NCBI RefSeq assembly: GCF_022531965.1
Contig: NZ_CP092831.1
Coordinates: 5,775,240-5,839,239, forward strand
DNA from: Paenibacillus peoriae
GTDB taxonomy: Bacteria > Bacillota > Bacilli > Paenibacillales > Paenibacillaceae
DNA: 64,000 bases
Direction: 5' to 3'
The position numbers and the translations under genes were made by a program. This document shows positions 1 to 64,000 of the stretch, in pieces. Each line of letters begins with the position of its first letter. Positions within the stretch are counted from its first letter, which is position 1. The notes under the pieces are model-generated. The model was given only the letters and a program-made list of their open reading frames with translations. It was not told the DNA's origin and did no database searches.

Positions 1-742
1 ACTTAATTTGCATTACCCCTATTATGAATAGTACCATATACCTCTGTATTCTTAAGAAATAATCCATCCCTTCTTGTGCATAAGCAGAATTGAAAATTCC
101 ATTAAAGATTTGATCGGCTTGCAATTGTGCTTCATTTTCTGTAATCCCATATTGCAACTTTCCTGTTTTAATATATTCTTCTCTATTAATGCTCTTGAAA
201 AGTTCGAGGCTGACCAAATTAAGGTATACCTTGGCCTTTTTATCCCTTTTGGTCTCTTCATCCTCACCTTCTATATTTACAAACGAATTCTTATAGTTTT
301 CTATCATATAAAAAATATGATCATAATTAAAATTATTCCTGATTAGCAGGTCAATTGTGGTAAATATCTCATTATTTAAAGTCGAATAATCTCTACTTAC
401 AAAATTATGTATATAGCTAGCATAATTTGTATCCAGCATTATTGAGTAGTCAAGACCAAATATGGTGTCCTTTTCCCCGTTATTAAAGATTTCATTCAAT
501 AACTCGTCATCAATAAAGTATAGCTTGTCCGTCTCAAAGTAAGGAATGAAGTGGCTATCGATATTGTTGATTAATTTATTCAACTCAGTAGGATATACAC
601 TTTTGTGATAGTTATCTAAAGAGATAATTGATGACTTACCTTCCGTTGACTCCCCCATCATTACCCAAGCTTCAAAAACTTCACTTGCATTTGTCGCAAT
701 AGAAAGACTGTATAGTCCTTGTTTAATACGTTCATCTTCCAT
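1..742 (-). CDS. Unknown protein, 3' part outside the window
   Basis: An uninterrupted reading frame runs on the minus strand from ATG at 742 to the window edge (at least 247 codons), so the C-terminus is missing. The start is preceded by GAGGAGCG at good spacing. The protein is acidic and rich in Asn, Ile and Phe. It begins MEDERIKQGLYSL and contains the stretch GLDYSIMLDTNYASYI, whose acidic DxN pattern faintly recalls PIN-like nucleases; I would not call a family on that. It lies 120 bases downstream of the protein kinase on the same strand and may be co-transcribed with it. The base composition is AT-rich like the kinase and unlike the core genes, which suggests acquired DNA. Confidence 0.75.
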   Translation of the reverse strand, partial: MEDERIKQGLYSLSIATNASEVFEAWVMMGESTEGKSSIISLDNYHKSVYPTELNKLINNIDSHFIPYFETDKLYFIDDELLNEIFNNGEKDTIFGLDYSIMLDTNYASYIHNFVSRDYSTLNNEIFTTIDLLIRNNFNYDHIFYMIENYKNSFVNIEGEDEETKRDKKAKVYLNLVSLELFKSINREEYIKTGKLQYGITENEAQLQADQIFNGIFNSAYAQEGMDYFLRIQRYMVLFIIGVMQIK

Positions 743-862
743 TCGGTTACGCTCCTCATTAACAGTTAGCCTAATGACTTTTAACAGGTAACAGATCATA
801 AATGCCTACATTCGCTAAAATATTGACCTTTATTTATGATGTCCTCAAAATACTCTGCTGCC

Positions 863-2086
863 TTACAACTTTAATAACTCGTGCTTCACACTTTGAAAGG
901 CATTTACCATTTCCTCAACAGAAATAAAGCGTTCATCAATATTTGCAGCCAAACCTTTTAAAAGAAATTCCTTAACCGCCTGGCTCTTCCCGTAGAGTCC
1001 ATTTCCATGCTTCTTCCCACAAAACAAAAAGTTTACGACCTGAGTGAGAGCGTATATCTCATGCCTCACTTCGTAGTTTACGAATCCCACCTTTGTCAAG
1101 TCAGGATCGTTTAGTGAGCCTTTCACACTCGAATCTATACTCGTTAATGAGCTTTTTGGAATTTTTACTAGACCAAAATCAGCTATCTTGAGTACAGTCC
1201 ACGTTTGATCGAAGTGATGAATCAGAATATTGTGGTAGCTAATGTCTCGGTGCAATATTTCCTTCTCATGGATGTAGATGAAAGCGTTGAAAAGCTGACC
1301 AATAAGCTTAAGCCGATCTTGCATATCCAACTTAGTGTTATTGTCGCGAATGTAATCAGCAAGCGTTCCTCCATTAGCATACTCAAGGGTATGCTCATGC
1401 TTCTCATCGTTGTAGTTATAGGCTTCAATAATGTAAGGCGAATTAAATTTACGTGTAGTCTCGTACTCATTCTTAAATCTCTGTAATTCCTTGGCCGTTA
1501 AATTAGTTTTGGCACGCTTTAGGGCAAACCAACGATTATAATACGGGTCTTTGTATTTAAATACCTGAGCATATGACCCACCGCCGATTAGCTTGGTTTG
1601 AAAGACTTCTTTATTGAATAAACGCTTAACTTCGACGACGTTCATCATTATAAATATAGCTCGATGCTCAATCAGTTCAATCATTGGAAAATCAGAGGGA
1701 ATAGTGCTGCCCCCGCTCTTACTCAAAAAGGCACTACATCTACCTATTAACTCCACATAATATGGATCCAAATCAAAGGCAATCGGTGAATTCTTCAAAT
1801 TTGTCTGAAGCTTCTGAAAAGCTTCAATCACATCAATTAATTCCCGGCTAGGGTCTGCATTGAAATGTCCACCATATCCAGGTGAAAGCTTCTGATTCAT
1901 GAAGGAAAATAAATTATTTAACATGGCATGAAACAGTGGGAAAACTTGTTTAAGGTCATCATTCTTAATGTTTTCATAGTAGTCATCATATAATGCAGAT
2001 GCATCTTTCATGTTAGAGAACTGGGCATTGATCTTTCGGGTTTGTACACGTAAATACTCGTCAATTTCATGCACAGGAACAGCCAT
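863..2086 (-). CDS. Serine/threonine protein kinase with N-terminal helical domain
   Basis: The 407-residue protein has a eukaryotic-like kinase domain in its C-terminal two thirds. The glycine-rich loop is GGGSYAQVF, the ATP-lysine lies in FALKRAK, the catalytic loop is HRDISYHN and the metal-binding DFG lies in IADFGL. All key catalytic residues are present. The first 150 or so residues are predicted helical and match no family I recognise. No transmembrane segment or PASTA repeat is visible, so it is not a PrkC-type cell-wall kinase. ATG at 2086 follows a GGGGG-type ribosome site. It sits directly beyond the 3' end of rlmH in AT-rich DNA with an unknown gene downstream. Stand-alone cytoplasmic kinases in such islands (for example Stk2 of staphylococci) can act in phage defence; that role is inference here. 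Confidence 0.88.
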   Translation of the reverse strand: MAVPVHEIDEYLRVQTRKINAQFSNMKDASALYDDYYENIKNDDLKQVFPLFHAMLNNLFSFMNQKLSPGYGGHFNADPSRELIDVIEAFQKLQTNLKNSPIAFDLDPYYVELIGRCSAFLSKSGGSTIPSDFPMIELIEHRAIFIMMNVVEVKRLFNKEVFQTKLIGGGSYAQVFKYKDPYYNRWFALKRAKTNLTAKELQRFKNEYETTRKFNSPYIIEAYNYNDEKHEHTLEYANGGTLADYIRDNNTKLDMQDRLKLIGQLFNAFIYIHEKEILHRDISYHNILIHHFDQTWTVLKIADFGLVKIPKSSLTSIDSSVKGSLNDPDLTKVGFVNYEVRHEIYALTQVVNFLFCGKKHGNGLYGKSQAVKEFLLKGLAANIDERFISVEEMVNAFQSVKHELLKL

Positions 2087-2210
2087 ATCTACCCCCTAGC
2101 TAAAGTCGTATAAAAGCAACTAGTGTCAAACATCCTCATTTTACCATATCTAATTAACAGAGGTTACTTCTTTGATTACCTATAACCACGTCGTAACAAA
2201 AAACTTGCCG

Positions 2211-2690
2211 TTACTTATGGTACGGTTCACCCCGATTAATCTTCACCGCTCGGTAAATCTGTTCCACCAGCACCAATCGCATCAGCTGGTGAGGCAGGGT
2301 CATTCTTCCGAAGCTCAGCTTCTGCTGGGCGCGGCGGAGGACTTCGTCAGAGAGACCATGACTGCCGCCAATGACGAAGACAACATGGCTTGTACCGTAG
2401 GTGCCGAGCTTGTCCAATTCCTCTGCGAGTTCTTCCGAGCTCCACAGTTTGCCGTCGATGGCGAGTACAATGACGTGTGCTTCGCTTTTCACATGAGCAA
2501 GGATGCGCTCTCCCTCTCGCTCCTTGACCTGTCGAACCTCCGCTTCACTTAATGTATCAGGAGCCTTTTCGTCCGCTACTTCGATCATTTGGAACTTGAT
2601 GTATGGCCCTAGCCGTTTGGCATATTCCTGAATGCCCATGACCAAATACTTCTCTTTTAACTTGCCAACACCTATAAGCTGAATAAACAA
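2211..2690 (-). CDS. rlmH: 23S rRNA (pseudouridine-1915-N3)-methyltransferase RlmH
   Basis: This 159-residue SPOUT methyltransferase has the full family length. It methylates pseudouridine 1915 of 23S rRNA on assembled 70S ribosomes using S-adenosylmethionine. The family signatures are visible: [11 protein letters not shown] at the N-terminus, [13 protein letters not shown] forming the knotted SAM pocket, and [17 protein letters not shown] followed by the C-terminal RGEPYHK. The start is a TTG at 2690, chosen because AGGGG lies just upstream and the reading begins at the conserved FIQLIGVGK. In staphylococci the last codons of this gene are the SCCmec attachment site. Here accessory genes lie on both sides, and a decayed second copy is at 8341-8798. 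Confidence 0.96.
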
Positions 2691-2868
2691 ATTCCATACC
2701 CCTATCTATGTCGAATGATAATGTAAAATCGTATTTATGATCCCTAACTTAAAAACATACCTGTAACATAGTTATTTTAGCACCTGAAACGCCTCTTACC
2801 TATTTATTTCCTCTCTGTTACGAGCCTATCCCCTGTTTAGAACATAGCGGATCATTCATTTACGCTCT

Positions 2869-3702
2869 TCACAATGGAATGCTCTCAGTTCCGTATTCCT
2901 CAAGACACTGTATTAGCATCTGTCGATATTGGCTGATTTGTTCCGCTGTCGCTGACTCCCGTAATGATTCCAACAATGCTGTACATTTCTTAAATTGACC
3001 ATCATTGCCCGACTGATCAGCTAGTTGCATCGCCTGCACAGTAAGCCCCACTGCGTCCTGTAATCTGCCGCACTTCCGATAGTACAAAGCCAAGCGATAG
3101 CAGTAACTATAATAGTAGGATACGTTCTCTGCGTCTTCATAACTCTCGAATTCATCAATCTGCTCTGCAAACGTATGTAAAATATCTCCTACATCCAAAT
3201 GATACATAAGCGCTGCCTGTAATATGGTATTCAGCCCCGGTAATATTTCCTCTAGATTATCCTGCAAAAAGGCTACGTATTCCTCGATCAGCTCTATATT
3301 TCCAGACAAAATATCTACTGCATATAAATTAGTTTTGGCTAAAAACCTGAACTCCTCAACAACATGATTTTCTTCTTCCTTTAAATCCTCCATCCATCCC
3401 AGCTCAGCATACTTATAGATACACTCCCTTGCCTGCTCATATGTACCCTGGTTCTGGTGAGCCATTCCACTCATCAGGTGACTGAATCCAAAATAATATA
3501 CCAACGGACGTTCTAAATTGACATGCGGGATGAGCAATTTCATTGCTTTATGATACTGTCGTTCTTCATAGATACGCTGTACACATTGGTACAAAATATC
3601 TGCCGTCTCCATCACCTTCTTCCAATTTCCAAAAGCCACGGCCATCTCTAACATTTCAACAATGATGTCCGGTTTGAGCGATTTCAGGATAGAAGTTCGC
3701 AA
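2869..3702 (-). CDS. TPR-like helical protein, possible truncated regulator
   Basis: The 277-residue all-helical protein contains several TPR-like helix pairs, for example around YEQARECIYKYAELG and GRLQDAVGLTVQAMQLA. The best start is the TTG at 3702, eight bases after AAGGAGGA; a GTG at 3741 extends the frame but has no ribosome site. In Paenibacillus, similar helical regions are found behind an N-terminal XRE helix-turn-helix in signal-responsive regulators. No DNA-binding domain is present here and none lies just upstream in frame. It could be an independent TPR protein or the remnant of a larger regulator. It is divergent from the XRE gene at 3887. Function unknown. Confidence 0.7.
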   Translation of the reverse strand: MRTSILKSLKPDIIVEMLEMAVAFGNWKKVMETADILYQCVQRIYEERQYHKAMKLLIPHVNLERPLVYYFGFSHLMSGMAHQNQGTYEQARECIYKYAELGWMEDLKEEENHVVEEFRFLAKTNLYAVDILSGNIELIEEYVAFLQDNLEEILPGLNTILQAALMYHLDVGDILHTFAEQIDEFESYEDAENVSYYYSYCYRLALYYRKCGRLQDAVGLTVQAMQLADQSGNDGQFKKCTALLESLRESATAEQISQYRQMLIQCLEEYGTESIPL

Positions 3703-3886
3703 AGAGGGTTCCTCCTTTAAAATGATTAGGATAAAAAGCACTCGCTCTTAATATATTCCTTTGTGAAACTCCAAATAAGTAGTACAATAAATTAACTTAA
3801 TCGCAGTTTTTTCAATAAATTTTACCGCCTTTATGTCTCTGCTAATTACATCGATACTCTCCTAACCTTTAGGAGAGGTGGCTAAT

Positions 3887-4225
3887 ATGACAAAATTACG
3901 GAATTCAGTTGGAGAAAGAATTAGAGCAATTCGGAAGGCTAAGGGATTAACACAGCAACAACTTGCGGAACTTTCAGGATTAGATGATGCATATATCGGA
4001 TCAGTAGAGCGTGGCGAAAGAAACTTTTCGATTGATACCTTGGAAAAGATTTTAATCGGATTGAATGTCTCTGCTTACTCTTTGTTTTACAATTCCGATA
4101 ATTATATTGACTCTATACAGATGAAAATAATAGATAATTATAGTTCAATTATTAGCGAACTAAGCCCTAAACAGGTCCAAAACTTAAATAACATCATCAG
4201 TGAATTTAGAAATGCATTTAAGTGA
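3887..4225 (+). CDS. XRE-family transcriptional regulator
   Basis: The 112-residue protein has a Cro/C1-type helix-turn-helix over roughly residues 8-62, with VGERIRAIRKAKGLTQQQLA, SGLDDAYIGSVERGERN and the usual IDTLEKI. The C-terminal tail is short and may dimerise. ATG at 3887 is preferred over the GTG at 3878, because AGGAG at 3871-3875 lies too close to the GTG. The gene stands 110 bases upstream of the NACHT-pentapeptide gene on the same strand and shares its AT-rich composition. It is therefore likely to repress or activate that gene and itself. Regulators of this size often accompany defence or restriction genes. The regulatory link is inferred from position. Confidence 0.88.
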   Translation: MTKLRNSVGERIRAIRKAKGLTQQQLAELSGLDDAYIGSVERGERNFSIDTLEKILIGLNVSAYSLFYNSDNYIDSIQMKIIDNYSSIISELSPKQVQNLNNIISEFRNAFK

Positions 4226-4283
4226 AATTTATTTTGAAATAAATATATTAATAGTGGACTTATTTTCATCTTAAAATAAAAAC

Positions 4284-4301
4284 CGATAGGTAATGCTATC
4301 G
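4284..4301. promoter_or_regulatory. Short inverted repeat ahead of the NACHT gene
   Basis: CGATAG and CTATCG are separated by six bases in the 110-base gap between the XRE gene and the NACHT gene. No T-run follows, so it is unlikely to be a terminator. It could be the operator of the neighbouring XRE protein or an RNA hairpin in the leader. Nothing beyond symmetry and position supports this. Confidence 0.35.
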
Positions 4302-4335
4302 TCTGACGATTCTTTGTATTCACTTACAAATAAAA

Positions 4336-7300
4336 ATGAAAATTCTCAATATTTTCGAGAAGATGGGTGCGGTAAAAATGCAAGATGTAAATCTTCATAT
4401 TTTCAAGAAAAATACAGATGCTCATTATACTCACCGTGGGTTCTTATTTCAGTATGCACTTACGCTTGAATTATGGCTCACCAACTATCTTAGTAAAAAT
4501 GACATAATAATTTATTGCGAAGTCGAAGATGATATTAAAACAATAGATATTCAATCTTCTAGCACTAATTATAAACAAGCAAAGTGTTATTCTAATTCAT
4601 TGTCACTAAGTGATAAGGGAGTCCAGAAATCCTTATACAATTTTTTCCTATTATATTTACAATCAGGAGAAGTTTATTTTGATTTTATTTCTTCTTCTAA
4701 ACCCTCTAGTAGAGACAAACTACTGAATGAATGGATGAAAAATATGGGTAGCCTGTCTCAAGATTTACTTCTTAATTGTGAAGAGTATATTTATACTACA
4801 ATTGGCCTGATTCTAAAAGAAGAATCAGAGAAAGCGCTTTTGAGAATTCATACAAATTCTGAAGTGAAAATTGAACTTAAAAACTCATATCAAAAAATCA
4901 AATTTTTATTAGATCAATCCGAAGTCCGCAAATCCTTTATAGAACGAATATCCTGGACTTTTATGGAGCTAGACCCTCAAGAGAGTGTAATCAATATAAT
5001 AGCCAGTACTAAAACACACATTTCCAAACTTGAAAGAAAATTACCTACCCAACTACTTTATAGCAGACTTCTCACTGAGGTAGTTATGAAGTCTGCAAAC
5101 CCTGATCCAAAAGCTAGATACTTGGACAATAATTTATTTGGTGAAATTCTGGAAGAAACTATAATGGAGATGCATTCTAATACTAATTCAGAACTGATCG
5201 AATTAATTGGTAAGTTTACATATGATTTGAATAGTATAAAAGTGGATGTATCTGATATTGACAATAAGGTAAACTATCATCTAGAGGAATATGGTATTAA
5301 GAGGCTTCATTCCGAATTTATTGAATATTCAAAAAATAAATTAAAAGAGTTTTCTGAACCTATTTTTAACGAAAACTTTAACTTATTTGATATTTTCGTT
5401 TTACCTGAACACAAAAGTTATGAATTCAAAGGCGAGTTTAAAGATCTAGAGGAGGATCTAGGTATTAAATTCAAATCAAAAAAGAAGCTTAAAGACATAT
5501 CAGTAACCGAGTTATTTATTACTGAAACGATCATGGATGAAACAAAGAAGCCGATTTTTGTACATGGGGATCCTGGCGTAGGTAAAAGCACTTTCTCTAA
5601 ATTTTTATTCTCCACTTTTATCGAAAAAAAACCAGATATAATAACAATTCATATTGATTTGAAGAGATTTAAATTTGTGAATAATTTCAAGATAGCTATC
5701 AAGCAGGAGTTTGAAGAGATTTTGCCTTCCTTCAAACTAATCCATTTAAAGAAATCTCGATTCTTAATCATTTTAGATGGTTTTGATGAACTACACCTAA
5801 TTAGTGATGGACAAATGGATGATTTTTTAATGTCATTAAATGATTTTCAAAGGGATTATAGCAATGTGAACATTGTCTTAACAGGAAGAACAATTGTTTT
5901 TCAAGAATACTTAACATTGATCCCCAAGGGGTCTATTATAGTAGAAATTAAACACTTTTCACCACTTATGATTATAGAATGGGTTAAAAAGTGGTCAAAA
6001 CTTAAAAATTATAATAAAGAGCTATCTACTGAAATAATAAACATAAATAAACATATGGATTATTACAGATTTAATAATGAGGATGATGATTCTTTAAGTA
6101 ATAATAAGACTAGTATCAGTAATGTTGAAGAAGACCTCTTAGTAAGCTTACCTCTGTTTCTCTATCTTATTTGTACAATGCTATATGAAGATAATGATTT
6201 AAATCTAGAAGAATTAAATCAACTTGAAAAGTGGCAATTTTATAAGAGACTAATGGACTGGACATGTGCTACATCTAAATTCGATAATTCATTTAATCCG
6301 TTTCAAAAGCATATGGATTTTGAAGCCCTCTCAGAATATAAAAGAACATTTAACAAAAATATTTCTTTGTCTATGTACAAATCCAATAAATTCCATATAA
6401 CAAATCGAGATATCCAGAACAGAGGATTACTACCTAAGTTTTTTGAATCTCTAATTTTAAACAGCGAAAATTTAATTAGTTCATTTATTGTCTTAAACTA
6501 CATGAAGATTAACCACGAGACTGATATCAATGAAACTGCTTTTGAGTTTGTTCATAAAAGTTTTTATGAATATTTAGCCGCAGAAGCCTTGCTTGATATA
6601 TTACTTTCTTTAGCAAATATTAATGAACAAGACGAAAGTTTGAAGGCTCACTTTTATACCAGCTTCTCAGGATTCAAGTTATCCAATGAAATTTTACAGT
6701 CTTTCTTGATACCAATGCTCGGTTCAATTGAATCAGAGAAGTTAAGATTAATCTATAACAACTTGAATCATCTATACAATAACTATGTGAAAAATCATCA
6801 ATTTTTAAATGAGGAAAACACTGCATTTCTAAAAAAATTTTTCCTCCAATATCCAGGAAAAGCAGATAATAAAATAACGTTAGAATCTAATGTACTTTTC
6901 TCCCTTCTTAGACTGTTACCGTCTATTGCCAAATTATTAGGATTAACATTTAAAGTTAATTTATCTGACTTATCTAATCAACTTCGGAAAGTTGTACAAT
7001 TCTCTAATGATGTATTCACTGTAGATGAACTACGATTTGACTTGGTTGATTTACAAAATTCAGAAATAACTAATGTTAGTTTAGTGAAAATAGAGTTAGA
7101 AAGTTCCAACTTGTCAAATTCTATTATTAAATTTTCAGATCTATCTTTTTCAAATTTGAATAGTGCACTTCTTTCTAGTATAAATATCCAATATAGTGAC
7201 TTTGAAGGGGCCAACTTTGATTTTGCAGAACTGAAGTACGCAAATATAAGCGAAACAAACATGATAGATACAAGTTTTGTTGGAGCGACCCTAACAAAAA

Positions 7301-8244
7301 TTAAATTATATAACTCTGATCTAACAAATTCAGCATTGGATCATAGTTATTTAAGTAATTCAGAACTTATTCAATGTGACTTAAGCGACGCTGTAATGGA
7401 CGATTCTCATATTGAGGACACTATAATGATTTATGTCAATCTATCAGGGGCAAGCATGCAAAATAGTGTGTTCATTAATGTCAATTTATCGAACTCATTC
7501 TTATCATATTCTCAATTATGTAGATCAAAGCTCCAACACTCAAAACTTACATCATGTGACCTACGATTTGCTGATTTATATGGGGCCGATTTGAGCAACG
7601 TAGATCTGTCAAATGCAGACCTTTCAAATGTTGATCTCACAGATGCGAATCTTGAGAATGCAATACTGACTGGTGCTAACCTTACAAACTCAACTTTGTC
7701 TAATACCAATCTAAGAGGATGTAATTTGACTGGATGTATTTTTAACAAAGTTACTATAGAGAATGTAGACTTCTCATACTCGATATTGGATTCTACTGAT
7801 CTAACAACATCTCAACTTAATAACTGTATTTTTTATAAAACTAGTATGAGATATACAAGAATTAGCACTCAAGATTTTTCGAATATATCAAACATGAAAT
7901 GCGTAGATTTTTCTTTTAGTACAATCTCTTTCTCGAATTTCAATAATGTAAATTTAGAGGGTAGCGATTTAAGCAATACAAAAATCTATTCATGTTTATT
8001 TGAGAGTGCAAACTTTAACAATTGCAAATTTCATGCTACTAAATTGAAATGTTGTAAAATGCCATTAACCACATTTTTGAATTCAAAAGTTATAAGTACT
8101 AACTTTATTTTCTCCGAATTATTCGAAGCTAATTTTGGAAACACCGTACTTCAAAATGTACGGTTTAAAAAAACAAACTTGTCCTTTTCAAACATATACA
8201 ATCGAAAAAAAGATGATAACTTCCTCAATGTACAATACCTATAA
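4336..8244 (+). CDS. NLR-like antiphage candidate: Cap4-like nuclease - NACHT - pentapeptide repeats
   Basis: This 1302-residue protein appears to have three parts. (1) Residues about 25-200 begin THRGFLFQYALTLELWL, then CEVEDDIKTID and YKQAK. This order of acidic residues and QxK matches the active site of the DUF4297/Cap4 dsDNA endonucleases. (2) A STAND NTPase of NACHT type has Walker A GDPGVGKSTF near residue 413, Walker B FLIILDGFDEL near 480 and the characteristic FVHKSFYEYLAAEALL near 740. (3) From about residue 900 to the end run dozens of pentapeptide repeats, such as ADLSNVDLSNADLSNVDL. This is the architecture of bacterial NLRs (bNACHT/Avs), in which the C-terminus senses a phage product and the N-terminus cuts DNA. 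ATG 4336 lacks a clear ribosome site; ATG 4378 is an alternative. The gene is strongly AT-rich and follows an XRE regulator. Confidence 0.85.
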   Translation: MKILNIFEKMGAVKMQDVNLHIFKKNTDAHYTHRGFLFQYALTLELWLTNYLSKNDIIIYCEVEDDIKTIDIQSSSTNYKQAKCYSNSLSLSDKGVQKSLYNFFLLYLQSGEVYFDFISSSKPSSRDKLLNEWMKNMGSLSQDLLLNCEEYIYTTIGLILKEESEKALLRIHTNSEVKIELKNSYQKIKFLLDQSEVRKSFIERISWTFMELDPQESVINIIASTKTHISKLERKLPTQLLYSRLLTEVVMKSANPDPKARYLDNNLFGEILEETIMEMHSNTNSELIELIGKFTYDLNSIKVDVSDIDNKVNYHLEEYGIKRLHSEFIEYSKNKLKEFSEPIFNENFNLFDIFVLPEHKSYEFKGEFKDLEEDLGIKFKSKKKLKDISVTELFITETIMDETKKPIFVHGDPGVGKSTFSKFLFSTFIEKKPDIITIHIDLKRFKFVNNFKIAIKQEFEEILPSFKLIHLKKSRFLIILDGFDELHLISDGQMDDFLMSLNDFQRDYSNVNIVLTGRTIVFQEYLTLIPKGSIIVEIKHFSPLMIIEWVKKWSKLKNYNKELSTEIININKHMDYYRFNNEDDDSLSNNKTSISNVEEDLLVSLPLFLYLICTMLYEDNDLNLEELNQLEKWQFYKRLMDWTCATSKFDNSFNPFQKHMDFEALSEYKRTFNKNISLSMYKSNKFHITNRDIQNRGLLPKFFESLILNSENLISSFIVLNYMKINHETDINETAFEFVHKSFYEYLAAEALLDILLSLANINEQDESLKAHFYTSFSGFKLSNEILQSFLIPMLGSIESEKLRLIYNNLNHLYNNYVKNHQFLNEENTAFLKKFFLQYPGKADNKITLESNVLFSLLRLLPSIAKLLGLTFKVNLSDLSNQLRKVVQFSNDVFTVDELRFDLVDLQNSEITNVSLVKIELESSNLSNSIIKFSDLSFSNLNSALLSSINIQYSDFEGANFDFAELKYANISETNMIDTSFVGATLTKIKLYNSDLTNSALDHSYLSNSELIQCDLSDAVMDDSHIEDTIMIYVNLSGASMQNSVFINVNLSNSFLSYSQLCRSKLQHSKLTSCDLRFADLYGADLSNVDLSNADLSNVDLTDANLENAILTGANLTNSTLSNTNLRGCNLTGCIFNKVTIENVDFSYSILDSTDLTTSQLNNCIFYKTSMRYTRISTQDFSNISNMKCVDFSFSTISFSNFNNVNLEGSDLSNTKIYSCLFESANFNNCKFHATKLKCCKMPLTTFLNSKVISTNFIFSELFEANFGNTVLQNVRFKKTNLSFSNIYNRKKDDNFLNVQYL

Positions 8245-8279
8245 ATTAATCTCTATTGGCGGGATAGTTCAAAACAACA

Positions 8280-8321
8280 TTAGAATGCTAGTAGCATGCA
8301 TAGACACCTCTAGCATTCTAA
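8280..8321. repeat. Perfect 12-bp inverted repeat after the NACHT gene
   Basis: TTAGAATGCTAG at 8280-8291 and its exact complement at 8310-8321 are separated by 18 bases. The repeat lies 36 bases after the NACHT stop codon and 20 bases before the end of the rlmH relic. There is no T-run, so it is a poor intrinsic terminator. Its place at the island/rlmH junction makes an integrase or element-end site possible. Confidence 0.6.
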
Positions 8322-8340
8322 GAATTTCAGACTCTAATCT

Positions 8341-8798
8341 TTACGGTTCATAGCTATTAATTTTACCGCCGAAAAATCTGCTTTACCAGCAACAGCCGCA
8401 TCGTTTGATAGCGCTAGTTCATCTTTCCAAAGCATAGCTTCTATTGATTACATTTAATCTCATTATCCACTAGCCCGTGGCTGCCACCGATGACGAACAC
8501 CACATGGCTGCTTTCTTAGGCGCCGGAGCAATAGTATTCACTTGCAAACCCCTATTATACCCACATTTCCCCATACAAGGTGAGTGCTATACCTCTAGCT
8601 TAATGTATCCCAAAATCCGTTTGCCTTCCTTATCCTTAATGATCTTCACCTCAGCATTACTTAGGGTATCTGGTGTCTTTCATCAGAATTATTATGATTT
8701 AAAGCTCGAGATAAGGCATAAGACGTTTTGCATATTCTGCAATCCCTTGTACCAAATACTTTTCTTTTAATTGTCAGTCCAATAATCTGAATAAGCAT
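8341..8798 (-). pseudogene. rlmH: Decayed second copy of rlmH
   Basis: On the minus strand a start ATG at 8798 opens MLIQIIG, like the intact copy, but the frame is soon broken. Pieces resembling RlmH follow in changing frames: [53 protein letters not shown], and near the end KIN followed by EP. Several single-base shifts and stops are present and a central part is worn away. Homology to the intact rlmH ends at GAACCGTA, so the last codons (Tyr-His-Lys) are lost. The copy is diverged, not a recent duplicate. Synteny puts this relic at the ancestral rlmH position (htrC - CxxH/CxxC gene - rlmH), and the functional copy is at 2211-2690. Confidence 0.85.
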
Positions 8799-8945
8799 AC
8801 TTCCTCATTAGTCCCGCTCTAAGTGTAAACAATATAACTCCCATACCTCCGATTGTCCAAAAAGATAATGAAACTCATACAATCTGTTACACTATTTTCT
8901 ATGTAACCCCCTCATGATCCAATGTCTACCTACAAAAAGCAAACT

Positions 8946-8972
8946 AAAAAAAAGAGCACCTAATAGGTGCTC
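8946..8972 (-). terminator. Terminator of the AraC-DinB genes
   Basis: GAGCACCT (8954-8961) pairs with AGGTGCTC (8965-8972) over a three-base loop. On the minus strand the stem is followed by eight T. It lies 36 bases past the DinB stop. Confidence 0.88.
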
Positions 8973-9008
8973 CAGCTCATCTCCATCTTTTTACAGCTAT
9001 ACGCATAC

Positions 9009-9497
9009 TCAAGCGTACAACATAAAAAAGCTCACTTCATGTCCTAGTTGCTTCAAATAATTGTAGATCTGTGAGCGGTGATGGAATACATGGGTCACGG
9101 TCTCAATCTGCCATTGAACCTGTAGATGCCCATGCTCCATATAAAAGGCCTTCGTCGAACGGTTCAGATAATCTTCTTCGCTAAGCGAAAGAATGTAAGT
9201 CTTATAAGCCTCGAAGTTTTCCCTGAAAGCCGCAGCCAAGCGCTCGGGATCTTCCACCCCGGACAGGCTGGTTTCAATCTCTCCTACTTCACCCTCGGAC
9301 TTCTCCTGCATGATCGCAAGATCCGAAGCAGGAATAAGAACAAAGTGATGTACTAACTCCAGCAGCGAGCGGAAATTGTCCTGTGGACGAAAGCTCCAAT
9401 CCTCTGGACGTATTTTACGGATCAAGGCTTCCCCCGTCCGTACTCCGGTCTCCAGCTCATTCAGTAAATGACCTCGAACTTGCAGCGTTCCACTCAT
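9009..9497 (-). CDS. DinB-family protein
   Basis: The 162-residue protein has the DinB/YfiT-like four-helix-bundle pattern. The likely metal-binding histidines are visible in ELVHHFVL near residue 50 and THVFHHRSQIYNYL near the C-terminus. Family members are metal-dependent enzymes of varied use, including thiol (bacillithiol) S-transfer and detoxification; the substrate here cannot be read from sequence. The start ATG follows GGAGAG with eight bases between. It lies 28 bases downstream of an AraC-type regulator on the same strand, and the two probably form an operon. A strong terminator follows. Confidence 0.88.
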   Translation of the reverse strand: MSGTLQVRGHLLNELETGVRTGEALIRKIRPEDWSFRPQDNFRSLLELVHHFVLIPASDLAIMQEKSEGEVGEIETSLSGVEDPERLAAAFRENFEAYKTYILSLSEEDYLNRSTKAFYMEHGHLQVQWQIETVTHVFHHRSQIYNYLKQLGHEVSFFMLYA

Positions 9498-9525
9498 ATT
9501 CTCATCTCTCCTTTACCATTCTTAT

Positions 9526-10461
9526 TCATATTTTGAGTATAGCCGAAGCCTCTGGGCGTGTATTGTAAAAATCGGACAACTTCCGTAAATCCTTAGCCGC
9601 AGTAAGCGGAGAATCTCCATAAAACCTGCGAAAATCGCGGATTAAATGCGCCTGATCGAAAAAGCTGTGCTTCAATGCCAGCTCCGTCCAATCCAGACTC
9701 CCGCCGCTTTGGATACTGTGTAGAACGCTCTGGAAGCGGACGACTTCACTGAACTTTTTGGGGCTGATCCCGATCCATTGCCCGAATTTGCGGTTAAGCT
9801 GTCTTTCACTGATCGCCTCACGCTCCGCAAGCTCCTTGACCCCCACTCTCCCACCGCTCACAAAGATGCGATGCAGCAGGTTTTTCATCAGGTCGCAATC
9901 GTTCGTGCGTTGGCGAAACAGAAGCTGGTTAAGATACTCATCCATTATGCGCACCCGTTCATTGAAATTCTGCGCTTCCATAATGCGCTCACCTATGACG
10001 GCGATGCTTTCGGGCCAGAGATCTTCCAAGCGATAATTACCGCCTGTAAACAAGTGAGTCGGCATCCCGTGAAAATAATGCGCACCACCCGGAAAAAAAC
10101 GCACCGCAAAAATACGTGTCTCGGACCCTACTTGTCTGGTAGACACGAACGGATTCGTAAATGTCCCGCAGTACGAGAGTTCCTGACGCTTACTCACCGA
10201 GTCGTATTCTAATAGAATATCCGTACAGCCGTCAGGTAATACCCGCTCCATGGTTTCTTCCTGCGGCAGGCTTAACGAAGCGGTGTCTTCGTACGAAGCT
10301 GCTAGATTCCCCTCTACCACCCTATTAGCCGGACCGGACTCCCAATAGCAAGCTACATAAGCTCTCAGCGCGGCAGAGGGCTTTTGTTCGATATAATACG
10401 TGGACAGATCACTTCCATTGACTTGAAGGGGACGAAATAGTGAATGCAGCAAAGGGTCCAT
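9526..10461 (-). CDS. AraC-family transcriptional regulator
   Basis: The 311-residue protein has an N-terminal sensor region of about 180 residues (CYWES, MERVLPDGCTDILLEY, VRFFPGGAHYFHG), the pattern of AraC regulators with a DUF6597-type domain. The C-terminal AraC DNA-binding domain follows, with AEREAISERQLNRKFGQWIG as the first helix-turn-helix. The second is TELALKHSFFDQAHLIRDFR followed by FYGDSP. The ligand is unknown. It is upstream of the DinB gene, which it probably controls along with itself. Confidence 0.9.
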   Translation of the reverse strand: MDPLLHSLFRPLQVNGSDLSTYYIEQKPSAALRAYVACYWESGPANRVVEGNLAASYEDTASLSLPQEETMERVLPDGCTDILLEYDSVSKRQELSYCGTFTNPFVSTRQVGSETRIFAVRFFPGGAHYFHGMPTHLFTGGNYRLEDLWPESIAVIGERIMEAQNFNERVRIMDEYLNQLLFRQRTNDCDLMKNLLHRIFVSGGRVGVKELAEREAISERQLNRKFGQWIGISPKKFSEVVRFQSVLHSIQSGGSLDWTELALKHSFFDQAHLIRDFRRFYGDSPLTAAKDLRKLSDFYNTRPEASAILKI

Positions 10462-10545
10462 CCATCGTTCACTCCTGTCTCAGCACGTGGTGGGAATAAA
10501 TATAGCTCTATGTATGGGGTGTTTTTGCAATAAATCCTGGTATAC

Positions 10546-10573
10546 AAAAAGGACGTTTCTGCCCGAAACGCCC
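10546..10573 (-). terminator. Terminator of the CxxH/CxxC gene
   Basis: GGACGTTTC at 10551-10559 and GAAACGCCC at 10565-10573 form a stem with one mismatch and a five-base loop. On the minus strand it is followed by five T. It ends just downstream of the small gene at 10585. Confidence 0.8.
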
Positions 10574-10584
10574 GTGCTTGTTTT

Positions 10585-10752
10585 TTAGACGACCAAAAAC
10601 TCTGCTTTCTTCTCACATTCCTTGCACTTCACTGGAGGGTCCCAATCCGAAAATTTCGTTTCCTTGAGATCGACGACATCCGGTGCATCCTCGTATTCAT
10701 CGACGAACATATCAATTGCCAGTTCCACATGCTCTTTACATACCACGTACAT
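10585..10752 (-). CDS. CxxH/CxxC small protein (BA_5709 family)
   Basis: This 55-residue protein carries the paired metal-ligand motifs CKEH near the N-terminus and CKEC near the C-terminus, with an acidic middle (DEYEDAPDVVDL). It matches the conserved Bacillales CxxH/CxxC family of unknown function and probably binds zinc. The ATG at 10752 gives the typical family start directly before the CxxH motif. A GTG at 10827 adds 25 unlike residues and has no ribosome site. In other Bacillales this gene sits between htrC and rlmH, which is useful evidence for the ancestral gene order here. Confidence 0.82.
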   Translation of the reverse strand: MYVVCKEHVELAIDMFVDEYEDAPDVVDLKETKFSDWDPPVKCKECEKKAEFLVV

Positions 10753-10857
10753 TCCAGTTGCATCCCTTTCCGTTTGAAGCTCTCCGTGTTGTAGGTGTGT
10801 CAAAACTGCCTTCTTTTGTTCTACCACACTTGACGCGGAAAGGAAAGGGCTTGCCTA

Positions 10858-11622
10858 CTATCCCTGACGTTTGGTCTTAAAAATGAGGAAATTACTGACG
10901 TTCAGGTCTTCACGGAAATGGGGAAATTTCTCCAGCATGTCAGCAGACGGCTTCGGTTCGATCATTCCATCCAACAACAAACCCGCCACAACAATGGTCT
11001 GTACATAGCTGCCCAGCGTACGGTGAAAATACAAAAGCTTTTCCTCCTGATCATAAGGAATCGCTTGCTCCAGAGGGCCTTCGTTGAAATATTGATCCAC
11101 TTTCCAATACAGCTTTTTCCCTGTCTCATCCTTCACCCATCCACTCTGCGGCGTCAGAAAGCACGGATGCAGAATAGAAAAAATAAAGTTACCTCCCGGA
11201 ACTAATAACCGCCGCATTTCGGCAATCGCCCGCTCATAATGAGCCAAGTCCTGAATGACCATATTGGACACGATCAGATCAAAGCTCTGGTCCCCGAACA
11301 TCTCCAGCTTTTCCAGATTGCCATGGTGATATGTAATTCCCAACGTTGACGGCGTTCGCTCTTTGGCTAGCCTCAGCATCTCTGTCGAGTAATCGACAGC
11401 CTCTACCAAAGCACCCGCCCTGGCCATTTTCCGGCTTAGATAGCCTTCGCCACAGCCGGCATCCAGCACTTTTTTGCCCTCAAGGGGTTCCATACAAGCT
11501 TGCAATGCCGGATTCAGCAGGACTTCGCGAGACCGATCCCCTTCCTCCGTGTACTTGGCCGTAAAGTTTTCTGCATGCATATCCCAGCGTCGAATGGCCT
11601 CTTCCGTGTCCCACTTATTCAT
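10858..11622 (-). CDS. Class I SAM-dependent methyltransferase
   Basis: The 254-residue protein has the Rossmann methyltransferase motif I in VLDAGCGEGYLSRKMA, motif II in VEAVDYS and motif IV in FDLIVSNMVIQDL. The C-terminal part (HPCFLTPQSGWV) resembles small-molecule methyltransferases of the UbiE/COQ5 type. The acceptor is unknown. The second ATG (11622) is chosen because AAGGAG lies six bases upstream; the first ATG abuts it. It is separated from the CxxH/CxxC gene by about 100 bases and looks like a lineage-specific insertion in the htrC-rlmH interval. Confidence 0.88.
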   Translation of the reverse strand: MNKWDTEEAIRRWDMHAENFTAKYTEEGDRSREVLLNPALQACMEPLEGKKVLDAGCGEGYLSRKMARAGALVEAVDYSTEMLRLAKERTPSTLGITYHHGNLEKLEMFGDQSFDLIVSNMVIQDLAHYERAIAEMRRLLVPGGNFIFSILHPCFLTPQSGWVKDETGKKLYWKVDQYFNEGPLEQAIPYDQEEKLLYFHRTLGSYVQTIVVAGLLLDGMIEPKPSADMLEKFPHFREDLNVSNFLIFKTKRQG

Positions 11623-11814
11623 ATTCATCTCCTTCTTTCTTTTGTATTTACAAATCCGATGCTATACTACAATCCACGTAGGGCCATAGATTCTACACTC
11701 ATTTCTGTATTTTTTCAATAATAACGCTTACAAATTTAAAATATCTAATTAACACATGATTTTTATATAAATTATACAGGTATTCCATATTCAAATAGTG
11801 TGGTAGTGTTTATT

Positions 11815-11828
11815 AGAAAGCGCTTTCA
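11815..11828 (+). promoter_or_regulatory. Candidate CcpA-binding cre site
   Basis: AGAAAGCGCTTTCA matches the near-palindromic catabolite-response consensus TGAAANCGNTTTCA at all but the first base. It lies 27 bases before the start of a secreted cellulase, where CcpA binding would give glucose repression. Confidence 0.6.
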
Positions 11829-11854
11829 AAAATAACTTTGTAAAGGGGCCTGTT

Positions 11855-13576
11855 ATGTTAAAACGAAGACCCGTTTCATTACTGTCGTTGACGCTTGCCA
11901 TCACCCTATTATTATCTACGTTCGCATCCGTTGCCGCTGCTGCCGAATCTGACGGACAAGCACCGCAAGCTGCGGCTGCGAGCAGCCTGCAATCGTATGT
12001 GGAAGCCATGCAGCCTGGATGGAATTTGGGAAATTCTCTGGATGCTGTCGGGGCAGATGAGACAGCCTGGGGTAATCCGCGCATTACTCAGGCGTTGATT
12101 CAGCAAATTGCTGCCCAAGGGTACAAAAGCATACGCATCCCCGTCACCTGGGATAAGCACATTGGAGCCGCACCAACCTATACCGTTGAGTCCGCCTACA
12201 TGAACCGTGTGGAAGAGGTTGTTCGCTGGGCACTGGACGTCAATCTGTACGTCATGATCAATGTCCATCATGATTCTTGGACGTGGGTAAGCAGTATGGA
12301 ACCCAAACATGATGAGGTGCTGGCTCGCTATAACGCATTATGGACACAAATTGCCCCGCGCTTTAAAGATCAGCCTAACAAGCTAATGTTTGAAAGCATT
12401 AACGAACCTCGTTTCTCCGAAGGAGGGACTACGGATGAAGCGAAAATGAACCAGATGCTCCAGGAACTGAATATATCCTTCCACAAAATTGTCCGTGCTT
12501 CTGGCGGTAAAAATGCCACTCGTCCCCTTGTTCTGCCTGGTTTGGACACCGCACCTGCTCAGACCAAAATCAATGAGCTGTACAACACGATAACCAAGCT
12601 GAACGATCCCAACCTGATTGCCACCGTCCACTATTATGGTTATTGGCCTTTCAGTGTAAATATTGCAGGCCATACTACTTTTGATAAAGATACTAAAAAC
12701 GATATCATCCAAACCTTTGATAACGTCTATAACACCTTTGTAGCCAAGGGGATTCCGGTCATTGTCGGTGAATATGGCCTGCTCGGCTTCGATAAACATA
12801 CAGGCGTGATTGAACAGGGCGAAAAGCTAAAATTCTTCGAGTTCCTGACCTACTACATGAAGGAGAAGAAAATAACAGGCATACTCTGGGATAACGGCCA
12901 GCATTTTAATCGCACAACGTACAAATGGTCTGATCCCGAACTCTTTAATGTTATTAAAGCCAGCCTAAAAGGGCGTTCCTCCAATGCAGACCGTGACCTC
13001 ATTCACTTGAAGAAAGGCACCTCTGCTCAGGACACCAAAGTCACCTTAAACCTGAACGGCAATCAGCTGAACACACTCAGTGCTAACAGCAAGCAACTGA
13101 AACAGGGCACCGACTATACGCTGAGCGGAGATACATTAACGTTCAAGGCCAGCTTGCTCACCAGCCTGACCACCTCCGGTAAATATGGGGAGAATGCCGC
13201 CATTACCGCTAAGTTTAACAAGGGGGCAGACTGGAATTTTAGAGTCGTCGTGTATGATACCCCAAAATTAAGTGCTGTCGAAGGGACTACTCAAGCCTTT
13301 ACCATTCCAACAGACTTCCGTGGTAGCCAGCTTGCCACGATGGAAGCCGTGTATACGAATGGTGGTAACGCCGGTCCACAGGATTGGACACCCTATAAAG
13401 AATTTGGCAATACCTTTTCCCCTGCCTATGATGCCAATGGGATCAAGCTATTGCCTGAATTTTTTAATAGTGTAAAAGATGGTGAAGTCACGCTAAAGTT
13501 CCACTTCTGGAGCGGCGATGTGGTGACATACAAAATCACTAAGAGCGGAACCCGTGTAACGGGAACGACATCTTAA
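11855..13576 (+). CDS. Secreted GH5 endoglucanase with CBM_X2-like and CBM46-like modules
   Basis: The 573-residue precursor begins with a Sec signal peptide (KRRP, then a hydrophobic core, cleavage near AAAAES). The GH5 catalytic barrel spans about residues 45-370: MQPGWNLGNSLDAVG and SIRIPVTWDKH, the acid/base Glu in ESINEPRF and the nucleophile Glu in VIVGEYGLLG. Next come an Ig-like CBM_X2 module (about 378-470) and a C-terminal CBM46-like module ending GEVTLKFHFWSGD. This order is that of GH5_4 enzymes active on cellulose, xyloglucan or mixed-linkage glucan. AAAGGGG precedes the ATG. It stands alone between a cre site and a strong terminator, so it should be a monocistronic, catabolite-repressed gene. 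Confidence 0.93.
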   Translation: MLKRRPVSLLSLTLAITLLLSTFASVAAAAESDGQAPQAAAASSLQSYVEAMQPGWNLGNSLDAVGADETAWGNPRITQALIQQIAAQGYKSIRIPVTWDKHIGAAPTYTVESAYMNRVEEVVRWALDVNLYVMINVHHDSWTWVSSMEPKHDEVLARYNALWTQIAPRFKDQPNKLMFESINEPRFSEGGTTDEAKMNQMLQELNISFHKIVRASGGKNATRPLVLPGLDTAPAQTKINELYNTITKLNDPNLIATVHYYGYWPFSVNIAGHTTFDKDTKNDIIQTFDNVYNTFVAKGIPVIVGEYGLLGFDKHTGVIEQGEKLKFFEFLTYYMKEKKITGILWDNGQHFNRTTYKWSDPELFNVIKASLKGRSSNADRDLIHLKKGTSAQDTKVTLNLNGNQLNTLSANSKQLKQGTDYTLSGDTLTFKASLLTSLTTSGKYGENAAITAKFNKGADWNFRVVVYDTPKLSAVEGTTQAFTIPTDFRGSQLATMEAVYTNGGNAGPQDWTPYKEFGNTFSPAYDANGIKLLPEFFNSVKDGEVTLKFHFWSGDVVTYKITKSGTRVTGTTS

Positions 13577-13598
13577 TCTAAGGCGCAGCAGAAGATCG

Positions 13599-13638
13599 AA
13601 AAAGGCGTTCCCGGAACTAAGCCGGTGAACGCCTTTTT
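13599..13638. terminator. Bidirectional terminator between cellulase and htrC
   Basis: AAAAAGGCGTTC at 13599-13610 pairs perfectly with GAACGCCTTTTT at 13627-13638. The inner CCGG/CCGG extends the stem. T-runs on both strands allow it to serve the convergent cellulase and htrC genes. Confidence 0.92.
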
Positions 13639-13661
13639 ATAGTTAAGCCTATAATCATACC

Positions 13662-14897
13662 TTAGCCTTCCGGCTTATCTGTTAATTTTAACGTCATCGT
13701 TTCTTCCTTGCCTGCCCGGTAAAAAGTAACTTTCAGCTCATCGCCAATTTTCTTGTTATCGTACAAGTAGCGACGCAAATCAAGCGTAGAGTTAATCGGT
13801 TCGCTATCAAACGCTGTAATGACATCGTTCAGCTTCAAGCCAGCCTCTTTGGCAGGACCGTGGGCTTCCAGAACGACTGCTCCATTCTTCACGCTGTCCG
13901 GCAGCTTGAGCTCCTTGCGCTGAGTTTCATCCAGCGGTGCATATTCATTATTGAGATCGACCGTGTATACCCCCAGATAAGGGCGGGTGATCTTGCCGTC
14001 CTCAACCAGTTCATTCACCGTTTTCATTACCTCATTGGCGGGAATAGCGAAACCAAGTCCCTCAACACCAGTATCAGCGATTTTCATCGTATTGATGCCA
14101 ATCACACGTCCGTCCAGATCGACCAGCGCGCCGCCGCTGTTTCCCTCATTAATCGCCGCATCGGTCTGGATGACATGCTGCTCCCAGTCATATACCCCAT
14201 CCTGATTAATGGAAATCGGAATGATGCGATTCGTATAGCTTACTATACCGGAGGTAAGCGTATCTCCCAAGCCAAGCGGGTTGCCAATAGCAATGACCGT
14301 TTCACCCAGACGAAGTTTGCTGGAGTCGCCGATATCCGCTACTGTGCTAATGCCTTTATCGTCAACTGCCAGTACCGCGATATCACTAATGCGATCCTTC
14401 CCGATCAGCTTTGCCTCTTTTCTGACACCGTCTACCGTTACAATATCCAGATCATCCGATCCTTCGACCACATGGTTATTCGTCATAATGAAGGCTTTGC
14501 CCGAACTCACTCGGAAAATGACACCCGATCCAAGCGCGGATTGTTCCGTACTTTTACCCTCTTCATCTTTCAGATTCACGATGCTAACGACGGCTGGGCG
14601 CACTTTGGCTGCCGCCTGCACAATCCGGTCATACGGGTCACCCGCTGCTTGCCGCAAGGGATAGTGACTGGCTCCGCTTACCGCTGTAGTGGAGGGCAGA
14701 CCTGTAATAAAACTGAACAGAAGCACGGCAATCACTGCACTGACTGCACCGCTAATGACAGCAGCTTGCACCGGACTTACTCCACGCTTCCTGTGTGGCC
14801 AACGTCCCCGTCCTCCACGGCGTGCCTTAAATGCCATTTTTTTAGCCGCACGTGTGGATACCTTCGTTGAATAAAAATCGTCCTCAAACAAGCCCAT
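13662..14897 (-). CDS. htrC: HtrA-like membrane-anchored serine protease
   Basis: The 411-residue protein has a basic cytoplasmic N-terminus and one membrane segment (VSPVQAAVISGAVSAVIAVL, first half of the anchor). A trypsin-like protease domain follows, with His in MTNNHVVEG, Asp in DRISDIAVLAVD and Ser in NEGNSGGALVD. A C-terminal PDZ domain covers about the last 100 residues. It degrades or refolds damaged exported proteins at the outer membrane face. ATG 14897 is chosen because GGGGAGAGG lies six bases upstream; the GTG at 14933 has none. As in Bacillus subtilis (yyxA/htrC), it lies next to the walRKHIJ genes, though here a small opposite-strand gene separates it from walJ. Confidence 0.92.
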   Translation of the reverse strand: MGLFEDDFYSTKVSTRAAKKMAFKARRGGRGRWPHRKRGVSPVQAAVISGAVSAVIAVLLFSFITGLPSTTAVSGASHYPLRQAAGDPYDRIVQAAAKVRPAVVSIVNLKDEEGKSTEQSALGSGVIFRVSSGKAFIMTNNHVVEGSDDLDIVTVDGVRKEAKLIGKDRISDIAVLAVDDKGISTVADIGDSSKLRLGETVIAIGNPLGLGDTLTSGIVSYTNRIIPISINQDGVYDWEQHVIQTDAAINEGNSGGALVDLDGRVIGINTMKIADTGVEGLGFAIPANEVMKTVNELVEDGKITRPYLGVYTVDLNNEYAPLDETQRKELKLPDSVKNGAVVLEAHGPAKEAGLKLNDVITAFDSEPINSTLDLRRYLYDNKKIGDELKVTFYRAGKEETMTLKLTDKPEG

Positions 14898-15396
14898 GCT
14901 AATCCTCTCCCCTTCGTTGTCATGCACCGACACTCACTAAAAAATTAGGGCTATTCGGGCTTGCGCCAACCTATGCTACAGAGAACCTGCTCCGTTGAAC
15001 ATCTCAAATGGATTGAATATCCCTTATCATCGGAATCCAGCAACCAATCGTTCCGGCCTACTTATTAATCACCACAAATGGTGCCTTCCTAAGCAACCGA
15101 ATCTCATAAATTAGCATACACGCCGAATCTGACTCCGAATAGAGGAAAAAAGAGGAATGATTTCCAAACCAATGGACTACAATAGTAACAAGTCTTCTAT
15201 TCTATTACAAAATGATCGTCTCATAGAGACGTTCTGGCCTGTTCCCGTCCGCTTAAAGCTGCCTATACTTTCGATGAGAGCCTTCCTTCAGAAAGCTTTC
15301 CGTTGTTAGCTTTATTGTATCACAGCACTTAGCAAAACCACAGGCAGAACCAAGCTCATTGCACGCCATTTCTAAAATATTTTTTAGGAGGAATAT
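14898..15396. other. Intergenic region between htrC and the small plus-strand gene
   Basis: About 500 bases without a gene. It should hold divergent promoters for htrC (minus) and the 69-residue gene (plus). A small perfect inverted repeat, CGTCTC-ata-GAGACG, is at 15217-15231. I see no RNA gene or convincing promoter pair. Confidence 0.5.
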
Positions 15397-15606
15397 ATGA
15401 TGAATTCACATCGTTCGGCTATGGATGAAGTTCGCATGGCTGCCAAGCTGGCGGATTTGAAAGACGAGCATTACCGCAATACACTGGCGCTAAGTACATT
15501 GATTGAACTACTGGTGGACAAAGGCGTAGTGACCCGTGAAGAGGTAGAACGCAAAGCCGCCGAGCTGGACAGCTTTATGGCTCACTTACCTTATCCCAAG
15601 GTGTAG
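15397..15606 (+). CDS. Small conserved-looking helical protein, unknown function
   Basis: A 69-residue charged helical protein (MMNSHRSAMDEVRMAAKLAD at the start, LIELLVDKGVVTREEVERKA in the middle). An excellent AGGAGG lies five to eight bases before two adjacent ATG codons, which makes it likely to be real. The LVDKGVVTREE pattern resembles short regulatory or subunit-docking segments, but I recognise no family. It converges on walJ, and the two 3' ends overlap by 32 bases. That may let the transcripts interfere. Confidence 0.75.
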   Translation: MMNSHRSAMDEVRMAAKLADLKDEHYRNTLALSTLIELLVDKGVVTREEVERKAAELDSFMAHLPYPKV

Positions 15607-16381
15607 GACGATCATAGTACGTATCACACAGTCGAAATTCACTATCCTTGTAAAAACAGCCGCGGTCTTCCATCGCCCCGCGTACAGTCAGCTTCGCGAG
15701 TTCCATCATATTGTGGTCGCGGCTCAAATGTGCCAAATACGTTCGCTTCGTCCGTCCTGTCAGCAGCTCGCTAAGAATCGCGCCCGCCATCTCATTAGAT
15801 AAATGACCGATATCGCTGAGAATACGGCGCTTGATGTTCCACGGATAACGACCCATACGTAGCATTTCCACATCATGATTAGACTCCAGCACCAATACAT
15901 CCGCATCTGATATCGCCTGTTTCACTTTGTCGCTGACATAGCCAAGATCGGTCGCTACACTCAGCTTCTCCGCCCCATCATAAAAGCTATATCCTACAGG
16001 CTCGGCCGCATCATGGGATATACCAAAAGACTCCACGCGTAATGACTCAAATTCTCGCGTTGCGCCTGTCTCCAATATTCTACGGTTATCGTCTGCAATT
16101 TGCCCAACAGCATTGCTGATGGCAAACCATGTCTTCTCGTTAGCATATATAGGTAAATTATATTTACGCGCCATGGCGCCTAGTCCTTTAACATGATCGG
16201 AATGCTCATGCGTGACCAAAATACCATCCAACTCTTCTCCGCTCAGCTCGCGTTCTTTCAGCAATTCGTCAATACGCTTCGCGCTGAGACCCGCATCGAT
16301 GAGCAATGTCGTGTCTTCGTTCCGCACAACGGTAGCGTTGCCGGTCGAACCGCTCGACAGCACGGTAAATGAAATCCCCAT
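15575..16381 (-). CDS. walJ: WalJ (YycJ) metallo-beta-lactamase-fold nuclease
   Basis: The 268-residue protein has the metallo-beta-lactamase hydrolase fold. The metal motif is THEHSDHVKGLG, and further ligands lie in ISHDA and ATDLGYVSD. YycJ-type enzymes are cytoplasmic 5'-3' DNA exonucleases implicated in mismatch repair, and the family is conserved as the last gene of the wal operon. It starts six bases after walI. The 3' end overlaps the convergent small gene at 15397-15606. Confidence 0.93.
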   Translation of the reverse strand: MGISFTVLSSGSTGNATVVRNEDTTLLIDAGLSAKRIDELLKERELSGEELDGILVTHEHSDHVKGLGAMARKYNLPIYANEKTWFAISNAVGQIADDNRRILETGATREFESLRVESFGISHDAAEPVGYSFYDGAEKLSVATDLGYVSDKVKQAISDADVLVLESNHDVEMLRMGRYPWNIKRRILSDIGHLSNEMAGAILSELLTGRTKRTYLAHLSRDHNMMELAKLTVRGAMEDRGCFYKDSEFRLCDTYYDRPTPWDKVSEP

Positions 16382-16387
16382 ATCTGT

Positions 16388-17152
16388 TCAAGACCCTTCT
16401 GTATGTTCTGTCTTTGGACTAATGACATCTCCGTTCATCTGCACATAATACACACCTTTTCCGTTGTCCAGCATAAACCGCCACACGGGGGCAGCCACCT
16501 GACTATCGGAGTTAAAGGTCTGTCCGTAATAACCGAGCCGGATATCCTTCACAATCGTATCACGCGGCAAATAGCCGTCGATCAGCCTTGCCAGTGCTTT
16601 GGACGCAGGCAGCATTTTCTTTGCCTCATCCGAAGGCTGGAGCTCGACCTTAATTTTGCGATACCCTGTAATCTTTTGATTGCTGTAAAACAGAGCCAGC
16701 TTCACATTAAATAACGGCCATTTGCCCTGAACCAGCGGATGAAGTACAAAAGCATCTGCTTGTCCGGATGCCAATTCCTCCTGAACATCCAGCGGATCGT
16801 ACTGAAAGTTATCGATATCCTTGATTTGTGGCTCCAATGCCTCCACTAGCGCATCATGGGTGAATACCAGTTTGCTATCCACTGGCTTCACCAGCTGCAC
16901 ACGATCATCCTTTTCTCCACTATGAACGTATGTGTAAGAGAGTTTAGGCAGCTGCGGGGTATCGCCGGGAATCGGAGCCAGCACCTGAATGCTTTTCTCT
17001 TCCATTAAACGCTGCGTATTTTCATCCAATGAAGTAAAATCCAGACTCGGCCCTGCCGTTTCCTGCGCATCATGCCACAATTGGTAACCCAATACCACAT
17101 TGAGCAGCAAAAATGTACAGATCAATACGTTCTTGGCGCGGCTCCAATCCAT
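16388..17152 (-). CDS. walI: WalI (YycI) regulator of the WalK kinase
   Basis: The 254-residue protein has a short cytoplasmic N-terminus (MDWSRAKN), one membrane anchor (VLICTFLLLNVVLGYQLW) and an extracytoplasmic YycI domain. YycI and YycH pair in the membrane and restrain WalK activity in Bacillus subtilis; in staphylococci they activate it. It is 18 bases downstream of walH and six upstream of walJ. GGGGG precedes the ATG. Confidence 0.92.
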   Translation of the reverse strand: MDWSRAKNVLICTFLLLNVVLGYQLWHDAQETAGPSLDFTSLDENTQRLMEEKSIQVLAPIPGDTPQLPKLSYTYVHSGEKDDRVQLVKPVDSKLVFTHDALVEALEPQIKDIDNFQYDPLDVQEELASGQADAFVLHPLVQGKWPLFNVKLALFYSNQKITGYRKIKVELQPSDEAKKMLPASKALARLIDGYLPRDTIVKDIRLGYYGQTFNSDSQVAAPVWRFMLDNGKGVYYVQMNGDVISPKTEHTEGS

Positions 17153-17170
17153 TCCCGTTCCCCCTTCCTG

Positions 17171-18511
17171 TCACCTCTTTGTCTCCCGGTCTGGCTTCGT
17201 TTGTGTTGTGTTGGATGCTGTCGTTACAGGAACAGCAAGAATTTCTGCAACAGAACCGTCACCGAACGTAACGCGCCATTCAGGAGCAAGCTTCAATCCA
17301 TCATTGGTCAGCTCCGGTTGATATACGGGAGTCAGATCTCGAATCGTCTTCCCTTTGCCTACAGTCTCCAGTCGCTTCTTCAAGGGCTCGCCGCCCGGCA
17401 GCATAACCTTCTTCGAGGATTGCTCTCCTCCCTTGAGATACAGCAACGAACGTTCATAGACAGAAGCCGTTTCCTGCTGGATTTGCAGCGAAATCGTACC
17501 AAAGCGGAACGATGGTGTGTCGAGCACTGGATAAGCACCATAATACTGCTGAAACATCACAGATGTACGATTTTCATCACTGCTTCTCAATTTCAGCTGA
17601 TACGAAGCATCCCAACCGCCATGCTGATTCACGAAATCAACTGCGGCCAGCACATCCCTAATCGGGCTGCTTCCACCCGCTCCTGGCGCACTCGGATCGG
17701 TATAGCTCATCCAACGTTGCTCCTGCTTGATTTGCAGACTACGTTTGCTATCCGTATAAATTTGGGAGCCGTCCTTCTCCTGAATATTACGCGTAATCCC
17801 CGGATCGAAAAACAAATTCCGCTGCATTTGCTCTGTCGTAAACAATCCAGCATACACTACAGGCTGCGTAGTTTCCAGATCATCCACGGGAATGTAGTAC
17901 TGATTATTTACCAGCTCGTACAACGGGGCATTTTTACCGAAATTCACATGCTGGCGGATGTCCTCTACTGTCATATCGAACTGGTTCGCCTCATACACCA
18001 CATCGCCTCTGGCACTGAAAAAGAGCGCGTGTGGCTTGGCATTCTTTTCGTCTATATAGATCCAAATGCGGTTAATCGTCTCTCCCTGAAACACCGAATC
18101 CGGCGTCAGACGCATAACCCGCTCCAGTAATGAAACCGGGACTCCGCCTGAAAAGGATAATTCGATGCCTTCGTTTTCGCTGCGAATCTGTGCCCAGTCC
18201 GCCGATTGAATACTTCGACGTTGAAAGTTGTTAAAGCTTCGGCTTTCCAGCCGTGTATAAATTAAATCGTAAAAAGTAACACCCGGATAAAAAACGGTAT
18301 GCTTCTTCTCACCTTGGTGAATTAGCATTTTATCAGGAAACACGAGGTTCTCAATCTTTTCCTCCTGCCCCATGCTTTCGGTTTTGACATAGTTCGTTTC
18401 TGAAGTGAGTACAGAATCACTGCCTGGAAGGCGGTAAATTAAAAAATAAGTCTGTACCAGGCTGGAAGCAACCAGCAAAATAAGCGTCCAGGACTTCAAA
18501 CGTTCCTTCAC
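17171..18511 (-). CDS. walH: WalH (YycH) regulator of the WalK kinase
   Basis: The 446-residue membrane-anchored protein has one N-terminal transmembrane helix (WTLILLVASSLVQTYFLIY) followed by a large extracytoplasmic YycH region. It acts with WalI at the membrane to tune WalK signalling. The GTG start overlaps the end of walK by four bases, so translation is probably coupled. GGGAGGG is well placed. Confidence 0.92.
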   Translation of the reverse strand: MKERLKSWTLILLVASSLVQTYFLIYRLPGSDSVLTSETNYVKTESMGQEEKIENLVFPDKMLIHQGEKKHTVFYPGVTFYDLIYTRLESRSFNNFQRRSIQSADWAQIRSENEGIELSFSGGVPVSLLERVMRLTPDSVFQGETINRIWIYIDEKNAKPHALFFSARGDVVYEANQFDMTVEDIRQHVNFGKNAPLYELVNNQYYIPVDDLETTQPVVYAGLFTTEQMQRNLFFDPGITRNIQEKDGSQIYTDSKRSLQIKQEQRWMSYTDPSAPGAGGSSPIRDVLAAVDFVNQHGGWDASYQLKLRSSDENRTSVMFQQYYGAYPVLDTPSFRFGTISLQIQQETASVYERSLLYLKGGEQSSKKVMLPGGEPLKKRLETVGKGKTIRDLTPVYQPELTNDGLKLAPEWRVTFGDGSVAEILAVPVTTASNTTQTKPDRETKR

Positions 18512-20337
18512 TGTGCTTCCCTCCCTTCACTCGACATGGGTAGCGTAAAGGTCGTACAGGTTCCCTGACCGTATTCCGACTCCAGAAAAATCTGGCCCCC
18601 ATGCGCCTTTACAATTTCCCGGGCAATCGACAGTCCCAGTCCCGTGCCGCCCATATTGCGCGATCTCGCCTTGTCTACACGATAAAACCGTTCAAAAATC
18701 CGGTCCAAGTCTTTTTTGGGAATACCAATTCCGGTGTCTTGTACCGAAATGGACAGCATTCCCTCACTGTTGCGGCGAGCTTCGATCCGAATACTTCCGC
18801 CATCTGGCGTATATTTCAGCGCATTGGACATCAGGTTGTCCAGCACCTGCTCAATTTGGTCCCGGTCGATCACGACTTTACCGATTCCCTGCTCTACGAA
18901 CATCCCTGAGCGAATGTGTTTTTGCTTCATTTGAAAAGAAAACCGATCTGCGACTTCGTCCAGCATCTCCATCACATCGGCAGGTTGCATCCGCAAAGGC
19001 GCCTCATTGGAATCAAGCCGTGACAGATGCAGCAAATCCGTAACCAACCGGATCATACGCTCTGTCTCGTTGCGGATCACGCCCACAAAACGCTCTGCGA
19101 GCTGCGGTTCAGCCATCGCGCCGTCATCCAGCGCTTCAGCGTAGCTGCGGATGGTCGTCAACGGAGTGCGCAGCTCATGGGATACATTCGCTACGAATTC
19201 CCGCCGTGTCGTCTCCATCTCCTCCTGCTCCGTCACGTCCTGGAGCACGGCAATCGTCCCCGTAATGCCAATTTCCCGCCGATGAATCGGCGTGAATGTC
19301 ACACGGATGACGATGGGTTCATCCTGACCAGCTGGCTCCAGCTGCAAGAGCGTGGAGGCCGAAGAACCGCTATACAGGGCCTCGGTTTCCTCCGGGTCGA
19401 TCCCCAGCAGTACCGCGATATGCCTGCCGGTCATTTCGTTCTCGTTCACGCCCAGCATGGCGCTGGCCCGACGGTTGACCAGAATGACCCGGCCATTGTC
19501 ATCAGTAGCGACCACACCGTCGCTCATATTGGTCAAGATGGAGGAGAGCTTCTCCTTCTCCTCTTCATTTTGGGACAGTGCCTCACGCAGACGGCCTGTC
19601 ATATAGTTAAAGGCCACGCTGAGCCTACCGATCTCATCTTCACCAAATACAGGCATCTGCTGGTCGAATTTGCCCTCGGCAACCTCCGTTGCATGGCGTG
19701 TCATTACCTTGATCGGGTGCGTAATCGTATGGGCCAATACCACGCCCAGCACAGCCGTCAACGCGAGCGCAATGAGCATACCTGAGAGAAACACATTGTT
19801 AATGCGTTTCATCGTATCGTAGAGCTCGGTCATTGAAGCGGCGATGTATACCGCGCCGACAATCTTGCCTTGGCTGATAACGGGCTTGGCGACGACCTTC
19901 TTGCGGACATTATCTTCGTCCACCATGTATTCCTCGTTATCTCGGATTCCTTGGAGTGCGCGGCTGACTACTGTCTGCGTATTTTTGCGTCCGACATAAT
20001 CGGCGTGTGAACCTTGGGAAGTAATTAATACTTTCCCGCTGGCATCCAGCACCTGAATTTCCGCGCCGCTGAAATCGAATAAATTATTCACGCGTGCACG
20101 TAGACTTTCCACGCTGTCCTCTTCCATTTTGCCGTCGCTGCCACTCAGATCCTGCTCCGCAAGCACGGACAGCATCTCCGCCCGTGCTTGCAAATCCTGC
20201 GTAAAATTACTCGTGAGGGAGTTCTTCATCGAGCTGACAAAATAAACCCCTATCAGCTGCATAGCCACCAAGATCAGTAGCACATAGATAATAATCAGCT
20301 TTGCATGAATGGTACGAAAGAAAGACAGCCATTTCAT
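18508..20337 (-). CDS. walK: Sensor histidine kinase WalK
   Basis: The 609-residue kinase has a membrane helix near residues 13-32, an extracytoplasmic sensor region and a second helix near 185-205. A HAMP linker and a PAS domain (about 260-370) follow. The HisKA domain carries the phospho-acceptor His in [15 protein letters not shown], and the HATPase_c domain has N-box [10 protein letters not shown] and G-boxes DTGIGIP and GGTGLGLSI. WalK controls cell-wall hydrolase expression through WalR and is essential in most Bacillales. It overlaps walR by four bases and walH by four. Confidence 0.97.
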
Positions 20338-21065
20338 GCCCGCAGGCCACCTTTGCCCCCGCTCACGATATATCCAAGACCACGGCGTGTCAGGATGGTC
20401 TCCGGCTTGCTCGGATTCTCCTCAATCTTCTCGCGCAACCTCCGAATGGTCACATCCACTGTACGCACATCCCCGTAGTATTCGAAGCCCCATACTGCCT
20501 GGAGCAAATGCTCCCGCGTCATGACTTTTCCGGCATTCTTAGCCATGTAGTGCAATAGCTCATATTCGCGGTGCGTCAGGTCAAGCGGTGTTCCGTTTTT
20601 GTAAGCTGTATACATATCCGTATCAAAAAAGAGGTCGCCCACGCGCAGCCCCTGCTTATCCTCCTGCGGTCGGCTTTCCGACGCATCTGCCCTGCCGCGT
20701 TGCTGTCTGCGCATCTGCGCCTTCACCCGTGCCAGCAACTCCCGTGTGCTGAACGGTTTCGTTACATAATCGTCCGCGCCCAGCTCCAGCCCCAACACTT
20801 TGTCGATTTCGCCGTCCTTGGCGGTCAGCATAATAATCGGCGTCTGGAGCTGATGCCCGCGCACCTCGCGGCATACATCCATGCCGTCCATGCCCGGCAA
20901 CATCAGGTCCAGCAGGATCAGATCAGGCTGCTGCTTGACCGCAATATCCACCGCGCTGATTCCATCGAAGGCGCAAATCACCTGATAGCCCTCTTTTTCT
21001 AAATTAAATTTCAAAATATCAGCGATGGGCTGCTCATCATCCACTACCAGAATCGTTCCTTGCAT
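20334..21065 (-). CDS. walR: Response regulator WalR
   Basis: The 243-residue OmpR-family regulator has a receiver domain ([10 protein letters not shown], phospho-acceptor Asp in [13 protein letters not shown], Thr in MLTAKD, Lys in DYVTKPF). A winged-helix DNA-binding domain follows ([20 protein letters not shown], then [13 protein letters not shown]). ATG 21065 is used because GAGGTG lies eight bases upstream and the product begins [10 protein letters not shown]; a GTG at 21086 has no ribosome site. It is first in the walRKHIJ operon. A matching WalR box occurs upstream of the hydrolase gene next door. Confidence 0.97.
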
Positions 21066-21197
21066 ACAGCGTTCACCTCTTTTCACGGATCATCCTCTAT
21101 AATAACTTTCGTTTGTCAGTACCTATAAGATGCTTATTCTATTCTATCATACCCGTGCGTCATTCCATTACTTCTTCAGACCCTTTTCTTTACGCAG

Positions 21198-21246
21198 AAA
21201 AAAACCATGCCTGCACCTACTGTTAAGCATGCAGAAAAACATGGCC
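21198..21246 (-). terminator. Probable terminator of the M23 peptidase gene
   Basis: On the minus strand CCATG and CTGCA pair with TGCAG and CATGG around a loop, with an asymmetric internal bulge. A run of seven T follows. It lies about 50 bases past the stop of the peptidase gene. Confidence 0.6.
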
Positions 21247-21296
21247 TTTCTCATTGATCCTCATAAATCATGTAACTCTCGTTATAAACATCCAAC

Positions 21297-22820
21297 CTAT
21301 CTTAAATACGTCATTGGATTGCGTGGCGTATTATCTTTACGAATTTCAAAATGCAGATGCGTTCCGGTCGAGCGTCCTGTGTTCCCCATGACCCCGATCG
21401 ACTCGCCTTGCTGAACCACCTGTCCTACATGAACGCCAATGCTGCTCAAATGCCCGTACACGGTTTGGTAGCCGTTGCCATGATCGATCATAATGACATT
21501 GCCGTATCCATTCTGCTGACCTGCAAATGATACTACGCCTTCATCTGATGCGTGAATGTCAGCACTACCGACCAAGTCCACACCCTCATGCATACGTCCC
21601 CAGCGTGCGCCAAAGCTACTCGACATCGATGCCCCGGACACCGGCCAAGCGAACTGTCCTGAGCCTTCTCCCACAACCTTCGTTCCTCTAAGAACCACCT
21701 CAGTAATAGACGGCTGTAGCACCTTTTGACCGAGCCATTCCTCTTGCACGACCTCACCGTTCTCCTTGGTCAAACGATAGTCCATCTCTTTAAGACCTGC
21801 TTGTCCCGGTCGGACCACTTTAGTAACTCCTGCCTTCAGTTCATCGCTCTGGCGAATCTCAACCTCAGGCTCGATGGCAATCTGTTCGACGACCTTCTCT
21901 ACTGTTCGCACCGTAACCGGAGCCTTTGGAGCAGTAAGCTTCAATTCGTCCCCAATTTGCAAGTACAGCTCACGCGAGCCGGGATTGTTCTGCTTAATCT
22001 CCCAAGCAGTCATATTAAATTTAGTTGCAATCGACGACAGAGAATCGCCTTCTTGCACTGTATACGTGATAGGAGCCTCACGCCCCTCAGTCAACACTTT
22101 GACTGCCTCAGTCTCCGTCAGCACCTTGTTCGGGTCTGCTTTCACAGGCTCGTACGCGATTTTCTCACGGATACTGGCAGACTCCAGCCATGCTTTAGGG
22201 GTTTTAGTACTAGCACTCGCATGGCTGCTGCCCACGGATGTTTTGCGAACCAGCCCCTTGATGCCTGTAGATGTACCCTCACCCACAGGTGTGTACTTCT
22301 TCTGTACTTGCTTTAAAGCCGCCTGTGCAGTCGCTTTGTCCTTTACAATACCAACCGTCTGTCCGTTGACCTTCACTTCTACCCCTTTGGCATACGCTGT
22401 CAGCATACCATCCAGCTTCTTCAGCGTGGCTGCGCTGTCGATATCCGCTTTATACGCCTTCTCGATGCCTGTCGTTACTGCGCTCGTATTAAGCACCATA
22501 TCCACGCCGGGATACTTGTCCTTATACTGTTTGTTCTTCGTTGCGTACAGCTGCTTAAGCTGTTGCTCATTCAAGATATTTCCGACCTCGACGCCCTTTA
22601 CATACACTTTATAATAAGGAACTGTGTTAGCTCCGACATACTGATTACTCGCAAAAATAAGACTCCCTGCAATCACCACACCGCCTGCCGTCCAGCTCAG
22701 CCATTTTCTTCGACCGTTCCACCACTTTGCTAATTTCCCCGTTTCTACAGCAGACTTGTCTGCAACGTTGGAAGCTGCATTCCTGCTGTCTGGTGAATCC
22801 TGCTCCTTCAAAACCTTCAT
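21297..22820 (-). CDS. Cell-wall endopeptidase with LysM, G5 and M23 domains
   Basis: The 507-residue protein has a charged cytoplasmic start and one membrane anchor (near residues 43-62). A mixed region is followed by a LysM domain (YTVQEGDSLSSIATKFN), a G5 domain (EIRQSDELKAGVTKVVRPGQ) and a C-terminal M23 peptidase. The zinc ligands are visible as HEGVD and HLHFE. M23 enzymes cut peptide cross-links of peptidoglycan. GGAGAG precedes the ATG. It lies directly upstream of the wal operon on the same strand, with its own terminator. A perfect WalR-type box lies about 170 bases ahead of the start, so it is a probable member of the WalR regulon. Confidence 0.93.
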   Translation of the reverse strand: MKVLKEQDSPDSRNAASNVADKSAVETGKLAKWWNGRRKWLSWTAGGVVIAGSLIFASNQYVGANTVPYYKVYVKGVEVGNILNEQQLKQLYATKNKQYKDKYPGVDMVLNTSAVTTGIEKAYKADIDSAATLKKLDGMLTAYAKGVEVKVNGQTVGIVKDKATAQAALKQVQKKYTPVGEGTSTGIKGLVRKTSVGSSHASASTKTPKAWLESASIREKIAYEPVKADPNKVLTETEAVKVLTEGREAPITYTVQEGDSLSSIATKFNMTAWEIKQNNPGSRELYLQIGDELKLTAPKAPVTVRTVEKVVEQIAIEPEVEIRQSDELKAGVTKVVRPGQAGLKEMDYRLTKENGEVVQEEWLGQKVLQPSITEVVLRGTKVVGEGSGQFAWPVSGASMSSSFGARWGRMHEGVDLVGSADIHASDEGVVSFAGQQNGYGNVIMIDHGNGYQTVYGHLSSIGVHVGQVVQQGESIGVMGNTGRSTGTHLHFEIRKDNTPRNPMTYLR

Positions 22821-22992
22821 GACTCTCTCCTTTTCAGCATATCTTATCTCTATATAAATGCGTTCATTATTGGTCTTTCACACTATGAATCTAGCCTGTA
22901 TTCACAAGCATCTATGATATTAGTCGCTATCTACCATTGCATAGTTGCGTAAAAGGTTTCAAAAATTTAACCTTTTCACAACACTGTTTACT

Positions 22993-23009
22993 TTAACATA
23001 GCCTTTACA
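22993..23009 (-). promoter_or_regulatory. WalR-binding box
   Basis: On the minus strand TGTAAA-GGCTA-TGTTAA fits the WalR consensus TGTWAH-N5-TGTWAH at every position. It lies upstream of the LysM/G5/M23 hydrolase, a typical WalR target. The rest of the 22821-23185 gap shows no gene. Confidence 0.65.
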
Positions 23010-23046
23010 AAGAATTCAACTACACCCCAATTACTTCCTGACACGC

Positions 23047-23072
23047 AAAAAAATCCGCGCATGGCGCGGATT
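23047..23072 (-). terminator. Terminator of the 218-residue membrane protein gene
   Basis: AATCCGCGC (23052-23060) pairs with GCGCGGATT (23064-23072) over a three-base loop. Seven T follow on the minus strand. Confidence 0.92.
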
Positions 23073-23185
23073 CTACAGTCCTATTTTGAGCATAAGCATT
23101 GCCCATGAATTCATCTAGACAAACTAACCCATTTCGCTCTATATCTTGTTCATTGGAAGTCGCTTATTGGATTTTTGTAAAATAC

Positions 23186-23842
23186 TTATTTAAGCAAAGC
23201 CATCAGCTTGTTATATTCCTCTTTGGTCAAATACTTCGCAAGCACCTGCTGAATATCCTGAAGCTCCTGCTCAGTGAGACCGCCTTCCATCGCGGCTGAT
23301 ATTTTCTGCATCTCCTCCGGCGGCAGCTTATTCATCAGAATTGCAAAAATTTCCTGTTTCTGTGCAGCCGGTAAGTTGTTCTTCTTCTCTGTCAAATGGT
23401 CGGGCGTAATCACTAAATCATGGCCTTCAATACTCGTTTCGGGTGTAGTTGTACCTTCTGCCTGCTTCCGTGACTCGTTGCCTGATGTTCCGGCCGACAC
23501 AGCCCCCTTCTGAGATACCTTGCCATTGGCTGCGCCACCTGCCTCACTTCCGCTTTCTTCTAAGCCCTGTCCCATGACAGGCAACGCATCATCAGGCGGT
23601 GTTACACTTCCCGAGCCACTTCCTGTCGTCTTGTTCTTCCCCGTGTCTGTGCTTGGGTCAGTGCCCGCGCTGCCTTTTAGCCAACCCAATCCCCATATGG
23701 GCTGTTGATCAAGCTGAATGTTAAACTGCCGTAGCAGCGATTGAACATAAGCATTAACGACTACACCTGTCACTGCCAGCGTTAGTGCGCTAACCAACAC
23801 GACCGTCATTCCTTTTTTGAGCAGCCATCCAAGCCACCTCAT
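23186..23842 (-). CDS. Membrane-anchored protein of unknown function
   Basis: The 218-residue protein has an N-terminal membrane helix (GMTVVLVSALTLAVTGVVVN). A long Gly/Ser/Thr-rich linker of low complexity follows (about residues 55-135). A compact helical C-terminal domain of about 70 residues contains LPPEEMQKISAAMEGGLTEQ and ends YLTKEEYNKLMALLK. The shape suggests an anchored extracytoplasmic protein. I recognise no family. AAGGAGG is nine bases before the ATG, and a strong terminator makes it monocistronic. Confidence 0.8.
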   Translation of the reverse strand: MRWLGWLLKKGMTVVLVSALTLAVTGVVVNAYVQSLLRQFNIQLDQQPIWGLGWLKGSAGTDPSTDTGKNKTTGSGSGSVTPPDDALPVMGQGLEESGSEAGGAANGKVSQKGAVSAGTSGNESRKQAEGTTTPETSIEGHDLVITPDHLTEKKNNLPAAQKQEIFAILMNKLPPEEMQKISAAMEGGLTEQELQDIQQVLAKYLTKEEYNKLMALLK

Positions 23843-23989
23843 ATCCCGTTACCTCCTTATACGCATCCTGCCATGTGTGTATCATCATGAAGTGCATATA
23901 GATCAGTATTGACGAGATATGACGATTTTTAACCCATGAAATATGTAAAACTAGCACCATTCAATAGGAGATGCCACATTCTAATTGAA

Positions 23990-24706
23990 TTAGCGTGTAC
24001 GACGCACCCAGAAACGAAAAATGTCACTGCGGACATAATCGAGGGAATACAGCACCTGCCTGTTCATTTCATCATAGTGAAGCTGCTTCAATAGTAATAC
24101 CGTAGCCTGCGGATGCTTCAGCAGACGTGTCATATGTGCGTCGTCATAGTTTGGAACGGTAAGCTCGGAATAGGCTCCAACAATTCGTACCCCCGCCTTG
24201 AACTCAAGACTCTGAAAAAGCGAGCCTGAAAAAGAGTCATCTTCCAAAATGGGAGCGGCTAATTTCTCTGGCATCCAGTTTATAGAGTGGGCTACAGCCT
24301 CTCCGTTGGCAGTACGTGTACGCTCTAGAGCAATCATGGGCTCATGCTCGGAAAATCTCATCTGTTCGGCAATATCAGGAGGACAAACCGAAATTCTCTG
24401 AATGGATTCCAGCTGCTCGTCTTCCCGTAGCCCTGCCGAACGAATCATGTCCCCGATGCTGTACAGGCGGTCCAGCGAGCTTGGAATACTCGGTAGCGGG
24501 CAAGTCGCAAACGTGCCACTCCCGTGTTTTACTAGTAACTTACCTTCCGATTCCAGTTGGCGAATAGCTCCCCGTAGCGTCGTACGCGAGACACGAAACG
24601 ATTGGGAAAGTGCAGTTTCCGACGGCAGCCGATCCCCCGGACCCATTTGATTAACCTTCATATATTCTTCTATACGCCGCTTTATGTTCTCTTGTTTTGT
24701 TGACAC
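23990..24706 (-). CDS. GntR-family (HutC/UTRA) transcriptional regulator
   Basis: The 238-residue protein has a winged helix-turn-helix in residues 8-72 (GDRLPSETALSQSFRVSRTT, then LRGAIRQLESEGKLLVKHGSGTF split across the wing). A UTRA ligand-binding domain follows (ALERTRTANGEAVAHSINWM). HutC-type regulators bind sugar-phosphates or similar small molecules. The start is a GTG with a weak ribosome site. It is the last gene of the ABC/PHP operon and probably represses it through the palindrome at 31783-31796. Confidence 0.9.
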   Translation of the reverse strand: MSTKQENIKRRIEEYMKVNQMGPGDRLPSETALSQSFRVSRTTLRGAIRQLESEGKLLVKHGSGTFATCPLPSIPSSLDRLYSIGDMIRSAGLREDEQLESIQRISVCPPDIAEQMRFSEHEPMIALERTRTANGEAVAHSINWMPEKLAAPILEDDSFSGSLFQSLEFKAGVRIVGAYSELTVPNYDDAHMTRLLKHPQATVLLLKQLHYDEMNRQVLYSLDYVRSDIFRFWVRRTR

Positions 24707-24733
24707 CGTCCGAAGCCCAGCCTTTCTATTGTG

Positions 24734-25741
24734 TTAAGCCATATAAATCGGATTCGTAAAAGCAATCATCATCACGCAGTCTTCCATGCAGCCGTAAAGC
24801 TCCGCTCGTATCCAGCCCTTTCCTAGCGGGTCTTGCAATGACAGCGTATATTCTCCTGTTTGGGCAGGGATCTGAATCTCCGAGCATATGCCTTGACTAC
24901 TTGTCAGCAGAAGACGAAGATTCTGAGGCTTGAGATTATAATGGGCTGCTCTTGCTTCTACATTCAATTGAACCGTCACAGATAGTGGATCCTCTACAGT
25001 CAGCTCTATACATTCGCCGATGTGATAACGATGTTCTCTGCCCTTAATCTGCGCCCACATCGTCAGTAGCGGTCCCATCGTAACTGACACTGAACCGTGG
25101 CGAATCGCCTCAACTGCCCGGCCTTCTAAACCTTCTCGCTCTTCTGCTTCATCATGAACCCCCAGATATGTAACAGCCGGAAGTGAATCATCCGGTTTAG
25201 ATACATGCCAGTCCCGACCGCTTACGGCAGTGATGCGATACCCCTGATTCAACAAATCGGTCCACATGGCAAACGCCCGCTGGCTATCCCGCTTAATAGA
25301 TGGCATCAGCGTTGACCAGACCTCTATATAATCCACCTCGTGCCAATCCTGAATCGTGTACTCCCAAAAGCACCCCGTACAGATCGGACTTCCGATCCTG
25401 AACGGATGGGCAATCCCTGCAATGCCTCCCTGCTCATGCACCTGCCGAATCCCCTCATGAATGTCATCTGGCCCCAGCACACGCCAGTCGATAAAGCGGT
25501 CAACCCCAAGCGTCAGCATATGCCCGTAAAAGGTCGTCCACTCCATCCCTGAAATGATCGGGAGACCGAACTGCCGCTGAACCCCTTCCTGATCCGCAAG
25601 TGCCGATTGCGTGTTGTGATCCGTCATAGCGATGCATTCAAGTCCCAGATCCACTGCGCTTTGAACAAGCTCCTCCAGCGTGTGCTTGCCGTCGCTGTGA
25701 AGCGTATGGGTGTGAAGCTCAGCTGGAATCCATTTAAGCAT
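24734..25741 (-). CDS. PHP-domain metallohydrolase, catalytic part of a split CehA/McbA enzyme
   Basis: The 335-residue protein starts MLKWIPAELHTHTLHSDG and carries the metal-binding PHP motifs: HTHTLHSD, AMTDHN, GIAHPF and VSGRDWHV. CehA/McbA proteins are phosphoesterase-like or ester-hydrolysing enzymes that act on small molecules. In typical members a beta-rich domain of about 150 residues precedes the motif W..DLHTHT in the same chain. Here that domain is encoded by the preceding gene, and the two frames overlap by eight bases. ATG 25741 follows GGGGGAGG with nine bases between; an in-frame extension upstream has no ribosome site. The substrate is unknown, presumably imported by the neighbouring ABC system. 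Confidence 0.88.
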   Translation of the reverse strand: MLKWIPAELHTHTLHSDGKHTLEELVQSAVDLGLECIAMTDHNTQSALADQEGVQRQFGLPIISGMEWTTFYGHMLTLGVDRFIDWRVLGPDDIHEGIRQVHEQGGIAGIAHPFRIGSPICTGCFWEYTIQDWHEVDYIEVWSTLMPSIKRDSQRAFAMWTDLLNQGYRITAVSGRDWHVSKPDDSLPAVTYLGVHDEAEEREGLEGRAVEAIRHGSVSVTMGPLLTMWAQIKGREHRYHIGECIELTVEDPLSVTVQLNVEARAAHYNLKPQNLRLLLTSSQGICSEIQIPAQTGEYTLSLQDPLGKGWIRAELYGCMEDCVMMIAFTNPIYMA

Positions 25742-26201
25742 ATGCTGCTTCCTCCCCCAATACATGAATTTGGTAGGCAAGCGTCTCGGTCACAACGGCA
25801 TGCAGACTGACCGTAATCCGCCACATGCCCGCCGGATGATCTCCTGCAAGGAACCCCGGCGAAGCCGCAGACGAACCGAGCCAATGCTCCTGCTGCATCT
25901 CGGGACGGTGCGCATTTCCCCGGTGACGGACAGGATCATCGACAGACAGCGTTAATAAATTTTGCAGCGGTATATACTTCTTCCATAGATCGGATGAATG
26001 CCCCGGCTCGTCGTATCCGTATTTGCACATGCTTTCCTCAATGATTCCTCGTGCTTGCTCTTGATCCTCCAATAACTTGGGCGTGTAAGAGAAGTGAATA
26101 CGAATCGTTTCAGTCGGCTGCGGAATATGGAAGGAGTACGTAATATGGCTCTGGGTGCAGGTCCTGTCGACCGTTCCCTCCACATACAGCAGCCTGCTCA
26201 T
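25734..26201 (-). CDS. Separate N-terminal beta-domain of the CehA/McbA-type enzyme
   Basis: The 155-residue protein has the pattern of the leading domain of CehA/McbA hydrolases: SFHIPQPTETIRIHFSYTP near the start, and ASPGFLAGDHPAGMWRITVS followed by YQIHVLGE near the end. In single-chain members the latter reads as ATPGY..G.I..G.W.V.LG and leads directly into the PHP domain. It overlaps the PHP gene by eight bases and the upstream 504-residue gene by four, so translation is coupled. It probably assembles with the PHP protein. I infer a gene fission from these motifs. Confidence 0.75.
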   Translation of the reverse strand: MSRLLYVEGTVDRTCTQSHITYSFHIPQPTETIRIHFSYTPKLLEDQEQARGIIEESMCKYGYDEPGHSSDLWKKYIPLQNLLTLSVDDPVRHRGNAHRPEMQQEHWLGSSAASPGFLAGDHPAGMWRITVSLHAVVTETLAYQIHVLGEEAAYA

Positions 26202-27712
26202 GACTGCCCATCCTTGCTGGACGGTTCATTTACAACTTGCTTCACCATATCATTCACAGGATGTCCTTCATCACCCGACACGTCTTTGTCGGCTGTCCAT
26301 AAAACACCTACGGGTTGAAGCCGCGTCAGCTCAATCACCCGGTCTGTATGAATACCTGGAAACTGCGGGAGATTATCCTCGTTTAACGTAAAGGCACACA
26401 GTCCAGCCACTTCCATGCTGTCCGCACCGCCTTCCAGCAATACGGCTCTAATTTCAGCTATATCCTCAAGCACAGCCTCTCCAGATAGCTTGACCGTGGT
26501 AGAAAAATGTGACTCTGCCCCCTCATAAGCGGCTCTAAACTCCCCGAGTCTCAGATCATGGTGGCATGATGAATACCACTGCTCCGAGCCGTGAAGACGA
26601 AGCTGGATATCGACGCATGCATCTTCCTCGCGCCGATTGAAGCCCGGCCTGAATCCTGGAGACGATTCTCTGCCTGAATCCCGTAAGGGACGTTTGGAAG
26701 TCTGGATAAACACATAGCTACGCTGGTGTGCAAGTGCAATGGAAGACGCTTGTGACGGCATTTCCAGCTCCTGCTGACGTTCCATCTCCCATTGCGTAAC
26801 CTGATAGGCAAAAGGAAAACGGCTCATGACCGCCTCACGCGGCTCTTCCTCTGGTTTCCACTGGAAAGCAGGCGGCAGCATAAAACGATAGTCCGATGAA
26901 ATGTCATCCTTAAAGTTTCCATTGGTTGTTGCGGATTGGAGAACAGGATGCCCACCCAGATCATAACTGCCATTAAACGCAGTCGTAATATGATGTGCCC
27001 CCTGGAAAACAGCTTCCAGAACATTGCCCCCTGCATCTAGCTCGACGCGGTACATCCATTCGATATCGGTGGTTCTTCCCCATTTGCTCATAAGCAGCGG
27101 CGCGGGCGTTCCCTCATCTTCATGGCTGAACATCATCTGGTATTCGATGACCGTCTTCCCCTCGTTCACTTCTATGGAATAGAACAAAACAAGTGGTGTA
27201 TCCGTAAAGCGATTCTCATAGGGATGTGACAGATTGCGGCCATATAAAAGCGGGGTATGGCAATAAATCAGTGATCTTGGAGAGGAATCAGCCACGCAGC
27301 GCAGTTCAACCCCGTCAATCCATGCTCGAGATACAAGCGGAGCCGATTCCAGTTCGCGGAATTCAGCATAGACCTCGTAATCGCCTTCTTTTAGGTATCC
27401 CAACAAACGGGTATACACTCCCTGACTGCTGCCATAGTACAAAATGACATCCTGATTATAGGCTTCATTCAGGTAGAGGCGTACGAAGGCAGATTCTCGA
27501 TCTGTCGCAGCCCAGTCACTGTCTGATCTGGCGAACAGATCAAGCTCCGCGTATCCGTCTTCTGGCATGGAGAACCTAAACCGGAACCCGTTTCCCGGGC
27601 TGAGCTCAACCTCCGCTTTGTGTAAGGCAATCCGATAACCGCAATCCAGCAAATCCTTTTCCCACACTCGCCCACTAAACCCGGTAATTTGTACCTCTGC
27701 TTGGCTATTCAT
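26198..27712 (-). CDS. Large beta-rich protein of unknown function in the ABC/PHP operon
   Basis: The 504-residue protein has no signal peptide or membrane segment, so it is probably cytoplasmic. The first 170 residues look like a beta-sandwich (DGYAELDLFARSDSDWAATD, YEVYAEFRELE). The middle (FYSIEVNEGKTVIEYQMMFS and HHITTAFNGSYDLGGHPVLQ) also looks beta-rich. I recognise no family. ATG 27712 is set by AGGAGG eight bases upstream; the frame extends to 27760 without support. Coupled translation with the two hydrolase genes suggests that it works on the same substrate, perhaps as another hydrolase or a binding partner. Confidence 0.8.
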   Translation of the reverse strand: MNSQAEVQITGFSGRVWEKDLLDCGYRIALHKAEVELSPGNGFRFRFSMPEDGYAELDLFARSDSDWAATDRESAFVRLYLNEAYNQDVILYYGSSQGVYTRLLGYLKEGDYEVYAEFRELESAPLVSRAWIDGVELRCVADSSPRSLIYCHTPLLYGRNLSHPYENRFTDTPLVLFYSIEVNEGKTVIEYQMMFSHEDEGTPAPLLMSKWGRTTDIEWMYRVELDAGGNVLEAVFQGAHHITTAFNGSYDLGGHPVLQSATTNGNFKDDISSDYRFMLPPAFQWKPEEEPREAVMSRFPFAYQVTQWEMERQQELEMPSQASSIALAHQRSYVFIQTSKRPLRDSGRESSPGFRPGFNRREEDACVDIQLRLHGSEQWYSSCHHDLRLGEFRAAYEGAESHFSTTVKLSGEAVLEDIAEIRAVLLEGGADSMEVAGLCAFTLNEDNLPQFPGIHTDRVIELTRLQPVGVLWTADKDVSGDEGHPVNDMVKQVVNEPSSKDGQS

Positions 27713-27743
27713 CCCTGTAACCTCCTTAGTGTATGACGGCAGT

Positions 27744-28586
27744 CTAGCTGGCATCCGCATCCTTCACCATTGTCCGAATATAAAAGTAGCCCATAAAAGA
27801 ACACAGTAAAAACATAAATACTGCCATTGCGCTGGCCGTATGCGTCTCCTGATAGCTGGAAAACACCTGCTGCATCGCAACACCCAACACTTGTGGTGAG
27901 TTGGCACCGATCAGGAAGGGAGCCGTAAAGCTGCCCATGATTCCCATGAAAATGAAGGTCACCGCAACCCACATCGTTTTATAGGAAAGGGGTAAAATAA
28001 AGCGACCAAACAGCTGCATCGTGCTGGCTCCAGCATCTCTGGCACTTTCGACGACAGCGTTTGGAATGCTGGCAAGTGCCGAGCTGAGCAGCATGGTTGC
28101 GAACGGAATGTTGAACCACAAATTAGCCAGCACCAGACCCTTGTAGTCATAAATAATCCTCGGGATCGTTTCAATTCCAAGCGGCAGCAAAAGACGTGCA
28201 GCCCAACCGTGATTGCCATACATGGTAATGATCGCATACGTTGCAATTACACCGGGAACAAACATCGGAATAAAATACAACCGGCCTATCCACTTCACGA
28301 CAACCCCTTTGCCGAATCTCAGATAAATCGCCAAAGCATAGCTGATGACCAGAGTAAGGGCCGTCGAGACTAGCGTGACACTAATGGTATACATGATATT
28401 TCTACGCATGGCAGGTTCCGTGAACAGCCGAATATAGTTGGCCAGCCCGTAGCCCGTTCCATATTGATCAATCAAGCTTTCCTTCACGGCATAAAGAATC
28501 GGAATAATAACGACGACCAGCAAAATGAGAAAAGACGGGATGACCAGGGCAAGCCCCAGCATCCCCCTTTTGGACAATGAACTCAT
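27744..28586 (-). CDS. ABC transporter permease (PotB/PhnU-like)
   Basis: The 280-residue membrane protein has six hydrophobic segments and the EAA-type coupling loop SARDAGASTMQLFGRFILPL. It is one of two different permeases of an importer built like the spermidine, iron(III) or 2-aminoethylphosphonate systems. ATG 28586 starts two bases after the solute-binding protein stop; a TTG at 28592 is an alternative. The substrate is not readable from the sequence. Confidence 0.9.
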   Translation of the reverse strand: MSSLSKRGMLGLALVIPSFLILLVVVIIPILYAVKESLIDQYGTGYGLANYIRLFTEPAMRRNIMYTISVTLVSTALTLVISYALAIYLRFGKGVVVKWIGRLYFIPMFVPGVIATYAIITMYGNHGWAARLLLPLGIETIPRIIYDYKGLVLANLWFNIPFATMLLSSALASIPNAVVESARDAGASTMQLFGRFILPLSYKTMWVAVTFIFMGIMGSFTAPFLIGANSPQVLGVAMQQVFSSYQETHTASAMAVFMFLLCSFMGYFYIRTMVKDADAS

Positions 28587-28588
28587 GA

Positions 28589-29758
28589 TCAACCGCCCGC
28601 TACTTCACTTTGCCAGCGTTTGTAAATTTCCTGCTGAAGCTCTCCGCTGTTAAAGCTGCGGTATCCAGAAGATACACTGTTGAATTTCTCCTGCAGCTCC
28701 GTTGGCATCAGATTCCACTTAATCCCCGGGTAGCCGTACATTTTATTAATAACCACCGTTTGCGCTTCAGGCGTCAGTATATAATTCAAGAATTCCTGAG
28801 TGGCCTCTTTTTTGGAGGAGAGCGAAGGAACCATCAGATAAGAGGGTCCCCCTGTAAAAGCAGGATCGATCTGTGTCAGCTTCACCGTGTCCGGAAGCAG
28901 CCCTTTAGCCAGCTGCTCGAGTGCCATATCAGACCAAGCTGGAACCATATCAACCTCTCCACTCGCCAAAATATCAAGCGTGCCTTGGTTCTTCTTAGGA
29001 TAGACTCCTTTTTGGTACATTGAAGGGCCCAGCTCCTTGAGCAGTGAGAAGCCTTGATCCCATTTCTTCATATTTGCCGGATCATCACTGTTCATCGCCT
29101 CTGGCGGAAGGAAATTATAGATCACCGTGTTCACAAACGAGCTGCCTGACCCACCCGTAGACGGATCGTTATAAGCAAACTTGCCCGGATGCTGGCGAAT
29201 CCACGTGTACAGCTCGTCGGCTGTTTTCGGAGGCGTCGCTACTTTTGCACTATTATAGGCAAGGACAACCGAAGAGGCACGGTATGGAATGGCCTGATTG
29301 TTGACTTGCTTGAGATACGTTTCATCCACATTCTTCAAATTTGGAACCTTGGCGGCGTCTACCGTTTCCCACAGTTTCTCGCCTACCCCTTTGGTGATGT
29401 CATCCAGACTGCCTTCGTACAGGTCGATATCGGTATCGGTTTGTCCACTTTTCTTGGCTGCAATCAGACGATCCAGTGTAGATGCACCTCCGGTTCCTGC
29501 TGGCAAATACACCAGTTTGACCTTAACGTGATCATTTTTAGCTTCAAAGTCCTTGATTAACGTTTCCCACAGCTCTTTGACGTTCAGAGACCCTCCAGTG
29601 TACAAGGAAATTTCCGTCGTTCCCGTAGCGGCCCCCGCTTTTGTAGACTTGGCTTCCCCTGTAGCCGTGGCGGCATTACCGCCGTTACCACAACCAGCCA
29701 ACAACGATAAACTAAGTACCCCCGCCAAAACCAGACCCATATTCTTTTTCCCAAACAC
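28589..29758 (-). CDS. Extracellular solute-binding lipoprotein
   Basis: The 389-residue precursor has a lipoprotein signal (VLSLSLLAGCGNG, lipid-modified Cys near residue 22) and then a bacterial SBP fold with TTEISLYTGGSLNVKELWE. The C-terminal ILTPEAQTVV motif is common in the extracellular solute-binding family 1/8. GTG 29758 is chosen because AAAGGAGG lies seven bases upstream and the basic FGKKN start precedes the signal core. It feeds the two permeases and the ATPase of this operon. Confidence 0.92.
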   Translation of the reverse strand: MFGKKNMGLVLAGVLSLSLLAGCGNGGNAATATGEAKSTKAGAATGTTEISLYTGGSLNVKELWETLIKDFEAKNDHVKVKLVYLPAGTGGASTLDRLIAAKKSGQTDTDIDLYEGSLDDITKGVGEKLWETVDAAKVPNLKNVDETYLKQVNNQAIPYRASSVVLAYNSAKVATPPKTADELYTWIRQHPGKFAYNDPSTGGSGSSFVNTVIYNFLPPEAMNSDDPANMKKWDQGFSLLKELGPSMYQKGVYPKKNQGTLDILASGEVDMVPAWSDMALEQLAKGLLPDTVKLTQIDPAFTGGPSYLMVPSLSSKKEATQEFLNYILTPEAQTVVINKMYGYPGIKWNLMPTELQEKFNSVSSGYRSFNSGELQQEIYKRWQSEVAGG

Positions 29759-29856
29759 GTTGTTGCCTCCTTTAGATAGTTGCACAAGTTCGCAGCATCA
29801 TCAGATGATGCGTTCGTGACGGACATTGATGCGATATAGAGGTTGATCGTGAATCT

Positions 29857-30888
29857 TCACTGTGCTGCTGGAAAAGTAACTATTTTACTGAAGCTGAATC
29901 TGATGTGCTCTCCACTGCGCAGCTCGGCCGCTCGTTCACGCGGCACAAACATTTTCAGATGATGGGTACCGCTATCCAGCGAAACTTCCGCATAATGCCC
30001 TAGAATCATCACTTGTCTGATTGTTCCGGCTAAAGAACCATTTTCTTCCGTCGTCAGAACAATATCCTCTGGTCTTACACCAACCATGGATTCACCTGTG
30101 TATTCATGCTCTTGTGCAAACGGTATTCCGCTTACAGAGACACTGCGACCTGTGCTCACCCCCTTTAATAAATTGATACGGCCAATAAAACCCGCTACAA
30201 AAAGGGACTGTGGCTTGTCATAAATCTCCTGCGGCGAAGAAAGTTGCTCAATCCGGCCCGCATTCATAACGACGATTCGGTCGGAAATGGACAGCGCCTC
30301 CTCCTGATCATGGGTGACGAACACCATCGTCATTCCTGTCTGGGTCTGAATATCACGCAGCTCCTCTCTCATCTCCATGCGCAATTTGGCATCAAGCGCG
30401 GAAAAAGGCTCGTCCAGCAGCAATACATCAGGCTTTAGCAGCAAAGCCCGAGCGAGTGCTACCCGCTGCTGCTGACCTCCCGAGAGCTGTCCCGGCGTTT
30501 TACGCTCTGCGCTCTCTAGCCGAACCAGCGCTAGCGCTTCCTTCACCTGACGGTCAATTTCTGTCTTCTTCACCTTTCGAATCTTCAACCCGAAAGCCAG
30601 GTTGTCATACACGGTCATATGCGGCCACAAATTATAGCTTTGGAACACCATAGCCGTCGGACGTTTTTCGGGCGGCAGCTTGAGTACGCTTTTACCCTGA
30701 ATCTGAATGTCGCCACTGTCCGGGTCCAAAAAACCGCCAATGGAGCGAAGCACGGTTGTTTTACCACAGCCGGAAGGTCCCAGCAGTGTCACCAGCTCCC
30801 CCTTCATCACGTCAAGTGAAATGCCTTTGACTCCGTCTCCTGTCTTGAAGCGCTTGGTTAACTCTTGAATGGATAATTGAATGGGCAT
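29857..30888 (-). CDS. ABC transporter ATPase (PotA/CysA-like)
   Basis: The 343-residue ATPase has Walker A GPSGCGKTTVLR, signature LSGGQQQRVALARAL, Walker B LLLDEPFSALDAK and the switch His in VFVTHDQEEA. The C-terminal TOBE domain (VGVRPEDIVL) is typical of the MalK/PotA group. ATG 30888 follows AAGGAGCC with eight bases between; the longer frame to 30936 lacks a ribosome site. It lies between the two permease genes as second gene of the operon. Confidence 0.92.
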   Translation of the reverse strand: MPIQLSIQELTKRFKTGDGVKGISLDVMKGELVTLLGPSGCGKTTVLRSIGGFLDPDSGDIQIQGKSVLKLPPEKRPTAMVFQSYNLWPHMTVYDNLAFGLKIRKVKKTEIDRQVKEALALVRLESAERKTPGQLSGGQQQRVALARALLLKPDVLLLDEPFSALDAKLRMEMREELRDIQTQTGMTMVFVTHDQEEALSISDRIVVMNAGRIEQLSSPQEIYDKPQSLFVAGFIGRINLLKGVSTGRSVSVSGIPFAQEHEYTGESMVGVRPEDIVLTTEENGSLAGTIRQVMILGHYAEVSLDSGTHHLKMFVPRERAAELRSGEHIRFSFSKIVTFPAAQ

Positions 30889-30941
30889 TAGCTTAGGCTC
30901 CTTTTTCAGGATTTTGCAAACTCCTCTTTTGACCAATTACG

Positions 30942-31766
30942 TTATTTCACCTGAAATCCGCCTGCCAGTACATCGGCACTTACAAAACGCTTGGCTGCCA
31001 ATAGCAGAATGATCGTTGGCAGGGTTAGAATGACTGAGAAAACAGCACCTGTTGTGCTCGGATAATCAGCAATGATGGAATACATGATGACTGGCATTGT
31101 TTTATAGTCCGGCGTTCCGACAAGGAGTGTCCCTTGTGCTTCATCCAGTGAAGCAAGAAAAGTAAAGATGGAGGCGACCACAATGCCGGGCAGCGCCATA
31201 GGAAAGGTGATTTTCCAAAACACCCGAAAGGGTCCGGCTCCAGCATCCCGCGCCGACTCCTCCTGTGCGCGATGTACGCTGCGGAAGGCAGAGGATGGAA
31301 TCCAGGTCATATACATGAGTGTGTTTACCATATGGATGAGCACAATGCCTGCAAAAGTGTTCATCAAACCGAATTGGTAGAATAGCACGGCAATGGACAC
31401 ATACAAACCCATTTTCGGAAAAGCATGCGTAAGCAGGAATGAGAAAAGGAACCACTTACTGAGCGGGAAAGAAATTCGTGCAAAGGCATAAGCAGCAGGA
31501 ATACATACGATAATGGAGCAGACCGTAACGGTAATCGCAATCAGGAAGGATAGGGAAATCGAGCTGACTACATCATCCTGGGTAAGTACGAACTTCCACC
31601 ATTCCAGTGACAAGCTCTGCGGGAGCGGCGCAGGATACTGCCATTTTCCCGAAACCGCCAAGAGGAGGAGATTGGTCAGAGGTCCCAGGAAAAAGATGAC
31701 GAAAATGACAAGCACGATGAATTCAACAATTTTGCGTGTGCCGAGTGAGCGAAGATACCAGTTCAT
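30942..31766 (-). CDS. ABC transporter permease (PotC/PhnV-like)
   Basis: The 274-residue protein has six membrane segments and the EAA loop EESARDAGAGPFRVFWKITF. It pairs with the permease at 27744 to form the channel. It is the first gene of the operon that continues through the ATPase, binding protein, second permease, unknown 504-residue protein, split PHP hydrolase and GntR regulator. GAGAGGG is seven bases before the ATG. A 14-base palindrome lies 17 bases ahead of the start. Confidence 0.9.
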   Translation of the reverse strand: MNWYLRSLGTRKIVEFIVLVIFVIFFLGPLTNLLLLAVSGKWQYPAPLPQSLSLEWWKFVLTQDDVVSSISLSFLIAITVTVCSIIVCIPAAYAFARISFPLSKWFLFSFLLTHAFPKMGLYVSIAVLFYQFGLMNTFAGIVLIHMVNTLMYMTWIPSSAFRSVHRAQEESARDAGAGPFRVFWKITFPMALPGIVVASIFTFLASLDEAQGTLLVGTPDYKTMPVIMYSIIADYPSTTGAVFSVILTLPTIILLLAAKRFVSADVLAGGFQVK

Positions 31767-31782
31767 AATTCATCCCTCTCAA

Positions 31783-31796
31783 GACGTCTAGACGTC
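31783..31796. promoter_or_regulatory. Palindromic operator candidate for the GntR regulator
   Basis: GACGTCTAGACGTC is a perfect 14-base palindrome with the TCTAGA-type centre seen in HutC/GntR operators. It lies between a TATAAT at 31817-31822 (minus strand) and the first gene of the operon, where a bound repressor would block transcription. Confidence 0.6.
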
Positions 31797-31901
31797 CAAA
31801 TCTCTTTTCTATTTGGATTATAGAGAGGGTTTGTTATCACAAATCGACAAGGAAGATAAGATTATGTAAAGGGAAAGATACCATTTAACACTTCACAGAA
31901 T

Positions 31902-31937
31902 AAAAAAAGAGAGAGGCTGCTAACAGCCTCTCTCTTT
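31902..31937 (-). terminator. Terminator of purA
   Basis: AAAGAGAGAGGCTG (31906-31919) pairs perfectly with CAGCCTCTCTCTTT (31924-31937) over a four-base loop. Seven T follow on the minus strand. It is 33 bases past the purA stop. Confidence 0.94.
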
Positions 31938-31969
31938 GAACATGTATTAATAGCTATATCATTCTTGTC

Positions 31970-33259
<1,290 letters not shown>

Positions 33260-33452
33260 TCATTCCTCCGTGGAGTGCCCACAGACACTCTGATTTTGAG
33301 CTGACACACTACGCATATCCGACTTCAACCGCCTGAGCGAGCAGATATGGAGCGCTCTCGGACAGCAGGAAAAAACGTCCGTCGCAGACATTCCGTAGGT
33401 TCGGAAAGCCCCGGGCGTAATGTTCTCCCCACTGCGTTGAAGCAGCACTATA

Positions 33453-33481
33453 AGTGTAACAGCACCATTTTTTAAAGTCAA
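33453..33481 (-). promoter_or_regulatory. Sigma-A promoter of purA
   Basis: On the minus strand TTGACT (33476-33481) and TACACT (33453-33458) are separated by exactly 17 bases. The transcript would have a leader of about 190 bases. Confidence 0.7.
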
Positions 33482-33485
33482 ATAA

Positions 33486-33527
33486 AAAGCGAACATTATA
33501 TTACATGAAAATAGTATTGTTCGTAAT
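33486..33527 (-). promoter_or_regulatory. Possible pair of PurR boxes upstream of purA
   Basis: Two inverted half-sites, each centred on CGAAC/GTTCG with AT-rich flanks, lie just upstream of the -35. Each differs from the PurBox consensus by about one base. The spacing (26 bases between the CGAA cores) is about ten more than the usual 16-17, so this is tentative. Confidence 0.35.
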
Positions 33528-33567
33528 TGAGAGTTTCATTCCTTATATGAAAATATGTGAATTCTAT

Positions 33568-33620
33568 AAAAAAGGACCCCTTCGAGATCGCGAAATCCGC
33601 GTCGAAAGAGCCTTTTTTAA
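33568..33620 (-). terminator. Probable terminator of dnaB
   Basis: AAAAAAGG near 33570 and CCTTTTTT near 33616 flank inner complementary blocks TTCGA and TCGAA. Together they form a long imperfect hairpin with a T-run on the minus strand, just after the helicase gene. Confidence 0.65.
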
Positions 33621-33633
33621 TGATACTAATATG

Positions 33634-34992
33634 TTATCCGGCGAACGCATCCGAATGGGCACGCTCGTAATTAGCGAATTTATTATAATTTTTGAGAAAG
33701 ACCAACTCTACCGTACCGACCGGGCCGTTACGCTGCTTGGCAATGATAATCTCAATAATATTCTTCTTTTCTGTTTCCTGATTATAGTAATCATCCCGGT
33801 ACAGAAACGCCACGATATCAGCATCCTGCTCGATAGAACCCGATTCCCGCAAGTCACTCATCATCGGCCGCTTGTCTTGACGCTGCTCCACACCCCGGCT
33901 CAGCTGGGAGAGGGCAATTACAGGCACTTCAAGTTCACGAGCGATTTGCTTCAATGTCCGTGAGATTTCAGATACCTCCTGCTGCCGGTTCTCGCCTGCT
34001 TTGCCTCGTCCGTGAATAAGCTGCAAGTAGTCGATTACGATCATACCCAGTCCCTTTTCCGCCTTGAGACGGCGGCATTTGGCACGGATATCCGCCACAG
34101 TGATGCCGGGTGTATCATCGATATAGATTTCCGCCTCTGACAAGGCTGCAATGCCCATCGTCAGCTTCGCCCAATCGTCGTCGCCTTTAAACTCACCTGT
34201 CCGCATGACGTTCGCGTCCAGATTGGCCTCGGCACAAATCATCCGCTGCACGAGCTGAGCGGCCGACATCTCCAGACTGAAGATGGCTACTGTCTCCTTT
34301 GCCCGAACCGCAACATTTTGCGCAATATTCAGAGCAAACGCTGTTTTACCTACGGATGGACGGGCGGCCACAATGATCAAGTCATTGCGCTGGAACCCCG
34401 CCGTCATCTTGTCCAAATCAACAAACCCGGACGGAATCCCAGTCGTATTGCCCTTGTTCTGATGCAGCAATTCAACGCGGTCAAACACTTCCATCACGAC
34501 ATCGCGGATGGCAATAAAACCACTACCTGAGCGCCCGTTGGATATCTCCATAATCTTGCGCTCAGCATCGCTCAGCATACCAGCGACATCCTCGCCACTG
34601 CTATAGCCTTCGCTCACAATCTGCGTAGCTGCACGAATCAAGCGACGAAGCATCGCTTTTTCTTCAATGATCTGGGCATAGTAATCTACGTTAGCCGCTG
34701 TTGGCACCCCGTGAGCCAGCTTCGCCAGATAACTGACACCACCGATATCCTCTAGCTGTCCCTTGTCCTGAATTTTCGAGGTCAGCGTAACCAAGTCAAT
34801 CGGCTGTCCGGATTCACCCAGCTCAATCATTGCTTCGTAAATCATCTGATGAGCCTTATCATAAAAGTCCTCGGTCTGCACCCGCTCCATTGCGGTAATC
34901 AGTGCTTCAGACTGGAGCAAAATAGACCCGATAACCGCCTGTTCAGCCTCCAGATTTTGCGGAGGAATCCGATCAAAAAATTCGCCGCCCAT
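33634..34992 (-). CDS. dnaB: Replicative DNA helicase
   Basis: The 452-residue hexameric helicase (named DnaC in Bacillus subtilis) unwinds the fork 5'-3'. It has an N-terminal helical domain starting FDRIPPQNLEAEQAVIGS and a RecA-like C-terminal domain with Walker A ARPSVGKTAFALN, Walker B MIVIDYLQL and EISRTLKQIARELEVP. The length is standard. It starts two bases after the rplI stop in the run gdpP-rplI-dnaB. Confidence 0.98.
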   Translation of the reverse strand: MGGEFFDRIPPQNLEAEQAVIGSILLQSEALITAMERVQTEDFYDKAHQMIYEAMIELGESGQPIDLVTLTSKIQDKGQLEDIGGVSYLAKLAHGVPTAANVDYYAQIIEEKAMLRRLIRAATQIVSEGYSSGEDVAGMLSDAERKIMEISNGRSGSGFIAIRDVVMEVFDRVELLHQNKGNTTGIPSGFVDLDKMTAGFQRNDLIIVAARPSVGKTAFALNIAQNVAVRAKETVAIFSLEMSAAQLVQRMICAEANLDANVMRTGEFKGDDDWAKLTMGIAALSEAEIYIDDTPGITVADIRAKCRRLKAEKGLGMIVIDYLQLIHGRGKAGENRQQEVSEISRTLKQIARELEVPVIALSQLSRGVEQRQDKRPMMSDLRESGSIEQDADIVAFLYRDDYYNQETEKKNIIEIIIAKQRNGPVGTVELVFLKNYNKFANYERAHSDAFAG

Positions 34993-34994
34993 AA

Positions 34995-35438
34995 TTATTC
35001 TTCAGTCACCTGTACTTTCAGCGTAGCTTTGACCTCAGGATGAAGCTTAACGGTCATTTGAGTCACGCCCAACGTACGAATCGGTTCTTCCAGCTCAATT
35101 TTGCGTTTGTCCAGCTTGATACCAGTTTTAGCTACTGCCTCCGCGATTTGCTTGCTTGTAATCGCGCCGAACAGTCGTCCACCTTCACCAGCCTTCGCCT
35201 TGAGCTGAACCGTTGTCTCTTCCAGCTTTTTGCCGAGCGCTTGCGCCTCTTCCTTTTCCTCTTGCTTGCGCTTTTCCTCAGCAGCATTCTGGTTTTCCAG
35301 CGTCTTCATATTTCCTTCTGTCGCTGGACGGGCAACACCACGCGGCAACAGGAAATTCGCTGCATAACCGTCCGACACTTCCTTAATTTGCCCCTTCTTG
35401 CCTTGGCCCTTCATATCTTTAATGAATATCACTTTCAT
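34995..35438 (-). CDS. rplI: 50S ribosomal protein L9
   Basis: The 147-residue protein has the L9 N-terminal RNA-binding domain ([20 protein letters not shown], then [10 protein letters not shown]), the long connecting helix and the C-terminal domain ([13 protein letters not shown]). It overlaps gdpP by four bases and precedes dnaB, a conserved Bacillota arrangement. Confidence 0.98.
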
Positions 35439-37423
35439 TCAAATAACCCCTCTTCCCCATCAATTTCGGCCAGCACGTCGACCACTCTGCGCTTAGCTTC
35501 CTCCAGCGGGCAATCCAGCTGAACCGCCGCATTCGTCAGATGTCCTCCGCCGCCTAGCCGTTCCATGACGACCTGTACGTTCATGCGTCCGAGTGAACGG
35601 GCGCTGATCCCCACCAGGCCGTCAGGACGTTCACTGACCACAAAGGAGGCCAGTACATCCGTCATATTGAGTAATGAATCCGCCACCTGAGCAATCAGGA
35701 GCTGCGGTATTTTCTGTCCGGGCTCAGTTACCGCAATTGCGATATGCCCATATATCATTTTAGCATGCTTAATAATTTCCGCCTTAGCAATATATTCATC
35801 CAGGTCCTCTTTTAACATGCGCTGGATCATAACAGTATCTGCTCCGCTACGGCGTAAAAAGCCGGCTGCCTCGAATGTACGCGAGCCTGTATGCAGGGAA
35901 AAATGCTTGGTATCCACCGTAATCCCTGCCAGCAGTGATGTTGCCTCCAGCGGTGTCAGTTGGACCTTCTCATGAATATATTGCAGCAGCTCGGTCACCA
36001 GCTCACAGGCCGATGACGCATAGGGCTCCAAGTAGATCAGAACCGAATCATTAATAAATTCCTCGCCCCGACGATGATGGTCGACAACCACCACCCGACT
36101 GGCCGTTTGCACCAGACGCGGCTCAATCGTCATGGAGGCCTTGTGCGTGTCCACCACGACCAGCAGACTGTGCTCAGTCATCAGCTGGAGCGACTGCTCT
36201 GGCGTCAAGAGCGCTTGCGATAGATTCTCATCCTTGTTTACCTGCTCCATCATTCGGTCGATAGACGGATTGGATTTATCGAGTACGATATGTGCCTCTA
36301 CATTGTAAAGTGCCGCAGCCTTCCACACACCGATGGCGGCTCCCACCGCATCCATGTCCGGTATTTTGTGTCCCATGATCAGGACGCGGTCACTCTCCTG
36401 CATCAGATCACGCAACGCATGTGCAATCACTCGGGCACGCACTCTGGTACGCTTCTCGACAGCATTGGACTTGCCTCCGTAGAAGGACAGGCGTTGTCCC
36501 GCCTTCACTGCTGCCTGATCGCCCCCACGTCCAAGCGCCATATCCAGACTGGATTGGGCCAGCTCGCCTAGCTCCTTGATGCTCTCTGCACCGAAGGACA
36601 AGCCAATACTCAGTGTCATCGGTACTTTCAAATCCGCCGTCATTTCCCTTACGGTATCCAGAATGACGAATCGACTTTGCTCCAGCTCCTGGAGCGCTTT
36701 ATGATTCAGCATAATGAGATAACGCTCAGAAGATAATCGGCGCAAATAAATATTGTACTGATTAGCCCAAGATGTAATCTCGCTTGACACCTTCGCAATA
36801 AGCGCGGTGCGTTGCTGATCGTCCATCCCCTGAGCAGCCTCGTCCATATTATCGAGCATGACGATACCGAGCGCCAATCGCTCGTTTTCATACTGCTTGC
36901 GTAGCACCGCCAAATCCGTTACTTCATACAAATATATCAGACGCTCATCGGGCACGATCAGAAACTGATAATGACGCTCATCATGCTGTAGCTCCACCTT
37001 CAGCTCACGAGCAGGCTCCTTTGTTTCCTTTTTGGTGCTTAGGGCACCTGCGAGTTGAGGAAACAAATCATGAAGAGACTCACCAATCAGCGATTGCTCC
37101 TCAAACATCTCCCCGGCAAACCGATTGTGCCATTCTACCGTTCGATTTTCACTGTATAAAATGATGCCGAACGGCAATGTGCTAATCGCTTCCCCTTCCA
37201 CCCGCTTGATCCGGAAGGAAAGACCGCTGATATATTGATTCAGTTCCCGACGAAAATCCAATTCCGTCTTCAGCATCAGCCCGCCGAGCAAGAATGACAG
37301 CAACAGTCCTATCACACCCAGTTCCCAGTTGTACATGGAAATACATATGACAAGGACCAGCAGCAGCAAAAACGCCCAGACCGTCTGATAGCCGTGCCAG
37401 CGTTTTTGTAGAAATTTAGGCAT
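35435..37423 (-). CDS. gdpP: Cyclic-di-AMP phosphodiesterase GdpP
   Basis: The 662-residue membrane enzyme has two N-terminal membrane helices (about residues 13-50), a PAS-like domain and a degenerate GGDEF domain. The C-terminal DHH/DHHA1 module has [13 protein letters not shown], the DTH in [18 protein letters not shown] and [10 protein letters not shown]. It hydrolyses c-di-AMP to pApA and thereby tunes potassium homeostasis and wall stress. It is the equivalent of YybT. It starts 11 bases after yybS and overlaps rplI by four. Confidence 0.96.
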
Positions 37424-37434
37424 GACTGTTCACC

Positions 37435-38361
37435 CTATTTCTTTGATCTTGTAATAGCTTCACGCAGCGGAAAGGCCAAATCAATAATACCTATAATGCG
37501 GAGCGGCTGGAACACCAGAACGACGAGCGACAGCAGCAACGCAATCACCGGGCTCATTTTACGGCTATGCGTCCAGAAGTATACAAAACCAATTGTCTGG
37601 ATAATAAAACATGCATGAATCAGCGGCAGCATACTAATGGAGACCATTTGAATCCAGCCGCTATCGGAAGACCCTGCTATCCATTCAATTACAATTGCCA
37701 GCAGATAATACCAGATCAGCGCGCGCGGTAGCCTCCACTCGCGGGCAGGCTTCATTTTGCGTACTGGTACATCGAGACTGCTCAATGCCGGACGTGCCAA
37801 AGCGTGCGTAATCACTGCCAATATGAACGAGGTCACGATCAGCACATACGGAATTTTTCCAATCAGCATTGTGCCGAGTTTCTGCGTATCCTCTGCCGTC
37901 CAATTCATGTTTGAAAACATCGGATTAGCACTCAAAACCTGCTGTACAATACTTGCCGATATCGCAGCCTGATCACGAAGATACTGTGCAAGATCAAACC
38001 CAAAGGAATACGTGGCGATAAACAGAACAACCAACAACTCGGCTAAAATAATGCCCATTCCGGTCATTAACACCTGAAAAGCAGGTCCTCCCTTTTTATA
38101 TATCCGTCCCATCATGATTGAAGGAATCAGAAAATAAATCGCAGGGAGCAGCGAATACACATCGAGTAGCGCTATAATGAGCAGCACCGGTATGACGTGG
38201 ACCAGAAATCCTTTGAAAGGCAGCGATGAAAACAATACAGCGCCAGGCACAATCAGTAAAAATACGGTAATGATTCTTAATGGTGTCAATAGAGTCAGCA
38301 GCAGAAGCAAATAAATGACGCTCCATGCTACAGTTGCCAAGCGGAATTTCAACGTTTTCAC
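37435..38361 (-). CDS. yybS: YybS-like polytopic membrane protein (DUF2232)
   Basis: The 308-residue protein has about eight hydrophobic segments and the DUF2232 pattern (LPAIYFLIPSIMMGRIYKKG, GMGIILAELLVVLFI). Its role is unknown, but it is regularly encoded upstream of gdpP-rplI-dnaB in Bacillota. It overlaps the MazG-like gene by four bases. Confidence 0.9.
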   Translation of the reverse strand: MKTLKFRLATVAWSVIYLLLLLTLLTPLRIITVFLLIVPGAVLFSSLPFKGFLVHVIPVLLIIALLDVYSLLPAIYFLIPSIMMGRIYKKGGPAFQVLMTGMGIILAELLVVLFIATYSFGFDLAQYLRDQAAISASIVQQVLSANPMFSNMNWTAEDTQKLGTMLIGKIPYVLIVTSFILAVITHALARPALSSLDVPVRKMKPAREWRLPRALIWYYLLAIVIEWIAGSSDSGWIQMVSISMLPLIHACFIIQTIGFVYFWTHSRKMSPVIALLLSLVVLVFQPLRIIGIIDLAFPLREAITRSKK

Positions 38362-38675
38362 CTCTTACGCATATGTTCTTCCAGTGCGGAAATGTCCTGA
38401 TACCAATCCTCCAGCTGGTGTCCTTCTTTTCTGTGCTTTCTTAGCTTGTCGATGAGTAGATCATCCAATTCACGGTAAGACACTCCAAGGCGCCTCCCCA
38501 AAATATAACTGCTCATCACTAAGCTCGCCAAGCAATCACCAATGCGGGCTGTACTGCCTTCCCACATTGCCTTAAACAAACGGGAGACTTGGTCCAGCAC
38601 CTCTGTTTTAAGCCATTCAATAACCTTGGCTCGTTTAACTACATCCATTTCTTTAGGCATATGATGAAGAGTCAC
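38358..38675 (-). CDS. MazG-like protein
   Basis: The 105-residue helical protein resembles the short MazG-like family of Bacillales (VIEWLKTEVLDQVSRLFKAM, LGVSYRELDDLLIDKLRKH). Full MazG enzymes hydrolyse nucleoside triphosphates; the EExxE-type metal motif is not evident here, so activity is doubtful. The GTG at 38675 sits very close to AGAGGGG; the ATG at 38660 is an alternative. It is first of the run leading into yybS-gdpP-rplI-dnaB. Confidence 0.8.
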   Translation of the reverse strand: MTLHHMPKEMDVVKRAKVIEWLKTEVLDQVSRLFKAMWEGSTARIGDCLASLVMSSYILGRRLGVSYRELDDLLIDKLRKHRKEGHQLEDWYQDISALEEHMRKR

Positions 38676-38722
38676 ACCCCTCTGAAAAAGCTTTATTCTC
38701 CATTATAGCATATCCTATTCTG

Positions 38723-38759
38723 AAAATAACTGTTACCCCATAGGGTAAATTGTTATTTT
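38723..38759 (-). terminator. Probable terminator of the CBS-domain gene
   Basis: AAAATAAC-tg-TTACCC pairs with GGGTAA-at-TGTTATTTT across a four-base loop, giving a long stem with one internal mismatch region. The T-run is short. Confidence 0.6.
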
Positions 38760-38781
38760 CGGAGCAGCTTTGTTGCTTATT

Positions 38782-39210
38782 TTAGCTTGAAGTATTAAGC
38801 GATTCTCTGGATACAAATTTTTCACAATACTCAATAATCTGGCTCCGACGTACAATGCCAATAAACCGTTCCATATCATCTACAACGGGCACAAAGTTCT
38901 GTACCTTAGCCAAATTGATTAAATCCTCCATGTTAGCATCAATGGACACGGGCTTCATCGTAACCCGCAACGGAACGTCCTTAAGCATAAACTTAGAAGC
39001 GTTTTCAAAGGTGATTTTCCCCTCGGACTCTTTCATATGCCACAACAGATCACCTTCTGTAACCGTACCTGTATATCTACCTTCCTTATCTAAAATAGGA
39101 ACCGCTGTAAAACGGTGATATTCCATCCGTTCCAACGTTTGCCGTAAAGTAGCATCCGCCGTTACACAAGCAACTTCCTGTTTGGGAAGCAAGAAAAAAG
39201 CGATATTCAT
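38782..39210 (-). CDS. CBS-domain protein
   Basis: The 142-residue protein consists of two CBS motifs: AVPILDKEGRYTGTVTEGDL in the first and VPVVDDMERFIGIVRRSQII in the second. Paired CBS motifs bind adenine nucleotides or c-di-AMP. It is similar to stand-alone CbpB/DarB-type proteins of Bacillota, which link c-di-AMP to the stringent response; the assignment to that group is a guess from size. It lies near gdpP but has its own transcription unit. Confidence 0.85.
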   Translation of the reverse strand: MNIAFFLLPKQEVACVTADATLRQTLERMEYHRFTAVPILDKEGRYTGTVTEGDLLWHMKESEGKITFENASKFMLKDVPLRVTMKPVSIDANMEDLINLAKVQNFVPVVDDMERFIGIVRRSQIIEYCEKFVSRESLNTSS

Positions 39211-39255
39211 GAGAAACGAATCCCCCTCAAAATCAAATATAAATCAATTGATTAT

Positions 39256-40314
39256 TCACTGAATGTCCTGCTTGTCGGGAAGCCTCAGCGTCTGCGGGGT
39301 TGTATCGGAATCTAGCCAGTTGGCAATTATGAGTCTGGCATATTCAAGTTCCTGTTCATTAGCCCGGTCATAATACAGGCCCTTCTTCTTGAACCCTTCC
39401 CCCGTAATCGTAAAACTTGAAATTTGCGGATTCCCCTGTGAAATAGCCTGCTTGCCAAGCCCAGTAATAAAAGTAGGTTCCATGTCGGTTTTGAAATTGG
39501 CTCCCATAATATCGAGCAACTCTGGAATCTTGGTAATTCCGTTGATATTCAGCAGCTTATCCGCCATAGCGTTCAGGAAAATTTGCTGCCGTTTGGTACG
39601 ATTGAAGTCGCTATCTTCCCGATATCTAACATAATACATGGCTTCCTCACCATTATAAAGCGGCTTGCCCGCCTCAATACGGAACTTGATATGCAGCGGA
39701 TTCTTATTCTCAATGGGCTTGTCGATTGGAAGCACAACTCCACCCACTGCATTCACCGCATCCTGAATACCCTGGAAATTAATCGTAGCATAATAATCGG
39801 CCTTATGCTCCATCAACTTCTCTACTGTAGCCATGGACATATCTTCGCCTCCGAACGCATAAGCATGCCCCAACTTATCAAAATCATCCTCGCCATCGCG
39901 ATTCGAATCATGTCCGGCAATCTGTACGTACGTATCCCTTGGAATGGAAACCAAAAGCACACGCGATTCCGCGGGCCGTACTACCGCATACATAACCGTA
40001 TCCGAGCGACCACGCGCCTTTTCATTGGGCCTTTGATCCGTACCCAATAACAGCACCGAAAAAGGTTCCTTACGGTAAGCTACTGTCTCTTGCTGCTGCT
40101 GTTCCCCGGATTGTCGGGGCTGATAGGATTTCTCCAGCTTGCTTTCCAACGTCGGTGATACAAACCAGTCAAAAGCCACCAGTGTCAGCTGTTTGCGGAA
40201 CAGGTAGCCTCCCAATGCAATCAAAAGTAAAACAATACATGAAATATATAGAGCGGTAAACCTCTTTTTCTTTTTGGTCTTTCCACGGGTCCTTCTCCTA
40301 TGTCTTCTCTCCAT
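39256..40314 (-). CDS. LytR-CpsA-Psr family wall-polymer ligase
   Basis: The 352-residue protein has a very basic cytoplasmic N-terminus (RRHRRRTRGKTKKKKR), one membrane helix (ALYISCIVLLLIALGGYLF) and an extracytoplasmic LCP domain. The domain shows LLLGTDQRPN, GRSDTVMYAVV, SIPRDTYVQI and VRYREDSDFNRTKRQQIFL. LCP enzymes attach teichoic acids or other glycopolymers to peptidoglycan from undecaprenyl-phosphate carriers. ATG 40314 follows GAAGG by eight bases; longer starts lack support and would add a cytoplasmic tail. Confidence 0.92.
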   Translation of the reverse strand: MERRHRRRTRGKTKKKKRFTALYISCIVLLLIALGGYLFRKQLTLVAFDWFVSPTLESKLEKSYQPRQSGEQQQQETVAYRKEPFSVLLLGTDQRPNEKARGRSDTVMYAVVRPAESRVLLVSIPRDTYVQIAGHDSNRDGEDDFDKLGHAYAFGGEDMSMATVEKLMEHKADYYATINFQGIQDAVNAVGGVVLPIDKPIENKNPLHIKFRIEAGKPLYNGEEAMYYVRYREDSDFNRTKRQQIFLNAMADKLLNINGITKIPELLDIMGANFKTDMEPTFITGLGKQAISQGNPQISSFTITGEGFKKKGLYYDRANEQELEYARLIIANWLDSDTTPQTLRLPDKQDIQ

Positions 40315-40467
40315 AACCGGTACCTTCCTTCTTTCCGTCACAAATCCCATCTCTTCATTAAACCAAATTGGTCCCACATGAAGCTGAAACTTCCCCTCAA
40401 AGCATAAAAGGTCTACTACCTTGTTGTCAAAAGTGTCATGGCGTGGTCAGCTCCTCGAATTCATACC

Positions 40468-40497
40468 AAAAAAGGCTTCGACCTCACGGTCAAAGCC
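40468..40497 (-). terminator. Terminator of the DacF-like gene
   Basis: GGCTTCGACC (40474-40483) pairs with GGTCAAAGCC (40488-40497) with one mismatch and a four-base loop. Six T follow on the minus strand. Confidence 0.88.
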
Positions 40498-40550
40498 CCA
40501 ATTCATGTTTATATCCGTATCCTATGTAGCTTTCAAAGTCATTTTTTGCC

Positions 40551-41492
40551 TTAATGTGGAGCCAGTTTCACTAAATTTTGCAGTCTCACCGGGAAAGAAG
40601 TCGACAGGGAAAAACCATAATCGAACAACTTCCGTGTCTGCTCAAAACGCTCTTCCTTGCTCGGTGCACCCAGCACCACAGCAACTAGCCGTCTTCCATG
40701 CTGCTCAGCGGTACCCGTGAAGCAGTATCCAGCATCGCTTGTGTACCCTGCTTTCAGTCCGTCTGTTCCTGCGTAAGAGTACGGTCCAGCCAAGGAAGGC
40801 AGCATCCAGTTCGTATTACTAATGTAGATGCCTTTATCCTTCAACTCCATCTGCGTACGGCTGGACGTTCTCAAAATCTCCGGGTGTGACGTAATTAAAT
40901 AGGAGGCCAACTTCGCCGTGTCGCTTGCTGTCATTTTCGTTTCGCCCCGAATATCCTCAGGGTGATTGGGCCCCAATTCACTCTGACCTGCCCCCGAGGC
41001 ATTGCTGAAGCGACTATCGGATGACAACCCTATTTGGGCAGCTTTTCCATTCATACGCTTCACAAAAGCTGATTCATTCCCTGCTGAACGCTCGGCTAAC
41101 GCGACAGCGGCATCATTCGCTGAATACACAACCATACTCTGGAACAACTCGGATACGGTCATCCTTTCACCATACCGAAGAGATAGATTTACACCACCCA
41201 CCGTACTCGCGTAACGGCTAATTCGCACTTCATCATTCCAACCTAACCGTCCGGCCCGAATATCCTCCAGCACCAATAGCTCGGTCATGAGCTTGGACAT
41301 ATTTGCGGAAGGCATAGGTGTATCACCGTTCACATCCATCAGCAATTCCCCAGTATGCATGTCCATCAGCACCGCTGCCTCTGCATCCACATTCGGCTTT
41401 CCGATCAACAGGCGGGGTCCAAGTGTAATAAAAATCAATATAATAAGTAACGGGACGACAATAGCCCAACGTATCCAGTGTTTTTTCATCAT
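40551..41492 (-). CDS. DacF-like D,D-carboxypeptidase family protein with altered active site
   Basis: The 313-residue protein has an N-terminal membrane helix and a penicillin-binding protein S11 fold. In active S11 enzymes the first motif is A-S-x-T-K; here it reads SANMSKLMTEL, so the nucleophilic Ser is Asn. The second motif SAN (VVYSANDAAVAL) is intact. The third, normally KTG, reads KAG (DGLKAGYTSDAGYC). The remaining fold and length look normal and the frame is open, so this may be an inactive or repurposed homologue rather than a decaying gene. ATG 41492 is eight bases after GGAGG. It is monocistronic with its own terminator. Confidence 0.88.
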   Translation of the reverse strand: MMKKHWIRWAIVVPLLIILIFITLGPRLLIGKPNVDAEAAVLMDMHTGELLMDVNGDTPMPSANMSKLMTELLVLEDIRAGRLGWNDEVRISRYASTVGGVNLSLRYGERMTVSELFQSMVVYSANDAAVALAERSAGNESAFVKRMNGKAAQIGLSSDSRFSNASGAGQSELGPNHPEDIRGETKMTASDTAKLASYLITSHPEILRTSSRTQMELKDKGIYISNTNWMLPSLAGPYSYAGTDGLKAGYTSDAGYCFTGTAEQHGRRLVAVVLGAPSKEERFEQTRKLFDYGFSLSTSFPVRLQNLVKLAPH

Positions 41493-41591
41493 CGTAATAA
41501 CCTCCATACTCTATTAGACGATGAAAAATCCATTTTGTCTGCAATTTTTCGAAAAAAAGATACAATTTTTTTACCTTTTTTATTCCACGCC

Positions 41592-41632
41592 AAAATATCC
41601 GTCAATCCTGCTTTCAGGATGACGGATATTTT
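41592..41632 (-). terminator. Terminator of the opp operon
   Basis: AAAATATCCGTC (41592-41603) pairs with GACGGATATTTT (41621-41632), and ATCCTG pairs with CAGGAT inside, leaving a single-base bulge and a four-base loop. It is 19 bases past the oppF stop. The T-run is short (TTTT). Confidence 0.85.
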
Positions 41633-41650
41633 GCTTCCTAATTATATGTT

Positions 41651-42616
41651 TTAGGCAAAGTGACAGGCTACGAAATGGTGATCGCCCGCATCTCGATATA
41701 CTGGAGTCTCTGTTTTACAACGCGCTTCTGCCATAGGACAACGTGTATGAAACTTGCATCCTGAAGGCGGATTGGCCGGAGATGGGATGTCTCCTTTCAA
41801 CACAATCCGTTGTCTCTTGATCGTGGGATCGGGAATCGGTACTGCCGATAGCAGCGCCTTCGTGTACGGATGAAGTGGATTACTGAACAGTTCCTCCTTG
41901 GAGGAAAGCTCTACCATTGAACCCAGATACATCACACCAATCCGGCTACAAAGATGCTCGACTACACTTAGATCATGCGAGATGAACAGATAGGTCAATT
42001 GGCGTTCCTGCTGCAAATCACTTAACAAATTAATGATCTGGGCCTGAATAGACACATCCAGAGCAGATACCGGCTCGTCAGCCACAATAAAATCAGGATT
42101 CAAAATCAAAGCCCGTGCAATCCCGATCCGCTGACGCTGACCGCCAGAGAACTCATGCGGATACCGATCATAGTGATACGAGGACAGCCCGCAAATGTTC
42201 AGCGTTTCATTGACCTTCTTCCGCAGCTCTCTACGATCAATCAACCCGTGGTCCAGCAACGCCTCTCCAATGGCTTCACCGACCTTAATTCTCGGATTCA
42301 GTGAGCTAAAAGGGTCCTGAAAGACGATTTGCAACTTCGGACGAAGCGCACGAATCTGCTCTTTGTTTAACGCATGCAAGTCTTCACCTTTATATCGTAC
42401 CGATCCCTCTGTCTTATCCATCAATCTGAGAATTGTTCGTCCAATCGTACTTTTGCCGCAACCCGATTCTCCTACCAGACCGAAGGATTCACCCTTATGA
42501 ATGTTAAAGGATACATCATCGACTGCTTTCACATGTCCGACAGTACGCTGAAAAATCCCGCCTGTGATCGGGAAATACTTTTTCAGCCCTTCCACTTGAA
42601 TCAAAGGCTCGCTCAT
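41651..42616 (-). CDS. oppF: Oligopeptide ABC transporter ATPase OppF
   Basis: The 321-residue ATPase has Walker [13 protein letters not shown], signature FSGGQRQRIGIARAL, Walker B FIVADEPVSALDVS and the C-terminal oligopeptide/dipeptide domain with the Cys cluster CKFHTRCPMAEARC. It energises peptide import together with OppD. It overlaps oppD by four bases and is the last gene of the operon. Confidence 0.95.
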   Translation of the reverse strand: MSEPLIQVEGLKKYFPITGGIFQRTVGHVKAVDDVSFNIHKGESFGLVGESGCGKSTIGRTILRLMDKTEGSVRYKGEDLHALNKEQIRALRPKLQIVFQDPFSSLNPRIKVGEAIGEALLDHGLIDRRELRKKVNETLNICGLSSYHYDRYPHEFSGGQRQRIGIARALILNPDFIVADEPVSALDVSIQAQIINLLSDLQQERQLTYLFISHDLSVVEHLCSRIGVMYLGSMVELSSKEELFSNPLHPYTKALLSAVPIPDPTIKRQRIVLKGDIPSPANPPSGCKFHTRCPMAEARCKTETPVYRDAGDHHFVACHFA

Positions 42617-43596
42617 ATCCGTTGCCCTCCTTCTTTCTCATATAGCCAGCAGGCAACCTTATGACCATTCTCCTTTTCATTCAAGGGAGGAGCCTGATCC
42701 TTGCAAATTTGCATACAATGGGAGCACCGATCATGAAAATGACAATTTTCTCCCAGCTCAATCGGGTTTGGAACCTGTCCTGGAATGGAATACAGTCGAT
42801 CCATTTTCTGATTAATGACGGGCTTCGCTTTTAATAAGCCTTGAGTATATGGATGTTGTGGATTTTTAAATAGCTCAATAACAGGAGCCTCTTCAATAAC
42901 GTTTCCAGCATACATAACAACCACATAATCAGCCATTTCTGCCACGACGCCCAAGTCGTGCGTGATGAGCATAATGGACGTTTTAAGCTTATCCTTCAAA
43001 TCCCGCATTAAATCCAGAATCTGAGCCTGAATCGTAACATCCAGTGCCGTTGTCGGTTCATCGGCAATCAATAGCTTCGGATTACAGCTTAATGCGATGG
43101 CAATCATGATCCGCTGGCGCATACCGCCACTCAATTCATGAGGATAGGAATGAAATATTTCTTCCGATCGTGAAATCCCCACCAGGTTAATCAGCTCAAT
43201 TGCCCGAGCATGTGCTTCTTTTTTACTCATTAATGTATGCATCAGCAATGGCTCCGTGATCTGTTCCCCAATCGTAAGCACGGGATTCAGAGAAGACATG
43301 GGCTCCTGAAAAATAATCGAAATGTCATTGCCGCGAATCTGCTGCATTTGACCTTTATTAAGCGTTAAGAGGTTTTTGCCCTCAAACCAGATTTCACCGT
43401 CTGAGGTGTGGGGAGAATCAATCAGCCGCATCATCGTCATCGCTGTTACACTCTTACCGCAGCCAGATTCCCCTACCACACAGAGCGTTTCACCCTCACG
43501 AATTTTAAAACTGACGTCATTGACCGCTTTGACAGTTCCGCTAGAGGTATGAAAGTGGGTTTTCAGGTTACGAAATTCAATCAAAGCATTTTTCAT
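42613..43596 (-). CDS. oppD: Oligopeptide ABC transporter ATPase OppD
   Basis: The 327-residue ATPase has Walker [13 protein letters not shown], signature [15 protein letters not shown], Walker [15 protein letters not shown] and the C-terminal [14 protein letters not shown] cluster, which holds an iron-sulfur centre in some family members. It pairs with OppF. It starts 13 bases after oppC. Confidence 0.95.
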
Positions 43597-43609
43597 AAAC
43601 GTTCGTCTC

Positions 43610-44533
43610 CTACTTCTTCATTTTAGGGTCTAGTGCGTCACGCAAACCGTCGCCAATCAGGTTAATCGCTACAACTGTAATGAGAATACACATTCCCGGT
43701 GGAACCCATATCCAAGGCCGTTTGCGGAAGTCAATTAGGTTATTCGCAGCCGATATCATATTCCCCCACGAAGGTGTGGGCGGCACAACACCGATTCCCA
43801 AGTAGCTGAGCGCAGATTCTGTAATAATCGCACCCGCTACTCCAAGCGTAGCCGTAACAATAATGGTAGGAATCGTGTTCGGCAGCAAATGCCGGAATAT
43901 TTTGCGACGGTCTCTCAAGCCTAGCGCTTCCGTCGCCTGCATGAACTCCTGTTCACGCAGCGTAAGAATCTGCCCTCTGACCAGACGGGACAAGCTAGTC
44001 CAGCTCAGGACCCCGATAATGAGCATCAGAAAATAAATGCGATTCGACGGATCGACCTTCAAATCCGACAGAACAGCACCTAAAATAATAAGCAGCGGTA
44101 ATGTAGGGAGTGCCATGAAAATATCGGCAATCCGCATAATAACCGTATCCACGCCTTTACGATAAAACCCTGCCAGCGCACCCAGCGTTGCGCCGATCAT
44201 GACCGAAATAAACGTGGCGACCAGCCCTACCGTCAAGGAAATACGGCCAGCCAGCATTGTTCGCAGCAAAATATCTCTACCAAACTTATCCGTACCGAGC
44301 CAGTACTTAGCATTAGGCGATAAATTTTTGTCAGCTAGCCTGTAATCATCTAAATGATAAGGTGAAATCATCGGTCCAAAACTACAAATGACAACCATCA
44401 GAATTAATATAACGAGACCAGCCAAAGCCAGACGGTTTTGGTTAAAACGGCGAACGGCGATTCTCCATGGAGACGCTTCAGGACGGATCGCCGCCTTTTG
44501 ATTCGTTTCAATCGTGACTGTTTCTGCGGACAA
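43610..44533 (-). CDS. oppC: Oligopeptide ABC transporter permease OppC
   Basis: The 307-residue protein has a cytoplasmic N-terminus, six membrane segments and the EAA coupling loop FMQATEALGLRDRRKIFRHL. The leading RFNQNRLALAGLVIL segment is typical of OppC/DppC. It forms the channel with OppB and lies 11 bases downstream of oppB. Confidence 0.95.
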   Translation of the reverse strand: MSAETVTIETNQKAAIRPEASPWRIAVRRFNQNRLALAGLVILILMVVICSFGPMISPYHLDDYRLADKNLSPNAKYWLGTDKFGRDILLRTMLAGRISLTVGLVATFISVMIGATLGALAGFYRKGVDTVIMRIADIFMALPTLPLLIILGAVLSDLKVDPSNRIYFLMLIIGVLSWTSLSRLVRGQILTLREQEFMQATEALGLRDRRKIFRHLLPNTIPTIIVTATLGVAGAIITESALSYLGIGVVPPTPSWGNMISAANNLIDFRKRPWIWVPPGMCILITVVAINLIGDGLRDALDPKMKK

Positions 44534-44544
44534 TAGTATCCCTC

Positions 44545-45507
44545 CTACTTCAAGCGAATTCTTGGATCTGCCATGCCATACAATACATCAGAGAGCAAAT
44601 TACCGATAAGCGTAAGTAACGCTAAGAAAATCGTGAAGCCCAACATAAACGGATAATCCCGCATACTAATCGACTCCAGATAAACCTGACCCACACCTGG
44701 CCACACAAATACCTTCTCCAGAATCATCGCTCCACCAAATAAGGCCGGAAGCTCGAAGCCGAGTAGTGTGATGGCTGGAATCAGTGCATTGCGCAGTGCG
44801 TGCTTGAAAATAACTGTCCGTTCCTTCAAGCCTTTGGCGCGTGCGGTACGAATATAATCCTGACGAATGACCTCCAACATGCCTGTACGGAAATACCGGG
44901 TCAGGCTTCCTGTGCTCAGCATCGTAAGTACGAGTGTCGGCAGGAACATATGCTTGAGAACATCCACCATATAAGCCCATGAGCCTGGCTCCATCCCTGC
45001 TGTGGTCATGCCCCCAACCGGGAGAATTCCCCACTCCAGGGCAAATATTTTGATGACCAATAGACCAATAAAAAATGAAGGCAGCGACATACATAAGAAA
45101 ATAAATAATGTGACAAACTTATCGAATAACGAATATTGGAACTTGGCTGAAAATACCCCTGCAATAACCGCAATCAACCAGCTGAAAATAAGACTAAAAA
45201 AAGCGATAATAAATGAGTTCCATACATAATTGCCAATGACCTTCGTTACCGGCTGCTTATGCTGTAATGAATCCCCCATATTCCCCTTTAACATATTACC
45301 GGCCCATATAAAATAGCGTTGGTATTCCGGTTTATCCAGCCCGTAGATATGTCGTAGCTGCTGCGCCTTTTCGGCCGTCATATTCGGGTTCTGCTTGGCT
45401 GTAATATAATCACCCGGCACCATGGCTGAAATCGCAAACACGATAATGGATATGCCAATAAGTGTGGGGATGAGTTGCAGCAGTCTTCGAATAATGTACT
45501 GCTTCAT
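44545..45507 (-). CDS. oppB: Oligopeptide ABC transporter permease OppB
   Basis: The 320-residue permease starts MKQYIIRRLLQLIPTLIGIS, the standard OppB/DppB opening, and has six membrane segments with the coupling loop DYIRTARAKGLKERTVIFKH. ATG 45507 is seven bases after GGAGG; the frame upstream is unsupported. Confidence 0.95.
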   Translation of the reverse strand: MKQYIIRRLLQLIPTLIGISIIVFAISAMVPGDYITAKQNPNMTAEKAQQLRHIYGLDKPEYQRYFIWAGNMLKGNMGDSLQHKQPVTKVIGNYVWNSFIIAFFSLIFSWLIAVIAGVFSAKFQYSLFDKFVTLFIFLCMSLPSFFIGLLVIKIFALEWGILPVGGMTTAGMEPGSWAYMVDVLKHMFLPTLVLTMLSTGSLTRYFRTGMLEVIRQDYIRTARAKGLKERTVIFKHALRNALIPAITLLGFELPALFGGAMILEKVFVWPGVGQVYLESISMRDYPFMLGFTIFLALLTLIGNLLSDVLYGMADPRIRLK

Positions 45508-45575
45508 ATTCATTCCTCCAGACGAATAAAGTGATATGCCCAGCTCGTGAGAGCTGAGCATACGATTGGCAACCC

Positions 45576-47315
45576 TTATTGAGCGATCTGAGCGTTATGC
45601 AGAGTGAATTCAAAATCTTTGTATGGCGTAATTTCTAAGCCGGTTACACGTCCATTAACTGGCCACATATCTCTGCGTTGATACATAAAAATAGTTGGCA
45701 GATCCTTGTTCAACTCTTGATAGAGCTGTTTGTAAATCTGTTTCCGTTTCTCTTGATCCATCTCATGCTTACCAGCAAGCGTTAGTTCATCGACTTTCTT
45801 ATTGGAATAGCCGATATCATTTTGTGCACCATTCGTAATAAAAGTCGTTGTATCCGGGTCTGGAGTTAAGCCCCAAGCCGCAAAGAACATATCGAACTTG
45901 CCCGTATCCTTCTTATCCATAATGGCATTAAAATCTAGAGTTTCGGACGTCAACTTAATGCCCAGTTCCTTGTAGTTATTGGACATGATCGGCAGCAAGG
46001 CCTCTACTACTGGATTATCAGCAGTTGCAGAGAAGTTAATGGTCAGCTTTTCGCCGTCCTTTTCACGGATTCCGTCAGCACCAACCTTCCAGCCTGCTTC
46101 ATCCAGCAAAGCCTTCGCCTTAGCTGTATCAAATTCATATTTGTTGATACCTTCATCCGTATAAGACCAAGATTCTGTAGATTGTGGAATGTTAATAACA
46201 TTCGCATATGGACCATATACACCCTGCACAATCTCCTTGCGGTTTAACCCAATAGTTAAAGCCTGACGTACTTTAGGGTCCTGAAATTTCTTTTCCTTGT
46301 GATTAAACGCAATATATCCATAGCCGTTCGTTGGCATAATATTCACGTCCAAGAAGCCCAACGCCTTTAATTCCTCTACATTGTCTTCCGTAACTGTGAT
46401 GTTATCCATGTCCGTTTCACCTGTTTGCAGCATAGACAGGTTCGTTTCTTCTGTTGTTGTTTTAAAAATAACTGATTTCACCTTTGGTGCGCCCTTGAAG
46501 TAGTTTGGATTCGCTTCAAGAACGACTTGCTGACCCGGAGAGAAGCTTTTCAGCACATACTGCCCGGAACCGATTGGTTTATTATTAAGCGCCTTGATGC
46601 TGTCCAGGTTACCCTTTTTGAATCCTTTTCCATAATAAGCTTCTGGCATAAAGTATTGCTCACCCAGAAAATCCTTTGTATACGCTGTTGCTTCTGTAAC
46701 CGTTACCTCTACCGTGTTATCATCAATGACCTTGATACCCGAGATATCATTCGCCTTGCCATCGTGATATTCTTTACCGCCTTTAATCTTAAAAGATAAA
46801 ACATCCGTTTCTCCATCATAATTCGGATCATGCAGTACCTTGAGGACAAAAGCATAATCCTTCACGGTTACTGGCGTGCCATCACTATACTTCACACCTG
46901 GTTTCAGATGGAATGTATATTTTAGACCATCCGGCGATACATCAACCTTGTCAGCCAAACTATTTTCATATGTACCATCTGCCTTCACCTGTAAGAAGGA
47001 ATCAAATACTGTTCTGACCACATATAAATCATAAGTTGTTTGCCAGAATAGCGGGTTGAATACCCCTTTAGGTGATGTCATACCTACTACAATGTTATCT
47101 TTCCGATTCGTCGCTCCCGGAGGATTTTGCGACAGATCAGTTGCTTTAATAACGCCCTCTGTAACAGGTGCACTTGCTTCATTTCCCTCTGTTTTATTGC
47201 CCGCATTGCCTTCCTGTGGCTGTGCCTCATTGGCACCTCCGCTACATCCTGCAAACAGAACACCAACGATCGTAAGCATCATAAGCAAAGAAACCCATTT
47301 CTTCGTCTGCATCAT
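45576..47315 (-). CDS. oppA: Oligopeptide-binding lipoprotein OppA
   Basis: The 579-residue precursor has a lipoprotein signal (LMMLTIVGVLFAGCSGG, Cys near 24) and the SBP_bac_5 peptide-binding fold. Family motifs include YTFHLKPGVKYSDGTPVT and IAFNHKEKKFQDPKVRQALT. It captures peptides for OppBCDF; in Bacillota such systems also import signalling peptides for sporulation or competence. Two adjacent ATG codons follow GGGGG. It is the first gene of the operon. Confidence 0.95.
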   Translation of the reverse strand: MMQTKKWVSLLMMLTIVGVLFAGCSGGANEAQPQEGNAGNKTEGNEASAPVTEGVIKATDLSQNPPGATNRKDNIVVGMTSPKGVFNPLFWQTTYDLYVVRTVFDSFLQVKADGTYENSLADKVDVSPDGLKYTFHLKPGVKYSDGTPVTVKDYAFVLKVLHDPNYDGETDVLSFKIKGGKEYHDGKANDISGIKVIDDNTVEVTVTEATAYTKDFLGEQYFMPEAYYGKGFKKGNLDSIKALNNKPIGSGQYVLKSFSPGQQVVLEANPNYFKGAPKVKSVIFKTTTEETNLSMLQTGETDMDNITVTEDNVEELKALGFLDVNIMPTNGYGYIAFNHKEKKFQDPKVRQALTIGLNRKEIVQGVYGPYANVINIPQSTESWSYTDEGINKYEFDTAKAKALLDEAGWKVGADGIREKDGEKLTINFSATADNPVVEALLPIMSNNYKELGIKLTSETLDFNAIMDKKDTGKFDMFFAAWGLTPDPDTTTFITNGAQNDIGYSNKKVDELTLAGKHEMDQEKRKQIYKQLYQELNKDLPTIFMYQRRDMWPVNGRVTGLEITPYKDFEFTLHNAQIAQ

Positions 47316-47500
47316 CCTGTTAATCCCCCTTAGTCGGTTCTTTATTTAACAGCCTGTCTCATTCCTGCGGTGATTCGTTAAAGCTTGAGGTTTGAAAATG
47401 AAGTTGCACATCCTCCTTACTGTCCTAATAACGTAAACGCGTGTTTTAGACCTCTGGTCAATTTTGTGTACTAACAACCATTACATTTTTATTAAGGTTT

Positions 47501-47529
47501 ATCTTAAGTGTAAAATAATATCACGTCAA
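47501..47529 (-). promoter_or_regulatory. Sigma-A promoter of the opp operon
   Basis: On the minus strand TTGACG (47524-47529) and TAAGAT (47501-47506) are 17 bases apart, about 185 bases before oppA. The rest of 47316-47837 (over 500 bases, AT-rich) shows no gene apart from the rpsR terminator at its right end. Confidence 0.6.
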
Positions 47530-47790
47530 TATCTTTTTTTATGTAATATACAAATGCAAAACATCTATTTATGTAAAGTTTATGAATTTTACTTGTGGAA
47601 AATAACAAAAAACAGGACTCTATGTAATATAAAATAACATTTCAGAATGCCGAAATATTTACTCTGGCGAGTTGGGGAGCTTGCAATTTCACAAGCCATT
47701 AAAAGGTATACTATCGTTTATGGGTAAACATGGATTGTATTATTAGTAAGTTACAATAGATGGGACTTGTTGTCAATATAAAAAATCACG

Positions 47791-47827
47791 AAAAAAGACG
47801 CTCCCGGGATCGGGAACGTCTTTTTTT
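47791..47827 (-). terminator. Terminator of rpsF-ssb-rpsR
   Basis: AAAAAAGACGcTCCCG pairs with CGGGAaCGTCTTTTTT around a short loop, with one mismatch. T-runs are present on both strands. It lies directly after rpsR. Confidence 0.93.
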
Positions 47828-47837
47828 CCACCCACTA

Positions 47838-48110
47838 CTATTCAGTAGTGTAAGGAAGCAATGCGATTTGACGGGAACGTTTAACAGCGATTGTCAACAT
47901 ACGTTGATATTTCGCACTTGTTCCAGTCACACGACGAGGAAGAATTTTTCCACGTTCGCTGATGAATTTTTTAAGCAGGTCTGTATCTTTATAGTCAATG
48001 TGAGTAATTTTGTTCACAGTGAAGAAACATACTTTACGACGTTTGTTGCGACCACCACGACGAGCTGGTCTTTTGTTATCGTCTCCGCCTTCTCTTTGTC
48101 TGAAGCCCAT
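47838..48110 (-). CDS. rpsR: 30S ribosomal protein S18
   Basis: The 90-residue basic protein contains the S18 core ([43 protein letters not shown]-type [12 protein letters not shown]). It binds S6 in the platform of the 30S subunit. It follows ssb by 21 bases in the conserved rpsF-ssb-rpsR operon. Confidence 0.98.
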
Positions 48111-48131
48111 TCTTTGTCAGTCCTTTCCCAA

Positions 48132-48617
48132 TTAAAATGGTAAATCATCATCCGAAATATCGATCGGTTTTCCGTCATCGGAAAAAGGATCCTGATTGTT
48201 TCGCGAGTTATTATTCCCGCGTCCACTATTGCTGTTACCGCCTCCGAAAGGAGACTCCTCACGCGCAGCTCCACCGCTATTGCCGCCACCGCCATCGCGG
48301 TTAGATTCCAAGAAACGCACATTATCAGCTACAATTTCAGTCACGTATACACGTTTTCCTTCATTGTTCTCATAATTACGCACCTGAACACGGCCTTCAA
48401 CAGCCGTTAAACGACCTTTGCGAAGATAGTTAGCGCATGTTTCAGCAAGCTGACGCCAGGTTACGATCGGCAAGAAATCCGCTTCCCGTTCGCCGCCTTG
48501 ACTCGTAAACGGACGGTCTACAGCCAGGGTGAACTGGGTTACTGCTACACCAGACGGTGTATAGCGCAGCTCTGGATCTTTGGTCAAACGACCGATCAGA
48601 ATGACACGGTTCAACAA
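48132..48617 (-). CDS. ssb: Single-stranded DNA-binding protein
   Basis: The 161-residue protein has the OB fold ([28 protein letters not shown] [14 protein letters not shown]) and a Gly/Asn-rich linker. The acidic partner-binding tip DDDLPF is at the C-terminus. The start is TTG 48617, six bases after GGAGGGG, and matches the universal MLNRV opening. Confidence 0.98.
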
Positions 48618-48666
48618 TCCAATCCCCTCCTTTGAGCGTTGTTCATTACATAATCACGTACAATAA

Positions 48667-48951
48667 TTAAGCTACGTCGTTCGTAATGAGATAACGAATT
48701 ACTTCGTCAGAAATTTTCATGATACGCTCAAGCTCAGTAACAACAGCAGGTTCTGCTGTGAAGTTTACCAGAACGAAAGAACCATCACGGAATTTCTTGA
48801 TCTCATACGCAAGACGGCGTTTAGTTACATCGTGACTCGTAATTTCGCCACCGCCGTTAGAGATGATACCTTGGAATTTATCGACTGTCGCTTGAACAGC
48901 TTCTTGTTCAATGTCAGGACGAATAATATACATCGCTTCATATTTGCGCAT
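48667..48951 (-). CDS. rpsF: 30S ribosomal protein S6
   Basis: The 94-residue protein has the S6 pattern (MRKYEAMYIIRPDIEQEAVQ, RRLAYEIKKFRDGSFVLVNF). It heads the rpsF-ssb-rpsR operon. AAGGAGG lies upstream of the ATG. Confidence 0.98.
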   Translation of the reverse strand: MRKYEAMYIIRPDIEQEAVQATVDKFQGIISNGGGEITSHDVTKRRLAYEIKKFRDGSFVLVNFTAEPAVVTELERIMKISDEVIRYLITNDVA

Positions 48952-49028
48952 TCTTTACACCTCCTTATGGACATAAGGCCCTCAATCTCAGTTGAGAGCA
49001 AGGAACGAGCCTAAACTCGCACTAAAAC

Positions 49029-49057
49029 AGTTTACCAAATCCAACAACTGAATGCAA
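49029..49057 (-). promoter_or_regulatory. Sigma-A promoter of rpsF-ssb-rpsR
   Basis: On the minus strand TTGCAT (49052-49057) and TAAACT (49029-49034) are separated by 17 bases, about 80 bases before rpsF. The leader may carry S6:S18 autoregulation, but I cannot see the diagnostic motif. The rest of 48952-49269 shows nothing else. Confidence 0.6.
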
Positions 49058-49269
49058 CCTACAAATTCGAAACATAAGCCTAAAACAGCTAAATATACTG
49101 CATATCATTAGCTTTATACAATTTTATATAACATCAAAAATTTCGCATATATAAAGGAAATCATTTGATTCACTCACTATCTGTATACCCGGTTTCGCAT
49201 GTTTCTGTTCAAGACAGCGCACAATAACCGTTGCAGTCCAAATTCATTTATCTAAGGAGGTGCCACCAT

Positions 49270-49464
49270 ATGGGTGAAAAGACTGAGTTCGAACCAGGGG
49301 ATAACGTCCCAAACGACGGCGTATATATGGAGGTCGGAGAAAAAAGCTTCCATACTGAAATTCAAAACCCGCAACAAGTAACGCTGGAAAGAGGCGACTC
49401 TTTTCCGGAGACCACCAACCATAATCGCAAATGGAAGAAAAAAACGAAAGCTCGTGTCCACTAA
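49270..49464 (+). CDS. YjzC-like small protein
   Basis: The 64-residue protein starts MGEKTEFEPGDNVPNDGVYM and ends with the SFPETTNHNRKWKKK pattern, which matches the Bacillus YjzC family (FxPGxxAPNxGVYxEIG, then PxxSNHNRKW). The function is unknown. AAGGAGGTG (49254-49262) is seven bases before the ATG. It stands alone on the plus strand between the rpsF promoter region and a short non-coding stretch. Confidence 0.85.
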   Translation: MGEKTEFEPGDNVPNDGVYMEVGEKSFHTEIQNPQQVTLERGDSFPETTNHNRKWKKKTKARVH

Positions 49465-49830
49465 TGTATATTTCTTAGGAGTTCTGGCCATATTATGATT
49501 AGGCGATACAACAGAGAGGTGTGGTTCCGTTGGACGACGTAGCCGGACAAACTGTTAGGAGATCCATTCCGGGCATTAGAAGCGTTAGGTTTGTGTAAAA
49601 GGACACTGTCTTTTCGACACGGTATTGCTGGTCAGTACACCGAGTTTCATGATGTGATTGGACAGATCGTATCCTGTTAAAAATGTATCGCCTACGATGG
49701 AGGACCTTTGTGGTCCTCCTTTGTTGCATTATCGGACTTTTTGCATATCCTGGTAAAATGCAGATTAATTGAGCTCCTTCTGCTAGAATATATCCAAGTA
49801 CAAAGACCTACTATCTACGGAGGTTTAAAG
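49465..49830. other. Intergenic stretch with no supported gene
   Basis: No convincing gene is seen. A strong plus-strand hairpin, GGAGGACC-tttgt-GGTCCTCC at 49699-49719 followed by TTTGTTG, probably ends the transcript of the YjzC-like gene or a small RNA. A 15-codon frame at 49497 (MIRRYNREVWFRWTT) has a poorly spaced ribosome site. Confidence 0.5.
49699..49725 (+). terminator. Intrinsic terminator on the plus strand
   Basis: An eight-base perfect stem (GGAGGACC/GGTCCTCC) with a five-base loop is followed by a T-rich tail. It lies 235 bases after the YjzC-like gene. Confidence 0.75.
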
Positions 49831-50148
49831 ATGAGCTATTCTCGAATATTAAAGTGGATATCAGGTATATTCGAATTGGTGCTTGCCGTACCAATTGTGG
49901 GGGGAGCTATTGTCATGGGGACCGGCTACTCGGCTCTGGGATTTATGCTTATCCTGCATGCAGTAACACTTATCCTATCGTTACGCAATCAGGAGGCGAT
50001 CTACGGCTCTGTATGGGGAGTACTCACTTCTTTGCTGGCCTGGATACCCTTTGTGGGCTGGGCTCTCCATTTGATTGCGGCGATCCTTCTGATGATCTCT
50101 GGCTCAAAAAAAACAAAACGCTATCATTACCCGCCTAACCAGCTATAA
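49831..50148 (+). CDS. Small polytopic membrane protein, unknown function
   Basis: The 105-residue protein has about three hydrophobic helices (GIFELVLAVPIVGGAIVMGT, LGFMLILHAVTLILSL, LLAWIPFVGWALHLIAAILL) and a basic tail (KKTKRYHYPP). ATG 49831 is seven bases after GGAGG. The glycine-rich pattern resembles small DUF4064-like or SPW-type membrane proteins, but I cannot assign a family. It has its own terminator. Confidence 0.82.
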   Translation: MSYSRILKWISGIFELVLAVPIVGGAIVMGTGYSALGFMLILHAVTLILSLRNQEAIYGSVWGVLTSLLAWIPFVGWALHLIAAILLMISGSKKTKRYHYPPNQL

Positions 50149-50156
50149 CAAAAGAG

Positions 50157-50201
50157 TGCTCCTAACGGCAATAATTTCCCCGCTGTCAGGAGCATTTTTT
50201 T
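50157..50201 (+). terminator. Terminator of the small membrane protein gene
   Basis: TGCTCCT (50157-50163) pairs with AGGAGCA (50188-50194) and is followed by seven T. Confidence 0.88.
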
Positions 50202-50313
50202 GTTATAACGCCTTATTCATCCCAATAGATTTGTAATCGTTTCTTCCTTTACCCTCATGGTTTATCTTAGTGCTTTTCACTTTATCACAATCTGTTGACC
50301 TTTTATTCCAAAA

Positions 50314-50347
50314 ACAAAAAATCCCCTACGTCACAGACGTAAGAGAT
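50314..50347 (-). terminator. Terminator of the tRNA-Ser gene
   Basis: ATCCCCTACGT and ACGTAAGAGAT form a stem with wobble pairs over the loop CACAG. A T-run follows on the minus strand, 22 bases after the tRNA. Confidence 0.75.
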
Positions 50348-50368
50348 TGGTTTATTTAATGAAGTTAG

Positions 50369-50459
50369 TGGCGGAAAGAGTGGGAGTCGAACCCACGCAC
50401 GCCTTGCGACGCCTAACTGATTTCGAGTCAGCCCCCTTAGACCTCTTGGGTACCTTTCC
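50369..50459 (-). tRNA. tRNA-Ser (anticodon CGA)
   Basis: The 91-base tRNA folds with acceptor stem GGAAAGG/TCTTTCC, D-stem CCC/GGG and an anticodon stem around loop CTCGAAA (anticodon CGA, reads UCG). A long class II variable arm (GGCGTCGCAAGGCGT) is typical of serine tRNAs. The T-arm GTGGGTTCGACTCCCAC is perfect, the discriminator is G, and CCA is encoded. Confidence 0.95.
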
Positions 50460-50471
50460 GCAGCAAGGATA

Positions 50472-50500
50472 ATTATATCATCATTGCAACTGTGACGCAA
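50472..50500 (-). promoter_or_regulatory. Promoter of tRNA-Ser
   Basis: On the minus strand TTGCGT (50495-50500) and a perfect TATAAT (50472-50477) are separated by 17 bases. The -10 lies 12 bases before the mature 5' end. Confidence 0.75.
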
Positions 50501-50536
50501 GCTGATTCTGGTTCATCGCCATTCATCTTTCTTGGC

Positions 50537-50761
50537 TCAATTTGCTTCTGTGTTTTGCTCGTCGACGTTGGCCTTTGATCGCAGCACTTTCTTCATGTTT
50601 TTTTCGAACTTGGCACGCGGAATCAGCACACTATGCTGGCAACCGACACATTTGATTCGAATATCCATCCCCATGCGGATAATTTCCATTTCATTCGTTC
50701 CACACGGATGGGGCTTCTTCATCTGTACAATGTCCCCTAGTTCAAATGACTTACGCTCCAC
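50537..50761 (-). CDS. yyzM: DUF951 protein (YyzM-like)
   Basis: The 74-residue protein matches the DUF951 family: FELGDIVQMKKPHPCGTNEM, then the second Cys pair in IKCVGCQHSV. Two Cys-containing turns suggest a zinc site. The function is unknown. It starts with GTG 50761 inside the end of the MscS gene (11-base overlap), a conserved pairing near oriC in Bacillales. Confidence 0.9.
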   Translation of the reverse strand: MERKSFELGDIVQMKKPHPCGTNEMEIIRMGMDIRIKCVGCQHSVLIPRAKFEKNMKKVLRSKANVDEQNTEAN

Positions 50762-51701
50762 CCTTCTCTCCCCCTTTTCTTCCTTGTTCGTCTTCTTTGT
50801 CTAGGGTTACCGCCGTCTCCAATGCTGCCTGACGATGTTCCTCATCCTCCAGAGCCTTCTTGATGTTATTCTGAATATCACGCTCTACCACGGCCCCTGT
50901 ATTCGGCATACATTCTGCCACAACACGCACAATATACTCTGAGGTGGTCATGGACTGAACCCCTAACACATCCGGTATATTAAGTATCTGTACATTGGAT
51001 TCTTCAATGCCTTGGATTGCCTGTTTTACCAAGCCAACTGCTTCCTCCAGGCTACGCTCGGCCTTCATTGGCACATCCACTACCGCCAACGCGTTGGACA
51101 TGGAGAAGTTTGTTACCGTAGTAATTGAGCCATTCGGTAAAATGTACACCTCACCTTTCCAGCTCACCAGTCTGGTTGTACGCAGCCCGATCATTTCCAC
51201 TGTACCCTTGAAAGTACCTGTCTGAATGACGTCTCCTACGGCAAATTGATCCTCAAAAATAATGAAAAATCCGGTAATTACATCCTTAACCAAGCTCTGT
51301 GCCCCAAAACCAACGGCCAATCCAAGCACTCCAGCTCCAGCAATCAGCGGGCCGAGATTAATGCCCATTTGCGATAGCACCAGCATAATTAAAATGAAAT
51401 TAAATACAATATTGGTTATGTTTTTCAGTAATTCCCCAACAGTGGTTAACCGCCTTGTGTTCAATCGAAACCTGCCGTTATCTCCCTTTTGTTGCATTGA
51501 CTTATCTATAATTTTATTAATAACTCGAATAAAGATACGTGTGATGATAAAAATAATCGCGATTTTCAAAATTACAAACAAAAAGGTCGACCACATCGCA
51601 CTATCGGTAAGCCATTTCAATACAGCATCCTTCCAGTGAATTGCATCTTTCACTACGTCACCCGTGTCTAAATTATCGGTCAACCAATGTATAAAGGTCA
51701 T
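50751..51701 (-). CDS. MscS-family mechanosensitive channel
   Basis: The 316-residue protein has an N-terminal membrane region with helices near residues 35-60, 85-110 and 115-140. The pore helix is GLAVGFGAQSLVKDVITGFF and the beta domain contains YILPNGSITTVTNFS. It opens under hypo-osmotic shock to release solutes. ATG 51701 follows AGGAGG with eight bases between. It resembles YkuT or the yyaE-region channel of other Bacillales. Confidence 0.92.
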   Translation of the reverse strand: MTFIHWLTDNLDTGDVVKDAIHWKDAVLKWLTDSAMWSTFLFVILKIAIIFIITRIFIRVINKIIDKSMQQKGDNGRFRLNTRRLTTVGELLKNITNIVFNFILIMLVLSQMGINLGPLIAGAGVLGLAVGFGAQSLVKDVITGFFIIFEDQFAVGDVIQTGTFKGTVEMIGLRTTRLVSWKGEVYILPNGSITTVTNFSMSNALAVVDVPMKAERSLEEAVGLVKQAIQGIEESNVQILNIPDVLGVQSMTTSEYIVRVVAECMPNTGAVVERDIQNNIKKALEDEEHRQAALETAVTLDKEDEQGRKGGEKGGA

Positions 51702-51975
51702 GCTGTACTCCTCCTTAAACAAGGGAACTACTCTTCCTGCTTCCCGAATTCTATTTCCTACTATCAGGATTTTGCAAAATCCTCACTATATAAGCTTATC
51801 TACCGACTTCAAACATATGGCTATGAATATTCTACTTCCTGTGAGTATAAAAGCATAAGTTTATCCATATACTAGCTACTATCCTGAGCATAAATGTTAC
51901 CCGCAGGCTAATTGTTATCTCAAGGTACTGCGAGCGTAACCTTCACACTCCACTACAGAGCGAAAGGAAGATTCC

Positions 51976-52581
51976 ATGACTCATCCATCTGACTTCATTC
52001 CGGGGCAAGAACCCCTAAGTTTAAAAATATCACACACAGATCCCGGGATCCAATCAGCCATCATCCATCGTCTACTGTTCCATCTGCATCAGGCACCGAG
52101 TCTGCAAAATATCGTCATTATTTGCATCGGCACTGACCGTTCTACTGGAGATTGTCTGGGTCCGCTCGTAGGTACGCATTTATCACGCTACAAAAGCCCT
52201 CTGTTTAACCTATACGGTACATTAGAGGAGCCTGTACATGCCATGAACCTGCAAACGACACTGAACGGCATACAAGCCCGATATGAACAGCCTTATATCA
52301 TTGGTATAGATGCATGTCTTGGACAAACCTCCAGCGTTGGATGCATTCAGGTTTCAGATGGTCCTCTCAAGCCTGGAGCAGGTGTAAATAAAGAATTACC
52401 GCCGGTCGGCGATATCCATTTGACTGGTATCGTTAACGTCGGCGGCTTCATGGAATACTTCGTGCTGCAAAATACAAGACTAAATTTGGTAATGAAATTA
52501 TCAGATATCATTGCTGGCAGCCTATACTCCGCGATTAAGGAGTGGCACTACCGTTCCGTCCTGCTTGCTGCGCAAGAGTGA
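51976..52581 (+). CDS. yyaC: Spore protease-like protein YyaC
   Basis: The 201-residue protein matches YyaC, related to the germination protease fold: VIICIGTDRSTGDCLGPLVG, IGIDACLGQTSSVGCIQV and GDIHLTGIVNVGGFMEYFVL. In Bacillus subtilis yyaC is a forespore gene next to spo0J. GGAAG is five bases before the ATG. It is on the plus strand, opposite to its neighbours, and its 3' end overlaps the convergent DUF4446 gene by 47 bases. Confidence 0.93.
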   Translation: MTHPSDFIPGQEPLSLKISHTDPGIQSAIIHRLLFHLHQAPSLQNIVIICIGTDRSTGDCLGPLVGTHLSRYKSPLFNLYGTLEEPVHAMNLQTTLNGIQARYEQPYIIGIDACLGQTSSVGCIQVSDGPLKPGAGVNKELPPVGDIHLTGIVNVGGFMEYFVLQNTRLNLVMKLSDIIAGSLYSAIKEWHYRSVLLAAQE

Positions 52582-53056
52582 CGGCTTCTTTTTCTTCAGG
52601 TGATAAGGAATAGGTGGACTGTCCCGCTTCTAGAGGCTTGGCATACACATATGAGCCATCTCGGTTATAAATGCCGGTTAATACCATACCATCCTGATTG
52701 TCGTCTACAATAGCCAGAGAGAAGCTTAAATCGCTTCCTCTCTCACCAAAGGCATTATAGCGTTTGATGCCTATATGTCCCTTCAAGCCTGTCAGTTTAC
52801 TACGTAGTGATTTCATACTTGCACGATGGGTTTCTTGCTCATCCTCAATCGTATCCATCTGTACCTTCAAATCAATCAACAGTGTTTCCAAATTCTCGAC
52901 ACCACTGCCTGCCATCATGGTTTCATACTTTCGCCGCATATTCTTTAGCTTTGCACCCTGCACAATAATAACAATCAACAGGATGAGCAAAATAAGCACG
53001 ATCCCTGCAACGATTCCGGCAAGCTGTTCCATGATTAGTCCATTCAATTCAGCCAT
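52535..53056 (-). CDS. DUF4446 membrane-anchored protein
   Basis: The 173-residue protein has one N-terminal membrane helix (GIVLILLILLIVIIVQG) and a coiled-coil segment (NLETLLIDLKVQMDTIEDEQ). The C-terminal domain carries the DUF4446 pattern GIKRYNAFGERGSDLSFSLA and LTGIYNRDGSYVYAKP. The function is unknown. The family is often found beside parB in Bacillota and Clostridia. Convergent overlap with yyaC. Confidence 0.92.
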   Translation of the reverse strand: MAELNGLIMEQLAGIVAGIVLILLILLIVIIVQGAKLKNMRRKYETMMAGSGVENLETLLIDLKVQMDTIEDEQETHRASMKSLRSKLTGLKGHIGIKRYNAFGERGSDLSFSLAIVDDNQDGMVLTGIYNRDGSYVYAKPLEAGQSTYSLSPEEKEAVTLAQQAGRNGSATP

Positions 53057-53254
53057 ATGCTTGCTTCTACTCCTCTACCCCAAAAATCATATTACTGCAT
53101 ACTTATATTTTATACGTTTGAGAACAGCGAAACAAATAACACAAGGCTATTAGTTTATCCATCAAAACCATTCTAATTCCTGCAATTCCAGACAAAGCAA
53201 AGACATATCTCACTTTCCATTTTGCTCAAGGAGACATGTCCATATTTCAACAAA

Positions 53255-54097
53255 CTACTGTAATAGCTCCAGTAATCTTTCCAAATCCTGCTGACTGTAA
53301 TAATTCAATTCAATTTTGCCTTTATCTTTATTGTGCTTGATCTTCACAGTTGTTTTAAAGCGTTCACGCAAGGACTCTTCCATATGGTCAATATAGGGGT
53401 CCTTTTTTCGTACCTTTGCTTTGGCTTTCGCCTCACCAGGCTTATGATCCAACTGCTGTACGGCTTCCTCCAGCTCGCGAACACTCCACTGCTGTTCAAT
53501 ACATTGTTGTGCTAACTGTTTCACCATGTCTGGATCTTTGAGGCCAACAATAGCTCTAGCATGTCCCATAGACAATGTTCCACGTGAAACATGATCTTTA
53601 ACTTCTTCAGGTAATGCGAGCAAGCGAAGGAAATTGGCAATATGAGAGCGTGATTTCCCCACTTTCATGGACAACTCTTCCTGAGTTAAAGAAAACTGAT
53701 CCATTAATCCCTGATAAGCTACTGCTACTTCCATAGCATTCAAATTCTCACGCTGCAAATTCTCAATCAGAGCAATCTCCATCACCTGCTGATCCGTAAA
53801 ATTACGAACAACCACAGGTATCGTCGGATTCCCACAAAATTGAGATGCCCGAAATCGTCTTTCCCCGGCTATGATTTCATATCCTCGCAATACACTACGT
53901 GCAATAATAGGTTGGATAACACCGTGCTGACGAATGGACTCGGCTAATTCCTTAATGGACTCTTCATCAAACGTTTTGCGAGGCTGGTACGGGTTCGCAC
54001 GCAACTGGCTCAGCGGAATGTCAACAACCTTATCCTCTTCATTGACCGTAAGGGAGGGAATGAGTGCATCAAGTCCTTTTCCCAACCGTTTACTCAT
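53255..54097 (-). CDS. parB: Chromosome partition protein ParB (Spo0J)
   Basis: The 280-residue protein has the ParB N-terminal CTP-binding region (NPYQPRKTFDEESIKELAES, GERRFRASQFCGN), the helix-turn-helix region (SLTQEELSMKVGKSRSHIAN) and a C-terminal dimer domain. It loads on parS and recruits SMC/condensin near the origin. ATG 54097 follows GGAAGTGG, gives the usual MSKRLGKGLDALIP start and overlaps the parA stop by eight bases. A consensus parS lies inside the gene, as in Bacillus subtilis. Confidence 0.97.
   Translation of the reverse strand: MSKRLGKGLDALIPSLTVNEEDKVVDIPLSQLRANPYQPRKTFDEESIKELAESIRQHGVIQPIIARSVLRGYEIIAGERRFRASQFCGNPTIPVVVRNFTDQQVMEIALIENLQRENLNAMEVAVAYQGLMDQFSLTQEELSMKVGKSRSHIANFLRLLALPEEVKDHVSRGTLSMGHARAIVGLKDPDMVKQLAQQCIEQQWSVRELEEAVQQLDHKPGEAKAKAKVRKKDPYIDHMEESLRERFKTTVKIKHNKDKGKIELNYYSQQDLERLLELLQ
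53576..53591. promoter_or_regulatory. parS site inside parB
   Basis: TGTTCCACGTGAAACA is identical to the Bacillus subtilis parS consensus and lies within the parB coding region. Confidence 0.95.
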
Positions 54098-54851
54098 AAG
54101 ATACCACTTCCTTTGCCAACTCAATATATACCTCTGCCCCACGGGAACGGGGATCATACGTAATAATGGACTGGCCATGTGAAGGTGCTTCGCTGAGTCT
54201 CACATTGCGTGGAATAATCGTCTGATAAACCTTGCTTTGAAAATATTTTTTCACTTCTTCAATCACCTGTATACCCAAGTTCGTGCGAGCATCAAACATG
54301 GTTAACAACACACCTTCAATTTGCAATGAGGTGTTCAGATGTTTTTGCACTAATCGCACGGTATTCAACAATTGACTTAATCCTTCCAATGCGTAATATT
54401 CACACTGGATTGGGATAATGACTGAATCGGAAGCCGTCAATGAATTGAGCGTCAAAATACCCAGCGATGGTGGGCAATCAATTAGTATATAATCATAATT
54501 ATGCTTAACGAGTTGAAGCGATCTTTTTAATCTCAACTCACGAGAAATAGTCGGCACCAGTTCAATTTCCGCGCCTGCTAACTGAATGGTTGCCGGAATT
54601 ATATCTAATCCCTCAACCTGTGTACTGACAATAGCTTCGCTAGGATCAACCTCGTTAATGAGTACATCATAAATACAATTTGCCACATCCGCCTTATTGA
54701 TACCCACACCGCTGGTTGTATTACCTTGCGGGTCGATATCCACGAGCAATACCCTTTTGCCGAGGGAAGCAAGTCCGGCGCCCAAATTAACGGAAGTAGT
54801 TGTTTTGCCTACTCCGCCCTTTTGATTGGCTACGGCTATTATTTTTGACAC
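54090..54851 (-). CDS. parA: Chromosome partition ATPase ParA (Soj)
   Basis: The 253-residue deviant Walker ATPase starts MSKIIAVANQKGGVGKTTTS, with the signature Lys in KGGVGKTT. DIDPQGNTTSG and DCPPSLGILTLNSL are also present. Soj regulates DnaA activity and, with ParB, origin segregation. GTG 54851 is chosen for GAGGTG six bases upstream and for the canonical N-terminus; the frame to 54902 is unsupported. Confidence 0.97.
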   Translation of the reverse strand: MSKIIAVANQKGGVGKTTTSVNLGAGLASLGKRVLLVDIDPQGNTTSGVGINKADVANCIYDVLINEVDPSEAIVSTQVEGLDIIPATIQLAGAEIELVPTISRELRLKRSLQLVKHNYDYILIDCPPSLGILTLNSLTASDSVIIPIQCEYYALEGLSQLLNTVRLVQKHLNTSLQIEGVLLTMFDARTNLGIQVIEEVKKYFQSKVYQTIIPRNVRLSEAPSHGQSIITYDPRSRGAEVYIELAKEVVSYE

Positions 54852-54999
54852 TTCATTCACCTCATAATTTAATCGGAATCCTGCTACACTCCATACCTGC
54901 AAAACGCTCTATGGAGACGTTACTTAGTCCTTATCTTAGGGATAACGGCAATTTCAGAATAGAATTGAGTATGCTGCGGTTTTATTCGGCGTTAGACAG

Positions 55000-55021
55000 A
55001 AAAAGCGGCAATTGCTGCCGC
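55000..55021 (-). terminator. Terminator of noc
   Basis: GCGGCA (55005-55010) and TGCCGC (55016-55021) form a stem with a five-base loop. Five T follow on the minus strand. It lies 17 bases past the noc stop and should separate noc from parA-parB. Confidence 0.82.
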
Positions 55022-55037
55022 CTGTACGCTTCATCCC

Positions 55038-55856
55038 TTACTTACGTTTGGGAATTTGAATGACAATCTCATAGTGATCCTCATGATCAGATTCCTTGGT
55101 CTTGATATCCAAGCCTGAGCCAGACACCATATCAATGGATTGACGAATTGTATTCAGCGCAAGCCGGACATCCTTGGTAAAGGAAATCCGCTTCGATTTC
55201 TTATTAGTGGATACTTGTTTATAAAAGGCAACTCGTGCCTCTGTCTGCTTCACATTGAGTTCCTTGGCAATGACTTCATCTAAAACCTTGTACTGTAGTT
55301 CTTCAGTCTCTAATGACAATAATGCACGAGCATGACGCTCGGATACCTTCCGTTCCATTAGAGCCTCTTTCACTCTCTCCGGTAGATGAAGCAGCCGTAT
55401 CTTGTTAGCAATAGTGGATTGGCTTTTGCCAAGTCGTTGAGCGAGGCTTTCCTGGGTGAGCTGATGTAGATCAATCAGCTTTTGGTAAGCTACAGCCTCT
55501 TCAATCGCAGTTAACCCTTCCCGTTGAAGATTTTCAATCAACGCGATGGATGCAGCTTGTGAATCATTAAACTCACGAACAATAGCTGGAATAGATTCCA
55601 TACCCAGCTTGGTGACAGCTCTCCAACGACGTTCCCCTGCTATAATCTCATATTGCCCATTACGGAAACGAACGACAATCGGTTGAATTACACCATGCGT
55701 CTTAATGGTCTGGCATAGCTCATCAATCTTCTCGTCGTCAAATATGGTACGGGGCTGATAAGGACTGCTGACAATATCCCGAACTGGAATTTGTTTTATT
55801 TCGTCCCCAGTAGATCGCTCCGTCAAACCAAATAGCTTGGAAAATTGTTCTTTCAT
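55038..55856 (-). CDS. noc: Nucleoid occlusion protein Noc
   Basis: The 272-residue ParB-like protein begins MKEQFSKLFGLTERSTG, the short amphipathic N-terminus by which Noc binds the membrane. The CTP-binding core follows (SPYQPRTIFDDEKIDELCQT, GERRWRAVTKLG), then the helix-turn-helix (LTQESLAQRLGKSQSTIANK). Noc blocks division septa over the nucleoid. ATG 55856 matches the family start; AGGTGG lies 11 bases upstream. It is between rsmG and parA as usual. No copy of the Noc consensus ATTTCCCGGGAAAT was spotted in the window. Confidence 0.94.
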   Translation of the reverse strand: MKEQFSKLFGLTERSTGDEIKQIPVRDIVSSPYQPRTIFDDEKIDELCQTIKTHGVIQPIVVRFRNGQYEIIAGERRWRAVTKLGMESIPAIVREFNDSQAASIALIENLQREGLTAIEEAVAYQKLIDLHQLTQESLAQRLGKSQSTIANKIRLLHLPERVKEALMERKVSERHARALLSLETEELQYKVLDEVIAKELNVKQTEARVAFYKQVSTNKKSKRISFTKDVRLALNTIRQSIDMVSGSGLDIKTKESDHEDHYEIVIQIPKRK

Positions 55857-55871
55857 TCCGTATAATACCAC

Positions 55872-56233
55872 CTAATTTCATAATAGCACCATACTAACAG
55901 CGCTTCGTGAAAAACAGTTCCTTACGCGGATCGTAGACCCTTCTATATGAAACAGCGCCGTAAGCGGGTACACTCCACGTACTCACCCGACATTTGTTGT
56001 CCCACTCCCCTATATGTATATCTGAATTCATGGGTATAGGAGCAGTCAACTTACATTAAAACGATTATCTCTATTCTATCACTTTTCCAGCCATAATCCT
56101 ATCGTCTCTACCAGCTTTTCGGAAGGATCAGAGAATAAATTATGCATCCTCTTTGATCCCCAAATGTAAACAAGAACGCATGTTAGCAAAGAGGCTTTTA
56201 TGTAAAGAGTCTATCAGCCATAAAAAAAGTGAA
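55872..56233. other. Intergenic region upstream of noc
   Basis: About 360 bases between noc and the rsmG terminator/parS. It should carry the noc promoter. I see no gene and no clear promoter pair. Confidence 0.5.
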
Positions 56234-56257
56234 TGTTTCACGTGAAACATTCACTTT
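56226..56257 (-). terminator. Terminator hairpin of rsmG built around parS
   Basis: AAAGTGAATGTTTCA (56226-56240) is the exact complement of the following half, giving an uninterrupted palindromic stem. An A-run on the plus strand becomes a T-run for the minus-strand rsmG transcript. The centre is the parS sequence. Confidence 0.8.
56234..56249. promoter_or_regulatory. parS site downstream of rsmG
   Basis: TGTTTCACGTGAAACA is a perfect 16-base palindrome and a canonical ParB-binding site, about 7.7 kb from the right end where dnaA must begin. Confidence 0.95.
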
Positions 56258-56268
56258 CTTTCAAACAT

Positions 56269-56991
56269 TTACACTAACGGCGCCTTCAAAGGAGTACCCG
56301 GCTTACGCGGATATTTCCGTGGTGTCGCCGCTCTTTTCTCAATAATAATCATATGTCTGGCTGCATCTTCAACAGGTAACTGGAAGGCCTGAACATGTTT
56401 GATTTTTCCCTTTAGCTCTTTCAAACTGTAAGAAGCTTCCTTGATTTCCTCGGTAGGATCATTGCCCTTCATCGCGGCAAAGTGTCCTCCTTCACGGACA
56501 AACGGCAAACAAAATTCATTCAATACGGCGAGACGAGCAACCGCTCTGGCTGTCACTAGATCATAGCTATCACGGTATCCTGGTTTACGCCCCAATTCCT
56601 CTGCCCTGCTGTGAACCAGTTCAACATTTTCCAAACCCAACTGCTCTACTACATGGGCCAAGAACTGTATCCGTTTGTTCAACGAATCTACAATAGTCAA
56701 CTGAATCTGCGGAAAGCATATTTTCAAAGGAATACCTGGAAAACCTGCACCTGACCCAATATCGGCCAGGCTTTCCACATCTTTTAACGGAACATAAAAA
56801 GCCAGGGAAAGAGAATCATAAAAATGCTTGGTGTACACTGCATCGCGCTCAGTAATACCCGTCAGGTTCATTTTTTCATTCCACTCAACCAGCACACGGT
56901 AATATGCTTCAAACTGCTCTAACTGACTGTCATTAATCACAATACTATGCTCTGCCAGCCGCTGCTTAAATTGCTGTTGTATCGCGTCCAT
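56269..56991 (-). CDS. rsmG: 16S rRNA (guanine-527-N7)-methyltransferase RsmG
   Basis: The 240-residue SAM enzyme has motif I ADIGSGAGFPGIPLKI and the GidB patterns NEKMNLTGITERD and ARAVARLAVLNEF. It methylates G527 of 16S rRNA; loss gives low-level streptomycin resistance. The start overlaps the mnmG stop by one base (TAATG). Confidence 0.97.
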   Translation of the reverse strand: MDAIQQQFKQRLAEHSIVINDSQLEQFEAYYRVLVEWNEKMNLTGITERDAVYTKHFYDSLSLAFYVPLKDVESLADIGSGAGFPGIPLKICFPQIQLTIVDSLNKRIQFLAHVVEQLGLENVELVHSRAEELGRKPGYRDSYDLVTARAVARLAVLNEFCLPFVREGGHFAAMKGNDPTEEIKEASYSLKELKGKIKHVQAFQLPVEDAARHMIIIEKRAATPRKYPRKPGTPLKAPLV

Positions 56992-58880
56992 TATGATCCC
57001 CTTGCTGCTGTTACGCGGTTATAATGCTCCAGATAAACCAGCAAAATGGAAATATCCGCAGGGGTTACACCCGAAATACGGGATGCCTGACCAATCGACA
57101 TCGGACGGATCTTTTCAAGTTTCTGCTTGGCTTCAATGGCCAGTCCTTGAACTTCATTGTATACAATATCCTCTGGAAGCTTCTTCTTCTCCATCTTTTG
57201 CAGACGCTCCACATGCATCAATTGCTTTTCAATGTAGCCCGCATACTTAATTTGGATTTCCACCTGCTCCTGTTCTTCCTCCGTAAGAGCTATAGGTGAA
57301 GGTGAGATTTGTGCTACTTGCGCATAACTGATCTCTGGTCGACGTAGCACCGTTAACAAATTACTGCCATCCTGTATCGGTGCAGATCCGCCTTGCTCCA
57401 GCATCTCATTGATATCAACTGGACGAACCTTCGCCAAGCGCAAGCGTTCAATCTCTTGATCTACCTTTTGCTTTTTATCCAAAAAGCGCTCGTATCGTTC
57501 ATCCGTAATTAGGCCAATATCATGCCCAATCGGAGTCAATCGCAGATCAGCGTTATCATGACGCAACAACAGACGATATTCTGCACGTGACGTCAGCAAG
57601 CGGTATGGCTCATTCGTCCCCTTCGTCACCAGATCGTCAATCAGGACCCCGATGTAGCCTTGCGAACGGTCCAATACGACAGGCTCTTTGCCCTGCACCT
57701 TACGAGCTGCGTTAATCCCTGCCATAATTCCTTGACCCGCAGCTTCTTCGTAACCGGAAGTACCGTTAATCTGACCTGCTGTGAACAAGCCTGGGACTTT
57801 CTTCGTTTCCAAAGTAGGCCATAACTGCGTAGGTACCATTGCATCATATTCAATAGCATAGCCGTTACGCATCATCTCTACCTTTTCCATCCCCGGAATC
57901 GAACGCAGTACAGCTAATTGTACATCCTCTGGCAAGCTGGTCGACAAGCCCTGAACATAGTATTCAGATGTGTTTTTACCTTCAGGCTCCAAAAAGATTT
58001 GGTGCTTAGGCTTATCACTGAAGCGTACCACTTTATCTTCAATAGATGGGCAATATCGTGGTCCCGTTCCTTCAATCAGACCAGAGAACATAGGCGCACG
58101 GTGCAAATTATCATTAATAATCTGATGTGTTTCTACTGAAGTATATGTCAGCCAGCAAGGAAGCTGTTCATTATCCGAAGACTTCGTTTCATAGGAAAAG
58201 AACTTCGGTTGATCATCACCCGGTTGTATTTCCGTTTTGCTAAAATCAATCGTGTCCTTATGCACACGTGGTGGCGTTCCTGTCTTAAATCGAACCAGAT
58301 CAAAACCCAGCTCTCTCAAATGCTCAGACAATCTCAACGAAGGCTGTTGATTGTTCGGACCACTCTCATACATTAGCTCGCCCATAATGATTTTCCCGCG
58401 CAGATAAGTGCCTGTGGTCAGGACAACTGCTTTACTTCGATACTCTGTGCCCGTCTTCGTGATTACACCTACGCAATGACCATCTTCCATAATCAGTTCT
58501 TCAACCATACCTTGGCGTAAGGTCAAATTCGGTTCCTTTTCCATCGTTTCCTTCATCGCATGCTGATAAGAGAACTTGTCTGCTTGTGCACGCAATGCAT
58601 GAACCGCCGGACCTTTACCAGTATTTAACATTCTCATTTGGATAAATGTCTTGTCTATATTCCGACCCATTTCGCCGCCCAGTGCATCAATTTCTCGCAC
58701 CACATGTCCTTTTGCAGGACCGCCAATAGACGGGTTGCAGGGCATGAACGCGACCATATCCAGGTTAATTGTGATCATCAACGTGCGACAGCCCATCCGT
58801 GCTGCTGCCAAGGCCGATTCTACACCTGCATGGCCCGCGCCTACGACAATCACGTCATAGTCGCCTCCTTGGTAACCCAT
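56991..58880 (-). CDS. mnmG: tRNA uridine-34 carboxymethylaminomethyl enzyme MnmG
   Basis: The 629-residue FAD protein has the dinucleotide fold [19 protein letters not shown] and the GidA signatures [20 protein letters not shown] and [16 protein letters not shown]. With MnmE it modifies U34 of tRNAs reading split codon boxes. AAGGAGG is ten bases before the ATG. It is in the order mnmE-mnmG-rsmG. Confidence 0.98.
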
Positions 58881-58977
58881 ACCTTTCTTACCTCCTTATA
58901 CATTTCGGTCTTCACGCCGAATATGCTCTTGCATATCTATAACGATAGCAGGCTTATATCAGCCATGCTTAAATGTT

Positions 58978-60354
58978 CTATTTGCCTAGACAAAATTGTG
59001 AAAATATTTGGTCTATTAGCGCATCATGCGCAGTATCGCCTACAATCTCACCCAAATGCTCCCATGCCAGCCTTACATCAATCTGGATCATGTCGATCGG
59101 AACAAATTGATCAGCAGCTTCATAGGCATCTACCAGCGATTGGCGCGCCTTCTTCAACAAAGCAATATGCCGTACGTTGCTGACATATGTCATATCCGCT
59201 GATTCCAGCTTGCCGCTAAAGAATAACTTGGATATAGCCTGCTCCAGTCGGTCCGCTCCCTCATTTTCCTTCACAGACATCGGTACGATAAGCTCTTCAG
59301 GAACATAACGCAGCAACAAATCCCGGTCTACCTGGGCCGGTAAGTCCATTTTATTCATAATGACAATCGCTTGTCTACCGCGGATTTGTTCCATTAATGC
59401 CATTTCATCCTCATGCAGTGGTTCGTTGGCGTTAATGACGATGAGTAGCAGATCTGCTTCACTAACCGCCGTTCTCGAACGTTCTACTCCAATCCGTTCC
59501 ACAACATCCATCGTTTCACGAATCCCAGCTGTATCCAGCAACTTGAGTGGAATATTATTAATCGTCACATATTCCTCAATAACGTCACGGGTTGTGCCCG
59601 GAATATCGGTCACAATGGCCCGCTCGCCCTGAGCCAATGTGTTCAGCAGTGATGATTTCCCCACATTTGGTCTTCCAACAATCGCTGTGGTCAACCCTTC
59701 ACGCAAAATCTTTCCCTGCTCCGCCATATGCAGCAGCCGATCAATTTCCATCATGACCTGACTGCTTTTATCCTTGATTAAATCAGATGTAAAAGATTCA
59801 ACATCATGCTCAGGATAATCAATGTTCACTTCAATATGAGCAAGTGTCTCCACCAAAACATGACGCAAGCGACGAATATTCTGGGACAGCTGTCCATCTA
59901 CCTGCTTCAAAGCCACCGAAAAAGCTTTATCTGATTTGGAGCGAATTAAGTCAATGACACCCTCCGCCTGACTTAGGTCAATACGACCATTCAGAAAAGC
60001 ACGTTTCGTAAATTCCCCTGGCTCAGCCAGACGTATATTTTGCAGCAATAGTAAATCCATCACCCGTTTGACGGCTACGACCCCGCCATGAGTGCTGATT
60101 TCTACGACATCTTCTGTCGTAAAAGAGCGTGGCGCCCGCATTACTGTAACTAAAACTTCCTCCACCTTTTCCTGGCTTTGGGGATCTATAATATGTCCAT
60201 AATGTACCGTGTGAGTTTGAGCTTTGCTTAGAGGCGTTTTACTACGAAACAAAGCCTCCACTTCCGTGACCGCATCTGGCCCGCTGACCCGTACAACCGC
60301 AATACCACCCTCGCCGACAGCCGTTGCAATGGCAGCTATAGTATCGCTCAACAT
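58978..60354 (-). CDS. mnmE: tRNA-modification GTPase MnmE
   Basis: The 458-residue protein has the N-terminal folate-binding domain (TIAAIATAVGEGGIAVVRVS), a helical domain and the inserted G domain (GRPNVGKSSLLN, DIPGTTRD, DTAGIRET, NKMD). The C-terminal CLGK cysteine motif is present. It partners MnmG. ATG 60354 follows AGGAGG by ten bases. A GC-rich hairpin (CCGTCCTT-catc-AAGGACGG at 60391-60410) lies in its leader. Confidence 0.97.
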   Translation of the reverse strand: MLSDTIAAIATAVGEGGIAVVRVSGPDAVTEVEALFRSKTPLSKAQTHTVHYGHIIDPQSQEKVEEVLVTVMRAPRSFTTEDVVEISTHGGVVAVKRVMDLLLLQNIRLAEPGEFTKRAFLNGRIDLSQAEGVIDLIRSKSDKAFSVALKQVDGQLSQNIRRLRHVLVETLAHIEVNIDYPEHDVESFTSDLIKDKSSQVMMEIDRLLHMAEQGKILREGLTTAIVGRPNVGKSSLLNTLAQGERAIVTDIPGTTRDVIEEYVTINNIPLKLLDTAGIRETMDVVERIGVERSRTAVSEADLLLIVINANEPLHEDEMALMEQIRGRQAIVIMNKMDLPAQVDRDLLLRYVPEELIVPMSVKENEGADRLEQAISKLFFSGKLESADMTYVSNVRHIALLKKARQSLVDAYEAADQFVPIDMIQIDVRLAWEHLGEIVGDTAHDALIDQIFSQFCLGK

Positions 60355-60434
60355 AAAGTTTCTACCTCCTATCAAGTAGAAACGACATTGCCGTCCTTCA
60401 TCAAGGACGGCAGCCGTTTCAGCGAGAAATATAA

Positions 60435-60476
60435 GAAAAAAAGCAATGGCTTCTGCATCTTGCAGAGAGCCATTGC
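60435..60476 (-). terminator. Terminator of jag
   Basis: GCAATGGCT and CTGCA pair with TGCAG and AGCCATTGC around a three-base loop (60443-60476). A run of seven to eight T follows on the minus strand. It lies seven bases after the jag stop and separates spoIIIJ-jag from mnmE. Confidence 0.92.
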
Positions 60477-60482
60477 GTCGGA

Positions 60483-61244
60483 TTATTTTTTAGCAATGAC
60501 GACGCGCCGATTGGGCTCGTCCCCCTTGCTGTATGTTCTAACCAGCGCATGCTGTTGGAGCTTGGCGTGAATCAGCTTCCGCTCCTGTGACGGCATTGGC
60601 TCCAGCACCACTTCCTTGCCATAACGAATAGCCTGGTTCGCCAACCGATCTGCCAAATCCTCCAGCGTTTTTTGCCGACGTGCACGAAATTGCTCGGCAT
60701 CCAGCACAATTCGGATGAATTTGTCAGAATGACGGTTGGCAACGATATTCGTCAGGTACTGCAATGCATCCAATGTCTGTCCTCTGCGGCCGATCAACAT
60801 ACCGAGCGACGGACCGGAGATATCCAGTGTACTTTCATCCTTGCGGTGGCGGACATCAACTTTAACGTCCAATCCCATTCCTGTTGCTGTTTCACGGATG
60901 AAACGCACCGCCTCTTCATAAGGATCTACATGTCCCGAAGGTGCTTCTGTGTTCATCTGTGCTTCCTGTGCAACAGGCCCAGTTTCTTCTGATAAAGCCT
61001 GTCCCACGCTAGAAGGTGCTTGAGCCGATACATGAAATTCAGCCGCGTGTGTGGTTTCAGGAGACGGCTCAGAGAGCAACGCAAGCTCCACCTTCGCCTT
61101 CTTGACCCCGAGCCACCCCAGGAATCCTTTTGACGGCTGTTCCAACACGCTTACGGTTACCCGTTCACGGCTTACTCCCAGTTGGGAGAGTCCTTGTCTT
61201 ACAGCATCTTCAACGGTTTTTCCTGATGTCACGACTTTGGTCAT
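60483..61244 (-). CDS. jag: RNA-binding protein Jag (KhpB)
   Basis: The 253-residue protein has an N-terminal Jag domain (GKTVEDAVRQGLSQLGVSRE, KGFLGWLGVKKAKVE). A variable Glu/Ala-rich linker, a KH domain with GMLIGRRGQTLDALQYL and a C-terminal R3H domain (ANQAIRYGKEVVLEPMPSQE, IHAKL) follow. It binds RNA and affects cell division and wall growth. It overlaps spoIIIJ by four bases. Confidence 0.96.
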   Translation of the reverse strand: MTKVVTSGKTVEDAVRQGLSQLGVSRERVTVSVLEQPSKGFLGWLGVKKAKVELALLSEPSPETTHAAEFHVSAQAPSSVGQALSEETGPVAQEAQMNTEAPSGHVDPYEEAVRFIRETATGMGLDVKVDVRHRKDESTLDISGPSLGMLIGRRGQTLDALQYLTNIVANRHSDKFIRIVLDAEQFRARRQKTLEDLADRLANQAIRYGKEVVLEPMPSQERKLIHAKLQQHALVRTYSKGDEPNRRVVIAKK

Positions 61245-62107
61245 CTCGACTTTTTAGCCCCCTTCGTGTTTTTGCCGCCTTTTTTCTTACTATTGGAGGA
61301 ACCCGTTTTCGCGAGACTGGCTGTTTTCACATTTGCCAGTGCTGCTTCTTTATCCTTATTCCGATAAAGGAAATAGTTTTGAATGATCGTGTAAATATTA
61401 CTGTAGAACCAGTATAACGGCAAAGCGGATGGGAAGTTGTACGACATGAACAGAATCAGCACCGGATAGACGTACAGCAAAAATTGCATCGGTCCTTGCT
61501 GCGGCGTCGGATTCATTTTCATCATCATCCAAGTTTGGACAAATGTCGTAATCGCCGCCAAAATCGGCAAGATAAACAAGTGATCCGGTTTACCTAACTG
61601 GAGCCACAAGAAGTCATGATCCCGCAATGCCGAGTTATAATAAATGGCATTATAAAGCGCGATGAAAATGGGCATCTGTACTACCAAAGGAAGACAGCCA
61701 GCCATCGGGTTGACCTTGTTTTCCTGGAACAACTTCATCGTCTCTTGCTGGACTTTCTCAGGCGTATCCTTGTACTTCGCTTGAATTTCTTTTAATTGCG
61801 GCTGAATGGCCTGCATAGCTTTGGAACTACGTACTTGCTTGAGTGTAAGCGGCAAAATAATGGTTCGCACGATAATCACCAGAACCAGTACGGCCAGGCC
61901 ATACTCTCCAGAGAACCATTGGGCAAATGTATCTAGCGCATACGAAAACCAGTAAACGACATATCTTTGCCAAACTGATCCATTGGCCAAGTCTGCCGTC
62001 GTGTAAGAATTGTGGGCCGTCTGGGCACATCCGGACAGCACAGCAACAAGTGCCAATAAGGCAATCAGGAGGAACCATTTTCCCCGTTGAGTCTTCAAAC
62101 GCGACAC
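61241..62107 (-). CDS. yidC: Membrane protein insertase YidC/SpoIIIJ
   Basis: The 288-residue insertase has a lipoprotein signal (LLALVAVLSGCAQT) and five membrane helices with the YidC pattern EYGLAVLVLVIIVRTIILPL, NKVNPMAGCLPLVVQMPIFI and a basic C-terminal tail (KKKGGKNTKGAKKSR). It inserts membrane proteins with or without Sec. The GTG start follows AAGGGG by seven bases. Confidence 0.96.
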   Translation of the reverse strand: MSRLKTQRGKWFLLIALLALVAVLSGCAQTAHNSYTTADLANGSVWQRYVVYWFSYALDTFAQWFSGEYGLAVLVLVIIVRTIILPLTLKQVRSSKAMQAIQPQLKEIQAKYKDTPEKVQQETMKLFQENKVNPMAGCLPLVVQMPIFIALYNAIYYNSALRDHDFLWLQLGKPDHLFILPILAAITTFVQTWMMMKMNPTPQQGPMQFLLYVYPVLILFMSYNFPSALPLYWFYSNIYTIIQNYFLYRNKDKEAALANVKTASLAKTGSSNSKKKGGKNTKGAKKSR

Positions 62108-62178
62108 TTCATAACCCCTTTCTTAACCAATCCATTCCAACGTAAATCATACCATATCCTGTAGGACAAAGATACTGA

Positions 62179-62529
62179 CTATCGGCGTGAAGACTTGAGC
62201 AGCGAGGCTTTGCGTAGAACGTGCAGCACGCTTTTCTCCAGCTCTTGATACGACTTAGTAACTGCACCCTTACGAACGATAAAAATCAGATCAATCTGCT
62301 CCACCAATTCATGCTCATGATGGCGCACAATTTCCTTAACGATTCTGCGCATCCGGTTGCGAACTACTGCATTGCCGATCTTCTTGCTGGCCGAAATTCC
62401 GACGCGGAACTGCTCTACCTCTCTGCGGCGGAACCAGTACACCACAAACTGATGGTTGGCAAAAGATTTGCCATGGCGGTATACGCGCCCAAAGTCCGCC
62501 CGGTTTCGTAGACGCAATTTTTTTTGCAC
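62179..62529 (-). CDS. rnpA: Ribonuclease P protein component
   Basis: The 116-residue basic protein has the RnpA pattern: LRNRADFGRVYRHGKSF at the N-terminus and the signature KKIGNAVVRNRMRRIVKE. It helps the catalytic RNA cleave pre-tRNA leaders. The start is GTG 62529 with GGAGAAG upstream. Confidence 0.97.
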   Translation of the reverse strand: MQKKLRLRNRADFGRVYRHGKSFANHQFVVYWFRRREVEQFRVGISASKKIGNAVVRNRMRRIVKEIVRHHEHELVEQIDLIFIVRKGAVTKSYQELEKSVLHVLRKASLLKSSRR

Positions 62530-62756
62530 GGCGCTTCTCCTTGCTCATCTCTTTTACACATGTCGGTAAGCTAACCTTTACCTTTTATATAGTAAGAAGT
62601 ATGGACAACATTCCAACATGGTAATCTCGCTTATTTTATATCCGTTTTCAAAAGCTTCATCTAATATAGGACAGGATGCTGGGCTTCTCCCTCTTCTTTC
62701 ACTACATTTTTACAACAAAAGAAGAAGGGATCGCATCCCTGAATACCTCAATTATG

Positions 62757-62780
62757 AAAAAAAAGACCACCGTAGTGGTC
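62757..62780 (-). terminator. Hairpin with T-run between rpmH and rnpA
   Basis: GACCAC (62765-62770) pairs with GTGGTC (62775-62780) over a four-base loop. Eight T follow on the minus strand. It lies 13 bases after the rpmH stop and should limit read-through into rnpA. Confidence 0.85.
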
Positions 62781-62792
62781 TTTATGCACGCA

Positions 62793-62927
62793 TTACGCAC
62801 TCAATACTTTTCTACCTTTTTGGCGACGAGCTGCCAAAACTTTACGGCCATTCTTCGTGCTCATTCTTTTACGGAAGCCGTGAACTTTTTTACGTTTGCT
62901 GACATTCGGTCTGAAAGTCGGTCTCAT
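62793..62927 (-). CDS. rpmH: 50S ribosomal protein L34
   Basis: The 44-residue very basic protein reads [20 protein letters not shown] and continues [20 protein letters not shown], ending VLSA, a full-length L34. AAGGAGG is nine bases before the ATG. It is the gene closest to oriC on this side, transcribed away from dnaA. Confidence 0.98.
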
Positions 62928-63008
62928 TGTGCTGCACCTCCTTACAAGGAATACGTTTTATATGGAATATACCTAACATAGCAATCTCCACAAAAAACAC
63001 CTTTGTAC

Positions 63009-63037
63009 ATTTAACCACAAATAGCGGTCAAAGTCAA
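63009..63037 (-). promoter_or_regulatory. Promoter of rpmH
   Basis: On the minus strand TTGACT (63032-63037) and TTAAAT (63009-63014) are separated by 17 bases, about 80 bases before rpmH. Confidence 0.6.
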
Positions 63038-63342
63038 TGTACTTATAAACCCTCTTCCTCTTTTTCCCCTTCAGGAAGCCTCCTCCTCTTTACCCCGCTG
63101 ACTCACTTCACTCTTTTATTCCCTTATTTCATAAAATTCCTTTCGTCTTTCCTCCATTATCAGCATTCTATTTGTAGTTTTCACTCCTCCAAAACTGTCC
63201 TTTTTACATTTATTCATTCTGTAACTTGAATCCATCCTATTTTCAGATCGACGTTATCAGGTTCGTTCAAAAATATTGTCGGAAACGTTACCGGAAATTT
63301 TCAACAGAAAAATAAGCCTCTGTGACCAAAAGGCAACAGCAA

Positions 63343-63641
63343 TTATACACAGATTCACAAAAAGAACTGAATTGTGATTTAAATGGTCATAACCTGTGCA
63401 TAACATTTTAGAGCGAAAAAGAGTTATTGTCGAAAACTGAACAAATTATAAACAATATCTTGTGTTGTGAATAAAAATTGTACACAACAGATTGAATTTG
63501 TGGATAAATAACCACGAGTCATTGAAATACAAGGCTTCTTTTGCTATGATGATATTACTTTTGAATGTGAATATGTTGTTTTACCCTCCATATTATCAAC
63601 ACCCTGTGGATAAAGTTGTGAACAAGTTCAATTTATCCATC
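63343..63641. other. Replication origin (oriC) DnaA-box cluster
   Basis: Between rpmH and dnaA lie many sites close to TTATNCACA: TTATACACA 63343 (plus), TTATGCACA 63395-63403, TTATTCACA 63466-63474, perfect TTATCCACA at 63499-63507 and 63605-63613, and TTGTTCACA 63617-63625 (all minus). The degenerate TTATCCATC is at 63633 (plus). The flanks are AT-rich, which suits unwinding. A pyrimidine-rich tract is at about 63050-63200. Confidence 0.9.
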
Positions 63642-63985
63642 TTTTTATTTTTGTGCGGATTCGGGATTCTGGGGATATATTCTACATTTTTCATTTGATT
63701 TCGACATATTGCAGTCCCGTTTTGGCCTGCGGGATCAAGAGAACGGATCGTGCCGCACATTCCCTCCTGAGAAATATCGCCTTTCTTCTGCTGGTCAGCA
63801 GCGGAATTTCCATTAGCTATTTTTCAGGGTCATTTTGTGCTGCGTTCTCTCACCACACTGCCGCATGTTTTAGGCGGCGGTATGTCTTTTTATGGCCTTC
63901 AACAACATTTTTGTGATTTTAGGCGTTTTGCCGAAGCGCCGAGAGCAGCTCTCTGCAGCTTAATTCGGTAAAATGTCAGGATTTA

Positions 63986-64000
63986 AAAGGAGTGACGTCT
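63986..64000 (+). promoter_or_regulatory. Ribosome-binding site of dnaA
   Basis: AAAGGAG at 63986-63992 followed by eight bases reaches the window end, so a start codon is expected at or just after the last base. By gene order this is dnaA. No start codon is visible, so no coding feature is called. Confidence 0.75.

Follow-up and report, generated by a model that had tools for sequence, protein, structure and literature searches.

The window, that is the whole stretch of DNA analysed, covers the last 64 kb of the single 5.84 Mb contig of the Paenibacillus peoriae genome. On its plus strand, a single uninterrupted ORF (nt 4336–8244, with the start perhaps at nt 4378) codes for a protein of 1302 residues, hereafter the NLR protein. 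At the N-terminus a Cap4/DUF4297-type nuclease domain (residues 30–285, about; nt 4423–5190) is followed by a linker (residues 286–385, nt 5191–5490), whose limits come from alignment and models, and by a NACHT ATPase (residues 386–560, nt 5491–6015), with the Walker A and Walker B motifs at nt 5566–5592 and 5770–5793, respectively. The helical part of the STAND module (residues 561–745, nt 6016–6570), which we take to include a winged helix, ends at an HKSFYEYL motif, and a helical linker (residues 746–894, nt 6571–7017) leads from there to a pentapeptide-repeat (PPR) beta-helix (residues 895–1290, nt 7018–8205). A Pfam scan of the protein returned a strong pentapeptide array, with NACHT and Cap4_nuclease matches under the curated cut-offs, so that the assignment of these two domains rests on fold and homologues. 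Homologue profiles and predicted structures are concordant on the layout of nuclease, NACHT STAND module, helical linker and PPR. The combination of a nuclease, a NACHT domain and a long PPR array, already noticed in a sequence-only reading of this DNA together with the motifs, all of which are present, is thus practically certain.

The Cap4_nuclease profile (PF14130) scored 22.1 bits on the NLR protein against a cut-off of 26.2, matching at profile positions 6–200 of 200, and was above the cut-off in all five full-length homologues. In the predicted structure, the N-terminal domain adopts the restriction-endonuclease fold of the Cap4 type, with low Foldseek TM-scores against the Cap4-type families (0.28–0.47, query-normalised; rmsd 7–12 Å). 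Comparison of the nuclease module with solved structures at the sequence level gave no meaningful match, the six rows obtained (E 0.28 and weaker) being all unrelated proteins. The sequence-only reading had proposed a Cap4/DUF4297-type nuclease and had named the N-terminal fold as a feature by which this proposal could be refuted; the homologue profiles and the fold, which is of the restriction type, both bear it out. The candidate active site is formed by E62, E64 and D66 together with Q81-x-K83. The corresponding CExExD...QxKCY motif was found in six of seven sequences, including the NLR protein, the homologue P0005 having R in place of Q, and the lysine is kept in all seven. By analogy with related nucleases, from which we assume the catalytic role of the acidic and QxK residues, the domain is probably an active nuclease.

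The NACHT profile scored 23.8 bits on the NLR protein (cut-off 26.7), rising above the cut-off in the genome search (28.0) and in three of the five homologues. A Foldseek search with the model of residues 331–1302 retrieved NLRP9 (E 2.5e-7), with NLRP2 also among the matches. The module has the effector on its N-terminal side and a putative sensor region on its C-terminal side, which is the layout of bNACHT proteins. The NACHT STAND ATPase suggested earlier is supported.

By definition, a PPR protein has eight or more repeats in an unbroken row, which build a quadrilateral beta-helix (PMC8145042). The C-terminal arm corresponds to this definition, with 14 regular coils (residues 899–1178) followed by a break in the register and by more coils. 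In the regular coils, the inward positions were better conserved (0.51 and 0.60) than the outward ones (0.36–0.40), as expected. The outward faces did not differ significantly in conservation (spread 0.146, permutation p 0.10), and for this reason no ligand face is named. In six of six homologues the PPR showed lower conservation than the NACHT module, which fits a sensor; in three of the five nuclease-bearing homologues (P0003, P0004 and P0005) the nuclease was even less conserved than the PPR, so that fast change is not peculiar to the latter. On the analogy of other STAND proteins, the PPR arm is the likelier candidate for the ligand-reading part of the NLR protein.

The PPR rod could also be a rigid scaffold or spacer, the sensing being due to the helical segment 746–894 or to a host factor, as is DnaJ for bNACHT25. 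Indeed, for some multidomain proteins the PPR domain has been described solely as a scaffold (PMC8145042), bNACHT25 is activated through DnaJ (PMC12169576), the conservation analysis resolved no ligand face, and in P0003 and P0004 conservation is lower in the helical segment than in the PPR (63% vs 67% and 60% vs 64%, respectively). We nonetheless consider this reading rather unlikely, given that the arm occupies the C-terminus, stated for bNACHT proteins to be the sensor location (PMC12169576), and changes faster than the NACHT module in every homologue compared. A further suggestion of the sequence-only reading was that the beta-helix could mimic DNA and bait a DNA-binding phage protein. The net charge of the PPR, −3.9 per 100 residues, is typical of the 41 related PPR proteins described below (median −3.3, range −13.6 to +2.4), while that of the Cohnella orthologue, itself among the 41, is near neutral (−1.6 per 100), and the repeat consensus, A(D/N)LXX, is itself acidic. 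Judged from charge, there is nothing beyond what related PPR proteins show, and DNA mimicry, which receives no special support, appears improbable. The proposal that a PPR replaces the usual sensor was overstated; the arrangement is not peculiar to the NLR protein, being frequent among related loci.

The NLR gene (29.7% GC) lies within an approximate foreign insert (nt 4072–8947), made of the C-terminal half of an HTH gene, the NLR gene itself and an rlmH remnant. The rlmH regions were compared in 17 of 74 relatives, and in 13 of the 17 both flanks align without the insert; in the others, one stretch ended too early and three more distant relatives match around rlmH, with no match to the TPR/HTH genes or to the right flank. 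The left alignments stop inside the HTH gene at nt 4031–4072, where the GC content drops from 38.8% to 27.9%, and the right ones start at nt 8947–9007 (9112 in one). The NLR gene is low-GC foreign DNA beside rlmH, acquired by horizontal gain. The XRE-type HTH regulator (nt 3878–4225, plus strand) is apparently chimeric, its first half matching the chromosomal HTH of the relatives and the second half being different and AT-rich. This second half may have arrived together with the NLR gene, leaving room for a regulatory link. The HTH gene and the TPR gene (nt 2869–3741) were rejected as operon partners, because their counterparts sit at the same place in relatives without the NLR gene.

The intact rlmH (nt 2211–2690, minus strand) is the conserved anchor of this variable site and lies outside the system. 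A second, decayed rlmH copy (nt 8342–8800, minus strand) is found 3' of the NLR gene, with 60.6% nucleotide identity over the aligned columns, its clearest part at nt 8366–8773, and 11 stops; at nt 8342–8364 it retains a match to the rlmH 3' end. The heavy decay of this neighbour might raise the suspicion that the NLR gene is a relic too, with an inactive nuclease or ATPase retained by chance, a reading that is very hard to reconcile with 1302 codons without a stop at this low GC, with full-length similarity to homologues and with intact motifs. SCC-like composite islands at rlmH are known in Paenibacillus pinistramenti (PMC10061031). The position of the NLR gene, adjoining a decayed rlmH copy beside the intact one, and the serine recombinases found near rlmH in two relatives (L140 and L145) would agree with a conflict gene carried by an element and directed mainly not at phages but at rival plasmids or SCC-like elements, which it would kill or exclude at this site. 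An SCC-like element would have its own serine recombinase and terminal repeats matching the rlmH end; the decayed copy has the 3'-end match, but no recombinase was seen among the insert ORFs. Nor was rlmH found in the stretches of 19.0–23.9 kb read around each of the relatives in Cohnella, G215 and G247, and such a role is accordingly unlikely.

The region 3' of the intact rlmH is variable among relatives. In this genome it carries genes for a protein kinase, for a protein of unknown kind, for a TIR protein and for ThsB and ThsA, besides others, the Thoeris genes lying about 5 kb beyond the neighbouring rlmH. Among the relatives, L130 has, for example, a type I restriction system at this site, L133 a CD-NTase, and L145 methyltransferase and helicase-like genes, while others have transporter- and dehydrogenase-like genes, as judged by eye. 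Among 10 hand-picked proteins from six relatives, a count that is not a rate, eight gave a PADLOC match at 1e-4, which for two of them (L131, L144) was weak or partial.

Five homologues carrying the N-terminus (P0003, P0004, P0005, P0006 and P0016) share the domain order of the NLR protein. The first four are 65%, 61%, 44% and 39% identical to it, respectively, over 99% of the query, and P0016 is 38% identical over most of residues 330–900. Genome G215, from the same taxonomic family, encodes a protein that is alike in its helical parts, NACHT (64% identity) and PPR (48%) and bears another N-terminus, which, scanned alone, matched Trypsin_2 (28.3 bits, cut-off 27.6). A metallo-beta-lactamase gene, with a PADLOC Avs1a match at 7.5e-98, precedes the start of this gene by 9 nt. 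In a tree of the STAND region (7 rows, midpoint root, P0016 as a long branch), G215, the NLR protein (P0001), P0003 and P0004 form a group with 99/99 support that does not include the Cap4-fused P0005, P0006 and P0016; the PPR tree leaves the G215 fork open. Based on this position among Cap4-fused proteins, an exchange of the effector on a NACHT and PPR core, in either direction, is likely.

The nuclease module also occurs elsewhere. In G247, at 36% identity, it is the first gene (LmuA-type) of an operon of the Lamassu type, in which LmuC and LmuB were also matched, and in P0008 a related N-terminus (Cap4 19.7 bits, under the cut-off) is joined to NA-iREase1, another NACHT and beta-propeller repeats. 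According to precomputed Pfam labels, more distant NACHT and PPR matches are joined to a caspase domain in P0009 and to a trypsin domain in P0011. The NLR homologue of Cohnella is preceded, at a distance of 4 nt, by the end of an AlbA_2 (Schlafen-type) gene, which may be its partner. The relatives whose surroundings were read (Cohnella, G215 and G247) have defence-type genes beside them; the non-defence contexts that the sequence-only reading had named as evidence against itself did not turn up there.

Scanning the genome collection gave 173 relatives. ORFs were extracted from the best 80, and 41 of these 80, hand-chosen because they showed a long ORF and what looked like a PPR array, were scanned for domains. 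PPR was present in all 41, NACHT in 40, NNH3 in 34 and Cap4 in one only (Cohnella), so that PPR proteins are encoded by at least 41 of the best 80 of 173 related loci; according to their record titles, 33 of these come from cyanobacteria. PADLOC at 1e-5 gave a single match on these proteins, LmuA on that of Cohnella. NACHT with PPR is thus a broad arrangement, and a Cap4-type nuclease on it is rare among the loci scanned. The full protein was found in one of 75 genomes of the genus. In the family, four of 394 genomes matched at E 1e-15, the own genome included, one of the four sharing the nuclease alone, and in the overlapping samples of the class (398) and of the phylum (398) the own genome was the sole match. 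None of the 193 plasmid and 173 phage records with a match had one place covering 80% of the query, and the 12 rows listed for plasmids and for phages were matches mainly to the PPR part. Six viral-contig matches were 23–35% identical, one across NACHT and PPR and five within part of NACHT. In these records no close relative was seen to be carried by a phage, a plasmid or a virus.

A wider view of these arrangements, to which we give somewhat less than even odds, is that PPR beta-helices form a separate class of sensors among bacterial NLRs, and that the NACHT and PPR core is an exchangeable detection cassette, placed behind Cap4 here, with metallo-beta-lactamase and trypsin (Avs1-like) in G215 and, more distantly, behind caspase, trypsin and NNH3 N-termini, the rod itself binding a conserved phage protein.

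The closest parallel among described systems is given by bNACHT25 and bNACHT32 (clade 6), which, like the NLR protein, have an N-terminal PD-(D/E)XK-family nuclease, a central NACHT and a C-terminal sensing part (in the NLR protein a putative one), and in which DNA is degraded on MS2 infection (PMC12169576). bNACHT25 has a helical NCH1 C-terminus, with no pentapeptide arm mentioned (PMC12169576), whereas the NLR protein has a PPR arm and no NCH1 match listed in the Pfam scan. NACHT followed by a C-terminal PPR is also the arrangement of the mostly cyanobacterial NNH3-NACHT-pentapeptide proteins, where the helical NNH3 replaces the nuclease and for which no function was found in the literature searched; an NNH3-ATPase-PPR protein, with no NACHT match listed, occurs within the same genus (G052). 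The sensor of Avs proteins is of the TPR type, and the NLR protein differs from Avs3 and Avs1 (AVAST) in having a PPR beta-helix at the C-terminus instead. No Avs STAND profile of PADLOC matched it, nor was it recognised there as any described system, the sole listing being mad8 at 2.6e-4; by analogy, it may be Avs-like in working, though not filed as Avs.

The nuclease fold is common to Cap4, DUF4297-HerA, LmuA (Lamassu) and Hachiman. There its partners are SAVED, HerA, SMC-like or helicase parts, whereas in the NLR protein it is fused to a NACHT. As to CBASS, SAVED was not found in the NLR protein, and no CD-NTase was found among 13 neighbouring proteins by Pfam, eight of which were also scanned with PADLOC. 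As to Lamassu, no LmuB or LmuC match was found among these eight neighbours (for the kinase, among the best 25 of 33 matches), unlike G247, where both lie beside the related nuclease. HetL, QnrB1 and MfpA are PPR proteins with chains of 180–237 residues, in contrast to the arm of about 400 residues fused here to an NLR.

The LmuA-type relative of the nuclease, the Avs1a-linked trypsin relative and the nearby Thoeris genes make a defence role of the NLR protein highly probable, in agreement with the defence context and the Avs/bNACHT-like logic first suggested from the sequence. We regard as its best explanation, with a probability of roughly 60%, a single-gene anti-phage (or anti-mobile-element) STAND sensor-nuclease acting by abortive infection in the manner of bNACHT and Avs proteins. 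At rest, the NACHT module would be closed. The C-terminal PPR beta-helix, by itself or together with the helical segment next to it, would recognise an infection-specific protein or state, upon which the NACHT module would bind ATP and oligomerise, bringing the N-terminal Cap4-type nuclease domains together for DNA cutting; the infected cell would then die or stall before phage release. This course of events, from a ligand sensed by the PPR to oligomerisation, nuclease activity and an abortive outcome, is modelled on bNACHT25 and Avs, and Avs nuclease effectors are described as cleaving both phage and host genomes (PMC12931631). The architecture, the folds, the ATPase and candidate nuclease motifs, the horizontal gain, the neighbourhood and the variety of effectors are the observations on which it is built.

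PPR and STAND/NACHT domains have been mentioned together as parts of conflict systems (PMC7159879, PMC8195603, PMC10853773). Neither a Cap4-NACHT-PPR protein nor different effectors on one NACHT and PPR core were found in the literature searched, in which subscription papers are incompletely covered and absence is therefore unproven. Since NACHT proteins with PPR arms and NACHT/Avs proteins with nuclease effectors both exist, the NLR protein is a variant of known parts in a rare combination. In bacterial NLRs, the effector is often predictable and the stimulus hard to find (PMC12169576). A STAND core with a PPR arm that has, among relatives, two outputs (a nuclease, or a metallo-beta-lactamase with trypsin) is a natural experiment separating sensor recognition from effector action. 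As of 2021, PPR proteins with an explicit, known biochemical function were limited to two examples, the gyrase inhibitors and SV2C (PMC8145042), and ligand sensing in immunity, if true, would add a further one.

A protein of 977 residues combining NNH3, a P-loop ATPase and pentapeptide repeats is encoded in another species of the genus (genome G052, L147:5685-8618, minus strand), with NACHT absent from the domain matches listed for it. Two NACHT-pentapeptide-repeat proteins of Clostridiales MAG origin (L063:9521-12079 and L069:9683-12169) have N-termini that, by eye, look like PD-(D/E)XK nucleases; a Pfam scan returned no match in the N-terminal part of either. In the Cohnella locus, an AlbA_2 (Schlafen-type) gene (L004:9046-9996, plus strand) stops 4 nt upstream of the start of the NLR homologue, of which it is a possible partner. 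A macro-domain gene (L161:12166-12912, minus strand) neighbours the Lamassu-type operon of genome G247.

The 3' flank of rlmH was variable within the genus (L130-L146 and L148); in some species it contains serine recombinases as well as genes of defence systems (type I RM, CD-NTase). In the source genome, rlmH is immediately followed on its 3' side by a protein kinase gene (nt 863-2086, minus strand), whose best PADLOC matches, mad6 (3.8e-31) and PD-T4-6 (3.6e-28), fell mainly across the kinase domain. Genes for Thoeris ThsA (macro type) and ThsB and an additional TIR gene, located outside the window (L129:5192-7839), lie about 3.4-6 kb past rlmH within the same rlmH-side island.

The insert breakpoint falls within an XRE regulator gene (nt 3878-4225, plus strand), which looks like a chimera: its first half is conserved, while the second is AT-rich and differs from the relatives' version. 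Behind the NLR gene lies a second, decayed rlmH copy (nt 8342-8800, minus strand), showing 60.6% nucleotide identity with the intact rlmH and carrying 11 stops; a partial second rlmH is also present in the congeneric genomes G018 and G053. The position of the decayed copy behind the NLR suggests that the latter was formerly carried as cargo next to a different rlmH, on its 3' side.
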